Shown here one piece after another: positions 1 to 64,000 of a stretch of DNA of 64,000 nt. The translations under genes and the position numbers were made by a program. The stretch comes from Okeania sp. SIO2B3 (GTDB lineage: Bacteria; Cyanobacteriota; Cyanobacteriia; Cyanobacteriales; Microcoleaceae). A model generated the notes under the pieces. It was not told the origin of the DNA, ran no database searches, and saw nothing but the letters and a program-made list of their open reading frames with translations. How positions within the stretch are numbered: position 1 is the stretch's first letter; every line of letters starts with the position of its first letter. The stretch spans positions 500,754 through 564,753 of the forward strand of contig NZ_JAAHGH010000002.1 of assembly GCF_010672525.1 (NCBI RefSeq). Reading direction: 5' to 3'.

Positions 1-1093
1 TAGTAGGGATATCCTCTATTTCTAATTCTGGAGTTACTTCTGCTTGAGTTTCCTCATAAATGTATTCTGGGTCAACTATACTATATGCTTCCTTCAGCGA
101 AATTTCTCCGGCGATAATTTTGCTGAGAGTATCTTGTCCACCTGGTTCGTAACTAATCAAACCAATAGTGCTATTATAAATCTCATAGAGAGCATTACCC
201 TCATCATCAATATATTCTAACTCGATCCAATTTTTTCCTGGATGAAACCCTTCTAAATATATTGACTGCCATTGATCAGTAATAAAACTGGTTCCATTAA
301 CCGTAACACGAATACGCCAATCAACTATTTCATCTTCAGGATCTTCTTGTCCTAGTAAGTGCGAAGGTGCATTAGTAAGATAATAATCAAGCAAGATGGG
401 TTCCGCACCATATTCACCCAAGGGACTATTGTAAGTTAATAGTGGTAAATTTGGAGCAGGATTATTATTCGTGGTTTTAGTGAAAATGTGAAAAGTTGTT
501 TGAGCATAAGCACCTTCATTCTTAAAACTTTCATCCCACGGACGACAAGCAAAAACTCTGATAGTATGAGTACCAGGTTCTAAGTCTGATAAAATCAGGA
601 ATTGATTTAGGTCATAGATTTTTTTATAAGGTTTGTTGTCTAAAATTACTTCTACATAAGGTCCTAAATCTAATTCTGACTTAAATATAGGTAGGTCTTT
701 CACCTGGAGTTGCACTGTAATAGTATTGTCTTCAAATATTTGCCCTGGTTGAGGACTTTGTATTGTAACTTGTGGTTTGTAGATGTCGATCGCTTGACGT
801 AGTTGTTGAATTATTTCTGGTGGCGAAACTTCCAATATTTTAGAGCTAGAAGTCGTTACAGCTTTTTCTGCGCTAAGTTGAGGTAGCTCAGAGAAGCGAT
901 CGCTACAACTGACCAAACCGGAAGTTAAAACTACTACTATTAGAAGTGTTAATAATTTTCTTAAATATAACCAGTCTAGACGATTTGTCAAAAATCCAAA
1001 AATAGATAAAGACTCTGAAACTCTTACCTTTGTTACCTGCTCCCTCTCTTGGCTACCTACTAGGTGTATATTTCGGCGATACGTCGCACCCAT
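1..1093 (-). CDS. Putative lipoprotein, C-terminus cut by window edge
   Basis: An uninterrupted minus-strand frame runs from an ATG at 1093 to the left edge, about 364 codons with no stop. After some 46 residues comes a hydrophobic stretch (LTLLIVVVLTSG) ending in LVSC, a good lipobox, so the mature protein is probably lipid-anchored. The long segment before it suggests that translation may begin at an internal TTG nearer the signal peptide. The body is rich in beta-prone segments with phrases such as PQVTIQSPQPGQ and LEPGTHTIRVFA, as in Ig-like or cell-wall-associated modules. It ends in an acidic tail. I do not recognise the family. It is transcribed divergently from psaA. Confidence 0.7.
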   Translation of the reverse strand, partial: MGATYRRNIHLVGSQEREQVTKVRVSESLSIFGFLTNRLDWLYLRKLLTLLIVVVLTSGLVSCSDRFSELPQLSAEKAVTTSSSKILEVSPPEIIQQLRQAIDIYKPQVTIQSPQPGQIFEDNTITVQLQVKDLPIFKSELDLGPYVEVILDNKPYKKIYDLNQFLILSDLEPGTHTIRVFACRPWDESFKNEGAYAQTTFHIFTKTTNNNPAPNLPLLTYNSPLGEYGAEPILLDYYLTNAPSHLLGQEDPEDEIVDWRIRVTVNGTSFITDQWQSIYLEGFHPGKNWIELEYIDDEGNALYEIYNSTIGLISYEPGGQDTLSKIIAGEISLKEAYSIVDPEYIYEETQAEVTPELEIEDIPT

Positions 1094-1913
1094 GTTTCCT
1101 CTGCTGGTGAGCATTTCTTGGCGAATGAAACATCTATAGAGTCCCACTCTTGTTCCCTTATTCGAGGATATTTTCTGTAAAACCAAAATCAGACTGTCGT
1201 ATATTCTTGGCAAGTTTATATGAAACACGGACTATACTCCTATAAATTGAGAGTTGACATTGATATTTGTTTTCTCAGTTTTTCTGTTGTTTATGATGAT
1301 TTTCTCACTAAAATCAATATTTTTGCCATTGATGGGGGATTAACTATATTTTATTTTTTCGTTTTTCGATAATTAGGCGAACAGCCTTGAAGCTTATCAA
1401 AATGTAAAAAAGTCCATGTAGCCTAGTTATCTAGTCAAATTTAAAGTTTTCAAAGAATAGTTAACTTTGAAAATTGTAAATTTTCTCATAATAAGTCTTG
1501 ACTTTTTGTATATGCTGTGAATAACGATAGCTGATATTGTAAATTTTCTTATAATAAGTCTTGACTTTTTGTATATGCTGTGAAACGAGTAATAAGCAAT
1601 AATAGGTGATTAAGTTGTGCTCAAGAAATTTTAATAATTGTAAACATACAACTTATACTCGTTAAGCAAGTCTATAATCTCCTAAAGAACTTTCATTTAC
1701 ATTCAGATCGATCAAATCGAATCTATGTATTTGAGAGAGTTTAGCCAAAGTCTTATATACTTTTGGCATAACCAAAGAGTGTGGTGTTGCATTCCTGCAA
1801 AAGACAGCTAAAATCTGTAAGTTTGCAAAAGATATTGATAATTCGTTACAAATGTTATCAATGTTGACAACATCAATAGTTCAGTTCAGTTTCTTTCAGA
1901 GGGGAGAGTCTTC
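1094..1913 (+). promoter_or_regulatory. Upstream region of psaA with a 49-bp direct duplication
   Basis: This 820-bp gap lies between the divergent lipoprotein gene and psaA. It holds two near-identical 49-bp copies at 1473-1521 and 1536-1584, 63 bp apart. Each copy contains ATTGTAAA (reverse TTTACAAT, the half-site form bound by RpaB), a TATAAT-like segment and TTGACT. A further TTTACATT half-site is at 1696-1703. The psaA ribosome-binding site GGGGAGA lies just upstream of the start at 1914. No gene was seen. Which promoter is used cannot be told from sequence. Confidence 0.6.
1845..1862 (+). promoter_or_regulatory. HLR1-like element (RpaB-type site) before psaA
   Basis: GTTACAAA and TTATCAAT are separated by 2 nt. 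The known HLR1 consensus is two KTTACAWW half-sites with a 2-nt spacer. The first half-site matches fully and the second 6 of 8 positions. Photosystem I genes in cyanobacteria are typically under RpaB/HLR1 control, so the site fits its place 51 bp upstream of the psaA start. Function is inferred. Confidence 0.4.
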
Positions 1914-4169
1914 ATGACCATAAGTCCTCCAGAGCGCGAGGCAAAGGTAAAAGTCACCGTAGATAAGGACCCTGTACCCACCTCATTTGAAAAGTGGGGC
2001 AAACCAGGTCACTTTGACCGGAGTCTGGCCAAAGGACCAAAAACAACTACTTGGATTTGGAACCTACACGCTGACGCTCATGACTTTGATAGTCATACCA
2101 GCGATTTAGAAGATGTATCGCGCAAAATCTTTAGCGCACACTTTGGCCATCTGGCCGTAATATTTATCTGGTTGAGTGGCGCATATTTTCATGGCGCTAA
2201 ATTTTCCAACTATGAGGCTTGGTTAACAGACCCCATAGGTATTAAGCCAAGTGCTCAAGTCGTATGGCCAATTGTTGGCCAAGAAATTTTAAATGCTGAT
2301 GTTGGCGGTGGTTTCCACGGAATTCAAATCACCTCTGGATTGTTCCAACTATGGCGTGCTTCTGGCATAACTAATGAGTTCCAACTATATTGCACAGCTA
2401 TCGGTGCCTTGGTAATGGCTGCCTTGATGCTGTTTGCTGGTTGGTTCCATTATCACAAGAAAGCTCCTAAGTTGGAATGGTTCCAGAATGTGGAATCAAT
2501 GATGAACCACCACTTAGCAGGCTTACTGGGTCTAGGTTGCTTGTCTTGGGCTGGCCACCAGATTCACGTTTCTCTACCAATTAACAAGTTGTTAGATTCT
2601 GGCGTAGCACCAGCAGATATTCCTCTGCCCCACGAGTTTCTCTTTAATCAAAGCTTGATGGCAGAGTTATACCCTAGCTTTGCTAAAGGTCTAACTCCAT
2701 TCTTTACATTAAATTGGGGCGAGTACGCTGACTTCTTGACCTTCAAAGGTGGTTTAAACCCTGTGACAGGTGGCTTGTGGTTATCTGACACAGCTCACCA
2801 TCACTTGGCATTAGCAGTATTATTCATTGTAGCTGGCCATATGTACCGGACTAACTGGGGCATTGGTCACAGCATGAAGGAAATTCTAGAGAGTCACAAA
2901 GGCCCCTTAACTGGAGAAGGTCACAAAGGTCTCTATGAAATTCTGACAACCTCTTGGCACGCTCAATTGGCCATTAATCTGGCAATGATGGGCTCCCTAA
3001 GCATCATTGTGGCTCATCATATGTATGCAATGCCACCTTATCCTTATATAGCTACTGACTATGCAACTCAGTTATCCCTGTTCACACACCATGTGTGGAT
3101 TGGTGGATTCCTGATTGTGGGAGCAGGAGCTCATGCTGCTATCTTTATGGTTCGGGATTACGATCCAGCCAAGAACGTTAATAACCTCTTGGACCGCGTA
3201 ATTCGTCACCGGGATGCGATTATCTCCCACTTAAACTGGGTATGTATATTCTTGGGCTTCCACAGCTTTGGCTTGTACGTTCACAACGATACTATGCGTG
3301 CTTTTGGCCGTCCCCAGGATATGTTCTCGGATACCGGGATTCAACTACAGCCAATCTTTGCTCAGTGGGTACAAAATATCCACACCTTGGCTCCTGGCAA
3401 TACTGCTCCTAATGCTTTAGCATCTGTTAGCCCAGCTTTCGGTGGTGATGTTGTAGCAGTAGGTGGCAAAGTAGCAATGATGCCCATAGCTTTGGGTACG
3501 GCGGACTTTATGGTTCACCATATTCATGCTTTCACCATTCACGTTACAGCTTTAATTCTTCTCAAAGGCGTACTTTATGCTCGTAGCTCTCGTCTAATTC
3601 CTGATAAGAGTGAACTAGGCTTCCGATTCCCTTGTGATGGTCCTGGTCGTGGTGGTACTTGCCAAGTTTCTGGTTGGGACCATGTGTTCTTAGGTCTGTT
3701 CTGGATGTATAATTCCCTATCAATTGTGATTTTCCACTTTAGCTGGAAGATGCAGTCAGATGTTTGGGGAACAGTAGACCCAGACGGTACAGTATCCCAT
3801 ATCACTTACGGCAACTTTGCACAAAGTGCAATTACCATTAACGGTTGGTTGCGTGACTTCCTTTGGGCGCAAGCTTCAAATGTAATTACATCCTACGGTT
3901 CAGCTCTGTCTGCCTACGGTTTGATGTTCTTAGCTGCACACTTTGTTTGGGCATTTAGCTTAATGTTCTTGTTCAGTGGTCGTGGCTACTGGCAAGAGTT
4001 GATCGAGTCTATCGTTTGGGCTCATAATAAGTTAAAGGTTGCTCCAGCAATTCAGCCACGTGCTCTAAGTATCGTTCAAGGTCGGGCAGTGGGGGTAGCT
4101 CACTATCTCCTGGGCGGAATTGTCACAACCTGGGCATTCTTCCTGGCTCGAATGATTTCAGTAGGATAA
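1914..4169 (+). CDS. psaA: Photosystem I P700 chlorophyll a apoprotein A1
   Basis: Large core subunit of photosystem I in the thylakoid membrane. It binds P700, antenna chlorophylls, carotenoids and, with PsaB, the FX 4Fe-4S cluster. The product of 751 residues has the normal length. It shows the conserved [12 protein letters not shown] loop at residues 572-583, whose two Cys (574, 583) ligate FX, the many membrane-helix His pairs, and the family C-terminus ending near [15 protein letters not shown]. The ATG follows GGGGAGA at a suitable distance. psaB follows 281 bp downstream in the same direction, as an operon-like pair. Nothing appears unusual in the protein. Confidence 0.99.
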
Positions 4170-4197
4170 GAATGCAATAGCGTTTTAAGATTCTTGC

Positions 4198-4226
4198 TTG
4201 GGGATTGAACAATCCTCAATCCCCAA
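4198..4226 (+). promoter_or_regulatory. Perfect stem-loop between psaA and psaB
   Basis: TTGGGGATTGA (4198-4208) pairs perfectly with TCAATCCCCAA (4216-4226) around a 7-nt loop, 29 nt after the psaA stop. An A-run, not a T-run, follows, so it is not a standard intrinsic terminator on this strand. It may stabilise the psaA 3' end or serve as a processing site. No other feature was seen in the psaA-psaB gap except a GC-rich patch near 4290-4330. Confidence 0.5.
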
Positions 4227-4450
4227 AAAAAGGCGGTGGGTATCATCGTCTCTGTCTGTGGAGGGTTAAGTGCTTGCACTCCCTTTGTTTCGCTCCGCGA
4301 CATGTAACGCGCAGCGTTGCGCCAGCAAAACAGAAATCCCTATCCATGAGGTAGGGAAGCCTACATCAAAATTTAAAGATTATGATGTAGGAGAACGTCA
4401 CTTCAATCTAAGATTCTCAGATACACGCGAGACATTTAGATAAAATATTT

Positions 4451-6679
4451 ATGGCCACAAAATTCCCAAAATTTAGCCAAGACCTGGCACAAGATCCAAC
4501 CACCCGTCGGATCTGGTACGGGATAGCTACAGCTCACGACTTTGAGACCCATGATGGTATGACTGAGGAAAATCTTTACCAAAAGATTTTTGCCTCTCAC
4601 TTCGGCCATCTAGCAATCATTTTCCTCTGGACATCCGGTAGCTTATTCCACGTTGCCTGGCAAGGAAACTTTGAACAGTGGATTAAAGATCCTCTGAATA
4701 TACGTCCAATCGCTCATGCGATTTGGGACCCTCAATTCGGTCAACCTGCAATAGATGCCTTCACTCAAGCAGGTGCCTCTAACCCAGTAAATATAGCATA
4801 CTCTGGTGTTTACCACTGGTGGTACACCATCGGCATGAGAACAAATGGAGACCTATATCAGGGTTCTATCTTCCTCCTGATCTTGGCATCCATCATGCTG
4901 TTCGCTGGTTGGTTACACCTCCAGCCCAAGTTCCGTCCTAGTCTCGCTTGGTTCAAAAATGCTGAGTCCCGCTTAAATCATCATTTGGCTGGTCTGTTCG
5001 GTGTAAGTTCCTTGGCTTGGACTGGTCACTTGGTTCACGTTGCAATTCCTGAATCTCGTGGACAGCACGTTGGTTGGGATAACTTCCTGACAACCATGCC
5101 TCACCCAGCAGGTTTAGCTCCCTTCTTTACAGGAAACTGGGGCGTTTATGCTCAAAATCCTGATACTGCCAGCCATGTGTTTGGTACTTCCGAAGGTGCA
5201 GGAACTGCAATTCTGACTTTCTTGGGTGGTTTCCATCCTCAAACTGAGTCCTTGTGGTTGACTGATATGGCTCATCACCACTTGGCGATCGCAGTAATCT
5301 TTATCGTAGCTGGTCACATGTACCGGACTAACTTTGGTATTGGTCACAGCATTAAAGAAATGCTTGACTCCAAAGCTGGTTTAGTCGGTGGTAATAGTGA
5401 AGGTCAGTTCAACCTACCTCACCAAGGGTTGTATGAAACTCTCAACAACTCTCTACACTTCCAGTTAGCTTTAGCTTTAGCTTCTCTAGGTGTAATCACT
5501 TCCTTGGTAGCACAGCATATGTATGCTTTGCCTCCTTATGCTTTTATTGCCAGGGATTACACTACAATGGCAGCACTTTACACCCACCACCAGTATATTG
5601 CTGGTTTCATCATGGTAGGTGCATTTGCTCACGGTGCTATTTTCCTAGTACGGGATTATGATTCCGAGCAAAACAAAGGCAACGTGCTGGATCGTGTATT
5701 ACAGCACAAAGAGGCAATCATCTCTCACTTGAGCTGGGTATCTCTATTCTTAGGCTTCCACACTCTCGGTCTTTATGTCCACAATGATGTAGTGGTTGCT
5801 TTTGGTACTCCTGAAAAGCAAATCTTGATCGAGCCAGTATTTGCTCAGTTCGTTCAAGCTGCTTCCGGGAAAGCTTTATACGGCATGGATGTGCTGTTGT
5901 CAAACCCTGATAGTATTGCTGCTACAGCATGGCCTAATGCTGGTAACGTATGGCTACCAGGCTGGTTAGATGCTATTAACAGTGGTACTAACTCTCTATT
6001 CTTAAGCATCGGTCCTGGAGATTTCTTGGTACACCATGCGATCGCTCTAGGTTTGCATACCACTACCTTGATTTTAGTTAAAGGTGCTTTGGATGCTCGT
6101 GGTTCTAAATTAATGCCAGACAAGAAAGACTTCGGTTACGCATTCCCTTGCGATGGCCCTGGTCGTGGTGGTACTTGCGATATCTCTGCTTGGGATTCCT
6201 TCTACCTATCTATGTTCTGGATGTTAAACACCATTGCGTGGCTAACGTTCTACTGGCACTGGAAACATCTAGCTGTTTGGCAAGGTAACGTTGCTCAGTT
6301 CAACGAATCTTCTACGTACTTGATGGGTTGGTTCCGTGATTATCTGTGGTTGAACTCTTCCCAGTTAATTAACGGTTATAACCCTTATGGAACTAATAAC
6401 CTATCTGTTTGGGCTTGGATGTTCCTCTTCGGACACCTAGTTTGGGCGACTGGTTTCATGTTCCTCATCTCTTGGCGTGGTTATTGGCAAGAGCTAATTG
6501 AAACTATTGTTTGGGCACATGAGCGCACTCCTCTAGCTAACCTGGTTCGCTGGAAGGATAAGCCTGTTGCTCTTTCCATCGTTCAAGCTCGTGTGGTAGG
6601 TTTAGCTCACTTCACAGTAGGCTTTGTCCTCACCTACGCTGCCTTCTTAATAGCCTCTACTGCTGGTAAGTTTGGTTAA
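4451..6679 (+). CDS. psaB: Photosystem I P700 chlorophyll a apoprotein A2
   Basis: Second core subunit of photosystem I and heterodimer partner of PsaA. The length of 742 residues is normal. The FX-binding loop [12 protein letters not shown] sits at residues 565-576 (Cys 567 and 576), and the protein keeps the PsaB-type start [20 protein letters not shown] and the C-terminal KFG. The ATG at 4451 has no obvious Shine-Dalgarno sequence upstream, which is common for cyanobacterial genes in operons. It follows psaA directly and ends before a clear terminator at 6728. The gene appears intact. Confidence 0.99.
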
Positions 6680-6727
6680 TTTCTTGAGATTAGCTCAAAC
6701 CTAGTTTAGTAGGTTAATTAAATTCAA

Positions 6728-6756
6728 CCTCCTGCTTTTAGTAGGGGGTTTTTTTT
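6728..6756 (+). terminator. Intrinsic terminator after psaB
   Basis: CCTCCT pairs with AGGGGG (one G-T pair) over a 9-nt loop and is followed by eight T residues, 48 nt after the psaB stop. Stem plus T-run is the standard rho-independent arrangement. Confidence 0.8.
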
Positions 6757-6801
6757 GTGGAAAATATTAGGACTGGGAGAATAGGGCAAACAGGGATGAG
6801 G

Positions 6802-6918
6802 CCACGGATGTATGGATTAACTGATGGTCTGCAAACAGAGATTAAACCACGGATGTACGGATTAATTGATGGTCTGCAAACAGAGATTAGGCTACGGATG
6901 TACGGATTAATTGATGGG
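6802..6918. repeat. Tandem 45-bp repeat, about 2.6 copies
   Basis: Units begin at 6802, 6847 and 6892 with C(C/T)ACGGATGTA and contain ATGGTCTGCAAACAGAG. Copies differ at few positions. It lies in the 349-bp gap between the psaB terminator and the next gene, where no gene was seen. Confidence 0.85.
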
Positions 6919-7028
6919 ATTAGTTGATGGTCTTAGGTTTTACAGTTTAAGCCTTGGACAGCTAGGAATCTTGCGATCGCCTTTTTTAGTGATAAGGTCA
7001 GTAGTGCTATACAAAATGAAGAAAAAAA

Positions 7029-7658
7029 ATGAGCAATTTCAAATCAGAATCTGATTATTCGTTGAGAATAATAAAAGAAAGATTAGAAGAAAAAATATGG
7101 AACAATCCAGAAAGCGAATACATACATAATTGGCAGTGGGAATTGAGGGATATCGAACAAGAGATTTACAGACGTGAAAAAGAAAAAGAAAGAAAAAGAA
7201 GGGAAAAAAAGGTTGATAGAGCAAGAAGCACCAATACTGAAAATAAAGGAGGATGTTCATCATGCTTTGGAAATCTTTTTGGGATCATTATACTTGTTTT
7301 TATAGCTTCCGTTTTTTTCTCTCAAGAAAACCAACAAACTTTAACAAGCAGAGACGGAAGACTGAAGATTAAGCATTTAGCTTCGTATCAAGAAGCTTGC
7401 GAAAAACGACAAGCAAGAAGCTCTTATAGCACTCAACGAGGAGTTCAAGGCAAATTATATCCAAGTAGGTGCAATCAAGCAGTGGGTAACGTTGAAGAAT
7501 ACTTATTCCTTGACAATTTCGGCGATCATAGATGTCAAGGAATGGCAAAAATTAGCACTGTTGAAGGAAAGACTTTTACATACTGGAGAGTTGATAAAAA
7601 AGTTCCAGGTTATATTTGTGAAACTGTTGGAGAAACATATAATATAGAAATTAATTAG
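7029..7658 (+). CDS. Hypothetical membrane-anchored protein
   Basis: A product of 209 residues of unknown function. Residues 1-75 are highly charged, with a KEKERKRREKK-type helix likely to form a coiled coil. A single hydrophobic segment (about 82-98, IIILVFIASVFF) follows a GGCSSCFGN motif. The C-terminal half has four Cys residues (in QEACEKRQ, PSRCNQ, DHRCQG, YICETV) that could form two disulfides outside the membrane. The ATG is preceded by an A-rich stretch with only a weak ribosome-binding site. Codon use resembles its neighbours. No family was recognised. Confidence 0.65.
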   Translation: MSNFKSESDYSLRIIKERLEEKIWNNPESEYIHNWQWELRDIEQEIYRREKEKERKRREKKVDRARSTNTENKGGCSSCFGNLFGIIILVFIASVFFSQENQQTLTSRDGRLKIKHLASYQEACEKRQARSSYSTQRGVQGKLYPSRCNQAVGNVEEYLFLDNFGDHRCQGMAKISTVEGKTFTYWRVDKKVPGYICETVGETYNIEIN

Positions 7659-7781
7659 CTTCAAAAAAGACATTTCATCTTAGAAGTTGCTTTTGAAAAA
7701 GAAGCTTTTGTGCTATGAGATATGTTCTCAACAACTCGTTCCTTGCTATAACTGTTGACTTATTAAATTCAAAAAAAATAA

Positions 7782-8777
7782 ATGGTTAACAAACGCAAAT
7801 CACTTCCACCTTCTCTGACAATAAAACTAGGAAAATGGGTTTGGACAAGCCTCTGGCAAATAATGATGTCAAAACTTGCCCCACGTAATAATTCAGGAGA
7901 ATACATTCGTCCTGCTAGTTTATTTAGAGAAACAGTCGGGATACAAGCAGAAAACAAATATCAACCAGCTACTAAACGCTATCGTCTATTTGTTGGGTTG
8001 GGTTGTCCCTGGGCACATCGAACTCTGGTGGTTCGATCGCTCAAAGGTTTGGAAGATGCTATTCCAGTAACTATTGTTTCTCCAGCAGGCGATCGGGGTA
8101 TCTGGGTATTGGAAGAGGAACAAGAAGGATGTTTTACTCTACCGGAATTATATAATTTAGCAAAGCCTGGTTATAATGGACGCGCCACTGTACCTGTGCT
8201 ATGGGATGAGCAAACAAAAACTATTGTGAATAATGAGAGTGCAGATATTATTGTGATGCTTAATGCGGAATTTAATCAGTTTGCCAAAAATTCTCATCTT
8301 GACCTTTATCCAGAACAATTAAAAACCAAAATAGACGAGTGGAATGACAAAATTTACCACACCATTAATAATGGAGTTTATCGTTGTGGGTTTGCCCAAA
8401 CTCAGGAAGCTTATGAAAAGGCTTGTCAAGAACTATTTAATACTTTAGATGAAATTGACAATACACTTGCTGCTAGTAGGTATCTTTGTGGTGAAACAGT
8501 AACATTAACAGATGTACGTTTGTTTACTACATTATTCCGGTTTGATATTGTTTATTATGGTTTATTTAAGTGTAACTTGCGGCGAATTCAGGACTATCAA
8601 TATTTAAGTGCTTATCTACAAAATTTATATCAACTTCCAGGAATAGCAGATACTTGTAATTTAGAAGCAGTTAAACGAGATTATTATGGTAATCTTTTTC
8701 CTCTTAATCCTGGTGGGATTATTCCTTTAGGTCCAGATAATAGAAGTCAGAAGTCAGAAGTCAGAAGTCAGAAGTAA
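7782..8777 (+). CDS. Glutathione S-transferase family protein (glutathionyl-hydroquinone reductase type)
   Basis: Resembles the ECM4/YqjG (omega/xi-like) glutathionyl-hydroquinone reductases. These cytosolic enzymes use glutathione and a catalytic Cys to reduce glutathionyl-hydroquinones and similar adducts. The key motif VGLGCPWAHR puts the candidate nucleophile at Cys75. Residues about 65-160 form the thioredoxin-like domain (ATVPVLWD, NNESADI), followed by an all-helical C-terminal domain to about residue 315. The last 11 residues, RSQKSEVRSQK, are encoded by a GTCAGAA short tandem repeat that is otherwise intergenic here, so the natural stop was probably lost to repeat insertion. The substrate is unknown. 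Confidence 0.85.
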   Translation: MVNKRKSLPPSLTIKLGKWVWTSLWQIMMSKLAPRNNSGEYIRPASLFRETVGIQAENKYQPATKRYRLFVGLGCPWAHRTLVVRSLKGLEDAIPVTIVSPAGDRGIWVLEEEQEGCFTLPELYNLAKPGYNGRATVPVLWDEQTKTIVNNESADIIVMLNAEFNQFAKNSHLDLYPEQLKTKIDEWNDKIYHTINNGVYRCGFAQTQEAYEKACQELFNTLDEIDNTLAASRYLCGETVTLTDVRLFTTLFRFDIVYYGLFKCNLRRIQDYQYLSAYLQNLYQLPGIADTCNLEAVKRDYYGNLFPLNPGGIIPLGPDNRSQKSEVRSQK

Positions 8778-8838
8778 AAACTTAGGTAGAACCTTTTGCT
8801 AGGGGGACGTACAAGAAGAAAGTTTTTTACTTTCAATT

Positions 8839-8976
8839 ATATCATGTCTGGTAGCATTAGTATTGTAAGGTAAGGGTAAGAAAGAAGGAAAAAGGCTTAA
8901 AACCCTGAAAAAACTTAAATTTCCTGTAGATATTCACTCTTGGGTTTACACAAACGCGCCCCAGCGGACATGATAT
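8839..8976. mobile_element. Miniature element, ATATCATGTCCGG family (copy 1)
   Basis: The left end ATATCATGTCTGGT (8839-8852) is inverted at the right end as GCGGACATGATAT (8964-8976), bounding 138 bp without coding capacity. The same terminal pair recurs at least six times in the window. It fills most of the gap between the GST-like gene and the next gene. The rest of the gap shows no gene. Confidence 0.7.
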
Positions 8977-9107
8977 TAGTCCACAAGCTGATTGTGGCCT
9001 TTACCCAGAGAAGATTATTTCCCGATGCTAAGGTCTAATCGTGTTTACTTTTAAGTTTTTTAGTAAAGTAAGAAACGACTTTGAAATTCACTAACAGGAG
9101 TCGAACT

Positions 9108-10070
9108 TTGCACAACGAAAGTCTGTCAGAAAATTTATCATTAGTCCAAGAAACTGTTGCGGATGATATTCCTGAAGCAGTACGAGACCCTCAAAAGGAT
9201 GAAGAAATTATCCCAACTCAGTCTCAAAGCCAAAAATGGATATGGGGTTGGATAGGAATAGTTATAGTTGTGGGAGCAGTTAGTCTGGGATTACAATTTC
9301 AATCTAATGTCAATCAAGTTAATGCTTCATCAACTCAAACTGAAGTTGATAATGTAAATACTTTAGCTACATCTTCTGCCAATGAAACTCCAATAAATCA
9401 ACTTAAAAAAGATACTTTATTAGATTTTCCTTACTCGCAAGTATCAGAAATGGAATTAGAGTATATAACTTCTGATAGTGATATTAGATTGCAAATAAAT
9501 GCAGCTAAAAATTTTCAAAAAATGCTTGATGCTGCTAGAAGTGATGGTATTAATTTAGTGGCTTTGAGAGGATTTAAGTCTGAGTCTGAATTAAAATATT
9601 TGGCGAGTAATACTAATAATATTGAAGATAATTATGCAAATAATGCCAATCAAATTTTGCCTTTAAGTTATGGGGAATATGTAACAGGTTATGCTGTTGA
9701 TATTGGAGATGGAAATGCACCAGAAACTAACCAAAATGTGGAATTTGAAAAGACAGCAGCTTTTCAATGGCTACAAAATTATGCTGCTTATTTTAGCTTT
9801 GAAATGATACCTACTGATGATGAAAAAGATATTGGTTATGAACCGTGGCATTGGCGTTATGTAGGCGATCGTCATAGTCTAGAAACTTTTTATAAAAATC
9901 AACCTAATATAGTTTCTGAAGAGTCAGAATTAATTTTAGAAGATAAAAAATTGATTGAAGAAGGAATAAGCAAGAAGCGGTGCGACCCCGCGTCGGCGAC
10001 AGATGTAAGGGAATGCTCACCAAGAGAGAAGGAAGGAATAGATGGGAACTCAAATCTCAACCAATTGTAA
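9108..10070 (+). CDS. VanY/DD-carboxypeptidase-like protein with altered active site
   Basis: Membrane-anchored member of the peptidase M15B (D-alanyl-D-alanine carboxypeptidase) fold. A TTG start at 9108 is chosen because AGGAG lies 7 nt upstream; a TTG at 9081 lacks such a site. A single membrane segment is at about residues 44-62 and the peptidase-like domain at about 105-260. Family enzymes use SxHxxGxAxD plus ExWH to bind zinc. Here the first motif reads GEYVTGYAVD: His is replaced by Tyr191, while Asp198 and EPWHW (Glu245, His248) remain. The conserved Arg of the GFRS motif is Lys157. Loss of a zinc ligand suggests a non-catalytic peptidoglycan-binding role. The last ~30 residues derive from a repeat also found near 33341. 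Confidence 0.75.
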   Translation: MHNESLSENLSLVQETVADDIPEAVRDPQKDEEIIPTQSQSQKWIWGWIGIVIVVGAVSLGLQFQSNVNQVNASSTQTEVDNVNTLATSSANETPINQLKKDTLLDFPYSQVSEMELEYITSDSDIRLQINAAKNFQKMLDAARSDGINLVALRGFKSESELKYLASNTNNIEDNYANNANQILPLSYGEYVTGYAVDIGDGNAPETNQNVEFEKTAAFQWLQNYAAYFSFEMIPTDDEKDIGYEPWHWRYVGDRHSLETFYKNQPNIVSEESELILEDKKLIEEGISKKRCDPASATDVRECSPREKEGIDGNSNLNQL

Positions 10071-10234
10071 ACACTGTGTAGATGGTGGGGTATTAAACCA
10101 AAAATAAAAAGATATTGAAGAAGGAAGAAGGAAGAAGGAAGAAGAAATAAGAAGGAAGTAGATGGGAACTAAAATCTCAACCAATTGTAAGCACTGTGTA
10201 GACGGTGGGGTATTAAATCAAAAATAAAAAGATA
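10039..10234. repeat. Direct repeat pair of about 75 bp flanking a GAAGGAA microsatellite
   Basis: The segment GATGGGAACTCAAATCTC onward at 10039-10113 recurs at 10158-10234 with few changes (ending AAAATAAAAAGATA). A purine-rich (GAAGGAA)n tract lies between. The first copy overlaps the 3' end of the VanY-like gene. The remainder of the gap to 10446 is AT-rich without a gene. Confidence 0.8.
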
Positions 10235-10446
10235 ACGAATAATTATTATTATTTTGGTTATTAAATATTTGGTAAACTGCTTTGCTAAAGTTAATTGTGA
10301 ATAAGAGACAGGGGAGTAGTTGAATAGGCGATGTATAGGAGCAAAAATGCTTGAGAAAAGTTTAAAATATCAGTTGCTTAGTCAAATATTGATAATTTAA
10401 TCGAGTAATCATCAATTAATTATATTTTTGCTGGGGATTTATCAAA

Positions 10447-11328
10447 ATGGAAAAAATTAATAAAGTGGCAATTGTTGGGGGGACTCACGGTAATGAATTT
10501 ACAGGTATATATCTTCTTAAAAAGTTTGAAAATTTTCCTGACTTGATTAGTAGAACTAATTTTGAAACTCAAACATTATTTGCTAATCCTCAAGCATTTG
10601 AACTGGTGAGAAGATACGTTGATACTGACTTAAATCGTTGCTTTAAACTCCAGGATTTAGGAAATCCAAACAAGACTAACTATGAAGAAACTAGAGCAAA
10701 GTTTATTAATCAAATGCTAGGACCTAAAGGTAATCCTAAATTTGATTTTATATTGGATTTGCATACTACCACTGCTAACATGGGATTAACCATAGTTTTA
10801 GTGAATAATCATCCCTTTAACCTCAAAATTGCTGCTTATTTAAGTTCAGTTGAGCCAGATGTTAGAATTTATAGCTGGATTAATCCAGGAGAAGAAAATG
10901 CTTTTGTAAATTCTATTTGTGAATTAAGTCTTGGTATTGAAGTAGGTCCGATCGCTCAGGGTACTCTCAAAGCAGATTTATTTCAGAAAACAGAAAGATT
11001 AGTTCAGACAAGTTTAGATGTTATCGAAAACTTCAATGAAGGTAAATTGAATCTAATTAATAGAGATATTACAGTCTATAAACATCTAAAAGTTGTGGAT
11101 TATCCTAAGAATAAAGATGGAGAAATAACAGCAATGATTCATCCTGAGTTACAAGGGAGAGATTATCAACAATTAACTCCAGGTGAGCCAATTTTTTTAA
11201 CCTTTGATGGCGAAACAATTTATTATGAAGAAGAAACTCCGACATGGCCAGTTTTTATTAATGAGGCGGCTTACTACGAAAAGGGAATTGCTATGTGTTT
11301 GACAAAAAAAGAGACCATGACACTTTGA
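10447..11328 (+). CDS. Aspartoacylase (AstE/AspA family zinc carboxylate amidohydrolase)
   Basis: Predicted to hydrolyse N-acetyl-aspartate or related N-acyl amino acids to the free amino acid and the acid, in the cytosol. The product of 293 residues has the usual length. Zinc ligands fit GGTHGNE (His14, Glu17) and DLHTTT (His106). DTDLNRCF carries substrate-binding Asn/Arg, and IEVGP supplies the probable catalytic Glu165. The C-terminal beta domain is present, with the conserved YYEKGIAM near the end. The ATG follows GGGGAT. No partner gene is adjacent; both neighbours are in the same direction but separated by repeat-filled gaps. Confidence 0.9.
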   Translation: MEKINKVAIVGGTHGNEFTGIYLLKKFENFPDLISRTNFETQTLFANPQAFELVRRYVDTDLNRCFKLQDLGNPNKTNYEETRAKFINQMLGPKGNPKFDFILDLHTTTANMGLTIVLVNNHPFNLKIAAYLSSVEPDVRIYSWINPGEENAFVNSICELSLGIEVGPIAQGTLKADLFQKTERLVQTSLDVIENFNEGKLNLINRDITVYKHLKVVDYPKNKDGEITAMIHPELQGRDYQQLTPGEPIFLTFDGETIYYEEETPTWPVFINEAAYYEKGIAMCLTKKETMTL

Positions 11329-11333
11329 CGAAG

Positions 11334-11512
11334 TCAGAAGTCAGAAGTCAGAAGTCAGAAGTCGGAAGTTAGAAGTTATTTTTGTCACAGGGATTTTGAG
11401 CAACTCTCCAAAAATATTTCGCCAATGGGGGATTTTAGACCCAATAACGAAGTCAAAATTCAGAAGTCAAAAGTCAGAAATTATTTTTGTAACAGGGATT
11501 TTGACTGGAGTT
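11334..11512. repeat. GTCAGAA short tandem repeats and a repeated flanking block
   Basis: Runs of (GAAGTCA)n alternate with a block TTATTTTTGT(C/A)ACAGGGATTTTGA. A related block, including GCAACTCTCCAAAAATATT, recurs near 43770-43825. This material appears to have replaced the front of the coding fragment just downstream. No gene is seen in this stretch. Confidence 0.7.
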
Positions 11513-11515
11513 TAG

Positions 11516-11662
11516 ACTAAATACTTGTTAATACCTAGAGATTTAGTGAATTTTCAATGGACGCTGAAAGGTTTAGTAGAATTTGTTAGTTCTGATGAAT
11601 ATCAGTTGACAAGCTTGGGTAAAATACCAATGGGAGCTTTATCATTACGACTATTTAATTAA
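11516..11662 (+). pseudogene. 3' fragment of a broken protein gene
   Basis: A 48-codon open frame after a TAG at 11513 ends at TAA 11660-11662. It reads like real protein: LIPRDLVNFQWTLKGLVEF, then VSSDEYQLTSLGKIPMG, then ALSLRLFN. No start codon with a ribosome-binding site precedes it. The DNA upstream is repeat material, so the 5' part seems to have been lost. Family not recognised. Confidence 0.45.
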
Positions 11663-11678
11663 TAATGAGCAGTTTTAT

Positions 11679-11751
11679 AGAAAAGTGAACAGAAAAGTGA
11701 ACAGTTTAATAAAAAAGTGAACAGAAAAGTGAACAGAAAAGTGAACAATCA
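11679..11751. repeat. AGAAAAGTGAAC tandem repeat
   Basis: About five imperfect copies of a 12-mer, (A)GAAAAGTGAAC, lie between the coding fragment and the PEP-CTERM gene. No function is evident. Confidence 0.85.
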
Positions 11752-11814
11752 CTGTGGAATTACTGTGAGATTATTAAAGTTATCGCTAAATAAAGGAAAA
11801 AAATCCTAAAAATT

Positions 11815-12645
11815 ATGAAGACTAGATTATTGAAATATTTAAAAGGCATAGCCTTTTCAGCTCTAACAGTGGGATGTTCTTTTATGACTTATCCAGCTTT
11901 TGCTGTATCTTTTACTGATAATTTTGATGATGGGATTGTAGATTCAAGATATATACCAATTGAAGGTGCAATCCTTTCAGAGGAAGCAGGTCAAATGACT
12001 GCAAATTTAGGTCTTTCTGGCGATGGTGTTCTCATTGACTTTAATGATGTTGTTCCTAATGCCGTATGGTATATGATTAATTTTGAAATTGAGGACTTTT
12101 TACCAGAACATGCTCTTGAAATAGATTATCAGTTATTTGATGAAAATAATGTACACTTTGAAACTGTTCGTTTCACTTATGCTTTTCCTTCAGATGATAT
12201 AGCATTAAATCCTGGGATTAAAACCAAACAATGGAAGGAGGTATTTAAGCTTAACGAAGATGGTGAGTTTGAAAAAGATGAGAAGTTAAGTGAACACAAA
12301 GAACTTGAAGTTGAAATAAAAGAATTTGATATGTGGTTTGACGTTCTTCCAAGTGGTAACGTATTTGTTGAAAATCATATAACTAAAGAAAAATCTATAA
12401 ATAAACCTGAGAAAAAACCAAAATACACTAAGGTTCGATACAGGGTTAAAAATAATCAGGTTGATCCTCAAATAATATTTAATTCTGCTGGTGCTGCTGA
12501 TGCTACATCTATACGCGTGCATACTCCAGAGCCTGCTTCCACTCTTGGCTTCCTAGCGCTCTGTACACTAGGAGCAGCTTCAAAGCTCAAACACAAACTA
12601 AAGCCCTCCAAATCAACACAAAACAAAACAGAAAAAGTCTCATAA
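11815..12645 (+). CDS. Secreted protein with PEP-CTERM sorting signal
   Basis: Export substrate of 276 residues. The N-terminus has a signal peptide with a hydrophobic core (IAFSALTVGCSFMTYPAFA), cleavable after AFA near residue 30. The middle is beta-rich and acidic. The C-terminus has TPEPAS, a hydrophobic span (TLGFLALCTLGAA), then basic residues, the tripartite PEP-CTERM signal read by exosortase/archaeosortase-type enzymes. No exosortase is in the window. AAGGA lies upstream of the ATG, further off than ideal. The exact role is unknown; such proteins are often surface or matrix components. Confidence 0.8.
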   Translation: MKTRLLKYLKGIAFSALTVGCSFMTYPAFAVSFTDNFDDGIVDSRYIPIEGAILSEEAGQMTANLGLSGDGVLIDFNDVVPNAVWYMINFEIEDFLPEHALEIDYQLFDENNVHFETVRFTYAFPSDDIALNPGIKTKQWKEVFKLNEDGEFEKDEKLSEHKELEVEIKEFDMWFDVLPSGNVFVENHITKEKSINKPEKKPKYTKVRYRVKNNQVDPQIIFNSAGAADATSIRVHTPEPASTLGFLALCTLGAASKLKHKLKPSKSTQNKTEKVS

Positions 12646-12770
12646 AACCACCAATAAAACACCCTGATACCCCCTTCAATCGATTACGAGGTTTGAGTAA
12701 TTGCTACTCAAGCCCCATGTACTGAAATTGAAGATATTTATTTAGGGCTTGCTGATTAAATATCAAAGCT

Positions 12771-12989
12771 ATGAAAGTATTACTAATTAAATTAATTAAA
12801 GGCTACAAAATCTTCATTTCACCAATATTACCTCCATCCTGTCGTTTTCAACCCACTTGCTCAGAATATGCAATGGAAGCGATAGAAAGATTTGGGATTT
12901 TTAAAGGTAGTAGAATGGCAATTATGCGAATTTTACGTTGTCATCCTTTTCATCCTGGTGGTTATGACCCAGTTCCTCCAAAAGAGTAA
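12771..12989 (+). CDS. yidD: Membrane protein insertion efficiency factor YidD
   Basis: Small protein of 72 residues at the cytoplasmic membrane face that helps YidC/Sec-dependent insertion. The length and the signature match the family: an N-terminal amphipathic helix ([20 protein letters not shown]), then [19 protein letters not shown] and [17 protein letters not shown]. All three family Cys positions are present. It is not next to rnpA, yidC or rpmH, its usual partners elsewhere. The TAA stop coincides with the first bases of a miniature element that begins at 12989. Confidence 0.95.
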
Positions 12990-13103
12990 TACCATGTCCG
13001 GATAATTAGTGATAAAAAAAACCATTACCCTTGGAACATTTCTTTCCCTTCTGCCTTCTGCCTTCCTTGTTCCAAAGTGTAAGTATTCAGCCGGACATGA
13101 TAT
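12989..13103. mobile_element. Miniature element, ATATCATGTCCGG family (copy 2)
   Basis: Bounded by ATACCATGTCCGG (12989-13001) and CCGGACATGATAT (13091-13103). Read in reverse it shares with the copies at 46827 and 49997 both the left part (TTGAATA..TTA-like) and the right part (ATCACTAATTATCCGG). The left boundary abuts the yidD stop codon. Confidence 0.75.
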
Positions 13104-13204
13104 AATACCATGTTCTGTAGCATTGGTGTAATTAGATAAAAAGTGTGGGGACCCACCCCTCCCCCTCCCAGGAGGGGAAATGGGGAGTGTGGGGAGTAGG
13201 TATA

Positions 13205-13318
13205 ATATCGTGTCCGGTAGCACAGGAGCATATATAGAATTAAGTCGCAATTGTAAGAAACCCTTCTACCTTCTGCCTTCCTTCCACTAAAGTATAAGTA
13301 TTCAAGCGGACATGATAT
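13205..13318. mobile_element. Miniature element, ATATCATGTCCGG family (copy 3)
   Basis: Ends ATATCGTGTCCGG (13205-13217) and GCGGACATGATAT (13306-13318), 114 bp, with TTCTGCCTTC tracts inside. A further one-ended relic (ATACCATGTTCTG) starts near 13107. Together these copies fill the gap between yidD and the WD40 gene, and no gene was seen there. Confidence 0.7.
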
Positions 13319-13339
13319 AACACTCCTAAAAAAATTAGC

Positions 13340-14746
13340 CTATTTCAACCAACCACCCCAAGGACTAACTTCAAGTACCCCTGTCGGTGTCATCACTACC
13401 CGGAATATTGCAAAAGACTGTTTCTGACTCGTAACTTCAGAATTAGCAGAATTTAACAACTTGGGTAAAGGTGTGTATTGACTATAATATTGTGCGGGTT
13501 CATTCATCGGTTCTAAGCTAGCGATCGCTCCATCTCCATTAACTTTTACCTCAAACACTAAATCTTCATACCATATTGGAGTCTGTCGCCAACTTTGGTC
13601 AATTTGGTCATATAATTTTTGGTTTAACTCTTCTAACTCAGCTATATCAGTAATCTCTGAAACAGATATAATTTCTGCTTCCTCTTTCACAATAGATGGG
13701 GAAGTTGTATTCTGTAAATCGTTACTACTAAAGTCAGATACAGACCACAGTTTGATCGTTCCATCAGCACTCCCACTGGCAAGAGTTTGTCCATCAGGAT
13801 TAAATTTTACCGACCAAACAGCTTTAGAATGATCTGTAAATGTTTCTAATAATTCTTCTGTATCTAGTTCCCACAGATGAATATTTTTGTCATAACTGCT
13901 GCTAGCAAGAGTTTTGCTATCGGGACTAAAAGCAACAGACAAAACTGCTTTGTCGTGTCCTTCTAGAGTGCATTGTAGTTGACCAGTGTCCATCTGCCAT
14001 AACTTAACTTTTCGGTCTTGACTACCACTAGCAAGAGTTTTACCATCGGGACTAAAAGCGAGCGCCCAAATTGTGTTTTTATGTGCTGCCAAGGAGTGGA
14101 GTTGTCTACCTGTATTCAATTGCCAGGTTTTGATTTGACCATTTTTACCTCCACTAGCAAGCATCTCTCCATCCTTGCTCAAAACCAGAGATGTGACAGG
14201 AGCTGAATGTTGAAAACTGCCCTCAACAGAACCAGTATTAAGATTCCAAATTTTAATTACACCATCATAACTACCGCTAGCAAGAATTTTTCCATCAGAA
14301 CTTATAGCGATAGCTTTAACATCATCGGTATGACCTTCGAGAGTCTGGAGCGGACTTCCATTTGCAATATTCCACAATTTAATGCGGTTATCCCAACTAC
14401 CACTGGCAAGAATTTTACCATCTGGACTCATAGCAAGAGATTCGATCGCATCTGCATGAGCATTGATAGTATGCAGCAATTTACCATTGGTTAAATTCCA
14501 AATTTTAATTACACCATCATAACTACTACTGGCAAGAGTTTTTCCATCTGGACTCATAGCAACTGCATACACCCATCCTTTATGTCCTGAAAGGGTTAGA
14601 GAGGGTAGAGTTTTTTGCTCGGATGGTCGGACAAAGTTTTTGGTGGATATTGATAGCGATCGCCAGGACCACAGTCCACCAATAGCTGCTAAAGTAGTTG
14701 CTGCTATTACTGTAGAATATTTTCGGCGGTTGGGTTGAGCTAGCAT
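13340..14746 (-). CDS. WD40 beta-propeller protein with N-terminal membrane anchor
   Basis: A product of 468 residues. A hydrophobic N-terminal segment (about 13-28, VIAATTLAAIGGLWSW) suggests a signal anchor. Seven WD40 repeats follow at about residues 48-335, each with SPDGKTLASGS..D..IKLW-type strands, enough for one complete propeller. The remaining ~120 residues form a separate domain ending in VTPTGVLEVSPWGGWLK-type strands, which I do not recognise. WD40 propellers are protein-binding platforms; the partner is unknown. Related cyanobacterial proteins exist in many copies. The start at 14746 is the first ATG and precedes the membrane segment directly. Confidence 0.85.
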   Translation of the reverse strand: MLAQPNRRKYSTVIAATTLAAIGGLWSWRSLSISTKNFVRPSEQKTLPSLTLSGHKGWVYAVAMSPDGKTLASSSYDGVIKIWNLTNGKLLHTINAHADAIESLAMSPDGKILASGSWDNRIKLWNIANGSPLQTLEGHTDDVKAIAISSDGKILASGSYDGVIKIWNLNTGSVEGSFQHSAPVTSLVLSKDGEMLASGGKNGQIKTWQLNTGRQLHSLAAHKNTIWALAFSPDGKTLASGSQDRKVKLWQMDTGQLQCTLEGHDKAVLSVAFSPDSKTLASSSYDKNIHLWELDTEELLETFTDHSKAVWSVKFNPDGQTLASGSADGTIKLWSVSDFSSNDLQNTTSPSIVKEEAEIISVSEITDIAELEELNQKLYDQIDQSWRQTPIWYEDLVFEVKVNGDGAIASLEPMNEPAQYYSQYTPLPKLLNSANSEVTSQKQSFAIFRVVMTPTGVLEVSPWGGWLK

Positions 14747-14805
14747 AAATTTTAATCCTACTATTGATGATTACTTGTTCAGGACTTACGCAGTCAGTTA
14801 TCAGT

Positions 14806-15056
14806 TATCAGTTAGTTATCAGTTGCTATAAGACAGGGAGTGGCCGATAGTTGACTATCCATCAGCAATTTTCCCTTCTGACTTCTGCCTTCTGCCTTCT
14901 GCCTTCTTCAATACTGTTTATCTTTATCTGTGGTGGGTTTAATACCTCACCGTCATATCAGTTATCAGTTGCTATAAGACAGGGAGTGTGTTATCGCGAA
15001 CTATCCACCAGCAATTTTCCCTTCTGCCTTCTGCCTTCTGCCTTCTGCCTTCTGCC
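14806..15056. repeat. Two direct copies of a ~100-bp repeat with TTCTGCC tracts
   Basis: CAGTTATCAGTTGCTATAAG through CAGCAATTTTCCCTTCTG occurs at about 14806-14915 and again at about 14955-15056. Each ends in (CTTCTGC)n. The second tract runs up to the stop of the next minus-strand gene. An AGGACTTACGCA end precedes the first copy. The 310-bp gap holds nothing else. Confidence 0.8.
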
Positions 15057-15581
15057 TTAATTTCTACTCTTAGTTTTTGTCAATTTTTTTCTTCGCTCTA
15101 TCCATCTTCTAACAATAAATAAAACTGTTATACCTGTTATACCAATTATTCCTAATGGGGTGAGGTAGCTCCAATGACCCCACATTTTGTCTATGACGTG
15201 CCAGACTAAAAGGAACATTGCTAGATAAGTCAGTTCATGTAATTTCTTCCAATTTTTTTTCATTCTTTTGATACTCCAATCATTGGAAGTAATTGTTAGT
15301 AGTGTGAAAATAATGAAAGTTACGACTCCTTGTATATAGATCCAATAAGTTTGGATATCAAAAAAGTCAAAGTTTCTCTTGCTCACTAACAATATTCCAT
15401 GACCAAAAGCAAATAGAAAAGCAATTACACCTATTTGACGACGATACTTCAGCAATATTTTAGGAAATTCTGTTTTTTTTGTGCTTGGAAACACAATTCT
15501 CAAAATGCTTGGTAGTAGAGTAATTACATAGCATATTAATGCTAAGAAACCTAAGTAGTTAGCAACTGGTGCTGTATCCAA
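15057..15581 (-). CDS. Ferric-reductase-like (MsrQ/YedZ-type) heme membrane protein
   Basis: A product of 174 residues with about five hydrophobic segments. The His in FGHG and two in KLHELTYL and LVWHVID are placed as heme ligands are in the ferric reductase-like transmembrane domain. Such proteins pass electrons across the membrane, for example to MsrP. No msrP is in view, so the partner is unknown. The start is TTG (15581-15579), chosen because AAAGGAGAG stands just upstream. The C-terminal KTKSRN ends at a short-repeat tract. Confidence 0.75.
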   Translation of the reverse strand: MDTAPVANYLGFLALICYVITLLPSILRIVFPSTKKTEFPKILLKYRRQIGVIAFLFAFGHGILLVSKRNFDFFDIQTYWIYIQGVVTFIIFTLLTITSNDWSIKRMKKNWKKLHELTYLAMFLLVWHVIDKMWGHWSYLTPLGIIGITGITVLFIVRRWIERRKKLTKTKSRN

Positions 15582-17455
15582 AATAGTCTCTCCTTTAGTT
15601 TTTAAATTTGATTTAAGTGATATTTTTTTTTGCTCGGTTATATAGCGCTACGCGCAAGGCAACATTCAACAGGCAATAGGCAAGAGGTGAGAGGATACAA
15701 AAAGGTTTCAGCTTCTATTCATTTCCTCACTTTAATGGGTAGCATTGTAGACAGGACTTACAGCAGTTATTTTTTTCTAGTGACAATAATCTGAATATAA
15801 TTGTTTAGAAATAATAACCGTAGAATTACTAGGCTAAATGATTACATCAAATCCAGGAGATATTACTGAGAAAAATATTGAAAATTAGATTTTTTGGGGT
15901 TGTACATTATGGGGCAATATTGCCCAAAATTTGTTTAGACTTTGGCTAAAAAAACCTAATATTAATATAATTCTAGCAATTGATTAATTCAAAATCCTTT
16001 CGGTCGAGAATCTCTAATTATTCGTCACTGTACAACGCCGATTTTTTTAATGCTAGTTATTAATTGCTCAATTCAATCAGAAAAAGCAACTATAGCAATT
16101 TCCAAGAGGTATTTCTGTACAAAATTATTTTGTTGCACGGGAGTAGGGAGTAGGGAGTATAAAAGAAGAAAAACAACTGTACCTCAGTAACTTGAGAAAT
16201 GCTAGACTAACATTTTGAATCATTTGAAATTAATTACTCCCAATAAATATATTCAAAATATCAAAGGTCTATTCCGGATAATTAATTACGATAAATTGTA
16301 GATATTAAGCAACCTCAAAAATTGAGCCATAATGCTTAGATTTTTAATTGATATTTCACTAATAAATGTGATAAATTCTCACAGTTTTTATTGGTAATTA
16401 TTAAATGTATGGGATGAAATTATAGTTATAGCAGTCGCCACCATAATTAGGATATTGAGTAATTATAATGATTCATAACACGAGCAAGACGTTCGTACTA
16501 ATTGTCCAACACCAACCAGACCGTTGCTATATGTATTCAGAAGAATATTTCATACATTATTTACCTAAAATTATCGTATTTATTAGTAATTATCAAATGT
16601 ATGGGATGAAATTATAGTTATAGCAGTCGCCACCATAGTTAGGATATTGAGTAATTATGATGATTCATAACACGAGCAAGACGTTCGTACTAATTGTCCA
16701 ACACCAACCAGACCATTGCTATATGTATTCAGAAGAATATTTCATACATTATTTACCTAAAATTATCGTATTTACCTAAAATTATCGGTATTTTCATTGC
16801 TGTTGTGGGTTAATCTTTGAATTTAAGAGTAATTATATAGAAGTAGAAATATTTGTCAGTACATACTTTTCATAGTCTGGTGAGAAACTGCAAACATTAC
16901 TACACTACTTTTGTACTACTATCAGACCGCTTTTGGGGTCTACTATTAATTTGTGCCATTTTCTAACTCCTAATAATTTTTAGCTTAGAGTTTTTCTTGT
17001 TGTCTAAGGTAATATATTTCTGAGCTTTCAAGGGTTATGCAAGTTTTGAAACGGGCAGTAAATAATTTTAATGAAAGCTATATTTACACAGCATTGCTGA
17101 TTCATCCGGAAAAATAATCTGGGCTTTGTCATGTCCATCAATACCAAGCAACTATAGCTGTCCTAAATAGGTTTTGAACATCTAAATATCGAGGGTTCTA
17201 TATATTGATCTATGTAGCGGTCGCACTGCTTTTGTTTTTCACTTGACTAAATTTATCTTTGGAGAATATTCTATAATTATCTAATTACATCAGCTTGTAA
17301 ATATCGGATTAAACTAATCACTGACATGGTATGAGATGAGTTGGAAAATTCTTTGTTCTAGTGCAATCAAATCAATGATTTGGTTATTTAAAATGTATTG
17401 AGCATAAAGTTATTGTGTAAGCATTCAGCTATCAGCAGTCAGCTATCAGCAATTA
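15582..17455. other. Long gene-poor stretch
   Basis: No gene is convincing in this 1.9-kb stretch. It contains a TATAGCGCTACGCGC repeat near 15643 (related to 33712), a 192-bp tandem duplication (listed separately), and AT-rich DNA. On the minus strand at 16900-16959 an ATG with a strong AGGAG 7 nt upstream opens a frame of only 19 codons (MAQINSRPQKRSDSSTKVV), perhaps the front of a lost gene. Confidence 0.4.
16386..16770. repeat. 192-bp tandem duplication
   Basis: Two adjacent copies (about 16386-16577 and 16578-16770) are nearly identical over their length; both contain AAATGTATGGGATGAAATTA and GAGCAAGACGTTCGTACTAA. Each copy has a plus-strand frame beginning MIHNTSKTFVLIVQHQPD (ATG at 16468 and 16660; 49 and about 43 codons). 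No ribosome-binding site is clear, so coding is doubtful. Confidence 0.8.
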
Positions 17456-17582
17456 GGGCGTGTCATCAATTAGCTCTAGGTGCCATGCTATGACTGAATT
17501 TCATGCCGTGAGTGCCTCGGCAGTCACAACCGCTCAAAACTTATCCGTGACAGGGGTCTGGGATTTAAATGATGACACGCCC
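17456..17582. mobile_element. Miniature element with 13-bp perfect terminal inverted repeats and TA flanks
   Basis: GGGCGTGTCATCA (17456-17468) is exactly inverted as TGATGACACGCCC (17570-17582). TA stands immediately outside each end, matching the TA target duplication of IS630/Tc1-type elements. The interior of about 100 bp has no coding capacity, so it would need a transposase supplied elsewhere. Confidence 0.75.
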
Positions 17583-17819
17583 TAGAATGAATAATTATTT
17601 CTAAGGTTTTGTCCTGAGACCCATGGCAGTAACTTTTTATTCTTTTTCAATTTAAAAGGTTGCTTTTACGCGGGCCCAAAATTAATAGCTGAAGTCCGCA
17701 GTTCCGACCTAGGAGGCTAGCTAATAGCTGACGGCTGTTTGCGCAGCATTCGGTAGGAAATGTTTACGTTATTGTATAGTATTTGAAGAAAAACTACTTA
17801 TTGTTAAATAGGCTCTAGA

Positions 17820-18785
17820 ATGACAAAAACTTTTATTCATGTAGGTTTGCCTAAGACAGCAACAACTTTTTTACAGGATAAAATTTTTCCTAAACTCAGT
17901 AATATAACCTTAATTAGTAGGCCATATACTCAACAAAGTAAGGCTTTTAATAAATTACAATATGCCGATGATTGTTATTCTGACTCAGAAGAAATCAAAA
18001 AAGAAATAGGAAAAATAACGGCATCAAAAAGACTTATTTCTGACGAGATATTGTGTGGGACTCAATTTACTATTAATAGAAGTCTAATCGTTAGAAGACT
18101 CAAAGAAGTATTTCCTCAAGCAGAAATTATCCTTTTTCTCAGAGGTCAGCAATCTTTGCTTCTGTCTAGCTATAATCAAAAAGTAAAAATGGGTTATACA
18201 GGAAAGATTGAAGAATTTATTAGGTATTCTAAAAAAGAATATACCTACGATGACTATCAATATGATTTATCTATCAATAAATTTAGATGGAATAAAAATA
18301 CTCGATATTACAATTATCTATCTCACAATATCAATTTAATTGATTTATGTTATTACGAATTAATTAAACTTTATCAAGAAAACTTTCCTAAAGTTCATGT
18401 TTTTCTATACGAAAAGTTTCGCGAAAATTGCCAAGATGTGATTGCTCAGTTAGAAAATATCCTAGAAGAAAAATTGGAGGGTTTTGACAGCAACATTTTA
18501 TCTGATAGAGTCAATGAAAAATTGGATACTAATAAACTTCACAGAACAAGAGCGATTAATAAGATTAAATCGATTGTTAAGACCAAAAATAAGTATCTTT
18601 TGAATGGAGGAGGACTACTGTACAGATTAATAGTTAATGATACTCAAAAACCACTTGGTTATGAGCGGGAATATATTCAGAGAATAACAAAAGATTTTTA
18701 TGTTGAAAACAATCAAAAAATTGTTAGGGAATATCCAGAAATATCTATTCAAGATTATCCAGAAGAATATCAGTTAGAATCATAA
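17820..18785 (+). CDS. Sulfotransferase-like protein
   Basis: A product of 321 residues. It begins with HVGLPKTATTFLQ, the 5'-phosphosulfate-binding loop that binds PAPS in sulfotransferases. LFLRGQQSLLLSSYNQ at about residues 105-120 fits the 3'-phosphate-binding motif (Arg and Ser). It probably transfers sulfate from PAPS to a sugar or lipid hydroxyl; the acceptor is unknown. It stands alone between repeat-filled gaps, and its low GC and Lys/Asn-rich composition could indicate acquisition. The ATG lacks a strong ribosome-binding site. Confidence 0.75.
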   Translation: MTKTFIHVGLPKTATTFLQDKIFPKLSNITLISRPYTQQSKAFNKLQYADDCYSDSEEIKKEIGKITASKRLISDEILCGTQFTINRSLIVRRLKEVFPQAEIILFLRGQQSLLLSSYNQKVKMGYTGKIEEFIRYSKKEYTYDDYQYDLSINKFRWNKNTRYYNYLSHNINLIDLCYYELIKLYQENFPKVHVFLYEKFRENCQDVIAQLENILEEKLEGFDSNILSDRVNEKLDTNKLHRTRAINKIKSIVKTKNKYLLNGGGLLYRLIVNDTQKPLGYEREYIQRITKDFYVENNQKIVREYPEISIQDYPEEYQLES

Positions 18786-18983
18786 TTATCAATGAGTCAA
18801 TACAAAAATATTTTGTGAAGAAAGGTTATTTAAAAAGCGTTTCCTGACGGAATGCTCCGCAAACAGATACCATTACATAAGCACAAACTTTTAGGCTGAT
18901 AACTGTTAACGTAGTTTCTCCGCAGGAGGCTAGCTAATAGCTGATAGCTAGTTAAGTTTGAGGCGCTTCTCATCATAATTAAG
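18786..18983. repeat. Dispersed repeat carrying GCATTCCG and AGCTAATAGCTGA blocks
   Basis: Blocks such as GAATGCTCCGCAAACA and GGCTAGCTAATAGCTGA are shared, in either orientation, with 17705-17762, 27180-27215, 27415-27470 and 41855-41890. They define a dispersed intergenic repeat. No gene is seen here. Confidence 0.6.
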
Positions 18984-19334
18984 TTAATACTTATATTGAC
19001 AATCTTTGAGATATTTTGCCGACACATAACCCTCTATGGGAGTAATAATTCTTGTCCAATTTTCACCTTCACTACCATCAGTAACTCCAAGAGCAACTAC
19101 TGTACCACTTTCCAAAGTACCAATTATTTCTCCATCTGGTTTTTCTCGAACATTTAGAGGTGAATCAGTTAGATTTCCTACTGTACAATAACCAACAGGA
19201 GTTTGAGCCAATTGATATTTGGGAATTGCTCTAATACTTGTTTCAGTAGTAATAGCTTGAGCAACTATTTTAAGTTCTAATAGACATAGAAAAGCACAAG
19301 CAGTAGTCGTTAGATATTTTTTCCAATTATTCAT
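18984..19334 (-). CDS. Secreted SH3b-domain protein
   Basis: A product of 116 residues with an N-terminal signal peptide (TTTACAFLCLLELKIVAQA) and one bacterial SH3 domain. The domain has the typical start SPLNVREKPDGEIIGTLESG and end GYVSAKYL. Such domains bind peptidoglycan or peptides in the periplasm. Two Cys (YCTVGN and LKDCQ) flank the domain and could form a disulfide. It is a lone gene, converging with the sulfotransferase-like gene. Confidence 0.8.
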   Translation of the reverse strand: MNNWKKYLTTTACAFLCLLELKIVAQAITTETSIRAIPKYQLAQTPVGYCTVGNLTDSPLNVREKPDGEIIGTLESGTVVALGVTDGSEGENWTRIITPIEGYVSAKYLKDCQYKY

Positions 19335-19404
19335 CTTAAAATTCCTACAATACTATTTCCAACTTCTTTATTATTTCAAATTTAACCAGCGCTCATTGCT
19401 ATAT

Positions 19405-19618
19405 CAAAGCCCCCGCGCATCCCCCAATTTTGGGGGACTTTTAGATGCAAATTTACTCTTGTTCCCTCCAGCATTGGGGGGCTAGGGGGCAAAATTCAGT
19501 ATTAAACAACTTTTCAGATATCCTCATCAAAGCCCCCGCGCATCCCCAAAAATTGGGGGACTTTTACCAGCTAATGAATTCTTATTCCCCCCAGAATTGG
19601 GGGGCTAGGGAGGCAAAA
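19405..19618. repeat. Two copies of a hairpin-rich GGGGGA repeat
   Basis: AAAGCCCCCGCGCATCCCC...TTGGGGGACTTTTA...AATTGGGGGGCTAGGG occurs at about 19405-19490 and 19529-19618. CCCCCAATTTTGGGGG forms a strong stem in the first copy. Related blocks occur at 25030-25290 and 34482-34521. Confidence 0.8.
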
Positions 19619-19624
19619 TAATTA

Positions 19625-20716
19625 TCAATTATCAATAAACCTAGAATAATTAAAAGCATCTAATAATAGATCGGATTTATTATTCCAAATCAAATCAGCT
19701 ATTAATAGTGCTGTTACAGGTGTTAATAAAATTCCATTCCGATAATGCCCAGTAGCAATAGTCAAATTATCATAATTACTTGTTCCTAATATTGGCATTT
19801 CATCAGGAGTATCAGGACGAAAACCCCACCAAAATTCTAATATTTTGTAATCTTTTAAAATCGGATATAACCGAATTGCATTTCCTAATAATTCTTGAAT
19901 TCCTGCTGCTGTATTTCCCTCCGAAAATCCGACTTTTTCATTTGTTGCACCGATAACTATTCTTCCATCTTGGCGCGGCACAATATAACTTTCTGTGCCA
20001 AATAAAACTTGCTGTAAAGGTAGATTTTCTCTAGTTATATCTGAAGGGATTTTTAACGACAACATTTGTCCCTTTCTAGGAAATACAGGAATGGGAAATA
20101 ACTCCTGAGACCATGCACCTGTAGCTAATACATAATGTTCTGCTTGTAATTCACCTATTGATGTTTTGATGCTTTGAACTTTACTTTCTTTACGAATTAT
20201 TTCTATAACAACTCCTTCAAGAATATCTATTTTTAACTCCTTAGCTGCTGCAATAGTTGAATTGTATAAATAACGATTATCTACTTGCCCATCTTCAGGG
20301 TAAGACCAACCACCAATTACCTCTTGACTTAATCCTGGTTGATATTGATGAATTTCTGCTTGATTTAACCATTGATAATTTAGGTTTTGTAAACTATAAC
20401 TTTCTCTGTCTTTTTCTGCATAAACTGGAGCTAAAATTCCACAAGGCCAATAGCCAGTTTCTATACCACTAATTGATTCTATTTTTGTTACCCATTCTGG
20501 ATATAATGCCCGACTTTTTAAACATAAATCTAACATTTTACCAGGGGGGATAGCTTCTGCTTGAGGAGCTAACATTCCAGCAGCAGCATTTGTCGCTGTT
20601 TGCTGAAAATCACGGCTAATAATTGTTACTTTTGCTCCTCGTAATGTTAGTTCTATTGCTATTGATAGACCAATAATACCGCCACCAATAATTAGGATAT
20701 TGCTTGATTGATTCAT
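19625..20716 (-). CDS. thiO: Glycine oxidase ThiO
   Basis: FAD-dependent amine oxidase that oxidises glycine to iminoglycine for the thiazole half of thiamine. The product of 363 residues matches the family length. The N-terminal dinucleotide-binding motif IIGGGIIGLSIAIEL is followed by the DAO-family features PRKGQMLSL, YIVPRQDGRIVIGAT and FRPDTPDEMPILG. The C-terminal ATGHYRNGILLTP is typical of ThiO. In many cyanobacteria it is fused to or near thiG; here it stands alone. The start is the ATG at 20716. Confidence 0.92.
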   Translation of the reverse strand: MNQSSNILIIGGGIIGLSIAIELTLRGAKVTIISRDFQQTATNAAAGMLAPQAEAIPPGKMLDLCLKSRALYPEWVTKIESISGIETGYWPCGILAPVYAEKDRESYSLQNLNYQWLNQAEIHQYQPGLSQEVIGGWSYPEDGQVDNRYLYNSTIAAAKELKIDILEGVVIEIIRKESKVQSIKTSIGELQAEHYVLATGAWSQELFPIPVFPRKGQMLSLKIPSDITRENLPLQQVLFGTESYIVPRQDGRIVIGATNEKVGFSEGNTAAGIQELLGNAIRLYPILKDYKILEFWWGFRPDTPDEMPILGTSNYDNLTIATGHYRNGILLTPVTALLIADLIWNNKSDLLLDAFNYSRFIDN

Positions 20717-21069
20717 TTTCTAGGTGTTGCTGAATTAGTGTATTTAATTACTTAGGAGTCAACCCACCCCTAACCCCTCCCAACCCACCCCTAACCCCTC
20801 CCAGGAGGGGAGGGGAAGTCAGGAGTCAGAAGGGAAGAAAGAAGAAAAAAGAGAAATGGATGATTATTGGCAACACTTTTTAAACTCTATTCTTAAATAT
20901 TTTTAGTAATTTTTTTCAAGCTTTATTCTATCCTTCATATAGAATCTGGTTATATAGTATATATCTATAACTATACTTCAAACCTTCAATCTCCCCTACT
21001 CCCCACATTCCCCTCCAGGGAGGGGTTAGGGGTGGGTCTCCTACTCCCCCCCAACTATATAATAAGTTT
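20717..21069. repeat. CCACCCCTAACCCCTCCC-type repeats
   Basis: This 353-bp gap holds two direct CAACCCACCCCTAACCCC copies near 20760, a purine-rich tract, and an inverted counterpart (AGGGGTTAGGGGTGGG) near 21015-21038. No gene was seen. Confidence 0.6.
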
Positions 21070-21417
21070 TCAACCAGATTTGAGATCGGGAGTCCAAACA
21101 ATTTCAGAACCTTGCCCCCAAAAACCATTATATTTAGTTACTTTTATATCTCCTAAAACTTGCACTTGACAAGACAAACGTTTAGAAGAATTAGAAGAAT
21201 GAGGAGGTACAGAAAGTCTGGCTTTTTCTCGCCATTGAAGTGGAGAAACTTCTCCTTCTATTACCACTGCACAAGTGCCACAAGTACCAATACTACGACA
21301 GTTAATAATTGAAGCATTGCCATTATAGACATCAACACCATTTTTTAGTAAAACCTGACGCAGATTTGCACCACGATCGCAAGTTATAGTTTTACCTTGA
21401 GCCTGAATCTTAACCAT
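21070..21417 (-). CDS. Plant-type [2Fe-2S] ferredoxin
   Basis: Electron carrier of 115 residues. Four Cys (40, 46, 49 and 83) in CRSIGTCGTC and LSCQV give the plant-type spacing C-x5-C-x2-C. The usual first loop spacing is C-x4-C, so this is the variant seen in Isc-like or auxiliary cyanobacterial ferredoxins rather than PetF. The C-terminal ~15 residues run into repeat-like DNA. It lies divergent from cimA, and no redox partner is adjacent. Confidence 0.85.
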   Translation of the reverse strand: MVKIQAQGKTITCDRGANLRQVLLKNGVDVYNGNASIINCRSIGTCGTCAVVIEGEVSPLQWREKARLSVPPHSSNSSKRLSCQVQVLGDIKVTKYNGFWGQGSEIVWTPDLKSG

Positions 21418-21536
21418 AATAAATTATTTTATCTATATTAGCTATCTATATTAACAGTTAAAAGTTAAAAAAAATTAAAATATAAAGTAAAAAATTACTA
21501 AAAAAGTAGGATTAATTATAAAGTTTAAATTAAATA

Positions 21537-21666
21537 GGACTTACGCAAATTCACCTTAAAAACGCCGTATGTAGGGGCAAATGGCATTGGCTAACGCCAA
21601 GCTCCGTTAACACCCTCAACATCTGTAGGGGCGAATGGCATTCGCCCTCTCTGCGCAAGTCCTGTT
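21537..21666. mobile_element. Miniature repeat with AGGACTTACGCA ends and GGCGAATGGCATTCGCC core
   Basis: Left end AGGACTTACGCA and right end TGCGCAAGTCCT form inverted termini about 128 bp apart. The core holds the palindrome GGGCGAATGGCATTCGCCC. Related copies are at 24420-24513, 39735-39810 and, inside a coding sequence, 61290-61490. Confidence 0.7.
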
Positions 21667-21707
21667 AAATTGAAAAATTCTCTGAATTTCTAACATCTCT
21701 AGTAATA

Positions 21708-23315
21708 ATGAAAAAACTCTGGATTTACGATACAACTCTACGCGACGGCGCTCAACGAGAAGGACTATCCTTATCCCTAGAAGACAAACTACGCATCGCC
21801 CACCAACTCGACAGCTTAGGGGTTCCTTTTATTGAAGGAGGTTGGCCCGGTGCGAATCCTAAAGATGTGCAATTTTTCTGGCAACTTAAAGAACAACCCC
21901 TCACTCAAGCAGAGGTAGTAGCATTTTGTTCCACTCGTCGTCCGGGAAAACAGGCAGCTTCTGATACCACTCTACAACCCATTTTATCTGCTGGTACGCG
22001 GTGGGTGACAATTTTTGGTAAATCTTGGGACTTGCACGTTGTTGAGGGGCTAAAAACTACTCTGGAAGAGAATTTAGCAATGATTGCAGATACGATTTCT
22101 TATCTCCGCAGTCAAGGTCGTCAGGTGATCTATGATGCTGAACATTGGTTTGATGGTTACAAAAATAATCCTGATTATGCTTTGCAAACTTTAGCTGCTG
22201 CAAACAATACTGGTGCGGAATGGTTAGTCCTCTGTGATACCAATGGCGGTACTCTTCCCCACGAAATTACTCAGATAGTAGCAGATGTTTCCCATGCTTT
22301 GCCCACTGCAAAATTAGGCATTCACACTCATAATGATTCGGGTACTGCTGTTGCTAATGCTTTGTCTGCTGTCAGAGAAGGAGTGGGGATGGTACAAGGA
22401 ACTATCAACGGTTATGGCGAACGTTGCGGTAATGCTAACCTTTGTACTTTGATTCCTAATTTACAAATTAAGTTGGGTTATGATTGCATTCAGGCACAAC
22501 AACTGGAAAAACTTACTCAGACCAGTCGTTTTATTAGTGAAGTTGTGAATCTTGCTCCTGATGACCACGCGCCGTTTGTGGGTTTGTCTGCTTTTGCTCA
22601 TAAGGGTGGTATTCATGTGTCGGCAGTGGAGCGCAACCCACTGACTTATGAACATATTCAACCGCAACAGATAGGTAATAGTCGTCGCATTGTGATTTCT
22701 GACCAAGCAGGTTTGAGTAATGTGTTAGCAAAGGCAAAAAGTTTTGGTATTGAGCTAGACCGCCAAAACCCTGCTTGTCGGCAAATTCTGGATAGTTTAA
22801 AAGAGTTAGAAAATGAGGGATATCAGTTTGAGGGAGCAGAAGCTAGTTTTGAGTTATTGATGCGAAAAGCTTTGAAACAAAGACAGCATTTCTTTGAAAT
22901 TAAGGGTTTTCAGGTTCACTTGGATAAGGATGGTGAAAAAGTTAGTAATTCTCTGGCAACGGTGAAAGTTACTGTTAATGGTCAGGATATTTTGGAAGCT
23001 GCTGAAGGAAATGGTCCGGTTTCAGCTTTGGATGCTGCTTTGCGGAAAGCTTTAGAAAATTTTTATCCAGCGATCGCTAATTTTTATCTGACTGATTATA
23101 AGGTGAGAATTTTGGATGGTAGAGCTGGTACTTCTGCTAAAACTAGGGTATTAATTGAGTCTAGTAATGGTCAGCAACGGTGGACGACTTTAGGGGTTTC
23201 TTTTAATATTTTGGATGCTTCTTATCAGGCAGTTGTTGAAAGTTTAGAGTATGGTTTGATGGCAGAAAGCAGAAGGCAGAAGGCAGAAGGCAGAAGAGAA
23301 TCTTACGTTGTCTGA
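21708..23315 (+). CDS. cimA: Citramalate synthase
   Basis: Condenses pyruvate and acetyl-CoA to (R)-citramalate, the first step of the pyruvate route to isoleucine. The 535-residue protein has a TIM-barrel domain starting IYDTTLRDGAQREG (HMGL/IPMS signature, metal-binding Asp) and containing GIHTHNDSGTAVANALSA. The C-terminal LeuA-like regulatory domain contains GNGPVSALDAAL, for feedback by isoleucine. The final ~17 residues (AESRRQKAEGRRESYVV) are encoded by an AAGGCAG repeat and are not part of the family, a repeat-made C-terminal extension. The gene is otherwise intact. Confidence 0.93.
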   Translation: MKKLWIYDTTLRDGAQREGLSLSLEDKLRIAHQLDSLGVPFIEGGWPGANPKDVQFFWQLKEQPLTQAEVVAFCSTRRPGKQAASDTTLQPILSAGTRWVTIFGKSWDLHVVEGLKTTLEENLAMIADTISYLRSQGRQVIYDAEHWFDGYKNNPDYALQTLAAANNTGAEWLVLCDTNGGTLPHEITQIVADVSHALPTAKLGIHTHNDSGTAVANALSAVREGVGMVQGTINGYGERCGNANLCTLIPNLQIKLGYDCIQAQQLEKLTQTSRFISEVVNLAPDDHAPFVGLSAFAHKGGIHVSAVERNPLTYEHIQPQQIGNSRRIVISDQAGLSNVLAKAKSFGIELDRQNPACRQILDSLKELENEGYQFEGAEASFELLMRKALKQRQHFFEIKGFQVHLDKDGEKVSNSLATVKVTVNGQDILEAAEGNGPVSALDAALRKALENFYPAIANFYLTDYKVRILDGRAGTSAKTRVLIESSNGQQRWTTLGVSFNILDASYQAVVESLEYGLMAESRRQKAEGRRESYVV

Positions 23316-23354
23316 GTCTTACAGCACTTTTGAGGATAGTCAGGTGCAGTTGTA

Positions 23355-23475
23355 ATATTATGTCCGGTTGAATACTTACACTTTGGAGGTCCGAAGGCAG
23401 AAGGTATCCCCCCCTACCCCCCTTTGAAAGGGGGGAGTTAGAAGGGAGAAAGTTTTTTTATAACTGATAATTCCG
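23355..23475. mobile_element. Degenerate miniature element of the ATATCATGTCCGG family abutting the CRISPR array
   Basis: ATATTATGTCCGGTTGAATA at 23355 is a family left end, followed by purine-rich filler. The right end is decayed: TTTTTTTATAACTGATAATT resembles the family TTTTTTATCACTAATTAT just before the point where the terminal motif should stand. That point lies inside the first, degenerate CRISPR repeat. Confidence 0.45.
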
Positions 23476-23868
23476 CTTGAGACGAAGCACTAGAGCAAAT
23501 TGTGGTCAAAGGTGAACACTGCCAACTCTTAATTGTGTTTCCATTAATTCCGCTTCAAACGAAGCACTAGAGTCTTCAGCAACGCTTTGCCACCTATATT
23601 TGTCCCTTTGTTTCCATTAATTCCGCTTCAAACGAAGCACTAGAGTAGAATTTATCCAATGGCAGCAAAAATGCGCCATATATGAGGTTTCCATTAATTC
23701 CGCTTCAAACGAAGCACTAGAGTTTTGGATATGTCTGCTGAGGAGAATTCTATTTTGGAGTTTCCATTAATTCCGCTTCAAACGAAGCACTAGAGGTTGT
23801 TTCTCAGCAGACAAGATCGAGCGAGTGTTTTTGTTTCCATTAATTCCGCTTCAAACGAAGCACTAGAG
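23460..23868 (-). CRISPR. CRISPR array, six 36-bp repeats and five spacers
   Basis: Repeats lie at 23460-23495 (degenerate), 23537-23572, 23610-23645, 23687-23722, 23760-23795 and 23833-23868. The five complete ones are identical. On the plus strand they begin GTTTCCATTAATTCC and end GAAGCACTAGAG, with a GCTTC-AAAC-GAAGC hairpin. Spacers are 41, 37, 41, 37 and 37 bp. The degenerate repeat on the left and a GGAAAC 3' end on the reverse strand both indicate transcription leftward, with the leader right of 23868. No cas gene is in the window, so the subtype is unknown; repeat length and ending resemble type I or III arrays. Spacer targets were not searched. Confidence 0.97.
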
Positions 23869-24531
23869 AGTTCGGTTTTGGAACCACGACAGAGTAAGGC
23901 TTTCAGACCCCCAAATATACGCACCCCTTTGATCAAAAAGTCAAACAGGCAAATTTTGCCAAAATGACACGCCTCAAACCCGCTCCTAGCATGGCATCAA
24001 CGCGGGTCAACGAGAGAATCAGCATTTCAGCGATTCTCGGAGGCGCGTATGTGGGGTACCATGCAAAGATGAAAAACAACCTCTTAACCACTCCTAAAAT
24101 ACTAAAAAAGATTAAAAAGCTACTGCTATTCATTTGTCGAGGTTATTTATACCAAATTCCTTACTTTCTATACTAACCTTAAGTATACAAATTGTCAACC
24201 CCCCTTTGATGAAGTCAGAAGTCAGAAGTCAGAAGTCAAAAGTTAGAAATTATGAAGTTAGAAATTATGAAGTCAGAAGTTATTTCAGTTATTAGTTATC
24301 AGTACTAACCATCTTTTTCAACTTACAGAATAATTAAGGTAAAAATCCTCTCCTTTAAAGGAGAAACAAGAAAAGATTTTCCTTTTATTCAATCCTCTCC
24401 CTAAAAGGAAGAGGTAATCAGGACTTACGCAAAAGATGAATTTATACACCATCTGTAGGGGCTAACGGCCGTCAGTCCCTACTATATGTGGTGGTTCTGC
24501 GTAAGCCCTGGTAATTATCAATTATCCATGA
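23869..24531. other. Presumed CRISPR leader side, then repeat-rich gap
   Basis: The first ~300 bp (23869-24170) adjoin the leader-proximal repeat and have no convincing gene; short open frames on both strands lack family features. GAGAATCAGCATTTCAGCGATTCTC near 24013 can form a stem. Then come (GTCAGAA)n near 24213, a repeat with CTCTCCTTTAAAGGAGA (24345-24415, again at 26775-26850), and an AGGACTTACGC-bounded miniature repeat (24420-24513). Confidence 0.45.
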
Positions 24532-24909
24532 TCAATTATCAATTATTGAAAGTGCGTGTTCCTGCAAAACCTCCAAAGGCACAACTTCTAAAGCTTTTTC
24601 ATGAGTTGCTGACAAAACTACCGGTGGTGCAACTCCAGAATCTAGAGCTTCTTTCCAACGAGACGCACACAAACACCAGCGATCGCCCGGTTTTAAACCA
24701 GGAAAAGAATATTCTGGTCTAGGTGTACTCAAATCATTACCACGACGTTTGGTAAATTCCAAAAATTCTGCTGTCACTGCTGCACAAATAACATGGGAAC
24801 CAAAATCTGATGGTCCTGTCTGACAAAACCCATCGCGATAAAATCCAGTCATGGGAGAAGTGCAGCAAACTTCTAAATTTTCACCTAATACATTTAGTGA
24901 TTCCATCAT
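24532..24909 (-). CDS. DUF2237 family protein
   Basis: A protein of about 125 residues. Its features match the family of small cytosolic proteins of unknown function: NVLGENLEVCC, SPMTGFYRDGFCQTG, FGSHVICAAVTAEFLEF, GNDLSTPRPEYSFPGLKPGD, then RWCLCASRWKEAL. Five to six conserved Cys residues suggest a metal or redox role, but none is established. The frame is open further upstream, but the ATG pair at 24904-24909 has GGAG about 9 nt upstream, while the earlier DNA is a repeat element. The start is therefore placed at 24909. Confidence 0.88.
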   Translation of the reverse strand: MMESLNVLGENLEVCCTSPMTGFYRDGFCQTGPSDFGSHVICAAVTAEFLEFTKRRGNDLSTPRPEYSFPGLKPGDRWCLCASRWKEALDSGVAPPVVLSATHEKALEVVPLEVLQEHALSIIDN

Positions 24910-24976
24910 TAGATATCTCCAGAAAAGAGGGAACAGGGAATAGGGAATAGGGAACAGGAAAGATACAACATATTCC

Positions 24977-25320
24977 GGCGTTGCTGAATTGAAGTATGAA
25001 TGCGCGATTGTTTGGTTCTCGCCTTCGCCCCCGCACATCCCCCACACATTGGGGGAATTTTAGAGTTTTATTCCCCCCGCGCATTGGCTTGCTCGGGGGG
25101 CTTGCATCATACCCAGAAAGGGAATAGGGAATAGGGAATAGGGAACAGGGAAGATACAACATATTCCGGCGTTGCTGAATTGAAGTATGAATGCGCGATT
25201 GTTTGGTTCTCGCCTTCGCCCCCGCGCATCCCCCACCCATTGGGGGACTTTTAGAGTTTTATTCCCCCCGCGCATTGGCTTGCTCGGGGGGCTTGCATCA
25301 TACCCAGAATCAGCAACGCC
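24977..25320. mobile_element. Tandem pair of GGCGTTGCTGA-ended miniature elements
   Basis: The complete copy at 25169-25320 starts GGCGTTGCTGAATTGAAGTA and ends in TCAGCAACGCC, giving 11-bp terminal inverted repeats. A copy at 24977 to about 25125 lacks the right end. Both contain GCCCCCGC(A/G)CATCCCCCA and a GGGGGGCTTGCATCATACC block. Another copy, inverted in part, lies at 34455-34570. The interval to 25441 also holds GTGCGGGCATCTTGCCCGC (25369-25390) and CTGCCTC repeats; no gene is seen. Confidence 0.75.
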
Positions 25321-25441
25321 CATATTCCAAGTATATTAAGTACAAATATTAATAATTAAATGTTTATAGTGCGGGCATCTTGCCCGCCATCTGCCTCCTG
25401 CCTCCTGCCTCCTGCCTCCTGCGTCCTTCCTTCTTCCTTCT

Positions 25442-26479
25442 TCAATTACTTGCTACTTGACTTTCAACTTTCTCCAGAATTTTTGCTCCTATAGCCTCTG
25501 GAACACGAGTATACTCAAGAGTATTGTTCAAAATTTGACCTTCCTGTAAAACCCAATTGACCATTTTCTTAACTGCAGTTGCTTGGTCTGAAGTCTCATA
25601 ATTTGCCTTAATTAATAACCAAGTCACTCCAACAATGGGGTATCCATCATCAGGGTTAGCTTCGTTAGCAGGAGTAAAATCTTGATAAAATCTCAGTCCA
25701 GATAATGCAATATTTGCCTCTTCGAGAGTAGGTTCGACAAACCGACCTTGTAAGTTCTCCAGCATTGCTGTTGACAAGTTGTTTTGACGAGCAAAAGTAT
25801 CCTGTACATAGCCGATCGCTCCTTCAGTTTCTTTCACTAAAGCAGCTACTCCATCATTTTTGTTACCTTCCAGGGGATTTTTTGGCCAATCAGGTTTTCT
25901 GGATGCACCCACTTCTCGACTAAATGTTGGACTGGCAGCACTCAAATGTCTGGAGAAAATGAAAGTTGTACCACTACCATCAGCTCGTACCACAGTTTGA
26001 ATAGGTAAGTCAGGTAGGTCAACTCCTGGGTTGTCCTGAGCAATTCGGCGATCGTTCCATTTAGTAATTTTACCTACAAAGATATCTGGCAATACCGACT
26101 GAGATAGTTTGAGTTCGCTTACTCCTGGCAAATTATAAACTACTGCTACAGCACCTCCTGCGGTAGGTACCATAACAACTCCTTTTGGCATTTGCTCTAT
26201 TTCTGCTGCAACTGGTGGCGCATCTGTACCTGCAAAGTCAACAGTATCTGCAATAAAACTCTCAATACCTTTGCCACTACCCACAGAATTGTAATTTACT
26301 GTAATTCCTGTATCTTCTTTTAGTTGTTGAAAGTAACGCTGATACAAAGGAGCGGGGAATGATGCTCCGGCACCTTCAATAGTTTGGGCGATCGCTTCGC
26401 CAACAGTGCCAAGTGAAAGAGTAACTGCTGCAACTGTGGCTGTTAGAGCATTGTGCCAAATAGTTTTTAATAAAACCAT
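25442..26479 (-). CDS. pstS: Phosphate ABC transporter substrate-binding protein PstS
   Basis: Periplasmic phosphate-binding protein of 345 residues. The signal peptide ends near GTVGEAIAQ (residues 1-32). The motifs IEGAGASFPAPLYQ, YNSVGSGKGIESF, DFAGTDAPP, RADGSGTTFIFSRHLS and TEGAIGYVQ are the phosphate-contacting loops of the family. It would deliver phosphate to PstCAB, whose genes are not in the window. A GGAGG stands 12 nt before the ATG. I looked for the CTTAACCT-type Pho boxes upstream and found no convincing set. The neighbour at 27487 encodes a PiT-like protein on the opposite strand. Confidence 0.95.
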   Translation of the reverse strand: MVLLKTIWHNALTATVAAVTLSLGTVGEAIAQTIEGAGASFPAPLYQRYFQQLKEDTGITVNYNSVGSGKGIESFIADTVDFAGTDAPPVAAEIEQMPKGVVMVPTAGGAVAVVYNLPGVSELKLSQSVLPDIFVGKITKWNDRRIAQDNPGVDLPDLPIQTVVRADGSGTTFIFSRHLSAASPTFSREVGASRKPDWPKNPLEGNKNDGVAALVKETEGAIGYVQDTFARQNNLSTAMLENLQGRFVEPTLEEANIALSGLRFYQDFTPANEANPDDGYPIVGVTWLLIKANYETSDQATAVKKMVNWVLQEGQILNNTLEYTRVPEAIGAKILEKVESQVASN

Positions 26480-27486
26480 ATATTATGAGCCTCCGAAAAA
26501 ATCTAATTATTTATTAAGTTTCTAGTTTATTAATTCTCTAGATAATAACGAAGATAGCAGTTTAAATACAACAAACTTTATTTATATTACTAAATCTTTA
26601 TATTACTATATATTAGACATCTCCAGAAAAGAGGAAGTAGGGAGTAGGGAGTAGGGAACCCACCCCTAACCCCGACCGTGGAGGGGAAGAATTGATAATT
26701 TCTTTGGGATAATTGATTTTATTTTTTATTATTGGAGATGTCTATTACTATTTTTACTGAATAATTAAGGTTTAAAGCCTCTCCTTTAAAGGAGAAACAA
26801 GAAAAAATTTTCCTTTTATTCAATCCTCTGCCTTTTAGGGAGAGGTAATTATCAATTATCAATTATTGAAAGAGTTTTTATAGACAATAATTTAATTATA
26901 TAATATTCTCAAGATTTTGCCAAAAATTTTAATCTATTGTTAACTTTAGCATAAGCATTCAGCTCTTAGCAGTCAGCTATCAGCAAATAATGAATAATTC
27001 CTGATAATCCTGAAGAAGCGTAATTTGACAGTAAGTTTTAATTCTATCCAAATTTCTCAATTGCTTTTACCGAATAATTAATAATTAATAATTAAATAAT
27101 TCTGGTTTCAAGCCTCCCCTTTTAAGGGGAAAAAAGCGGTTGAGGGATGGATAGGTTTCCTAACCAGATCCAATCAACCAAGACAGCGGTCGTTTGCGGA
27201 GCATTCCGTAGGATGGGATGGATGGGTTTCCTAACCAGATCCAATCGACTCCTGTGAAGAAATAATATTTCCTTATTTTCAATTCCGTAACGGTTTTAAC
27301 CAGAGGTAATTAATCGAATCTAGATTTAAAGCCTCTCATGAGCAAGGATAAAACGGTTTTAACCAGAGGTAATTATCCATTATTCATTATCAATTAATGA
27401 AACTAAAAGCAATAGCTGATGGCTAATAGCTGACGGCTGTTTGCACAGCATTCCGCAGGAAATGCTTACTTATAATTGTTCAATAT
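26480..27486. repeat. Repeat-filled gap with the CCGAATAATTAATAATTAA family
   Basis: No gene is seen in 1.0 kb. A CTCTCCTTTAAAGGAGA repeat lies at 26755-26850. A larger composite at about 27070-27395 starts ACCGAATAATTAATAATT and includes GGTTTCCTAACCAGATCC twice and CGGTTTTAACCAGAGG. It recurs inverted at 41757-41945 and shortened at 46230-46350. AGCTAATAGCTGACGGCTG blocks precede the next gene. Confidence 0.65.
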
Positions 27487-28470
27487 ATGAGGATATATCG
27501 ACAAAATATGAACAGTCAATATATATTGATGTGGGTTGGATTTCTATTAGCATCATATTCGATTGTAGCTAACGATGCTATACAAACTCTTGGCACATTT
27601 TTAAGTTCTAATTCTCAGCGCCCTTGGTGGGTTTTATGGCTGTTTATTTGCTCCATTTTGTTAGTAGTTTTTTTCTATGGCTGGATTACTAATGATGGAG
27701 ATGTAGCTTATGGACGTTTGGCAGAATTTCCTTTTCCTGAAAATTTTAGTTGGATTTATATAGTTCCTCCTTTCGTACTTTTATTTTTAACAAATTGGGG
27801 AATTCCTGTTAGTACAACTTTTCTAATTCTCACAGTTTTTGCTCCTAGTAATCTCACAAGTATGTTGACTAAATCACTGTTTGGTTATGGGTTGGCTTTT
27901 GTCACAGCTATACTTATTTATAAATTCATAACTAAAGCTTTAGAAGAGAAATTTCTCAGTACAGCAGACCAAGAACCATCAATTTATTGGGTGATTTTTC
28001 AGTGGGTATCAACAGCATTTTTGTGGAGCCAATGGTTAATTCAAGACTTGGCAAATATCTTTGCATACTTGCCACGAAATCTTGATGCTTCAATGCTATT
28101 TTTTTCCATGTTTGTGATGTTAATTTTACACGCAATTATCTTTTACAGAAATGGTGGTGCAATTCAACATATAGTTACCAGTAAAACTAATACTCAAGAT
28201 ATTCGTTCAGCAACAATTGTAGATTTTATTTATGGATTAATCTTATTATTATTTAAAGAATGGAGCAAAATGCCAATGAGTACAACTTGGGTATTTATCG
28301 GTCTTTTAGCAGGAAGAGAAATAGCAATAGCTCACAATTTCCAAAACCGTGAAATGAAGGATGTAGGTCAGATTATTTTGAGTGATGCTTTAAAAGCTTT
28401 TGCTGGTTTAGCGGTTAGTATTGTTATTGCTTTTGGACTTCCTTTTCTAGAAAAAATGATTAGCAATTAA
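27487..28470 (+). CDS. PiT-like multi-pass membrane protein
   Basis: A product of 327 residues with about eight or nine hydrophobic helices. Two signature-like repeats stand in equivalent halves: ANDAIQTLGTF with WGIPVSTTFLIL in the first, and KMPMSTTWVFIGLLAGREIAI in the second. They resemble the duplicated ANDV..A-G..V-STT signature of PiT/Pho4 inorganic phosphate transporters, but both are divergent. Position beside pstS supports a phosphate link, by inference. An alternative start at 27508 (MNSQYILMWVGF) is preceded by GAGG, though at a long spacing, and could be the true one. Confidence 0.65.
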   Translation: MRIYRQNMNSQYILMWVGFLLASYSIVANDAIQTLGTFLSSNSQRPWWVLWLFICSILLVVFFYGWITNDGDVAYGRLAEFPFPENFSWIYIVPPFVLLFLTNWGIPVSTTFLILTVFAPSNLTSMLTKSLFGYGLAFVTAILIYKFITKALEEKFLSTADQEPSIYWVIFQWVSTAFLWSQWLIQDLANIFAYLPRNLDASMLFFSMFVMLILHAIIFYRNGGAIQHIVTSKTNTQDIRSATIVDFIYGLILLLFKEWSKMPMSTTWVFIGLLAGREIAIAHNFQNREMKDVGQIILSDALKAFAGLAVSIVIAFGLPFLEKMISN

Positions 28471-28698
28471 GTTATGGCAGGGAACAGGGAATAGGGAATA
28501 GTGGTTTGACCCTGCCGGTTGTGGCAAGAAGTGGGAACGAAGTACCACCAGATTGCGCCTGAGTCAGAAGTTTCGCTAGCAAAATAATCTCAGATTTCCT
28601 GCCAAAACTTCGATAACCTAATCCAAATGTAAAATCATTAGCTTAACACACCGAAAATTAAAATCTAGATGGTGCGTTACATTTCATTAACGCACCCT

Positions 28699-28806
28699 AC
28701 TGGATTGTTTCATCTAAAATGGTGCATTAGCTTTTTTCGTCACCCCATCCCCCCATCACCCCATCCCCCATTTTCTATTGCAACATTTTAGATGAAACAG
28801 TCCACT
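28699..28806. mobile_element. Miniature inverted-repeat element, TGGATTGTTTCATCTAAAAT ends
   Basis: GGATTGTTTCATCTAAAATG near 28701-28720 is inverted as CATTTTAGATGAAACAGTCC near 28785-28804, with CACCCCATCC repeats between. It lies in a 1.07-kb gap after the PiT-like gene. Confidence 0.65.
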
Positions 28807-28939
28807 ACTGGACTGACACACCTTAAATGGTGCATTAGCTTTTAACTTGAACAGGACTTACTTTTGACTTTTGAGTTATAACTTCCGTGAAATAGTATTA
28901 TTGCTGACTACTTCACTAGCGTTATAGTAAACTGGCATT

Positions 28940-29345
28940 GACATCTCCAGGGGTTGAAACACCCTGGATTCTGTGGGAAATCCACCGCAAATGGGGATTT
29001 ATCCCCATTTGCTTAAAGTCTGTCAACAAACTTCTAGACTCCTGGGCGTAAATAAAAATTTAGCTGTGAGCTTACTTTCAGAGTGGTTTTACTCAAGATA
29101 TTGGAGCAATAAATAGCTGCTTTAGCTGCATTACTTGCATTCAGCCGTCGTAGGAAATTAATTCCCCGTCTCCTGTCCGCCGGAATCTCACCGCACTAGC
29201 TAGAGGTCATGGCCACAAACCTTGTTCTTACTCATATTTTGACCATTATAACAGACTTTGACTCCGCTTTATTACCCGCGCGTCGTTATTCAACCAGGGG
29301 ATAAATCTTCCGGGAACTTTCCTCCCGTCGTCTTTTATGTTTATT
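28940..29345 (-). other. GC-richer structured segment, possible transposon relic
   Basis: Unlike its AT-rich surroundings, this stretch has two clear hairpins: CCAGGG/CCCTGG at 28947-28967 and an 11-bp stem GCAAATGGGGA/TCCCCATTTGC at 28987-29012. On the minus strand a 53-codon open frame (29195 to stop 29034) begins CGEIPADRRRGINFLRRLNA and ends LNFYLRPGV. It resembles the tail and right end of a decayed IS200/IS605-type tnpB element, but this is weak. A structured RNA is the alternative. Confidence 0.25.
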
Positions 29346-29546
29346 GTAATTAAGTCTCACAAATGCCCTAACTACCTAGTGCCGGATGGCGGAAATAATT
29401 GACAAGTTACAAAATCCTAAAACAATTACAAACTAATACTTTTGACTTTTAACTTTTGACTTTTAACTTCCGCGTAGAGGCACTAGTGTTGAGCATCAAT
29501 TAAACTAATACATTAAACCAAAAATGGCCGTGAGGAGTTGAATAAT

Positions 29547-30371
29547 ATGAACAGACCTGAAGATAAAGATGCCTTATATATACTAAAAGAAACAAGTCGT
29601 ACTTTCTATATTCCTATTAGTGAATTACCATCTGGGCTAAAAGAGGCAGTTACATCGGCCTATCTTTGTATGCGTGCCATTGATGAAATTGAGGATCATC
29701 CCAGTCTAGATAGCTTCACAAAGGCAAAATTGTTGCGAAAGATTAGTTTACTTTTACAACAAGGAGTTGACCATTCAAGTTTCGAGAACTTTTCAGCAAA
29801 GTTAGACTTGAATATGACTAACCTACCAGAAGTAACAAAAAGAGTAGGAGAATGGGCAATACTAGCTTCAGAGACAATAGCGCCTAGAATCTGGGATGTA
29901 ACTGCAGCAATGGCAGACCGGATGGCTTATTGGGCTGAAAATAATTGGGCAATTCACACAGAATCAGATTTAGACCGCTATACTTTTAGTGTGGCTGGTG
30001 CAGTGGGACTATTACTTTCCGATTTATGGAGTTGGTACGATAATACTAAGACTAATCGTACTGAAGCAATTGGGTTTGGGCGAGGTCTACAGGCGGTGAA
30101 TATTCTCCGCAACCATACAGAAGATTTAGCTAGGGGTGTAGATTTTTTTCCTGATAATTGGACTGCGGAAGATATGCAGACTTATGCCCAACGTAATCTT
30201 TTATTAGCTGATTCTTATACTAACTCTCTTCCTCCAGGACCTGCTAGAAATTTTTGCCACATTCCTCTGACTCTTGCTCATGCTACTCTAGATATTTTAA
30301 CTATGGGGCAAGAAAAGTTGAGTCGTTCGCAAGTGATGGAATTAATTTCACGCTGCAATAATTCTGCATAG
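29547..30371 (+). CDS. Squalene/phytoene synthase family protein
   Basis: Head-to-head prenyl-diphosphate synthase fold of 274 residues. Substrate-site motifs visible: SRTFYIPI near residue 15; YLCMRAIDEIEDH near 40-52, with the first Asp-rich motif; and the second metal-binding region VNILRNHTEDLARGVDFFP near 180-200. The second motif has Asn/His in place of the usual D-x-x-E-D start, so the substrate may differ from phytoene synthase CrtB. The ATG at 29547 is chosen because GAGGAG lies 9 nt upstream; an in-frame TTG at 29538 abuts that site. No carotenoid or hopanoid gene is adjacent. Confidence 0.85.
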   Translation: MNRPEDKDALYILKETSRTFYIPISELPSGLKEAVTSAYLCMRAIDEIEDHPSLDSFTKAKLLRKISLLLQQGVDHSSFENFSAKLDLNMTNLPEVTKRVGEWAILASETIAPRIWDVTAAMADRMAYWAENNWAIHTESDLDRYTFSVAGAVGLLLSDLWSWYDNTKTNRTEAIGFGRGLQAVNILRNHTEDLARGVDFFPDNWTAEDMQTYAQRNLLLADSYTNSLPPGPARNFCHIPLTLAHATLDILTMGQEKLSRSQVMELISRCNNSA

Positions 30372-30771
30372 CAGAAGGAAGAAGGAAGGAGGAAGAAGGA
30401 AGAAGGAAGAAGGAAAGAGGAAGAAGGAAAAATATTGCGTTGTCTAACTTTTAAGCTTTTTATCTGTCCTAATATCAAATCCGGTAGCATCGGTGTTATT
30501 CAGTATTTAAAGATAAGAGTTGACATTGTAGGGGCGAATGGCATTCGCCCTTAACCATTGTATGACGACAATAGAACTATATTAATCCGAAGCAAACGGA
30601 TTTGATATAACCTTTCCTTCGGTCGCTATACATGATTAAGGGACGCTCCATGAAACGTCCCTACAGGTTCTATAGATTGATGTTTTTGATGATTGGCGAT
30701 CAGGGAACAGGATTGAAATTTCCAGTCGTCAAAACTGACTGCTTAACTTCCTTATGCCCGTTTTTGAGTTT
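30372..30771. repeat. Repeat gap with nested miniature element (30472-30608)
   Basis: A (GAAGGAA)n tract follows the stop. ATATCAAATCCGGTAGCAT at 30472-30490 and CGGATTTGATAT at 30597-30608 are inverted ends, a variant of the ATATCATGTCCGG family. Inside sits GGGGCGAATGGCATTCGCCC, one repeat nested in another. After the clpC stop, CAGTC/GACTG can pair on the minus strand but has no T-run. No gene was seen. Confidence 0.65.
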
Positions 30772-33249
30772 TTAAGATTTGCTATAAGCAAATTCTGGAA
30801 GTTGTTCCTTTGCAGCTCCAGCAGGTGTAACTTTTACCTCTCCATTTTCATCTAAATCTACATAAACATTTTCACCATTCTGAATTTGACCAGCTAATAA
30901 TGCTTCTGCCAAAGCATCCTCTAACAAATGCATAATTGCACGACGCAGCGGTCTGGCACCATAACTAGGATCGAATCCATCCTTAATCAAGCGCTCCTTA
31001 AAACTGTCACTGAGTGTCAGAGTCATATTGCGTTCGCCCAAACGACTGAATACTTCCCGCAGCATAATTTCTGCAATTTCTTTCACCTCATCCTTATTCA
31101 ACTGACGGAAGACAATAATTTCATCCAGTCGGTTGAGAAATTCTGGGCGGAAATACTGCTTGAGTTCCTCATTGACTAAATTGCGGATACGGTTATATTG
31201 AGCTTCTTCTTTATCCTCAGCAAACTCAAAACCTAAACCACCGCCACCTTTTTCAATGACCTTAGAACCAATATTAGAAGTCATAATGATTAAGGTATTT
31301 TTGAAGCTGACTACCCGTCCTTTAGCATCAGTGAGGCGACCATCCTCCAAGACTTGTAACAAGATATTAAACACATCTGGATGAGCTTTTTCAATCTCAT
31401 CAAACAATATGACAGTATAAGGGCGACGACGAACTGCTTCAGTAAGTTGGCCACCTTCATCATAACCAACAAATCCTGGAGGTGAACCAATTAATTTAGA
31501 AACTGTATGACGTTCCATGTATTCTGACATATCTAGTCGAATCATGGCTTCCTCAGAACCGAAGAAATAAGCAGCTAAAGCTTTTGTCAGTTCTGTCTTA
31601 CCAACACCAGTTGGACCGGAGAAGATGAAACTAGCAATAGGTCGGTTGGGGTTTTTCAGACCAACACGGGCACGACGCAAAGCACGAGATACTGCTTTAA
31701 CAGCATCTTCTTGACCAATGAGACGTTGGTGCAGAGTATCTTCCATGTGTAGTAGTTTCTCAGATTCAGATTCTGTTAACTTACTCACAGGTACTCCAGT
31801 CCAAGATGCCACAATATGAGCAATATCGTCTTCTGTCACCACAGGAGTAACCTTAGTTTTTTCTTCTTGTCTATCGGTATCGCTCTGTTCAATTTGTGCT
31901 TGAATTTCTAGTTCGCGATCGCGCAATTCACTAGCTTGCTCAAAGTCTTGTGCGCGAATAGCTTCTTCTTTATCTTTTGTCACTTTTGAGATTTCTCGCC
32001 TCATATCCTTCAACTGTGGTGAAAGCATAGAGTTTTTGACTCTAACACGAGACCCTGCTTCGTCGATCAAATCAATTGCTTTGTCTGGTAAGAAGCGATC
32101 GCTAATATATTGGTCTGATAGTTTAGCTGCTGCGGTCAAAGCTTCATCAGAGATAATCAACTTGTGGTGTTGTTCGTAAGCAGAGCGTACCCCATAGAGA
32201 ATTTCAATTGTTTCCTCCACACTAGGTTCGCCCACTTTCACTGGTTGGAAACGACGTTCCAGAGCAGCATCCCGTTCAATATGCTTGCGATATTCATCCA
32301 GAGTAGTCGCCCCAATACACTGTACTTCGCCCCTGGCCAAAGCAGGTTTGAGAATATTAGCAGCATCCATACTACCTTCTATGGCACCAGCACCCACAAC
32401 GGTATGAATTTCATCAATTACCAGGATAATATTGCCATTAGAGCGGACTTCATCCATAATCTTTTTCAGTCGTTCCTCAAATTCTCCTCGGAACCTAGTA
32501 CCAGCAATTAAGGAACCGATATTCAGACTTACCACCTGTTTATTTTGCAGAAGATCCGGAACATCTTGGTTAACGATACGTTGAGCTAACCCTTCAGCGA
32601 TCGCTGTTTTTCCGACACCAGGTTCACCAATGAGGACAGGATTATTTTTTGTTCTCCGGCCCAAGATTTGAATCATCCGTTCAATTTCTGTTTCCCGGCC
32701 CACGACTGGGTCGATTTTACCCTCTGCTGCTAATTTTGTCAGGTCTGTACCAAATTCCTCTAGAGTTACAGCTTTCTTATTGCCAGAATTAGAGCTTCCA
32801 GGAGAAACTGCAGCAACTTCTCCAAGGGAGCGAATTATCTGAGTCCTAATTTTGCTTCTATCAACTCCCAAATTATCCAATACTTTAGCAGCGACTCCTT
32901 CAGAATCTTGCAGCAATGCCAGTAGCAAATGTTCTGTACCGATATAGTTATGGTCTAGTTTTCTTGCTTCTTCTAGGGATACTTCCAACATCCGTTTTAC
33001 CCTGGGAGTAAAAGGAATTTCTGCCGGAGTAAAGCCAGACCCACGGCCAATTATTTGTTCTACTTCGTTCCGAGCATCTTTGAGATTTACATTATATTCT
33101 TTGAGAACTTTAGCCGCAATACCTGTACCTTCACTAATCAAACCCAGGAGGATTTGTTCTGTACCCACAAAGTTATGTCCAAGGCGACGAGCTTCTTCCT
33201 GGGCCAACATGATCACTTTGATTGATTGTTCTGTAAAACGTTCAAACAT
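30772..33249 (-). CDS. clpC: ATP-dependent Clp protease ATP-binding subunit ClpC
   Basis: HSP100/Clp AAA+ unfoldase of 825 residues that feeds proteins to ClpP and is essential in cyanobacteria. It has the duplicated N-terminal Clp repeat (residues 1-140, starting [20 protein letters not shown]). D1 has Walker [14 protein letters not shown] near 213 and Walker B VIDEIHT. The UVR-type middle domain lies near 430-470, and D2 has [14 protein letters not shown] and [14 protein letters not shown]. The C-terminus is [13 protein letters not shown]-like. AAGGA precedes the ATG. It appears complete and ordinary. Confidence 0.97.
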
Positions 33250-33340
33250 GGTTACTTTTCCTTACATATTATAGTTACAGGGAATATGTCCCTCCTGTAG
33301 TTTAATTGTTATAGCAGGGAACAGGGAACAGAGAACAGCG

Positions 33341-33400
33341 GTGGGACCCCGCGTCGGCGACAGACGTAAGAGAACGCGCACTCCTGTGAGGGAACAGTAG
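33341..33400. repeat. GCGACCCCGCGTCGGCGACAG-type repeat
   Basis: GGACCCCGCGTCGGCGACAG here matches a block at 9976-10015 that now encodes the C-terminal tail of the VanY-like protein, apart from a few substitutions. It is part of the 1.5-kb gap after clpC, which contains no gene. Confidence 0.7.
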
Positions 33401-33609
33401 GAAAAACATTTCCTTGGGTAAGGTTCATGATTAGTCTATGTCCTAACCAACTCCTTCCTTGCTATACCTAGTTTTAAACCACAATTAGGCCATAAATAGA
33501 AACTAATGTAAATTTTTGTTTACTGTAACTAATTTAGCGTTGTTAAAGCAGGAGTGGCTAGTGAGGAGAGCCGTAACCAAAAATTAACTGAGGATGAAGA
33601 GGCCAAGTA

Positions 33610-33712
33610 GGGGCGTTGCTGAATACTGGGATGATTTCGGCGCTCCACGGGGACACGGGGATTATGGTTTCTGCTCTGTGACAAAATCATCCCGCAATTA
33701 TGCAATGCCCAA
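33610..33712. mobile_element. Miniature element with ~27-bp imperfect inverted ends
   Basis: GGGCGTTGCTGAATACTGGG and the following ATGATTT at the left are mirrored by AAATCATCCCGCAATTATGC and then AATGCCC at the right. The two 27-bp arms agree at most positions. The ~100-bp element has no coding potential. Its left end resembles the GGCGTTGCTGA family at 25169. Confidence 0.65.
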
Positions 33713-34135
33713 GTATAGCGCTGTGCGCAGGCAACAGGCAACAGGCAACAGCTCATCTGGGAGAATAAAAGGCTAATAATATAAGACTTTTAGCTATTGG
33801 ACATCTCCTTTCAACAATGAATAATGAATAATGAATAATGAATAATTACCTCTCCTTGAAAGAAGAGGATTGACAAACAGATGAAAATTTTTCTTTATTA
33901 TCCCCTTAAAAGGGGAGGCTTTAAACCACAATTTTTCGGTAATTTGTAAATATGCCAGCGCACATTGCTATAGCTAGTCTTTTTTTATTAATAGTAGCAC
34001 TTGGGAAATAAAGTTGACATACTCTTGGGCATTCAGGTATGAAGATTCTCCTGAAATCAGAATTCTTGGTTCACAGAAAAATTATATCCTTTGAGATTTC
34101 TTATAATCTCAAACCATTATAGGGACATTCCTACA

Positions 34136-34241
34136 TTACAGCGGTTTTCAGGTCAATGAACCACAGTAGGGGCGAATGGCATTCGCCCTTATAGGTTTTT
34201 GGTTATGACGATGTGGTTTATCAATCTGAAAAGGGCTGTAA
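34136..34241. mobile_element. Miniature element with TTACAGC...GAACCACA inverted ends
   Basis: TTACAGCGGTTTTCAG and AATGAACCACA (34136-34167) are inverted at 34212-34241 (TGTGGTTTATCAATCTGA, then AAAGGGCTGTAA) with about five mismatches in 30. The centre is the GGGGCGAATGGCATTCGCCC palindrome found in other elements of the window. Confidence 0.7.
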
Positions 34242-34454
34242 ATAGCTAATTCGGCTAATAATAATTAGAGAACTGAAGATATTTAAACTAACTTGGCTAC
34301 AAGATATTTTGATAAATTATTAATATTATTTGTAGTCAAGTTACTAAAAGGAAATATCCTAGCACTTTTTTCCCCTTGTAGAGCCACAGCTCGCGGCGTT
34401 GCCAAGGGGAGGCTGAATTAGCTGAATTATTTAATTAATAGTTATTAATTTTTT

Positions 34455-34570
34455 GGCGTTGCTGATTATAGGTATGATTTTGCCCCCGCGCATCCCCCAA
34501 TTTTGGGGGATGCGCGGGGGCTTGACCAGAACAAAACAATCGCGCATTCATACTTCAATTCAGCAACGCC
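34455..34570. mobile_element. Miniature element with a 19-bp perfect hairpin
   Basis: Ends GGCGTTGCTGA and TCAGCAACGCC bound about 115 bp. At 34482-34500 and 34503-34521, GCCCCCGCGCATCCCCCAA pairs perfectly with its complement around TT. It belongs to the family at 24977-25320, but here the hairpin is made of two facing arms. The remaining DNA to the next start at 34760 is AT-rich. Confidence 0.75.
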
Positions 34571-34759
34571 AATTTTTAATTTTTCGGTAAATTTTTCATT
34601 AATCTCGTAATTATTAAAAATTGTTAATTCATTTTACAAATATACAAATAATCGTTGCCAGCATTATTGTGAGATTTGTTAAAATATAATCCTGGCGATC
34701 GCTAAATTTTTAGTATTAATTTTAACTAAGTAAAACTAAGTAAGTAGAAAATTAAAGAA

Positions 34760-37204
34760 ATGAATTATTCAAGTTTACAACCTAATGTTTATAGTATTCA
34801 GAAGGACGTAATTAATTTTCTTTCTGAGATTAGTAACCTATTTCATGATTATAATTCTGTTGCTATTTCAGAAACATTATCAAAAGAAAATAAGGAGTCA
34901 ATATCAAATTTTCTAACACAGTCAATATCGAACATTGACCAAGGCAAGAAAAATGTTGAGCATTTAGAACTTCGGATGGCAATCGTTGCTCCGATGAAGG
35001 CAGGAAAATCTACTATTGTTAATGCAATTGTTGGTCAAGAAATACTCCCTACTCGTAATGCAGCTATGACAATAATACCAACAGAAATTATTTTATACTC
35101 AAGTTTAGATCAACCTGAACTACTTGTTTTAGATGAAATTAAGATAATTTTTGAACAAGCAGTTTCAGCGATTCAAAATAAGATTAAAGAAATAGGTGGT
35201 GTAGAAAAAGCAAAAGCAATAATAGATAATTACCCTCATTTGCATAAAGAGCTAGAGAGGATTGAAAGAATAAACTTTTCAGAAGGTCATCTTTTTGCAG
35301 GTAATAAAACAACTGAACAAAAATATATTATAAACAAATTATCAATACTCAATGATACAATTCGCCTTTGTAATTTGTTGTCTGTGCAATTCAATCCCCT
35401 ACAAAGCCTTTCTACTCTTCCTCGTATTAAAACACCTTTTTTTCAACAGCTTTTTCAACAGCAAAATTTGGAACAGAAGAAACATTTAGGCGATCTTGTT
35501 ATTATTGATACTCCAGGCCCCAATGAAGCAAGTGATAACTCTCGCCTCTTAGGTGTTGTAAAGAATGAATTAAAAAGAAGTTCGATTGTATTAGTCGTTT
35601 TAGACTATACTCAACTCAACACAGAAGCGGCAAAAAATCTTAAGAAGGAAGTTGAACGTATTATTGAGATTCGAGGTAATCAAGACAGCTTGTATATTTT
35701 AGTAAATAAAGTCGATCAACGTAGAGAGGGCGATATGTCCCCTGAAGATATACAAAATTTTGTTGTCTCGGAGTTTGGAATAGATTCATCTAGAGCTAGA
35801 GACACTGTATTTGAGATATCAGCAAGGCGTGCATTTTCTGCTGCATCTTTTTTCAAGACCATCAATGACAATAGTTTTTCCTTAGAATATCTAAAACAGC
35901 TAGATACTTTTAAATTATTAGCCCGAGAAGCTTTTGGTGTTGACTGGGAAGAAGACTTAAAAAGTGCCAATCTGGAACTTTTAGAGCAGAAAGCGAATAG
36001 AATTTGGGAAAAGTCTAAGTTTGGTAATTTTATGGATAATGCTATCGATGCTTTAGTGAAAAGTGCTGCACCATTAGCTATCGAAAAAGTATTAACTCTA
36101 AGTTATAGGTTATTAGTTAGGTTAAAAGATGAGACAAATTTGCGTAATAAGGCAATTTTAAAAGATGCTTCTAAGTTAGAAGATGAAATTAATTCTTTAA
36201 AACAAGACTTAAATAATTTAGATAATATAAAAAAGAAACTAGGAAACTTTAACAATGTAAAAGAGGAGATAAATAAATATAAGGATGAGTCTTTATCTGT
36301 GATTCAGGACGGGCTTCAATTACTGATTGAAGAAAAATTTATTGGTAAAGAGTATGATCGTAGTAATTGGATTCAACAATTAGACAAAAAGAGTAGAAAA
36401 CTGTTGTTAACTCCCATTTCTAATATTAAATTTTTGTCTAAAGGATATATTACAGAAAAATTGTTTTATAAATCCCAAGGAAAAGTAGAATTTGAGGATA
36501 AAAATGAGGCTGATAAATTTGCTCAAGAGTCAATTTATTATTGTAGAGATTTAATAGAAACATATCTTATAGAGTTTAGAAAATCCTTGGAATCTAAAGT
36601 CAAGTCAGTTTACGATCAATTAGCAAATAAATTAGAACGAGAAACAGAATCTATAATTAAAAAGGCGACAGAGCGATTGAAGAGAGAATTTGAACTAAAA
36701 TTAGAACCTTTCTCCTCTCCAAAATTTCGCACAGAAGCCTGTGGGGAAATTGAATTTCAAATTAATCATAAACTTAAAACTCAAAGCTCAACAGAAATTC
36801 AGAAGCGTAGACGTTGGTTTACATTGTGGTTGTGGAAAGTGGATACTGCAGTAAAAATCAATAGAGAACAAGATTATTATGAAGTTGTATTAGAAAATTT
36901 AGTCAAGGAAGTAAATGTTTCACTTGAGGAGAATATTCAAAATATAAAGAATGAAATCAAAGAGTATCTTGATAAAGAAATACAAGATGAAATTGATGCT
37001 TATTTTGATTTATTAAATGAATACCTTTCAGGATATAGAGACAGTCTTGAAAATGCACAGGGTGATAAAACTCTAACTCACAAACAACAGGAACAACTTA
37101 AAGTAAAGTTAAATTCTATAGTTAAAAAATCTACAGAGCAAATAGGCAAGTGTGAGAATTATCTTGAAAGAGTTCAGAAAATATTGCCGCCCAAATCTTT
37201 TTAA
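34760..37204 (+). CDS. Dynamin-like GTPase
   Basis: Bacterial dynamin-family protein of 814 residues, first gene of a three-gene operon. GTPase motifs: G1 APMKAGKS (77-84), G2 Thr in AAMTIIPTE (about 104-108), G3 DTPG (250-253), G4 NKVD (316-319). Residues ~450-800 are helical and strongly charged, with long coiled-coil-like segments, as expected for a stalk. A short GYITEKLFYKS region and a Trp-rich patch (RRWFTLWLWKVD near 690) could touch membrane. Dynamin-like proteins bind and remodel membranes on GTP. In E. coli the dynamin-like RdcA (YjdA/CrfC) works with RdcB (YjcZ); the next gene is RdcB-like, so this is best read as an RdcA-type GTPase. The start is ATG with weak AAAGAA upstream. 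Confidence 0.88.
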   Translation: MNYSSLQPNVYSIQKDVINFLSEISNLFHDYNSVAISETLSKENKESISNFLTQSISNIDQGKKNVEHLELRMAIVAPMKAGKSTIVNAIVGQEILPTRNAAMTIIPTEIILYSSLDQPELLVLDEIKIIFEQAVSAIQNKIKEIGGVEKAKAIIDNYPHLHKELERIERINFSEGHLFAGNKTTEQKYIINKLSILNDTIRLCNLLSVQFNPLQSLSTLPRIKTPFFQQLFQQQNLEQKKHLGDLVIIDTPGPNEASDNSRLLGVVKNELKRSSIVLVVLDYTQLNTEAAKNLKKEVERIIEIRGNQDSLYILVNKVDQRREGDMSPEDIQNFVVSEFGIDSSRARDTVFEISARRAFSAASFFKTINDNSFSLEYLKQLDTFKLLAREAFGVDWEEDLKSANLELLEQKANRIWEKSKFGNFMDNAIDALVKSAAPLAIEKVLTLSYRLLVRLKDETNLRNKAILKDASKLEDEINSLKQDLNNLDNIKKKLGNFNNVKEEINKYKDESLSVIQDGLQLLIEEKFIGKEYDRSNWIQQLDKKSRKLLLTPISNIKFLSKGYITEKLFYKSQGKVEFEDKNEADKFAQESIYYCRDLIETYLIEFRKSLESKVKSVYDQLANKLERETESIIKKATERLKREFELKLEPFSSPKFRTEACGEIEFQINHKLKTQSSTEIQKRRRWFTLWLWKVDTAVKINREQDYYEVVLENLVKEVNVSLEENIQNIKNEIKEYLDKEIQDEIDAYFDLLNEYLSGYRDSLENAQGDKTLTHKQQEQLKVKLNSIVKKSTEQIGKCENYLERVQKILPPKSF

Positions 37205-37297
37205 AACAGAGAACTTAATACTTCTGAAATTTAAGAAGATAACTGGGTAGTTATGGATAGATTTAATCGAAAATTTTATAAATTTAGGAGTCATCAA

Positions 37298-38290
37298 ATG
37301 GAATCATTCGAGAAATTACAACGTAGAGTTCCCTTGGTTAGCGATAAAACCTTGCTCGATCTAGTTAATGGTATTCAAATTAGTCGTGGATTACTTAGTT
37401 ACCGTAAAAGTCAAGGCTTTTTTGGTAAACTACTTGATAACCTAACAGGAAGTAATTTTAAGCGTCAGATGCTACTAGAAGGAAATTTAGTTGCAGGTCA
37501 AGAAGCTTTACATGAATGGGTACTTGAATTAACAGATTCAGTTAATGTTAGTAAAGTTGCTTTATATACAACTCAAACTTCACTTTTAGAAGCTCGAAAT
37601 GCAATAAGAAATCATCGACAAGAATTACTGGAACATCAACAACAATTAATTGCTTTTAGTGAGAAGTTTAATCAACTGGCAACAGAGATTCATGGGCGGG
37701 TTAATGAATTAGAAAGCCGTCTTAAAAAACTAGAAATAAAAAGTGAAGCAAAAGATGATTTTGATCGGATTCTAACTTCTTGGTCTGCAAAGCAAACCTA
37801 TACTAAACTCCCTTGGGTATTTCAAGTAGTTTTTTTGGTAAGAGAAGTGTTTAGTAGTTCTGTAGCAATATATGAAATTAAGTCTGGTGATACTAAATAT
37901 TTCCGAGACTTATTAGGCAATAAAATTATTGCAGAAAGCCAACATTTACCAGATAACTTTTTTGATCTTCATCAACTATACGAGCAAGAATGGCAACAAT
38001 TACAGTCAACCGATTTAGATTTAGCAATGGGGTTGCTAGAAACTCGCTCTTTACCAAGAGAAAGACTTGTTGAAATGCCCTATTATTTTACATTAGGAAC
38101 TACTTTAGAATTAGCAAGTTTACCAGAGCAAGTTCGTCCTGAGAAACCAGCAGAATGTGCAATTGAAATTTGTCGTTCTCAAATTACCAAGTTAGATTAC
38201 ACCACAGACATTCGAGACTTTGTCCGTCAAAATGTTCAAGAGATTGCTAATGATAGTATTACCATTTTATCTAGGAGTCCGAAACTATGA
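37298..38290 (+). CDS. RdcB/YjcZ-like helical protein
   Basis: A product of 330 residues, second gene of the dynamin operon. The start at 37298 is chosen because AGGAG lies 7 nt upstream; an ATG at 37253 lacks a site. The N-terminal third (ISRGLLSYRKSQGFFGKLLD, then NLTGSNFKRQMLLEGNLVAG) resembles, from memory, the E. coli YjcZ/RdcB family, which together with the dynamin-like RdcA stimulates a diguanylate cyclase. Residues ~100-170 are a predicted coiled coil (QELLEHQQQLIAF...VNELESRLKKLE). The C-terminal domain (about 175-330) has no motif I know. Its TGA overlaps the ATG of the lipase gene by ATGA, which implies translational coupling. Confidence 0.7.
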   Translation: MESFEKLQRRVPLVSDKTLLDLVNGIQISRGLLSYRKSQGFFGKLLDNLTGSNFKRQMLLEGNLVAGQEALHEWVLELTDSVNVSKVALYTTQTSLLEARNAIRNHRQELLEHQQQLIAFSEKFNQLATEIHGRVNELESRLKKLEIKSEAKDDFDRILTSWSAKQTYTKLPWVFQVVFLVREVFSSSVAIYEIKSGDTKYFRDLLGNKIIAESQHLPDNFFDLHQLYEQEWQQLQSTDLDLAMGLLETRSLPRERLVEMPYYFTLGTTLELASLPEQVRPEKPAECAIEICRSQITKLDYTTDIRDFVRQNVQEIANDSITILSRSPKL

Positions 38291-39354
38291 ATCAATCATT
38301 ATCTCCTAATTTTTCCGATAAAGCTTTAACAATTAGTTCCTCTGATAAAGACTCAGAACATAAAATTGGTCTAGTGCTTGCTGGTGGTGGTGCAAAGGGA
38401 GCTTACGAAGCAGGAGCTTTAAGCTACTTAGCTGAAATTAATTTTGCTCCCCACATGATTGCAGGTACTAGCATTGGAGCTTTGAATGGAGCAGTTATTG
38501 CATCATACCCAGATTTCTCAGTAGCAGTAGAGCAACTAAATATTTTATGGGATAAACTAGGTTCAGAAAAAGTCTTGCACTTAAATCCTGAAGGAATCAA
38601 AAAAGTTGCCTACAATGCAGCAAAAACTTTTGTACCTGCATTTCAATCTTGGTTTTTCGATTTGATAAGTGAAATAGCTATAGATGGGGATAAAGTATCT
38701 TTATTTAATCCCGATACAGTTGAGAAGTTACTCAAGGAAGCAGTTAAACCTTCTGCGATACGAAGTGGTAAGGAGCTTTGGGTTGCCGTTTTTCCAGCCT
38801 TAAAAATTCCTGGCATAGATTACGATCATTTGCTAGGAATGCTTCAATTTTTAGCAGGATCGTCAGCAAAATGGTTAAGGGTGCAAGATTGCAAAGATGA
38901 TGAGTTACTTTACAATTTATTACTTGCAAGTGCTGCCATTCCTTTTGCATTCCCTCCACGAGAAATAAAGGGGAAATATTTCGTTGATGGAGCTTTAGGA
39001 GATAATGTACCTTTAGGTGCTTTATCAAAAGAGGGTTGTACTCATGCAATTGTTATTCATCTTGGAAATGCTGTTACCTGGAATCGTTATGATTTCCCAG
39101 AACAAGCAATTATAGAAATTCGCCCTACTCAATCTTTGAATAAAAATCAAGCTCTAATTGCTGGAGATATTACCAGTATGTTAGATTTTAGTTCAGAACG
39201 AATTAGCCAACTCAAACAACTAGGATATCAAGATGCTAAATATTGTTTGGAACCAATCCTGAGAAGTTTTACCAGTCTTAGTGAGCTACGCTCAGAGGAC
39301 GATCTTCTTAAAAAGAAAACAGAGGAACTTCAAAAAGATCCTCCTGTATGGTAA
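38287..39354 (+). CDS. Patatin-like phospholipase
   Basis: Lipid acyl hydrolase of the patatin family, 355 residues, third gene of the operon and overlapping its predecessor by 4 nt. The oxyanion motif GGGAKGAYEAG (33-43), nucleophile elbow GTSIG (Ser62) and catalytic Asp234 in VDGALGDNVPLG form the Ser-Asp dyad of the family. No signal peptide or transmembrane helix is evident, so it would act from the cytoplasm on membrane lipids. The coupling to a dynamin-like GTPase suggests that access to membrane is controlled by the GTPase. This is inference. Confidence 0.92.
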   Translation: MNQSLSPNFSDKALTISSSDKDSEHKIGLVLAGGGAKGAYEAGALSYLAEINFAPHMIAGTSIGALNGAVIASYPDFSVAVEQLNILWDKLGSEKVLHLNPEGIKKVAYNAAKTFVPAFQSWFFDLISEIAIDGDKVSLFNPDTVEKLLKEAVKPSAIRSGKELWVAVFPALKIPGIDYDHLLGMLQFLAGSSAKWLRVQDCKDDELLYNLLLASAAIPFAFPPREIKGKYFVDGALGDNVPLGALSKEGCTHAIVIHLGNAVTWNRYDFPEQAIIEIRPTQSLNKNQALIAGDITSMLDFSSERISQLKQLGYQDAKYCLEPILRSFTSLSELRSEDDLLKKKTEELQKDPPVW

Positions 39355-39383
39355 ATAACTACCAGAGATTTTAGGATTCAGCT

Positions 39384-39836
39384 TTAGAAATTTCGGTGGG
39401 TAAACCAGTCTAGTAGTTGGGAGTGATCGCTTTTAACTAGGGCTTGCTGATTAAATCTCAAAGCATTGACAGATATTGGTTTTAGCGTTTTAGAGTTCAA
39501 AAAAGTACCAGCTTTTCGGTGGCAATAGCTGCATAAAGCTAGTATTTTGGGACGATTATGGCAGAAAAATTGAGGGACAAAACGCCCGCTCCTACCTCCT
39601 CTACATTCCCATTTCTCCCCTCCCCTCCTGGGAGGGGTTAGGGGTAGGTTGGGAGGGGGAGGGGCGAGGGGTGGGTTGTCTCCTGTCTCCTGTCTCCTAC
39701 AAAGAGGAAAAAAACTTTCCATACGCAAACCCTAACTAGGAGTTACGCAAATTATGAAATAATACCCTATCTATAGAGGGCAAATGCCATTTGCCCCTAC
39801 ATTATAACCAAAACCTTGTAGGGACGTTCCATAAAC
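39384..39836. repeat. Repeat gap with AGGGCTTGCTGATTAAAT end and gene-free DNA
   Basis: AGGGCTTGCTGATTAAATCTC near 39440 resembles the block before yidD (12744-12765), and CGCAAACCCTAA near 39725 is a partial inverse, so this may be a ~295-bp element. CCCCTCCTGGGAGGGG and CTGTCTC repeats lie inside. A GGGCAAATGCCATTTGCCC palindrome follows near 39777. A 114-codon minus-strand frame across this stretch is repeat-derived and is not called. Confidence 0.55.
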
Positions 39837-39866
39837 AAGGAGTATAATTTTCCACAGGTAAGAGAA

Positions 39867-41708
39867 TTATTGTATTCCTTCCAAAGCATCTATCTTAGCT
39901 TTGATGTCTTCATCTTGGAGATTATTGTAGTGTCTCTTAAGTAAGGCAATATCTTCTGGTTGCCAATTCACCTTTTTCAGCACTTTATTAATCTGTGCTT
40001 TCAATTCAGAACGCAAGTACCTTACTTGTTCTAATTCTATTGATTCGCTTTCTTCCCAAGCATCAGCAAAAATCTCTAAAACTTTTTTGCCCTCTTCCCT
40101 ACTAATAGATCGTTCCTCGTCAAAATTATCTATTTGATCGGGATATCGCTTTGGTGAACCCAACCATTGAATTAAGATAACCGTATCAGATTCTCCTCCA
40201 CTGGTAAAGTAAGCGAGAAAACGAATTCCTGCTTTTTGATCTCTATTTCTATGAGTTGCATTCAAAATTTGTAAAATCTGCTGAGTATTAAATCTGCCCA
40301 TCTGACCTAGTGCTATTGCTGTTGCTTCACGAACCTCCGAATCTTCATCCCTCAACAAATCCAACAATTGGGGAATCAATTGTTTAGCCTCCGACCCCAA
40401 ATTACCCACTGCTGTTGCTGCTGCTCTACGGACATCCGAATCTTCATCCCTCAACAAATCCAACAATTGGGGAATCAATTGTTTAGCCTCCGACTCCAGA
40501 TTACCCACTGCTGTTGCTGCTGCTCTACGGACATCCGAATCTTCATCCCTCAACAACTGCTGAAACTGAGGAATCAATTGTTTAGCCTCCCATCCCAGAT
40601 TACCCACTGCTCTTGCTGTGGCAGCACGGACACGCCCATTTTTATCTTTGAACAACTGCTGCAATTGGGGAATAAACTCTTTAGCAGTCTCGGACTCCAT
40701 CTCACCCACTGCCCATGCTGCTGCTCTACGGAAATCGGAATCTTCATCGCTGAACAACTGCTCCAACTGAGGAATCAATTCTTGGGCCTCCCATCCCATC
40801 TCACTCACAACTCTTACTGCAGCAGCACGGACACGCCAATTTTTATCCCTCAACAACTGTTGCAACTGGGGAATAAATTCTGTGGCCTCCCATCCCATCT
40901 CACCCACTGCTGTTACTGCTGCGTAACGGATATTCGAATTTTTATCCCTCAATAACTGTTGCAACTGGGGAATAAATTCTGTGGCCTCCCATCCCATCTC
41001 ACCTACTGCTGTTACTGCTGCGTAACGGATATTCGAATTTTCATCGCTCAACAACTGCTGCAACTGGGGAATCAATTGTTTAGCCTCTGACCCCATCTCA
41101 CCCACTGCTATTGCTGCTGCACGACGGACCTCCGAATTTTCATCGCTCAACAACTGCTGCAACTGGGGAATCAATTGTTTAGCCTCTGATCCCATCTCAC
41201 CGACTGCTCTTACTGCAGCAGCACGGACACGCCAATATTTATTCGTCAACAACTGCTGCAACTGGGGAATCAATTCTTGAGCTTCCGACTCCAGATTACC
41301 CACTGCTCTTGCTGCTGCGATAACGACACGCCAATTTTCATCCCTGAACAACTGTAGCAACTGGGGTATAAATTGTTTAGCCTCCGACCCCAGATTACCC
41401 ACTGCCCATGCTGCTGCACTACGGACCTCAGAATCTTCATTCCTTAACAATTTTCCAATTTGTTCTACCCGCTCTGAGGGTATCTCAACAGGAGACTTAA
41501 GGTCATACTCAGAAATTTTCTTCATGGCCTCACCCCAAACATCAGGGTCAGAATCATCCAACGATGCCAAGGTTCCCTGGAGTTGCCAGTCTTCGGGTGG
41601 TGACTTCTCAAAAGCTTGAACATGACCCAAATTTACTGCCAATAACGCCACCAATAACAGCAGCAAAAAACGCAATTTACGAAGAAAGGAGTTGGAGAGT
41701 TTCATCAT
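39867..41708 (-). CDS. Secreted HEAT-repeat protein
   Basis: A product of 613 residues with an N-terminal signal peptide (FLLLLLVALLAVNLGHVQA). About eleven tandem HEAT repeats follow at residues ~90-460. Each is 33 residues and built as AVGEMGSEAKQLIPQLQQLL plus DEN-x-VRRAA, close to the phycobilisome-lyase-like HEAT type. Neighbouring units are almost identical at the DNA level, notably the two reading AVGEMGWEATEFIPQLQQLL, showing recent unit duplication. The last ~150 residues form a different helical domain ending KIDALEGIQ. HEAT solenoids bind proteins; the partner is unknown. The signal peptide implies a role outside the cytoplasm. Confidence 0.88.
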   Translation of the reverse strand: MMKLSNSFLRKLRFLLLLLVALLAVNLGHVQAFEKSPPEDWQLQGTLASLDDSDPDVWGEAMKKISEYDLKSPVEIPSERVEQIGKLLRNEDSEVRSAAAWAVGNLGSEAKQFIPQLLQLFRDENWRVVIAAARAVGNLESEAQELIPQLQQLLTNKYWRVRAAAVRAVGEMGSEAKQLIPQLQQLLSDENSEVRRAAAIAVGEMGSEAKQLIPQLQQLLSDENSNIRYAAVTAVGEMGWEATEFIPQLQQLLRDKNSNIRYAAVTAVGEMGWEATEFIPQLQQLLRDKNWRVRAAAVRVVSEMGWEAQELIPQLEQLFSDEDSDFRRAAAWAVGEMESETAKEFIPQLQQLFKDKNGRVRAATARAVGNLGWEAKQLIPQFQQLLRDEDSDVRRAAATAVGNLESEAKQLIPQLLDLLRDEDSDVRRAAATAVGNLGSEAKQLIPQLLDLLRDEDSEVREATAIALGQMGRFNTQQILQILNATHRNRDQKAGIRFLAYFTSGGESDTVILIQWLGSPKRYPDQIDNFDEERSISREEGKKVLEIFADAWEESESIELEQVRYLRSELKAQINKVLKKVNWQPEDIALLKRHYNNLQDEDIKAKIDALEGIQ

Positions 41709-41756
41709 CTTAAGATTGAGATATATTCATTAATTGATAATTGATAATGGATAATT

Positions 41757-41945
41757 AATAATTACCTCGGGTTTTAACCGCTACGGAATTGAATATCAGG
41801 AAATATTATTTCTTCTCTTGGTCTCATGGATATGGTTAGGAAACCTATCCATCCCATCCTACGGAATGCTCCGCAAACGACTGCTTTTTTCCCCTTAAAA
41901 GGGTCGGCTTTAAACCAGAATTATTTGATTATAAATTATTCGGTA
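41757..41945. repeat. Inverted copy of the CCGAATAATT composite repeat
   Basis: Contains GGTTTTAACCG, GGTTAGGAAACCTATCC, GGAATGCTCCGCAAACGACT and ends ATTATTCGGTAAA. It is the reverse of the composite at 27070-27395 with some internal loss. It follows the start of the HEAT gene. Confidence 0.7.
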
Positions 41946-42614
41946 AAGCAGCAAATTACTCAATTAAGTTTACATAATTAAGTTGAGCCGGAACAGAAAA
42001 TTAAGAAAGAATTTAGGCGTTGGTAATTAGATGGGGAGTAGAGGAGTAGGGGAGTAGGGGAGTAGGGGAGATGGAGAGCTTGAGAAATATTTGGTAATGG
42101 TTGAAGATGGAACATTTTTTTATACCGAATTAAACGGATTTGATATTATTTAGGTAATTTCAAAGATGAATCAAGCAGGAAGTACACAAGTAAATCGACT
42201 AATCTGGAAACCCATACCATTGACGTACATTTTTAGAGATAGAGTTTCGACTTAGTTAACAATTTGCGCAATTTAGCGATATAATATGCTAGTTCTCACA
42301 CGCAAGTAGTAACGATGGTGAAATTTGTATCTTCTGCACTAATCGCGACTTAAACATTTCTGGCAGTCTATCTATATAGATATAGACCTCAGAAGAAATC
42401 CCGCTCCCCACTAGGAACGGCGCAGTAAGGGTTTGAGGATTTTTTCTGATGTTGATTGACAAAGACTTAAATGTAGGTATAGGCTGTAGAGATGCGGTTG
42501 GCTTGACCGTCAATGCCTGTGGATGAGTAACCGCCGACGGCCTCACAAGAAGCAGGAAGTAAACATCAATTTGTCACGTTATGTGACGCTTTGTGTCAGT
42601 TTTATAGAGCAGCT
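41946..42614. other. Gene-poor DNA before the transposase relic
   Basis: AT-rich with (GGGGAGTA)n near 42030-42070 and one end of an ATATCAAATCCG element near 42130-42147. At 42289-42546 the minus strand has an 85-codon open frame in somewhat GC-richer DNA (starting MRPSAVTHPQALTVKPT) with no family features. It may be part of a decayed mobile element rather than a gene. Confidence 0.35.
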
Positions 42615-42753
42615 TTAACCCATTCGACTATGTCCAGGTAAATCATAAAAATCAACTTGCCAGGCGACCACATTGGACACAAATGTAGTTTTGGTTATGC
42701 TTTCGATGGCCATTTTTGCGGATCTGTTTGCTAATACACTCACCGACATTGCT
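42615..42753 (-). pseudogene. Relic of an IS1-like transposase zinc-finger region
   Basis: Minus-strand translation gives SKQIRKNGHRKHNQNYICVQ then CGR before running off frame to a TGA at 42654-42652. In the next frame the text continues QVDFYDLPGHSRMG to a TAA (42617-42615). IRKNGxxxxxxQNYxCxxCxRQ is the hallmark of the InsA-type N-terminal zinc finger of IS1-family transposases. The first Cys pair and the catalytic part are gone, and a frameshift splits the rest, so it is non-functional. Confidence 0.6.
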
Positions 42754-42826
42754 GCGAATTTAACTTATGGCTTCTGACTTCAGCTATACTACTGCTCAAC
42801 CCAACCTAAATTTTTAGGCTGACAAC

Positions 42827-43650
42827 AGCTTTGTTGCACAAAAGACGATCTGGTAAGCTATTTTTTTGCTAGTCCCTTACTCAAGCGTTGGCGGAGCCTA
42901 GCGGTAGCTATATCGCTGAGTTTTGCGGATATATTTGATTTAACTATTGTCCAATAGTTATTTGATTTATATACAGTTAGAGGAAGCGATCGCTGAGTTT
43001 TGCGGATATATTTGATTTAACTATTGTCCAATAGTTATTTGATTTATATACAGTTAGAGGAAGCGATCGCTAAGTTTTGCGGATATATTTTATTTAACTA
43101 TTGTCCAATAGTTATTTTGATTTATATACAGTTAGAGGAAGCGATCGCTAAGTTTTGCGGATATATTTGATTTAACTATTGTCCAATAGTTATTTTGATT
43201 TATATACAGTTAGAGGAAGCGATCGCTAAGTTTTGCGGATATATTTGATTTAACTATTGTCCAATAGTTATTTTGATTTATATACAGTTAGAGGAAGCGA
43301 TCGCTGAGTTTTGCGGATATATTTGATTTAACTATTGTCCAATAGTTATTTTGATTTATATACAGTTAGAGGAAGCGATCGCTAAGTTTTGCGGATCTGT
43401 TTGATTTAACTATTGTCCAATAGTTATTTGATTTATATACAGTTAGAGGAAGCGATCGCTAAGTTTTGCGGATCTGTTTGATTTAACTATTGTCCAATAG
43501 TTATTTTGATTTATATACAGTTAGAGGAAGCGATCGCTAAGTTTTGCGGATATATTTGATTTAACTATTGTCCAATAGTTACAGCAGTTTCCGCATGAAG
43601 TACATCTCGGGAGTCTAGTCGCAGCTATATACTTTCATGCAACAAAGCCA
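42827..43650. mobile_element. Non-autonomous transposon-like element enclosing a tandem array
   Basis: GCTTTGTTGCA (42828-42838) is inverted as TGCAACAAAGC (43638-43648). Outside these stand identical octamers CTGACAAC at 42819-42826 and 43651-43658, one and two bases from the inverted ends. Termini of the form GG(C/T)-x-TGTTGCA with an 8-bp target duplication are features of IS6-family elements. The interior has no transposase gene, only the 77/78-bp array. A trans-acting transposase would be needed. Confidence 0.6.
42914..43580. repeat. Nine-unit 77/78-bp tandem array with palindrome and HIP1 octamer
   Basis: Units start at 42914, 42991, 43068, 43146, 43224, 43302, 43380, 43457 and 43535 (last one partial). 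Units differ by single bases and by one T (77 or 78 bp). Each carries the perfect palindrome AACTATTGTCCAATAGTT; successive units are joined by GCGATCGC. All frames contain stops, so the array is non-coding. A 17-bp segment TTTTGCGGATCTGTTTG of units 7 and 8 also occurs in the nearby IS1-like relic (42714-42730). Confidence 0.95.
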
Positions 43651-43862
43651 CTGACAACTATAGTCATTCTGAATAAGACTGAAACACTTTTTCGGCTGAA
43701 ACTCTTTCAAGGCAAGAAACCCTTATCTCAATCTTAACTAGAATGACTTTAACGAAGTCAGAAGTCAGAAGTCAGAAGTTATTTTTGTAACGGGGTGAGC
43801 AACTCTCCAAAAATATTGCGCCTTAAAAGGCGAGGTTTTATACCCATGTTATTTTGATAAAT

Positions 43863-46073
43863 TTAAGAGTTTAAAAAATCTAAATGATTGCCATGTTTTG
43901 CCCGTAGAGAAGCTACAGAACCTTGCAATTCTAACTTACCATTATCTAATAAAACAATCCATTCAGCCCGACTAATTACCCTTGGTCTATGACTAATAAA
44001 AATTGTTGTTTTACCACGACGATGCAACAATAAATTCTCCAAAACTTCGGCCTCACTCACAGGGTCTAAACCAGAAGTTGATTCATCTAAAATTAATACA
44101 GCAGGGTCATTAACCATAGCTCTTGCTATTGCCAGACGTTGCCTTTGTCCGCCAGAAATATTTGCTCCAAATTCTCCTAAAACTGTTTGATATTTATCAG
44201 GTAAACGACTAATAAATTCATCTGCTCCAGAAATTTGACAAGCTTTAACGATTTGTTCAAAAGTTACTCCAGGTACTGCTAATTGAAAATTTTCAATAAT
44301 CGAACGACTCCAAAAATGAGCATCTTGAGGAACTAATACTACCTGTTTTCTAAAAGAATCTATATCTAAATCTTGCAGATTATAAATCCCAATTTGAATA
44401 TTACCAGACTGCACGGGATACAAACCAGCAATTAATTTTGCCAAGGTACTTTTACCACAGCCAGATTCACCAATTAAAGCAATAGATTTACCACCAGGAA
44501 ATTTTACAGAAAAGTTTTCTAATAAATCAATTCTACCAGCATAGTGAAAACTAATATTAGAGCAAATAATATCGGCTTTAGGACTAATTTTTACATCGGG
44601 TTTTTGATGATTTTTATCTACTTCTGGTGGATAATCAATTACTTCAGAAAGTCGTTTAGTGGCAGTCTGAACTCTGGTCAATTCATCCATCAATCCTACC
44701 AAAGTAGTAACCAAAGTTGACACATATTGATTCATGGTAATAAAAGCCAATAATTGACCGATACTTAATTGTTCGGCGATGACTAAATTACTGCCAAACC
44801 ACAAGAGAAAAATATTAGCAATATTACTAACTAAACCCGAAAAAGTATCATTCACAATGCCAATCTGAGTGGTTCTAAAACTTAAGTTAGCCAACTTACC
44901 AAACCTGCCTTGAAATTCTTCCCAAAATTGAGGAGAGCTAGAGGTAGTTTTCAGAGTCATTGCTCCTTTAAAAGTCTCTACTAAAACACCCTGATTTTCT
45001 GCCTCCAAAGCAAATAAACTTCTAGTTTTTTGCTGCAATATCGGCAATAAAGCAATAGTGGATAAAGTCATAATTACCGCCATAAAAACAGCAACTATAC
45101 TCAGGGAAAAACTGTAAATACACATTACAGTCAAAGAAACCAAAGCAATAAAAAATTGACTAGGCAAACTGACAATCACTTGAGAAACCAACTGATTAAT
45201 TTCTTTAATATCTGTCAACCTACTAACAATTTCACCGCTGCGTCGTGTCTCATAATACTTCAATGGTAAACTCAAAATTTTTCGCCCAAATTCCATCACC
45301 AACCCTAATTCCAAACGTTGGGCAAAATGAGCAATCATATTAGATTGAACTAATTCCAAACAACTGCTAAAAACATTCATCACAATCACAGCAATTACCA
45401 CACTGGTAAGTAACTGAAAATCACCCCGAACTAGCACATCATCAGTCAGAATTTGTACCAAAAAAGGAGAAGCAATAGAAAGTAAACCCAAGACAATATT
45501 CAGCAGAAAAACTTGAAGAATAATTTGCCGATAATACCAAACTCGTCTGAGCCATCTGCTAATATTACTGACTTTTTCATCAGCCTCAGAAAAAAAGCGT
45601 TTTGGGTCAGGTTCTACTAATAAACAAACCCAATCTCCCCAGGCTTCAGCTAATTCTTTTTTTGATAAAAAACGAACTCCAAGAGCAGGATCAGCAATTA
45701 TATATTTATCTCCTTGTTTGCCATACAAAACCACCCAATGATAGCCTTGCCAATGGATAATTGCTGGCAAAGGGGCACTTTCAATTTGGTCTAAAATTCC
45801 TGGATTTGCTTTGACAGACCTAGCATTAAAACCAATAGTATCTGCACCTTGTTTTAAACCTAATAATGTAGTTCCTTGTTGATTAGTACCAATAGTTTCT
45901 CTAATACGATTTATTGTTAAATTACGACCATGATATTTAGCAATAGAAGCCAAACAAGCAGCCCCACAATCTTCTTCACTTTGCTGGAGAATTAATGGAT
46001 ATTTATTAACATTATTTATTTCGCGATCGCTAGATGCTTTTGGTAATATTGGTACTGGTACTATATCTAACAT
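43863..46073 (-). CDS. C39 peptidase-containing ABC exporter (bacteriocin/GG-leader type)
   Basis: A product of 736 residues that combines processing and export of double-glycine leader peptides. N-terminal C39 peptidase: catalytic Cys36 in QQSEEDCGAACLASIAKYHG, His in GYHWVVLY and Asp in IIADPALG. A six-helix transmembrane domain spans about 180-460. The nucleotide-binding domain has Walker A GESGCGKST near 534, signature ISGGQRQRLAIARA near 638 and Walker B VLILDES. All key residues are present. It cleaves after Gly-Gly and pumps the core peptide across the inner membrane. A GG-leader peptide gene lies 315 bp upstream on the same strand and is the obvious candidate substrate. No HlyD-type adaptor is seen nearby. 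Confidence 0.95.
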   Translation of the reverse strand: MLDIVPVPILPKASSDREINNVNKYPLILQQSEEDCGAACLASIAKYHGRNLTINRIRETIGTNQQGTTLLGLKQGADTIGFNARSVKANPGILDQIESAPLPAIIHWQGYHWVVLYGKQGDKYIIADPALGVRFLSKKELAEAWGDWVCLLVEPDPKRFFSEADEKVSNISRWLRRVWYYRQIILQVFLLNIVLGLLSIASPFLVQILTDDVLVRGDFQLLTSVVIAVIVMNVFSSCLELVQSNMIAHFAQRLELGLVMEFGRKILSLPLKYYETRRSGEIVSRLTDIKEINQLVSQVIVSLPSQFFIALVSLTVMCIYSFSLSIVAVFMAVIMTLSTIALLPILQQKTRSLFALEAENQGVLVETFKGAMTLKTTSSSPQFWEEFQGRFGKLANLSFRTTQIGIVNDTFSGLVSNIANIFLLWFGSNLVIAEQLSIGQLLAFITMNQYVSTLVTTLVGLMDELTRVQTATKRLSEVIDYPPEVDKNHQKPDVKISPKADIICSNISFHYAGRIDLLENFSVKFPGGKSIALIGESGCGKSTLAKLIAGLYPVQSGNIQIGIYNLQDLDIDSFRKQVVLVPQDAHFWSRSIIENFQLAVPGVTFEQIVKACQISGADEFISRLPDKYQTVLGEFGANISGGQRQRLAIARAMVNDPAVLILDESTSGLDPVSEAEVLENLLLHRRGKTTIFISHRPRVISRAEWIVLLDNGKLELQGSVASLRAKHGNHLDFLNS

Positions 46074-46388
46074 AATGATTTAAATTAAAAATTAAAAATA
46101 ACTATACTGACGATTTATTTCATCCCAAATAACTACTTCTGTTGACTAGGGAGCAAATCAGAAAAAGCACCCATAAAACTATGGATGCCTCATTTGATTA
46201 AATATTAATCAAAGTTATAATTCCACCATTACCGAATAATTAATAATTAATAATTAAATAATTCTGGTTTAAAGCCGACCCTTTTAAGGGGAAAAAAAGT
46301 GCTAGGATATTTCCTTATATTCAATACGGTTTTAACCAGAGGTGATTATCAATTATCCATTATCAATTATCCATTAATGAAATAGCTT
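46074..46388. repeat. Repeat insertion between peptide gene and exporter
   Basis: ACCGAATAATTAATAATTAA near 46230 to CGGTTTTAACCAGAGG near 46335 is a shortened copy of the composite at 27070-27395. It separates the GG-leader peptide gene from the exporter gene and may contain or disrupt their shared transcription. No other feature was seen in the gap. Confidence 0.7.
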
Positions 46389-46622
46389 TTAGTAGCAACC
46401 ACGACCACGATATCCACCATAACCATAGCGACTACGACGGTAACCATAGCTTACAGAGCGACCGTATCCATATCCATCATGGTAGTAGCGAGAGCGATCG
46501 TAGCCATAATAACTTACACGGCGACCGCGACCGTAACCATCACAACCACAACCACCATTAATAGTAGCAGATTCTTCAGTGGAAATATCGGAGAATAGTT
46601 CGTTGTTTTGAGTGTCTTGCAT
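46389..46622 (-). CDS. GG-leader peptide precursor with Tyr/Gly/Arg-rich core
   Basis: A 77-residue precursor. Residues 1-24 form a leader ending ELFSDISTEESATINGG, the double-glycine type cleaved by C39 peptidases. The core (25-77) starts CGC and ends GCY (Cys25, Cys27, Cys76) and has 14 Tyr, 14 Gly and 11 Arg among 53 residues, with no Lys. It is an approximate internal duplication: RRVSYYGYDRSRYYHDGYGY, then RSVSYGYRRSRYGYGGYRGR. The C39 exporter follows on the same strand. No modification enzyme is adjacent, so it may be an unmodified secreted peptide, or tailored by enzymes elsewhere. The activity is unknown. Confidence 0.75.
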   Translation of the reverse strand: MQDTQNNELFSDISTEESATINGGCGCDGYGRGRRVSYYGYDRSRYYHDGYGYGRSVSYGYRRSRYGYGGYRGRGCY

Positions 46623-46826
46623 GATTTTTTTCTCAGAGTTAATTAGATCGACAAGCTAGTATAAATTTATGTTCATTTATTTAACTATCTTGTGATGTAT
46701 AGTCTATTCTTCTTGAAGTGAAGTGCAGCTTCAGGATATTTTTTTGAATTTCTATATGTCAGTTTTTGGGTAGTGGTGTACAAGTAGTGATTTTTGTAGT
46801 TTTGTTTCTGAAGGTGAAAGGGATTT

Positions 46827-46974
46827 ATATCATGTCCGGTTGAATAGTTATAAATAAACGATGGAGTGCTCAGAAGTCAGGAGGGAAGAAAGAAGGAACA
46901 AAGAAGGAAGAAGCAAGAAAAAAGAGGAAGAAAAGGAGAAAGTTTTTTGATCACTAATTATCTGGACATAATAT
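46827..46974. mobile_element. Miniature element, ATATCATGTCCGG family (copy 4)
   Basis: Left end ATATCATGTCCGGT (46827-46840), then TGAATAGTTATAAATAAACG; right end CTGGACATAATAT (46962-46974) after TTTTTTGATCACTAATTA. It is nearly the same as the copy at 49997-50119 at both ends, while the purine-rich middle differs. It lies in the promoter-side gap of the GG-leader gene. Confidence 0.8.
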
Positions 46975-46975
46975 T

Positions 46976-47133
46976 ATATCATGTCCGTTGGTATCGGAGC
47001 GTGTATAAAGTTGGGGAAATATCTAGCGCCATTAATGGTTTTTCCTTCTCTTAAAGCTTCTTCCAACTTCGGTCTTCCAACTTCGGTCTTCCTTACCTTC
47101 TCTATACAATACCGATTCTACTGGACATGATAT
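46976..47133. mobile_element. Miniature element, ATATCATGTCCGG family (copy 5)
   Basis: Starts ATATCATGTCCG at 46976, one base after copy 4, and ends CTGGACATGATAT at 47121-47133. The two elements are side by side. The rest of the gap to 47476 holds CCCCTCCTGGGAGGGG and CTGTCTC repeats and no gene. Confidence 0.7.
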
Positions 47134-47476
47134 TACTTATAGAACTCATTTGAGATCTATATAATTATGGTAGTCAAGTCTTTTCGCGCATCAATTTTGA
47201 CCGAAAATCATCTGAAGGAGTGTTTTTTGTATTATTTCTCCCCACATCTTCCCTCTTACCTTCCCCTCCTGGGAGGGGGAGGGGCGAGGGGTGGGTTCCC
47301 TCCTGTCTCCTGTCTCTTGTCTCCTGTCTCATCGCTAAAAAAATGGGTTCTATAAATATCACTACATCTATAGGACTACCGATTTTTGTAACTGTGATTT
47401 TTTGGTAATGTTTTTTGGGTAATGTTACCCATCAATTCAAACTTGACAGACCACTAGACTAGCAGCGCATTATTTT

Positions 47477-48652
47477 CTAACAAAGGTATTCTCTCAAAAT
47501 ACGATTACGTTTTGGGTCTTCCAACTTTTTCAACGCCTTAGCTTCTATTTGTCTAATTCTTTCTCTGGTTAAATTAAAAGCATCACCGATTTCTTTCAGG
47601 GTTTTTTCTTGACCATCATCCAAACCAAATCGCATTCGTAACACATTTCTTTCTCGTTCAGTTAAAGTGTTGAGAACAGTTTCTACGTCTTCTTGTAGGC
47701 AATTTTCAAAGACATATTTTGCTGGTGTTTCTCCATCAAATTCGATCGCTTCCTTATAGATGTTATTTTCTCCTTTGCCTATAGGAATTTCTAAAGATAA
47801 CATTTCTTGAGCGCATTCTACAATAAATCGTAATTTCTCTGTGGTCATTTCCATACGTGTAGCGACTTCTTCCGCAGTTAAGAGACAACGTTCCATTGAC
47901 ATCTGTTTAACTGTTTTCTTAATTTGGGAAATGGTTTCATAGAGATAAACTGGTAAGCGAATGATGCGAGAATAGTCACAGATAGCTCTAGTAATAGCTT
48001 GTCTAATCCACCAAATACCATAAGTAGAAAATTTATAGCCTTTTGTATGGTCAAATTTTTCTGTGGCACGAATTAATCCTAAACTACCTTCTTGGATTAA
48101 ATCTTGGAAGTCTAATCCACGGTTTTGATATCGCTTGGCAATTGATGTCACCAGTCGCAGGTTAGCTGTCACCATTTTATTTTTTGCCTGTCTACCTTGC
48201 TGGAGGCGATCGCGCAATTCTGGTATACTCATTTTTACAGCTGTTGCCCATTCTGTTTCATTAGGCGATCGCTTGAGTTTTTTCTCTAAATTTTCACGAA
48301 TTTGTTCTAAAGCTAATAATTCATCAATTTGATGAGCTAAATTGATTTCTTCCTCAGGACGCAAGCGAGGTATTTTATTAATTTCTTTGTAATAAAGTTG
48401 AATGGAATCTTCTGAAAATGTTGCGGTTGGCGGTTCTATATCTTGGTCGTAGCTACGTTCAGCAGGCTTTTTATTTGTAAATTCTTCTGTAGATTCCCAA
48501 TCATTTCTGGTTATATTTTCTAGCCAGTAAGTATCATAATAAGTAGGATTTTTACAGTCAATTAACCACCATTTAATTTTGATATTTATATTTTTTATTG
48601 TCTGAAGAGCAACTATTACTAACTGATGATAGTTTTTTGTACAAATAAGTAA
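47477..48652 (-). CDS. Sigma-70 family RNA polymerase sigma factor (3' frame of a split gene)
   Basis: Group-2-like sigma factor. Regions visible: 1.2 SIQLYYKEINKIPRLRPEEE; 2 LRLVTSIAKRYQNRGLDFQ, then DLIQEGSLGLIRATEKFD and KFSTYGIWWIRQAI (core binding and -10 recognition); 3 ISQIKKTVKQM; 4 LTERERNVLRMRFGL and TRERIRQIEAKALKKL (-35 recognition helix-turn-helix). The only nearby start codon, TTG at 48364, falls inside region 1.2 and would remove conserved residues. The same frame is open back through poly-A 48653-48663 with no start, reading KLLICTKNYHQLVIVALQT. It therefore probably continues the frame of 48619-48954. Confidence 0.85.
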   Translation of the reverse strand, partial: LLICTKNYHQLVIVALQTIKNINIKIKWWLIDCKNPTYYDTYWLENITRNDWESTEEFTNKKPAERSYDQDIEPPTATFSEDSIQLYYKEINKIPRLRPEEEINLAHQIDELLALEQIRENLEKKLKRSPNETEWATAVKMSIPELRDRLQQGRQAKNKMVTANLRLVTSIAKRYQNRGLDFQDLIQEGSLGLIRATEKFDHTKGYKFSTYGIWWIRQAITRAICDYSRIIRLPVYLYETISQIKKTVKQMSMERCLLTAEEVATRMEMTTEKLRFIVECAQEMLSLEIPIGKGENNIYKEAIEFDGETPAKYVFENCLQEDVETVLNTLTERERNVLRMRFGLDDGQEKTLKEIGDAFNLTRERIRQIEAKALKKLEDPKRNRILREYLC

Positions 48653-48954
48653 TTTTTTTTTTTGCTTTGAGGCAGATTTTGGGAAATAGTTATTATTTTT
48701 TCTTGAAGTTTACGGTTTGTTTTAAATTTTTCTTGTAGTAACTCCAACAAAAATATCTCTAAATTACCTTCTTCATCACTATTAATTTTGTAAATATTAT
48801 CAATATATCCAATGCAAGAAGTTGGTAATTCTAGCTGTTCAATCTCTAAATTTTCCAGTTCAAAATTATAGCCAAGTTTGTTAAACAAGGCTAGTATTTT
48901 TTTCGGGCTATTAATTTTTTTTAGATCGTCTATTTCTAATGAATGCCCTATCAT
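48619..48954 (-). CDS. N-terminal part of the split sigma factor gene
   Basis: The ATG at 48954 has GGAG about 10 nt upstream. The frame runs through an 11-A homopolymer (48653-48663) and stops 11 codons later at 48619. Shifting frame by one base within the A-run joins it to the sigma frame, giving SKKKLLICTKNYHQL and on. The N-terminal domain (DDLKKINSPKKILALFNKLG...LPQSKKK) resembles, from memory, an N-terminal domain in some cyanobacterial restriction-modification-type proteins. As a fused protein it would add about 230 residues before sigma region 1.2. A-runs this long allow polymerase slippage, so the gene may still be expressed; sequencing error is the simplest alternative. Confidence 0.6.
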   Translation of the reverse strand: MIGHSLEIDDLKKINSPKKILALFNKLGYNFELENLEIEQLELPTSCIGYIDNIYKINSDEEGNLEIFLLELLQEKFKTNRKLQEKIITISQNLPQSKKKNYLFVQKTIIS

Positions 48955-49996
48955 TATCGTCTGTCTCCACAATTAATTTATGTTAATATGTTGAGTCTTT
49001 AATAGAGTTGTCGCTGCTTTTAGCAATTTTCGACTTAATCAAGTGACAAGTCTAATATATTGCGATTAAAAGCGTTATTATTTTTATTTTTTTGAGTTTG
49101 CTAAATTTATAAGAAACATTTTTTTGTGTTTTCTGAATATATAGTTGTAGTTTTTGAGAATAATTGCTTATTTTTCTCTAGTTATTCAAAGATTCAAGTC
49201 AAGCAAAACTTTTCCCAGGTCTAAGATAATTAGCGATCGCGCTTAATCATAGCTATCACTATCATCAAAGAGCTTGATTATAGTTATTTTATTACATTAT
49301 ATCATAGATATTATTTTATGTCAATATTTATTTTCAAATTCTTGATATTATGATGTTTGTAGTCGCTCAACAAAGATTATATGTGTATATCATATTTAAA
49401 ATTCTATGTCAAATTTTGATCATCTTGACTGATATCCAAAGAAAACAGTTAGGATGATTATTTATACAGCATGAGATGAAAATTATGGGCTAATAGGCAA
49501 CAGGGAAGAGGAAATAAAAATTAATGTATAGCAGTCGCCATTACTGTATTTGACATATCAAAAGCTTAAAACTTAGAAAACACCAGATTTTTCTTTCTCT
49601 CCTAGATAACTAAAGCCTTCTTTCTTCTGCTATAAAACCGTACCTCAGCATCTTGAACAATGTGGTATTTATATTTAGTTTAAAAATAGGGCGTTGGTGA
49701 AAAGAGGTATGATATCATGTCCAGATAAGAGCACGAACAAAAAACTTTCTCTCCTACTACTCTTTCTTCTTATTTCTTCCCTCCTGACTCAGTCGTTCCC
49801 CTCCCCTCCTGGGAGTGGTTAGGGGTGAGTTGACTCCTAAAGAATTAAGATTAATATCATACACGCACTTCAGCAACCCCAAAAATAGTTTTAAACATTA
49901 ATATTAAAATATAACTTGTCAATCTTGATAATATATATTTATACATCTGCAATCAGCAGATAAAAGATTGAAGTAATGAATAATTATTAAATAGTC
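48955..49996. other. AT-rich gap before DUF4126 gene
   Basis: No gene was seen. The first ~500 bp (48955-49450) are very AT-rich and may hold the promoter of the split sigma gene. TAGCAGTCGCCA near 49534 is shared with the 192-bp duplication at 16386-16770. One end of the ATATCATGTCCGG family (ATATCATGTCCAG, 49712) precedes a CCCCTCCTGGGAG repeat. Confidence 0.4.
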
Positions 49997-50119
49997 ATAT
50001 CATGTCCGGTTGAACAGTTATAAATAAACGACTAAGGAGTCAGGAGTCAGGAGTCAGGAGGGAAGCAAGAAGAAGTAAAGAGAAACTTTTTTTGATCACT
50101 AATTATCCGGACATGATAT
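49997..50119. mobile_element. Miniature element, ATATCATGTCCGG family (copy 6)
   Basis: Best-preserved copy: ATATCATGTCCGGT (49997-50010) and CCGGACATGATAT (50107-50119) are near-perfect inverted ends of a 123-bp element. Its inner flanks GAACAGTTATAAATAAACGA and TTTTTTGATCACTAATTAT are shared with copy 4. It ends about 48 bp before the DUF4126 start, so it may supply or disturb upstream signals. Confidence 0.85.
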
Positions 50120-50167
50120 CACTAGCAAAATCAACAGTTTTTATGAGGAAAAATTAGGAATAAAATT

Positions 50168-50767
50168 ATGGAAACTTTATTAGGTATTTGTCTAGGTGTA
50201 GGTTTAAGTGCAGCTTGTGGTTTTCGCATATTCGTACCTCCTTTAGTCATGAGTATTGCAGCACAGTCAGGAAATTTACAACTGTCTTCTGATTTTGCCT
50301 GGATGGGCACCCCACAAGCAACAATAGCTTTCGGAGTTGGTGCATTTTTAGAAGTTGCAGCTTACTATATTCCTTGGGTAGATGAACTACTAGATATTGT
50401 CGCTACTCCCACAGCAGTCATCGCAGGTACAATGATCACAAGTTCATTTGTTAGTGACATGAGTCCCATGCTACAGTGGACGATCGCTGCGGTCGTAGGA
50501 GGGGGTGCTGCGGGAACAGTACAAGGTTTAACAGATGTTACCAGATTAGCATCTACAACTCTCACCGGAGGATTTGCAAATCCTGGAGTTTCCACAATGG
50601 AGTTATTAAGTTCCTCGGTGTTGTCAATTTTGGCGATTTCTGCACCAGTGTTCGCAGCTTTCCTTGTATTTGTAGTAATTGGGTTACTATTATCAGGGGT
50701 CAAAACTTTGCATAGAAAGTTGAAGCAGAGAAATAATACAGAAATACCACCGACAGAAATAGAGTAA
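50168..50767 (+). CDS. DUF4126 family membrane protein
   Basis: A product of 199 residues with about five hydrophobic segments. It begins LLGICLGVGLSAACGFRIFVPPLVMS, typical of DUF4126, with conserved small-residue helices and the GFANPGVSTMEL loop. The function of the family is unknown. AGGAA is placed properly before the ATG. It precedes the truncated monooxygenase in the same direction. Confidence 0.88.
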   Translation: METLLGICLGVGLSAACGFRIFVPPLVMSIAAQSGNLQLSSDFAWMGTPQATIAFGVGAFLEVAAYYIPWVDELLDIVATPTAVIAGTMITSSFVSDMSPMLQWTIAAVVGGGAAGTVQGLTDVTRLASTTLTGGFANPGVSTMELLSSSVLSILAISAPVFAAFLVFVVIGLLLSGVKTLHRKLKQRNNTEIPPTEIE

Positions 50768-50920
50768 TGAGTTATACCATTTCACGGAAGTTATAAGTCA
50801 AAAGTCAAAAGTCAAAAGTAAGATTTTATCAGCTCAAAACTTTGATGCTACCGTTATTTTGGGAAGTTATTTAACATTTAACTGTTGTATACTTTTTCTA
50901 GTCATTATTCACATCAATCT

Positions 50921-51510
50921 ATGAAAGCAGAAAACTCCAGTCCAAAAATTGACTATGATGTAGCGATCGTTGGTGCGGGACCAGTGGGATTAGCAACTGC
51001 TCTCGGTCTACGCCAACGTGGGATCGAAAATATTATTGTCCTCGACCAAACCCGAGCTTTCCGTAAAGTTGGTCAGGGTGTTGATCTTTTACCAAATGGC
51101 TTAAAAGCAGTTAAATATATTGATAACCAAGCTTACGAAAATATTAAAGAAACTGGTCAAACATTCAGCAACCCGCCAGAACCTAACCCGGAAAGTGAAT
51201 CAAAAAAAAATCAGTCTTCGCCAGAATGGACAACCAGAAATGTCAACGGGCAAAAAATCCGTTCATTTGTCCTGAAATATGATGAATGGTTTGATAAGTA
51301 CGGGGAAGGTCGAGTATCAATTTCTTGGTACGATTTACAGACTCAATTGAGAATGCTATTACCAAGCGATCGCCTCAAAACTAATCACCGTTGTGTTAAT
51401 GTAGTTCCCGAACCAGAATTGAAATGTGTTCGAGCTGATTTCATTTATAATCAGGGGGTAGAAGCTAACCGTACGAATAAAACTGTAGAAAATCGTGACA
51501 GCTTTTATCT
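50921..51510 (+). pseudogene. 5' part of an FAD-dependent monooxygenase, truncated by a TnpB element
   Basis: The frame begins at ATG 50921 and encodes VAIVGAGPVGLATALGLRQRG, the FAD/Rossmann motif GxGxxG, then RAFRKVGQGVDLLPNGLKAV and VSISWYDLQTQLRMLLP, as in aromatic-ring or kynurenine-type flavin monooxygenases. After about 195 residues (near VENRDSFYL) the similarity stops. The frame then runs about 30 codons into the antisense of the tnpB 3' end and stops at 51601. The second half, with the conserved DG motif, is not found on the far side of the element. The gene is therefore broken and the 3' part lost. Confidence 0.8.
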
Positions 51511-52740
51511 TGATATTGGATTAACCAATACTGGCTGTACGGCACAGCTCACTATTCCCTCGGCAGTAAATGCCCCTGGGAATTTCTTTCTAATTATTTG
51601 AAGACTGCCATTGATATCGGCATTAATGACTATACCAGTTCCACTCCGTTTGGAAACCACGTTTGACTCGTTTACCCCCATAAGTTTCATGTTTAATTGG
51701 TTTCTCAAGGTCAAGGGCAGATGTTTTGCTTGTATAGCTTTCCTCTATTTCAATCACCTTGATTCCTGCTAGCTGACATTTATAAGTAATTTGCTTGAGT
51801 AACTTATCATGTGGTATCTGGGTGAAATTTTGATTGTTTTTTTTGCCGATATTTGTACTTTGTTTCCAGTTATCATTTTTTCCTATGACTACAGTACCAA
51901 TATTATTTGTGGTTAAATACTCAACCACTAATTTACTGGTGTTATGGAGATAATTCTCAACAAAACGGTTCCGACGATAACTCAATGCTTCTATCTTACG
52001 GCTGCTTTTTCTGTTTCCTTTGAGATGACTTTGGTGCTTGGCTTTACGCTTGTTGTAAAGCTGATTAACACTTTTTAGTGGTTTCCCGTTAACAAGCATA
52101 GGTTTAACACCGGACTTGTTTGTAGATATAGCTACTAATCGGTCAATCCCTAAGTCAATCCCGGCTACATATCTTGAGTGTATTTGTGGCTGAAGAGTTT
52201 TTTCATAGACTACTTCAATTATATAGCAGCTAGTAGCAGGTACTATCCTGACTTCGATTACAGTTTCCACAACTACAGGTATTTTGATTTCACTCATAGA
52301 TAAGTGACAAATACCATCTTTTAGAGGGGCTTTATAAACTGATTCCTTTGAATATATAACTACATTTCTACCTTTGGTTTTGTCCTTATACTTTGGTATT
52401 TTTGGTTTACCTAAAAACTTCCCTGGATGTTTTAACCATTCTTTGATTGCCTGAAAATAACCACGCCAAGTTGCAACCAAGCATTTTATTATTTGTTTTG
52501 ATACTTTAGTTGGTAATGCTCTGTAGGCATCGCTATTTTTGGTGGCGTGATATAGCTTGGTTAAATCTAGACTTTTTGAGCACTTGAAAAAATGCTGACG
52601 ACAATAATAGTTAGCCAGGTTGTACAAGTTTTTTGATTTAAAGGCTAACTCATCACACACCCGCCAAAAGTTATGTGTTCGGTTAATAATATGTCTGTCA
52701 ACAAGTCGCATTCACCCACTATAATTCATCTTAACTCCTG
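51505..52740 (-). mobile_element. IS200/IS605-family element carrying tnpB only
   Basis: One tnpB and no tnpA transposase is present. The right boundary (tnpB 3' side) is inferred from the point where monooxygenase coding ends, about 51505; the left boundary lies just past the tnpB start. Ends of this family lack inverted repeats, so the boundaries are approximate. The element has cut the flavin monooxygenase gene. Confidence 0.7.
51623..52711 (-). CDS. TnpB family RNA-guided endonuclease, C-terminus frameshifted
   Basis: A 362-codon frame with helix-rich N-terminal region (FKSKNLYNLANYYCRQHFF) and RuvC-like core: GIDLGIDRLVAIS supplies the first catalytic Asp (186). The usual Glu motif position reads VVIGKNDNWKQ, with EIEESYTSKTSALDLE after it. 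The frame ends KRGFQTEWNWYSH, but the family continuation GIVINADINGSLQIIRK (third catalytic Asp) is in the neighbouring frame down to 51505. A 1-nt insertion near 51640-51660 explains this. The usual Cys4 zinc ribbon is absent, as in the subgroup with SYTSK..LD. Nuclease activity is doubtful unless the shift is bypassed. Confidence 0.85.
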   Translation of the reverse strand: MRLVDRHIINRTHNFWRVCDELAFKSKNLYNLANYYCRQHFFKCSKSLDLTKLYHATKNSDAYRALPTKVSKQIIKCLVATWRGYFQAIKEWLKHPGKFLGKPKIPKYKDKTKGRNVVIYSKESVYKAPLKDGICHLSMSEIKIPVVVETVIEVRIVPATSCYIIEVVYEKTLQPQIHSRYVAGIDLGIDRLVAISTNKSGVKPMLVNGKPLKSVNQLYNKRKAKHQSHLKGNRKSSRKIEALSYRRNRFVENYLHNTSKLVVEYLTTNNIGTVVIGKNDNWKQSTNIGKKNNQNFTQIPHDKLLKQITYKCQLAGIKVIEIEESYTSKTSALDLEKPIKHETYGGKRVKRGFQTEWNWYSH

Positions 52741-52826
52741 TACCTGTTTAATATTACAACACTTTTCTAGAAATAGCAACTACTTTATACAATTTTTATT
52801 CAAAGGAGGCTTTACATTAGAAATAT

Positions 52827-52934
52827 TACAGCAGATTCCACTCAGCGTGAGGTACACTCGTCGCGGGCAAGATGCCCGCACTACAAGCATTTAATTGTTG
52901 ATTTTTGTACTTTATATACCTGGAATCCGCTGTA
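52827..52934. mobile_element. Miniature element with TACAGC(A/G)GATTCCA ends
   Basis: TACAGCAGATTCCA (52827-52840) is inverted as TGGAATCCGCTGTA (52921-52934) with one mismatch in 14. The centre carries GCGGGCAAGATGCCCGC, the same palindrome as at 25369-25390 and, altered, inside the chelatase gene at 62115-62135. The rest of the gap to 53015 is AT-rich without a gene. Confidence 0.7.
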
Positions 52935-53015
52935 TCTTTTCTTTTGGTAAATCATTAAAGTTTTTAAACTCTGCATTAGAAGTTTATAAATAATTTCATT
53001 TTTATTCTCCTAATT

Positions 53016-54785
53016 TCATCGACAATTATATAGTTCATAACTATAATTAACTTTGGGTAAATTATCGGGATTTTCCCAACAGTTGAATTTCTCTAAATCA
53101 TTTTCGTTTACTTCTAAATTAACTGCCCATAAGTCTAAATGTCTAGTTTTTTCTGTCAAGATTTTAGCAATTGTTGAATCTGGTAATAATGCTGAATTTT
53201 CTTGTTTTTTTGCCAGAACAAATTCTAATGTTTCGGTTGGTAAATTAGCTTTTTTTTCCAGACGTTGGAAATATAAACCAATCGCCATTAAAGCACGAAT
53301 TTCTGAGTGAGTTTTATAACTCATGGCAATCAATATTGGAGCTTGAGATTTTGTTTGAATGACTTGGGCTAATAAATCTGCTCGTCGTGATTTTTGATAG
53401 GCATAATTTGTGACTACACTTAATGCTCCACATAATCCCATTATTAATATTATAACAACTATTTTTTTGCCTGTTGCTCTGAAAATATTGGTAATATTTT
53501 TAAACAGTTTGCTTATTGGTTTTTTCTCCTCAATATTATTTTGCCAACAACTCGCCATACTTGACCCCAACAACAATAAAACTACCGGAAAATAAACAAA
53601 GCCATAACGAGCAACTAAAGATATGTCTTTTCCTAAACCATAAATTACAAAGAAAAATAGGAGGATGGCAAACCCTAAAAAACTTCCTAATATTTGAAGA
53701 GAAAGACCTGCTAATGGAGAAGCGATCGCTCTTTTCCATCCCCCCCATAAACTAGGAAAAACCCAGACTAAAACTAACAAAATTGTCATGCCAGAAAGGA
53801 TGCTAATAAAAGTATTTGTTCCCTCCACTGGCAACATAAATATCATTGTTATTCCCCAGACAAATAAACGCAAGATAGGTTGCCAGATTTCATCTAAGTC
53901 ATAACTGGTATCGATCCAACTCGTCAAGTCATTACTAGAAATACCTGTCACTGCTGGCAACCACACTAAACAACCGACCAAACTCCCCAACCCAACTATA
54001 TAAATGTGACACCAATAAGGTTGAGAAAATTGTTTGATATCCCTGAGCAAAAACCAACCCATAACTAAACCTTCCGCAGCGAGAGTCAATGCAAAAAAAT
54101 AGTGGGTGGCAATGCCTAAACTATTAATTATTATCCAGAAACATCCTAACAATAAAGGTAATTTTTTTTGCTGCTGAATACAACGTATTGCTTGGATGAG
54201 AAAAGCTAGAGAAATGATTATCCAGAGAATAGTTAGGGTATAATGACGAGCTTCTTGGGCAACATAGATACCGTAGGGAGATACCGCCATCAGTGCAGCA
54301 GCTATTTGCCCCACTATCTGAGAGCGAAAGGCAAAACAACCAAGAGCAAATATTGCCGGAATAGCTAATACACCAAACAAAGCACTGAGCGATCGCCCTA
54401 CTGCTAATGATACTATTTCTCCATCTGGGGTAAATATTTTCAGCCAAAAATGAGTCAGCAGAAAATATAGAGGTGGATGAGTGCTTTCAGTCATTAGGTT
54501 GTGAATGACGTCGCTGTAGGGAATTGTTGGGTCGAAGCGCAGGGGTGAGAGGAGTTGCTGCCAAGTGATGACTTTATCTAGGGGGATGTCAAGAAAGTTA
54601 TGACCGAGACTGTAACCTAAAGTCGATATTTCTATGGAGTCAGCAGGTTTATCTGCCCAAAAATTGTAGCGGAGAATAGTACCTATTAAAATGGAGATAC
54701 TTAATAGGAAATAATTGAATTTATTTATTTTTAGACTTTTTATGGTGTTAATTACAATTGCCAATTTAATATTTACCTTTTCCAA
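53016..54785 (-). CDS. Glycosyltransferase family 39-like membrane protein
   Basis: A product of 589 residues with about 11-12 transmembrane helices, of the ArnT/PMT-type (GT-C fold) transferring sugars from polyprenyl-phosphate donors on the outer face of the membrane. An acidic first-loop pair is seen near DSIEIST, and ESTHPPLYFLLTHFWLKIF is the conserved second-loop block. The C-terminal ~120 residues lie outside the membrane. The start is a TTG (54785), since no ATG lies before the first helix. It is downstream of the receptor-ATPase gene by 34 bp on the same strand and may be co-transcribed. Confidence 0.85.
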   Translation of the reverse strand: MEKVNIKLAIVINTIKSLKINKFNYFLLSISILIGTILRYNFWADKPADSIEISTLGYSLGHNFLDIPLDKVITWQQLLSPLRFDPTIPYSDVIHNLMTESTHPPLYFLLTHFWLKIFTPDGEIVSLAVGRSLSALFGVLAIPAIFALGCFAFRSQIVGQIAAALMAVSPYGIYVAQEARHYTLTILWIIISLAFLIQAIRCIQQQKKLPLLLGCFWIIINSLGIATHYFFALTLAAEGLVMGWFLLRDIKQFSQPYWCHIYIVGLGSLVGCLVWLPAVTGISSNDLTSWIDTSYDLDEIWQPILRLFVWGITMIFMLPVEGTNTFISILSGMTILLVLVWVFPSLWGGWKRAIASPLAGLSLQILGSFLGFAILLFFFVIYGLGKDISLVARYGFVYFPVVLLLLGSSMASCWQNNIEEKKPISKLFKNITNIFRATGKKIVVIILIMGLCGALSVVTNYAYQKSRRADLLAQVIQTKSQAPILIAMSYKTHSEIRALMAIGLYFQRLEKKANLPTETLEFVLAKKQENSALLPDSTIAKILTEKTRHLDLWAVNLEVNENDLEKFNCWENPDNLPKVNYSYELYNCR

Positions 54786-54819
54786 TAATAAAAAATAAAA
54801 AATTAAACGCCACTATATA

Positions 54820-57804
54820 CTATTCTTCTAGTAGCCGAAAATCTAAATCAGAACAATCTGGATTTGGAGATTCAACAACTTCAACCAGGAAAGCTTCACC
54901 TTCGCGCTCCCCTTCTGGAGAAAATCTCAAATTTTGTCCTGATGTTTCATTAGCTGGAAGATTTACTTCTTTAAGTTTTTCTAAAACTTCAAACCTAGTT
55001 GGATTATTGCCAGAATTAGATAAAGCATAAATAAAAGCTTTAGTTGCATCATAACTGGTAGCGGTAACCCAACTTACCGGACCTCCCCACTGAACTTTTG
55101 CTCGTTCTAAAAATGGTTCTGCTGTTAGTAATTTCTTAAACCACGGTACTGCCAAAATCAAACCTTTAACAGCTTGCTTGCCCTTGTTTAAAGTATCGCA
55201 ATTATAAAGACTATCGCCACCAAGTAATTTTAATCTTTGTTTTTCTGGCAATTCATAATTAGTTGTGGCAATTTTAATTGCTGAGTCAATTGTGTTGACA
55301 TCAGCAAATAGCATACCAGCTTTAATTTGATTTTCTACTGCTGTCTTAACTGCTACTTCTAAATAAAAGGATTGTTCCTTCAAATCCACCTTAGTAATTT
55401 CTTTCCTCTTTAAGTGAAAACTAAAATGTTCTTTGAGACTTAGACTATATGAACTTTGATCGTTATAAAAAATTACAACTTTTCTTATGCCTAATTCTTG
55501 AGCATATTTAGCTAATTTTTTACTTAAGATTGAGTTATTAATTACTGTTCTAAAAAAAATATCACTCTTCAATTTTGTACTTGTGCTGGTGGGAGAAATT
55601 ATTGCTAATTTTTGTGATTTTTTTTGTGCTTCATATACTTCTAATCCTGCCTTGCTAGCATTGCTAGAGTCATGTCCTATAACCCCTAAAATAGACGCTC
55701 TATTTTTCACTATTTCTTGTGCCACTGTCTGGGATATTTTCGGCTCATTGCTATCATTAACAATAACAATTTCTAGTAATCTATCATTTGAGAGTCGATC
55801 TTGATTAAACTCATCTTGTGCCTGGGCAACACCTCGCAATATTTCTTTAGCTATTTTACTTTCTGTATCTGCTGGTACAACCACTGCTAGAGTTATAGGA
55901 TTACCAGACTCATAGGCTAGGCTATTATTCTGATAAATAAGTGGTTCTGGTTCGTTTCTCTTTGCCTTTACAAGTGCTGCAAAACAATTAGCAGCTTCAC
56001 TATAATTATTGCTTTGGAATTCTTGATTACAGTTTAAAAAATTATCATTATATTTTGTTTCATAACTATTGGAAAAGAGTGTGATTTCCCCACTACTAAA
56101 TCTTTCTGTTTCCTGCAAATCCCCGTTTGATTTTCCGGATGAATAATCTGAATTTTGTTGAAATTGTAATCCTAAAAATATTCCTATTCCAATCAGCATA
56201 GGCACGGCTAAAATCGCTGTCAAAACTACCAAACGAATTGGGATTTGCTGCGACTTTTTACCATGAGAAACTGAAATATTTCTAGGTTTTTCCTTGGCTC
56301 TAAGATATTTAAGTTTCTCTAGAGCTTTAGTATTGTTAGATTCGATTTCTAAGACCATTTCGTATGGTTTTTTCACTAGGCTTAATTTTTTCTCGATCCA
56401 ACCCTTTGTTTGAATTAAATGATCGCCATAACCGAGCAATGATTCTATGTATCCCTCTTTCGCACGCTGTGGATTAATTTTGTAAGCTCGATCATACAGT
56501 TCTTTTGCTTCCTGAAATTGTTGATTTTTTCGATATGCTTCAGCCAAGCGGAATAAAGCACTAAAATGGTTAGGATTAAGTTCTAAAGCCATACGATAGT
56601 GGTGCAACTCATTGTCTATATTCCTGCGGTTCCGCCATATATTAGCTCTTTCGTAGTAATAATCAGCTTCAGGATCAAGTTTCTCAAGTTCCCATATTTC
56701 TGATTGTAGTGGGTAATATTTGAGTAACCAATGACGAACAAACTCAATTGTAACTCTATTGCCATCTGCATCTAAAAAGTCATTGTCAATCAAAGCTTGT
56801 TGTGCTGGAAGTAGTTGCTCTATATTAACTCCAATGCTTTTTAGCAGATTTAAAGGGTTTTCTGGGGGTGACTGATTTTTTTGCCTAGCTTTCTCTTGAG
56901 CTACTGCTGCTGCTGAGAATACTACTCTTTCTGGAATCAATAACCCCTCCCGAAACCAAACTAACCCTGGTTCGCTCAACTCAATAGCATTGTCTATAAC
57001 TGTGTCTGCATCACCCCCCAAAATCTTAGTTTTTCCCTGTTCCCGTGCTTGCACGAACAGAGCAGAGCATATAGCTTGTGTGAAGTAGGGATGGCCTGCT
57101 GAAAGTCTGATAATTTCGTTTATTACTCGGTCATTGTATTGCAGAAATTTTCTAACAGGTTTTGTAATCAACATTCGGGTACTTAATCTGTCTAGCAATC
57201 CTATTCTCTGTTGAGGCGCACCCCTATACAATTTCAGAAGTTTTGGCATATCACTTAGTCGCCTTCCCACAACAGGAATAATAAAAAGTTGCCTCTCCTG
57301 AGATACAATTTGCCTTAAGTATCCAAAGAAATCTTCAAATCCTGAGTCATTATTCTCAGTGTTTAAAACATCGAACTCATCTAATAATAATACTAAATTT
57401 CTATTACCTAATTTCTGGAATATCGGATTTAATAATTGACTGAATTTATCTGCGTCTTTTTCTAAATCTTGAATTGAAGCTAAATCATTTGTAGATATTT
57501 CCAGATGCTCAAAAATTTCTTCAGCAAGTTTATGGATAATTTCATGGAAAGACCATTGGCTTTTATCTTGAAAATCTGACAGGACAAAAACAAATTTATT
57601 ATCCAAGTTTACCTGTTGACGAATTTGCTGTAGTACAGAAGATTTACCTATACGTCTTTGACCATGGAGCAGAATAACTTGTTGATTATTACTCAAATTA
57701 TCTTCAATAAAGCGAAACAGACTTTCTCGGCCAAAAAACAATTCTTGTTCATCAATAGAACGACCAATAATGTAAGGATTTCGTTTATTTCTTGGAGATA
57801 TCAT
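54820..57804 (-). CDS. AAA/STAND ATPase fused to TPR, membrane segment and type-1 periplasmic-binding-like domain
   Basis: A product of 994 residues with an unusual layered architecture. Residues 10-370: P-loop ATPase of the ORC/STAND type, preceded by NPYIIGRSIDEQELFFGRE; Walker A GQRRIGKSS (48-56), Walker B LVLLLDEFD near 140, then a winged-helix-like part. About 385-480: TPR repeats (NPNHFSALFRLAEAYRKNQQ). About 518-545: one membrane helix. About 630-990: branched-chain-amino-acid-receptor type binding domain with GVIGHDSSNASKAG, AIISPTSTSTKL, KVVIFYNDQSSYS and SYDATKAFIYALSN. So a periplasmic receptor is joined in one chain to a cytoplasmic NTPase switch. Ligand and output are unknown. 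A second ATPase gene lies 93 bp upstream on the same strand. Confidence 0.85.
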   Translation of the reverse strand: MISPRNKRNPYIIGRSIDEQELFFGRESLFRFIEDNLSNNQQVILLHGQRRIGKSSVLQQIRQQVNLDNKFVFVLSDFQDKSQWSFHEIIHKLAEEIFEHLEISTNDLASIQDLEKDADKFSQLLNPIFQKLGNRNLVLLLDEFDVLNTENNDSGFEDFFGYLRQIVSQERQLFIIPVVGRRLSDMPKLLKLYRGAPQQRIGLLDRLSTRMLITKPVRKFLQYNDRVINEIIRLSAGHPYFTQAICSALFVQAREQGKTKILGGDADTVIDNAIELSEPGLVWFREGLLIPERVVFSAAAVAQEKARQKNQSPPENPLNLLKSIGVNIEQLLPAQQALIDNDFLDADGNRVTIEFVRHWLLKYYPLQSEIWELEKLDPEADYYYERANIWRNRRNIDNELHHYRMALELNPNHFSALFRLAEAYRKNQQFQEAKELYDRAYKINPQRAKEGYIESLLGYGDHLIQTKGWIEKKLSLVKKPYEMVLEIESNNTKALEKLKYLRAKEKPRNISVSHGKKSQQIPIRLVVLTAILAVPMLIGIGIFLGLQFQQNSDYSSGKSNGDLQETERFSSGEITLFSNSYETKYNDNFLNCNQEFQSNNYSEAANCFAALVKAKRNEPEPLIYQNNSLAYESGNPITLAVVVPADTESKIAKEILRGVAQAQDEFNQDRLSNDRLLEIVIVNDSNEPKISQTVAQEIVKNRASILGVIGHDSSNASKAGLEVYEAQKKSQKLAIISPTSTSTKLKSDIFFRTVINNSILSKKLAKYAQELGIRKVVIFYNDQSSYSLSLKEHFSFHLKRKEITKVDLKEQSFYLEVAVKTAVENQIKAGMLFADVNTIDSAIKIATTNYELPEKQRLKLLGGDSLYNCDTLNKGKQAVKGLILAVPWFKKLLTAEPFLERAKVQWGGPVSWVTATSYDATKAFIYALSNSGNNPTRFEVLEKLKEVNLPANETSGQNLRFSPEGEREGEAFLVEVVESPNPDCSDLDFRLLEE

Positions 57805-57897
57805 ATTAATTATTAGTTTTTGTAGTAATTATATTTTTACTCTTACCAACTAACAGAAAAATAACCTTTTATATATATAATTCAGGAGTTATCAAAA

Positions 57898-59166
57898 TTA
57901 TGCAAAGTATGCTGCTAACTTGCCCAACCATTTCACGATAGATTTTATAGCTTCTTTATTTTCTGACAAATACTTAATTACATTTTTTACTTTTTCTGCT
58001 TGCTGATGACTCATCAAATTGAGAAATACTTTCTCTCTCTGTTTAAGTATTTCTGCATTAGTATTTTCAATTTCTTTAATTACCCACCACTCCATAATTG
58101 TTGAAGAAAATGAATAAACTGTATTTTCTTCAACTGTACTTCGTTTAATTACTCCCCTTTGTTCTAAATCAATCAACTCTCTTTCTTTTTGACTAAAAAT
58201 AATATTAATATCACCTAAATTATAGCGTTTTTTTTGCACGCGACCTTCTAAGTTAGATAATGCAATTAGCATTAACAAAGTTTGTTCCAATTCATTAGCA
58301 AGTTCCCATGTACCTTGAAAAAAATGTTCTGTTGCTGCTATCAACTCCCTAGCAAATATCTCAGCACTAGGTGTTTCTCCAGAGCGCATTTGATGATAAT
58401 AAAGAAATCCGACATTTTGTAGTAATAGTGGATTTCCATAAGCAATTTCTTCAATTCCGTCACATAGTGCAGGTGGTATTTGCATTTGACTAAGCAACTT
58501 TTCTACTTCCTTCTGATTAAGTGGTTTTAGTTGTTGAAATGCGTAATGATTATACCAAGGAGATTTTTCTGGTGTCAGCTTAGGACCAGTTTCATTCAGA
58601 CGTCGCCTTGAAGTTACAATCATTGATAAATACTTTCTTTCCGAGGAGTGATAGGCTAAATTTCTACACTCACTTAAAAATACTTCTACGTCAGTTTCGG
58701 TATACTGAGAATGGGAACGAAAAGTCGCATCATAATCATCTAAAAGTAGAACTAAAAATTTATTTTGCTGACCTAATCTTTTCAACACAAGACGCAGGTA
58801 ATCTTTAGTTATTTTTGGCTTTTTTAGTAACTCTCGAACCATAGGTTGTATAGTCGTATCATCTTTAGTTTTTTCTCTAATTAAATTAATAATTTTTCGC
58901 CAGAAATTAGCGGGTATAAAAGGTTGAGTGTCTAGGCAATTTAGGTAGACAATTACCGCTTTAGATGGATCTAAATCTTGGGACTCCCAGATATGATGAG
59001 ATGTCAGTAGGTTAAGGAAAGAAGTTTTTCCCATACCTCGGCCACCCCAAATCGCTAAATTGCTGCGGTTGTATATTTGGTCAAATGCTATTGCTATTAA
59101 ATTTTCCCGCCCCACAAAACGTTCTGGGGCAACTGGTTGGCCTACAGTGAAAGGATTTCTTGGCAT
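57898..59166 (-). CDS. STAND/ORC-type AAA ATPase
   Basis: A product of 422 residues. It begins NPFTVGQPVAPERFVGRE, a lead-in close to that of the next gene's ATPase domain; Walker A GGRGMGKTSF (41-50), Walker B FLVLLLDDYD near 140, sensor-like VTSRRRL, then a winged-helix-like region (LIDLEQRGVIKRSTVEENTV). The C-terminal ~35 residues (NVIKYLSENKEAIKSIVKWL) look like a short helical adaptor. No membrane segment is present. It probably acts with the receptor-ATPase encoded just downstream, from shared domain type, direction and spacing. Confidence 0.85.
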   Translation of the reverse strand: MPRNPFTVGQPVAPERFVGRENLIAIAFDQIYNRSNLAIWGGRGMGKTSFLNLLTSHHIWESQDLDPSKAVIVYLNCLDTQPFIPANFWRKIINLIREKTKDDTTIQPMVRELLKKPKITKDYLRLVLKRLGQQNKFLVLLLDDYDATFRSHSQYTETDVEVFLSECRNLAYHSSERKYLSMIVTSRRRLNETGPKLTPEKSPWYNHYAFQQLKPLNQKEVEKLLSQMQIPPALCDGIEEIAYGNPLLLQNVGFLYYHQMRSGETPSAEIFARELIAATEHFFQGTWELANELEQTLLMLIALSNLEGRVQKKRYNLGDINIIFSQKERELIDLEQRGVIKRSTVEENTVYSFSSTIMEWWVIKEIENTNAEILKQREKVFLNLMSHQQAEKVKNVIKYLSENKEAIKSIVKWLGKLAAYFA

Positions 59167-59289
59167 GATGTCTTGATTTTACAATTTTAGGAAGGACTTA
59201 CAGATGATGCTTTTGCTATTTTCGTTATTATAGCTCCATACATAGCTAGCTACTAGAACTCCAGTTTTTTTTACTTCTTATTCTTTGAA

Positions 59290-59514
59290 TCACTCAATTT
59301 CCTCTAATGAAACTTAAATTAAATTGGTTTGATTATTGACGTTTTCTACTGCATTTAAGAGTCTGTTTTTGTTAGTTTAACTTTTAAATAAATAAGCTGT
59401 TTCGTCAAGTTCAGAAATAATAATTTAAGTTTCTTTATATCCAAATTTTGCTTTAAGTGTTTCTAGGAATTTATGGTCAAGTTGACTAGCTTTTAACCTA
59501 TAAAAATTGGACAT
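59290..59514 (-). pseudogene. Antitoxin-like small gene with three nonsense codons
   Basis: From ATG 59514 a 74-codon frame reads MSNFYRLKASQLDHKFLETL, then KAKFGYKET, stop, IIISELDETAYLFKS, stop, TNKNRLLNAVENVNNQTNLI, stop, VSLEEIE, final TGA at 59292-59290. It matches by eye the common cyanobacterial antitoxin-like family (YRLK..EL...FLE.LKA.F....IEI...E.DETEYL...E.N..RLL.AI.N). There is no frameshift: only codons 30, 46 and 67 are TAA where GAA or similar is expected. It is a recently decayed gene. The rest of the gap 59167-59610 has no gene. Confidence 0.6.
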
Positions 59515-59610
59515 ATATTGTAATTTATTAATATTTATAAGTTCTATGTTTAGTGTATGATTTAATAATAGAATAAATTCTATCTACCTATTAGTTATTT
59601 TGAAATATAT

Positions 59611-59949
59611 ATGCTAGTAAAGCTAAATCCTCAATTACAAAAACGTTTGGGCATATCAACAGAGGAAATTGCTCTATTTTGCCAACATTGGAATATTATT
59701 GAAATGGCTTTATTTGGGTCAGTTTTAAGCAATCGCTTTCACGCCAATAGTGATATTGATATTCTCATTCGCTTTGCACCAAAAGCTCGCCAGGGATTAT
59801 TAACTCTTGCTAAAATCAAACATGAATTAGAAAATAGCATAGGGCGAGAAGTGGATATTGCGGTAAAAGAATCCATTGAAAATAGTGAAAATTGGATTCG
59901 TCGTCAGGAAATTCTCAAGACAGCACAGGTAATTTATGAGCAGGGATAA
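59611..59949 (+). CDS. MNT-type nucleotidyltransferase antitoxin
   Basis: A product of 112 residues with minimal nucleotidyltransferase fold. FGSVLSNRFHANSDIDILI carries the GS (36-37) and DxD (48, 50) catalytic motif, and VDIAVKES gives the third acidic residue. In HEPN/MNT systems this protein adenylylates the HEPN toxin to silence it. The 3' end overlaps the HEPN gene by 14 nt, so the two are co-translated. Confidence 0.9.
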   Translation: MLVKLNPQLQKRLGISTEEIALFCQHWNIIEMALFGSVLSNRFHANSDIDILIRFAPKARQGLLTLAKIKHELENSIGREVDIAVKESIENSENWIRRQEILKTAQVIYEQG

Positions 59950-60292
59950 AGCATCACTTTTGGATATAGTTAACGCAGCAAGGCGAGTTTTGCAATTTGC
60001 TGAAGGAATTGATAAATCTGAGCTGGCAACTAATGAAGAAAAACAATCTGCCATTCTCTATCAAATTATTGTAATGGGAGAAGCTACCAAGCGACTATCA
60101 CCAGAATTTCGGGAACAATATCCGGAAATTCCGTGGAAAGATATTGCTGGAATGCGAGATATTCTTGCTCATCAATACGATCGCCTGAACTTTAATACTC
60201 TTTGGGATGTTATTCAAAGTGATGTTCCAGAAGTTTTGCCACTCCTTGAGTCCCTCTTACTAAATTCCACTGATGATATGGATAATAATTAG
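59936..60292 (+). CDS. HEPN-domain toxin (DUF86 family)
   Basis: A product of 118 residues, all-helical HEPN fold. The RNase motif is RDILAHQY: Arg74, His79 (R-x4-H) and the following Tyr81, the residue modified by the partner MNT protein in studied systems. VMGEATKRLSPEFREQYPEI is the typical DUF86 helix. It is predicted to cleave RNA when free of the partner. Motif residues are intact, so the pair looks functional. It is followed 50 bp later by the chelatase gene. Confidence 0.9.
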   Translation: MSRDKASLLDIVNAARRVLQFAEGIDKSELATNEEKQSAILYQIIVMGEATKRLSPEFREQYPEIPWKDIAGMRDILAHQYDRLNFNTLWDVIQSDVPEVLPLLESLLLNSTDDMDNN

Positions 60293-60342
60293 TCTTTTTT
60301 CGTTACCCTAATAGTATAGTAACTTTTATCAAAAATTAGGCC

Positions 60343-63300
60343 ATGAAACGCATTGTCTTAATCGCTGGTTTTGAATCTTTTAACACTGGTTTATACCGTC
60401 AAGCAGCTCAACTGGCAACTTCCCAATGTCCAGATTTAGATATCCAAGTATTTAGCGATCGCGCTCTTTCCACGGAACCAGAAACTGTCGCCACTGCCTT
60501 AGAAAATGCTGATGTTTTTTTCGGCAGTCTGCTTTTTGACTACGACCAAGTTTTATGGTTGCGTGAAAGAGTACAACATATTCCCATCCGTCTTGTGTTT
60601 GAGTCAGCACTGGAATTGATGGCATTAACAAAATTGGGAAAATTTATTATTGGCGACCAACCGAAAGGAATGCCAAAACCAGTCAAATTTATTCTCAGCA
60701 AATTTTCCAGTGGGAAAGAAGAAGACAAACTTGCGGGTTATATCAGCTTCCTGAAAACAGGTCCGAAATTACTCAAATTTGTACCAGTGAAAAAAGTGCA
60801 AGACCTGCGCAACTGGTTGATAATTTACGGTTATTGGAATGCTGGTGGTACAGAAAATGTGGCTGCCATGTGTTGGGTGTTGGCAGAAAAATATTTAGAT
60901 TTAAAAGTTGGAGAAATTCCTCCACCAGTGGAAACTCCCAATATGGGTTTGCTGCATCCAGACTACCAGGGTTATTTTGAGTCTCCCAAAAAATATCTCG
61001 AATGGTATCGCCAAGAAAAACAAACTTCCGCGACTCCCGTTGTTGGTATTTTGCTCTACCGCAAACACGTCATTACTAAACAACCATACATTCCTCAACT
61101 TATCCGCAAATTTGAAGAAGCAGGTTTAACACCCCTACCTGTATTTATCAACGGAGTCGAAGGTCATGTCGCCGTCAGAGACTGGATGACCAGCGCTTTT
61201 GAAAGTCAGAAGTCACAAGTCAGAAGTCAGAAGTTAGATAAAAGTCAAAATTCAAAAGTAAAAAGTCAAAAGTTAGATTCTGTTGAAACAGGACTTACGC
61301 AAATTAACCTTGAAAACGGCATATGTAGGGGCGAATGGCATTCGCCCTCACTAGATTTAAACTCAAAAGTCAAAAGTAAAAAGCATGATTCTGTTGAAAC
61401 AGGACTTACGCAAATTAACCTTGAAAACGGCACATGTAGGGGCGAATGGCATTCGCCCTCACTAGATTTAAACTCAAAAGTCAAAAGTAAAAAGGATGAT
61501 TCTGTTAAACCAATACTTTCCCTTTCTCCAGAAGCAGTAGAAGTCGATGCAGTCGTTTCAACTATTGGTTTTCCCTTGGTCGGTGGTCCTGCGGGTTCTA
61601 TGGAAGCAGGGCGACAAGTGGAAGTTTCTCAACGCATCCTCACTGCCAAAAATGTTCCCTATTTTGTGGCAGCACCCCTACTTATTCAGGATATCCATTC
61701 TTGGACGCGCCAAGGTGTGGGAGGTTTGCAAAGTGTAGTTTTATATGCACTGCCAGAATTAGATGGAGCGATCGATCCTGTTCCCCTGGGTGGTTTAGTG
61801 GGAGAAGATATTTATTTAATTCCCGAAAGAGTGAAACGTCTCACGGGTAGAGTGAAAAATTGGATAAAACTGCGTCAGAAAGCGCCCGCAGAAAGAAAAA
61901 TAGCCGTTATTCTCTATGGTTTTCCTCCCGGTTATGGTGCCACAGGTACAGCAGCGTTGTTAAATGTGCCGCGATCGCTCCTGAAATTCCTCCACGCTCT
62001 AAGAGAAGAAGGTTACGACGTTGGGGAAATTCCCGAAGATGGGGAAGAACTTATTCGTCAAATTAAAGAAGCAGACGAAATTTATTCTTCTTCCTCCCTC
62101 GATAATTCAGAACCAGTGCGAGCATCTTGCTCGCGTCCTTCATCCTCCCATTCTTCATCCTCGCATCCCTCATTCTCCGATGCTTCATCCTCCCATTTTT
62201 CATCCTCCCATTCTTCATCCTCGCATCCCTCATTCTCCGATGCTTCATCCTCCCATTTTTCATCCTCGCATCCTTCTCAAGTTAATATTAAAACCCTAGA
62301 AAAATGGTTGGGTTATCTATCAACAACTCGCATGGAAAAACAATGGGAAAATCTCACCCGCACGGGTATAAAAACCGATGGAGAAAATTTCCATATTGGC
62401 GGAATTAAATTAGGAAATATTTGGCTAGGAGTACAACCACCACTGGGAATTTCCGGCGACCCAATGCGCTTAATGTTTGAAAGAGATTTAACACCCCATC
62501 CCCAATATGCTGCTTTTTATAAATGGCTCCAAAATGAATTTCAAGCTGATGCAGTAGTTCACTTTGGAATGCACGGAACTGTGGAATGGTTGCCCGGTTC
62601 GCCCTTGGGAAATACTGGCTATTCTTGGTCAGATATTCTGTTAGGAAATATGCCACATCTATATATATATGCTGCTAATAATCCTTCCGAATCTATGTTG
62701 GCAAAACGTCGGGGTTATGGGGTGTTAATTTCTCATAATATTCCTCCTTATGGTCGGGCAGGTTTATATAAAGAATTAGTCAGTTTGCGAGAATTAATTT
62801 CTGAATATCGGGAAGATCCCCAGAAAAATTCAGCCTTACGAGAACCGATTTTTAAGAAAATTATTGATACTGGTTTAAATTCAGATTGTCCGTTTGAGTA
62901 TGGCAAAAAATTAGGAATTGAATTTACTACAGAAAATGCGCAGATGTTTAGTGCAGATGTAGTTAATCCCTATTTTGTCGAAATTTACGAATATTTGCAG
63001 GTAGTAGAACAAAGATTATTTTCTTCTGGTTTACATACTTTAGGTGAAGTTCCGAATGAGGAAGAATTAAAATCTTATTTGGAGGCTTATTTTGGGGAAG
63101 AAATCCCAGAGATAGACACGGATTTTGGGCACGGATATACGGATGATAATGTTAATAAAGATATGGTAAATATTCGGGATTTGTTGATGCAAAATACTGA
63201 CGAACTAACTAATCTTTTGCGTGGATTAAATGGAGAATATATTCCTGCTGCTCCAGGAGGAGATTTATTACGAGATGGTCCGGGAGTTTTGCCAACTGGT

Positions 63301-64000
63301 CGAAATATTCATGCTTTAGACCCCTATCGAATGCCTTCTCCCGCTGCTTATGAAAGAGGGCGAGAAATTGCTAGGGAAATTATTAATCAACATTTGGAAG
63401 AAAACAATAATTATCCCGAAACTGTAGCAGTAATGTTATGGGGTTTAGATGCTATTAAAACCCGTGGCGAATCAATCGGGATTTTATTAGAATTAGTAGG
63501 AGCTGAACCAGTAAAAGAAGGTACGGGTCGAATCGTTCGTTATGAATTAAAGACTTTAGCTGAAGTCGGTCATCCCCGCATCGATATTTTAGGAAATTTA
63601 TCAGGAATTTTCCGAGATAGTTTTGTCAATATTATCGAACTATTAGACGATCTATTCCAACGAGCAGCAACCGCAGACGAACCCGTAGAACAGAATTTTA
63701 TCCGCAAACACGCCTTAGCATTACAAGCGCAAGGTATAGAAAATGTTTCGGCACGGTTATTTTCCAATCCCGCTGGTGATTTTGGTTCCTTGGTAAACGA
63801 CCGAGTCGTGGATGGAAACTGGGAGTCAGCAGATGAGTTGGGCGATACTTGGCAAGGGCGAAATGTCTTTAGTTACGGTCGTCAGGACAAAGGTCAAGCA
63901 CGACCAGAAATTTTGCAGGAGTTGTTAAAAGGTTGCGATCGCATCGTTCAAGAAATTGACTCGGTGGAATATGGTTTGACAGATATTCAGGAATATTATG
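60343..64000 (+). CDS. bchH: Magnesium chelatase subunit H-like protein (BchH/ChlH/CobN family), open at right edge
   Basis: Large subunit that binds porphyrin and metal in Mg- or Co-chelatase; 1219 codons are present and the frame is open at 64000. The N-terminal part (KRIVLIAGFESFNTGLYRQA...ESALELMALTKLG) and VVHFGMHGTVEWLPGSPLGN near residue 740 are family features. It is shorter in plan than standard ChlH, and I read it as the second, BchH-type paralogue of cyanobacteria; CobN is the alternative. Two stretches are foreign to the family yet keep frame: residues ~287-386 (two 37-residue repeat units derived from an AGGACTTACGCA repeat) and ~583-645 (Ser/His-rich 20-residue repeats). No stop was found across either. 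Confidence 0.82.
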   Translation, partial: MKRIVLIAGFESFNTGLYRQAAQLATSQCPDLDIQVFSDRALSTEPETVATALENADVFFGSLLFDYDQVLWLRERVQHIPIRLVFESALELMALTKLGKFIIGDQPKGMPKPVKFILSKFSSGKEEDKLAGYISFLKTGPKLLKFVPVKKVQDLRNWLIIYGYWNAGGTENVAAMCWVLAEKYLDLKVGEIPPPVETPNMGLLHPDYQGYFESPKKYLEWYRQEKQTSATPVVGILLYRKHVITKQPYIPQLIRKFEEAGLTPLPVFINGVEGHVAVRDWMTSAFESQKSQVRSQKLDKSQNSKVKSQKLDSVETGLTQINLENGICRGEWHSPSLDLNSKVKSKKHDSVETGLTQINLENGTCRGEWHSPSLDLNSKVKSKKDDSVKPILSLSPEAVEVDAVVSTIGFPLVGGPAGSMEAGRQVEVSQRILTAKNVPYFVAAPLLIQDIHSWTRQGVGGLQSVVLYALPELDGAIDPVPLGGLVGEDIYLIPERVKRLTGRVKNWIKLRQKAPAERKIAVILYGFPPGYGATGTAALLNVPRSLLKFLHALREEGYDVGEIPEDGEELIRQIKEADEIYSSSSLDNSEPVRASCSRPSSSHSSSSHPSFSDASSSHFSSSHSSSSHPSFSDASSSHFSSSHPSQVNIKTLEKWLGYLSTTRMEKQWENLTRTGIKTDGENFHIGGIKLGNIWLGVQPPLGISGDPMRLMFERDLTPHPQYAAFYKWLQNEFQADAVVHFGMHGTVEWLPGSPLGNTGYSWSDILLGNMPHLYIYAANNPSESMLAKRRGYGVLISHNIPPYGRAGLYKELVSLRELISEYREDPQKNSALREPIFKKIIDTGLNSDCPFEYGKKLGIEFTTENAQMFSADVVNPYFVEIYEYLQVVEQRLFSSGLHTLGEVPNEEELKSYLEAYFGEEIPEIDTDFGHGYTDDNVNKDMVNIRDLLMQNTDELTNLLRGLNGEYIPAAPGGDLLRDGPGVLPTGRNIHALDPYRMPSPAAYERGREIAREIINQHLEENNNYPETVAVMLWGLDAIKTRGESIGILLELVGAEPVKEGTGRIVRYELKTLAEVGHPRIDILGNLSGIFRDSFVNIIELLDDLFQRAATADEPVEQNFIRKHALALQAQGIENVSARLFSNPAGDFGSLVNDRVVDGNWESADELGDTWQGRNVFSYGRQDKGQARPEILQELLKGCDRIVQEIDSVEYGLTDIQEYY
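61276..61497 (+). repeat. Two in-frame 111-bp units inside the chelatase gene
   Basis: Units 61276-61386 and 61387-61497 are nearly identical. Each contains AGGACTTACGCAAATTAACC and GGGGCGAATGGCATTCGCCC, the intergenic miniature repeat of 21537, plus AAAAGTCAAAAGT tracts. At 111 bp (37 codons) each keeps the frame, encoding TGLTQINLENG and CRGEWHSPSLDLNSKVKS. Confidence 0.95.
62115..62275 (+). repeat. In-frame 60-bp Ser/His repeat inside the chelatase gene
   Basis: GTGCGAGCATCTTGCTCGC (an altered GTGCGGGCATCTTGCCCGC palindrome) is followed by just over two 60-bp units with TCATCCTCCCATTC and TCGCATCCCTCATTCTCC, repeating exactly every 60 bp. The protein text is SSSHPSFSDASSSHF and variants. 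The strand bias towards TCC/CAT is unlike the rest of the gene. Confidence 0.93.

Follow-up and report, generated by a model that had tools for sequence, protein, structure and literature searches.

The genome of the filamentous cyanobacterium Okeania sp. SIO2B3 encodes, side by side, a dynamin-like GTPase, an RdcB-family protein and a patatin-like phospholipase. That the three form one conserved unit is well supported, since the same gene order recurs across phyla, far beyond what chance would produce. The genes are a co-inherited mobile module, and we propose that it encodes a GTPase-gated phospholipase, most likely directed against phages or other mobile DNA such as plasmids. The defence role is one that we infer, and we give this reading a probability of about 0.5. 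The unit lies in the window, the 64,000-nucleotide stretch of DNA that was analysed, and comprises the following features:

34760..37204, + strand: gene 1, dynamin-like GTPase of the RdcA/CrfC (YjdA) family, 814 aa (Dynamin_N, CrfC model)
37298..38290, + strand: gene 2, RdcB/YjcZ-family protein, ~330 aa from the conserved start (PF13990)
38287..38290, + strand: ATGA, 4-nt overlap of genes 2 and 3
38287..39354, + strand: gene 3, patatin-like phospholipase, 355 aa, with a Ser62-Asp234 dyad (Patatin)

The three genes and their products

A sequence-only reading of this DNA had assigned the three genes to these families at these positions, with an ATGA overlap, intact GTPase and lipase motifs and an RdcB-like middle protein. 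Profile matches to Dynamin_N, PF13990 and Patatin confirmed the families, genes 2 and 3 do share 4 nt, and all of the motifs were found. The gene 1 product matched Dynamin_N at 1.7e-12 and the NCBIfam CrfC model at 1.5e-46, the latter with 159 bits, far below that model's equivalog cut-off of 1146 bits. It contains a P-loop (APMKAGKS), DTPG and NKVD; the first P-loop residue is Ala in the window dynamin, as in most of its window-type relatives. Across 12 aligned dynamin proteins, the P-loop, Thr, DxPG and N/D residues are invariant, and among five Okeania-type copies the least conserved part spans residues ~441-720.

At the sequence level, the middle protein matched the Pfam YjcZ profile PF13990 with 40.3 bits (3e-10), above that profile's cut-off of 27, and the match was confined to residues 34-180; a sequence search of this protein against solved structures returned no match. 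A comparison of the RdcB alignment with K-12 RdcB was set aside as circular, K-12 RdcB being one of the aligned proteins. The first in-frame ATG of gene 2, at 37253, would leave a 48-nt gap after gene 1. We prefer the start at 37298, which gives the 93-nt gap proposed earlier, because the gene 2 frames of two relatives (L011 and L014) open only six codons ahead of the Met at this position, the frame of a third (L013) is equal to theirs in length, and an AGGAG lies 7 nt 5' of this start. Scans for promoters and terminators yielded about as many hits as shuffled sequence.

Gene 3 matched Patatin at 3.7e-37, and its product has the GxSxG serine, the DG[GA] aspartate and the glycine-rich oxyanion loop that mark a patatin. 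Gly33-35, Ser62 and Asp234 are invariant in 19/19 aligned proteins, and sequence comparison matched the solved patatin relatives PlpD and VipD. In five loci (L017, L020, L025, L026 and L047), the lipase gene is whole where the dynamin gene is cut, split or gone. The persistence of whole lipase genes beside a broken or missing dynamin leads us to think that the lipase seems idle until activated.

Distribution and mobility of the trio

Genome searches covered the surroundings of the window's lineage. At 27 cyanobacterial places with a PF13990 match, a dynamin match lay upstream in 26 and a patatin match downstream in 26; all three genes were whole at 18 of the 27, a count that leaves out L060, in which the patatin is interrupted close to its start. 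The trio is patchy in cyanobacterial genomes (8/386 and 24/388), and a scan of genome contigs found four Okeania loci only. Two genomes (G042 and G662) each carry two unlike trios, one of which is closer to that of E. coli. At two loci (L011 and L013), the neighbours of the trio are the same as in the window, and the shared neighbours indicate that this locus has not been recently mobile. A palindrome upstream of the trio, considered as a mobile-element end, is present as a single copy in the genome.

Beyond cyanobacterial chromosomes, every plasmid record with an RdcB match (33/33) had the window's patatin subfamily adjoining; the hosts were Nostoc, Klebsiella, Enterobacter, Escherichia and Aliarcobacter, and 16 of the records were conjugative, 7 mobilizable and 10 neither. 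A plasmid search with the window's patatin reached 38 records, 37 of which belonged to that patatin's set. The E. coli-type trio, counted when at least 80% was present, occurs in 2426 of 5426 complete E. coli genomes (~45%), including a record named strain EcN (Nissle 1917), and reading of five E. coli chromosomal loci placed it in islands as well. The earlier expectation that the three families are regular neighbours was thus borne out in cyanobacteria, plasmids and E. coli. Among viral sequences, the phage collection contained neither an RdcB (queried with the window protein) nor E. coli trio DNA, viral contigs queried with the E. coli RdcB gave no relative, and none of 51 viral patatins, found with a patatin alignment, had a dynamin or RdcB match adjoining.

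Shared history and selection

Across 27 loci, the distance matrices of the three proteins are concordant (r = 0.93, 0.88 and 0.97; 0/2000 permutations in each case). E. coli K-12 RdcA branches within the dynamin clade of the trio. In the K-12 rdcAB locus the RdcB gene overlaps the dynamin gene that precedes it, and no patatin adjoins the pair. Because K-12 RdcA is nested among the trio dynamins, the K-12 pair is probably a descendant of the trio that lost its lipase, as judged from these sequence relationships.

In Okeania, dN/dS was 0.46-0.67 for the dynamin, 0.20-0.33 for RdcB and 0.19-0.46 for the patatin, and the faster change of the dynamin falls chiefly outside the GTPase (G) domain. Trio copies in E. 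coli show ordinary purifying selection on all three genes. Rapid change of the dynamin was thus evident in Okeania alone. In 8/10 Okeania pairs, the synonymous divergence of the dynamin also exceeds that of RdcB, which suggests allele exchange of the Okeania dynamin and weakens an arms-race reading.

A proposed GTPase-gated phospholipase and its alternatives

In the mechanism that we propose, the dynamin would act as a sensor and oligomerising switch, RdcB as an adaptor joining GTPase and lipase, and the patatin as the effector. The dynamin may form a GTP-dependent oligomer at the membrane and respond to a signal caused by an invader, be it damage to the membrane or a component of a phage or plasmid. 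Through RdcB, which would couple the GTPase to the patatin, GTPase assembly or GTP hydrolysis could then release the lipase or cluster it on the inner membrane; cleavage of phospholipid would stop the growth of the infected cell, or kill it, before phage is made. K-12 rdcAB, its lipase lost, would have taken on control of a diguanylate cyclase.

Mobility, patchy spread, broken copies and a fast-changing dynamin in one genus favour defence. Several observations count against it, among them the surroundings of the trio. Its neighbours in the window (a Clp ATPase, a HEAT-repeat protein and a C39-type exporter) look like housekeeping genes; in the five E. coli islands, genes for toxin-antitoxin pairs, antirestriction, adhesins and transposons adjoin the trio, and no known defence system does. 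The sequence-only reading had proposed to test whether the trio lies in defence islands. On two Aliarcobacter plasmids, RdcB and patatin genes occur without a recognisable dynamin ~3.6 kb from a Shedu gene, an observation that counts in favour of defence. (The gene upstream of this pair was considered as a stalk-only dynamin and rejected, with a profile comparison probability of only 0.2%.) A PADLOC scan at 1e-10 did not show enrichment of known defence families around cyanobacterial copies: 132 neighbour and 132 control ORFs matched 110 and 53 families, respectively, these counts being of families rather than proteins, and no single family was found in more than 3 neighbours or more than 4 controls. 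Several matches were to transposon or SNF2-helicase models. The neighbours were 132 of 173 candidate ORFs, a set that omits the neighbours of L052, L057, L015 and L016 along with part of the ORFs at other loci; the controls were 132 of 171 ORFs from 20 chosen, non-random regions of the same genomes, one of which yielded none. The restriction of clear fast dynamin change to Okeania, the L011/L013 synteny and the MASE1 proteins considered below also weigh against defence.

Some of this evidence would fit membrane maintenance, in which damaged inner membrane is tubulated or sealed by the dynamin while its lipids are trimmed or recycled by the lipase, with no role against invaders. Both protein families work on membranes, Bacillus subtilis DynA has been tied to membrane integrity, and the conserved synteny, housekeeping-like neighbours and purifying selection in E. 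coli suit such a function. We nevertheless consider it unlikely, given the patchy spread, carriage on plasmids and islands with copies often broken, and the fast-changing dynamin. A signalling role, in which the trio regulates a diguanylate cyclase as K-12 RdcAB does and the lipase is an extra output, appears improbable. It draws on the homology of both proteins and on the K-12 data, in which RdcB binds RdcA and RdcA acts on DgcE via MASE1 (PMC6510439). A MASE1 protein was present in 11/25 trio genomes but absent from the other 14 and from the window's genome, so that we do not file the trio as a cyclase regulator, although another cyclase partner is possible; the nesting of K-12 RdcA in the trio tree makes the K-12 role look derived, and the K-12 pair has no adjoining patatin.

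Plasmid and island carriage close to toxin-antitoxin genes would also suit an addiction cassette of mobile DNA, with the lipase as a toxin restrained by dynamin and RdcB. This is quite improbable, in that lipase genes persist whole at the loci with a truncated, split or missing dynamin and K-12 retains the dynamin-RdcB pair without the lipase. Promotion of membrane vesicles or secretion by dynamin and lipase, as proposed for LeoA, is highly improbable: the likeness is weak and confined to the LeoBC model (0.022 for the window dynamin; 9.4e-6, 23 bits, for the E. coli trio dynamin), and the trio is present in cyanobacteria.

The GTPase-gated phospholipase acting against invaders is the reading that we prefer. 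The original suggestion of a membrane machine or phage-defence unit stands as regards a conserved GTPase and lipase unit, while its phage-defence part we still only infer. We tentatively extend it to an undescribed, widespread immunity class, present in ~45% of complete E. coli genomes, in which the dynamin might sense the invader, RdcB serve as adaptor and the patatin attack the cell's own membrane, and of which K-12 RdcAB would be a disarmed, re-used descendant. If this is true, nearly half of the complete E. coli genomes searched contain a GTPase-lipase system that attacks membranes and whose genes are annotated one by one, and "diguanylate cyclase regulator RdcB family protein" is probably a misleading name for one of its genes. 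Bacterial dynamin GTPases would be tied to a lipase effector, the RdcB family would gain a common role, and K-12 RdcAB would be explained as the system minus its weapon.

Comparison with known systems

Our literature search found no paper describing the dynamin-RdcB-patatin trio as a system. The closest relative is K-12 RdcA-RdcB (YjdA/CrfC-YjcZ), which has the same two families in the same dynamin-to-RdcB order and, unlike the trio, lacks the patatin; the kinship stands despite the missing MASE1. Cyanobacterial dynamins have been sorted, partly by gene context, into KGK, HSR1, chaperone, Tandem A and Tandem B clades (PMC5827413), and none of these is named with an RdcB or patatin neighbour in section 7 of that article. 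The abstract on B. subtilis DynA describes a dynamin that limits phage at the population level via lysis delay, and names neither a lipase nor an RdcB protein as its partner.

LeoA is described as sitting on a pathogenicity island, and LeoABC as tandem dynamins. The LeoBC model was the only PADLOC match of the window dynamin at E values up to 1. LeoABC, which is linked to the Eleos defence system, is dynamin based like the trio, which usually has one dynamin with RdcB and a lipase rather than a tandem. In principle, animal Mx and GBP proteins, which are dynamin-superfamily GTPases, are comparable. CBASS with a CapV-type patatin has in common with the trio a patatin as the likely membrane-attacking effector. 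The window patatin matched CBASS phospholipase models weakly (29 bits against a CBASS_lipase cut-off of 200), and no nucleotide cyclase was found among six scanned window neighbours or in the annotation of those plasmid and E. coli loci that were read. The partner of the trio patatin is a GTPase.

The trio and its setting

The window belongs to a nearly complete cyanobacterial genome of 10.0 Mb, and Okeania MAGs were found as close relatives of its trio locus:

34760-39354, co-directional: three genes, the first for a dynamin-like GTPase, the second for an RdcB/YjcZ protein, the third for a patatin.

The start at 37298 that the sequence-only reading had preferred for RdcB is supported: an AGGAG sits 7 nt 5' of it and, in relatives, the frame opens barely upstream of that Met. 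The RdcB and patatin genes overlap by 4 nt. The highest 19-residue hydropathy among the three proteins is 1.52, below the 1.6 usual for a transmembrane helix; a Trp-rich stretch near dynamin residue 683, common to several dynamin relatives, could be a membrane paddle. We note that a near-perfect 40-nt GC-rich palindrome (34482-34521) lies 5' of the trio and occurs at one place in the genome, with up to 3 mismatches allowed. A HEAT-repeat protein gene (39867-41708) contains an array of 11.6 copies of a 99-bp unit, and 42912-43581 is an array of a 78-bp unit (8.6 copies, 97% matches). The genome yields 20 Dynamin_N match rows, some being two parts of one gene and several falling on contig C220.

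Conservation and breakage in cyanobacteria

PF13990, the RdcB family, was sought in 386 genomes spread over the phylum (8 positive, 9 places) and in 388 spread over the order (24 positive, 26 places); the union, window counted in, is 27 places in 25 genomes. A dynamin match lies upstream at 26 of the 27, the exception (G412) starting at a contig end, and a patatin match lies downstream at 26, the exception being G514, where no patatin match was found in the remaining 4 kb of contig after RdcB. All three genes are intact at 18 places. Elsewhere the dynamin is short, split or at a contig end (six places: G231, G103, G584, G514, G632 and G412; in G103 the patatin is likewise a fragment, of 124 aa), the patatin is cut or interrupted (G506 and G662 contig 22), or RdcB is split (G454), by what looks like a transposase gene. 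Extra ORFs separate RdcB from patatin in three of the 18 whole trios: XisH and XisI genes in G022 (locus L051) and an XisI gene in G577 (L065), both by Pfam, and a second dynamin in G245 (L049). The XisH/XisI or XisI insertions belong to one cyanobacterial subgroup.

In each of the three protein trees, a strongly supported branch divides type I (the window and most cyanobacterial copies) from type II (some cyanobacterial and the enterobacterial copies, plus Aliarcobacter for RdcB and patatin); apart from this branch, the RdcB tree is weak, with long branches. Two genomes, G042 and G662, each carry one trio of each type. Across 27 loci, distance matrices agreed at 0.93 for dynamin-RdcB, 0.88 for dynamin-patatin and 0.97 for RdcB-patatin (0 of 2000 permutations for each pair).

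Copies on plasmids and in E. coli

With RdcB of a second-type cyanobacterial trio (L002) as the query, we retrieved 33 plasmid records, from Klebsiella, Enterobacter, Escherichia, Nostoc and Aliarcobacter. The E. coli-type patatin retrieved 37, including all 33, in every one of which RdcB and patatin adjoin by coordinates, NZ_CP058176 with its split patatin included. The other four records hold broken genes plus an RdcB fragment (one record) or patatin matches of 48% length (three). The window's patatin alone found 38, the same 37 and a marginal Rhizobium match (9e-6). In the plasmid loci that were read, the upstream dynamin is whole in L015, L016, L018, L021 and L072, cut in L017 and missing in L020. 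Two Aliarcobacter plasmids (L019 and L022) have no recognisable dynamin and two other genes in its place, which may make this a form of the module without a GTPase. There (at 7263-8951 in L019), RdcB and patatin come after a 161-aa protein whose C-terminal tail is hydrophobic and one of 397 aa, for which a family match was sought and none found; the L022 copies of the 397-aa gene and of RdcB have broken reading frames.

Trio DNA was matched in 2596 of 5426 complete E. coli genomes, an uneven sample of the species, and at least 80% of it was present in 2426; of the 3385 places, 3384 are on the chromosome. Five chromosomal loci were read, and all five sit in islands that carry yeeT, cbeA and cbtA-type genes and that we take to be of the CP4-44 kind. 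One has its dynamin split by an IS, and another has lost the dynamin and has a cut RdcB.

Divergence of the dynamin

Pairwise comparison of five copies, the window's and those of four Okeania relatives (10 pairs per gene), gives identities of 64-83% for dynamin, 88-91% for RdcB and 88-95% for patatin, with dN/dS of 0.46-0.67, 0.20-0.33 and 0.19-0.46, respectively. The least conserved part of the dynamin, residues 441-720, lies outside the GTPase domain. The flanking Clp and HEAT-repeat genes share 93.8-96.6% DNA identity in relatives L011 and L013; in the flank of L014 the HEAT-repeat gene was sought and not found, matches picking up again at the exporter. At synonymous sites the dynamin has diverged more than RdcB in 8 of 10 pairs; its tree groups the window with L014, the patatin tree groups it with L011. 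Together these suggest that dynamin alleles have been exchanged. For E. coli-type copies, of which four were compared, every gene of the trio has a dN/dS of 0.08-0.25 once the closest pair is set aside (synonymous distance below 0.08, ratios 0.25-0.63). The data fit a changing sensor, the dynamin, on a fixed effector, and other causes are possible.

Possible function

The GTPase residues are invariant in 12/12 aligned dynamins and the lipase dyad in 19/19 aligned patatins; with the gene overlap and co-inheritance, these argue that the products would form one complex. According to PMC6510439, RdcA of K-12 forms dimers or oligomers, binds RdcB and requires its own GTPase activity. In the trio, RdcB would relay the state of the GTPase to the patatin. 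The lipase gene is whole despite a cut, split or missing dynamin in L017, L020, L025, L026 and L047, from which the lipase seems to be idle until activated rather than a toxin restrained by an antitoxin.

We put the probability that the trio is a defence system at about one half. Its patchy spread, mobility, frequent breakage, changing dynamin and lipase effector favor this reading, as do the Aliarcobacter RdcB-patatin pairs of L019 and L022, ~3.6 kb from a Shedu gene. Against it, no enrichment next to known defence genes was demonstrated for the cyanobacterial copies, and the window trio's neighbours are ordinary genes. Regulation of a diguanylate cyclase, as by the K-12 pair, is a weakened alternative: MASE1 is present in 11 of the 25 trio genomes but absent from 14 and from the window's genome.

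Relation to described systems

Among the open-licence papers listed by literature searches, preprints aside, none was found to describe the dynamin-RdcB-patatin trio as a system; an account elsewhere is possible. Several papers touch on its parts. Nearest is PMC13182975, in which the membrane genes of one STEC island include patatin-like phospholipases and a "dynamin-like protein rdcB." YjdA is named an exception to tandem dynamins (PMC4159319), CrfC is handled as a nucleoid factor (PMC6374313), section 7 of PMC5827413 has no RdcB- or patatin-neighboured clade among its cyanobacterial dynamin clades, and island dynamins were predicted as defence yet were inactive against the phages tested (PMC12595487).

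In E. coli K-12, rdcA-rdcB adjoins proP, without a patatin. When eight further dynamins from the host genome were added to the dynamin tree, the trio dynamins and K-12 RdcA formed a single clade apart from them (100/99). Type II dynamins were again a clade (100/99), inside which K-12 RdcA groups as sister to the trio dynamins of enterobacteria (100/99). On the simplest reading of these trees, the K-12 pair would derive from a three-gene ancestor by loss of the lipase.
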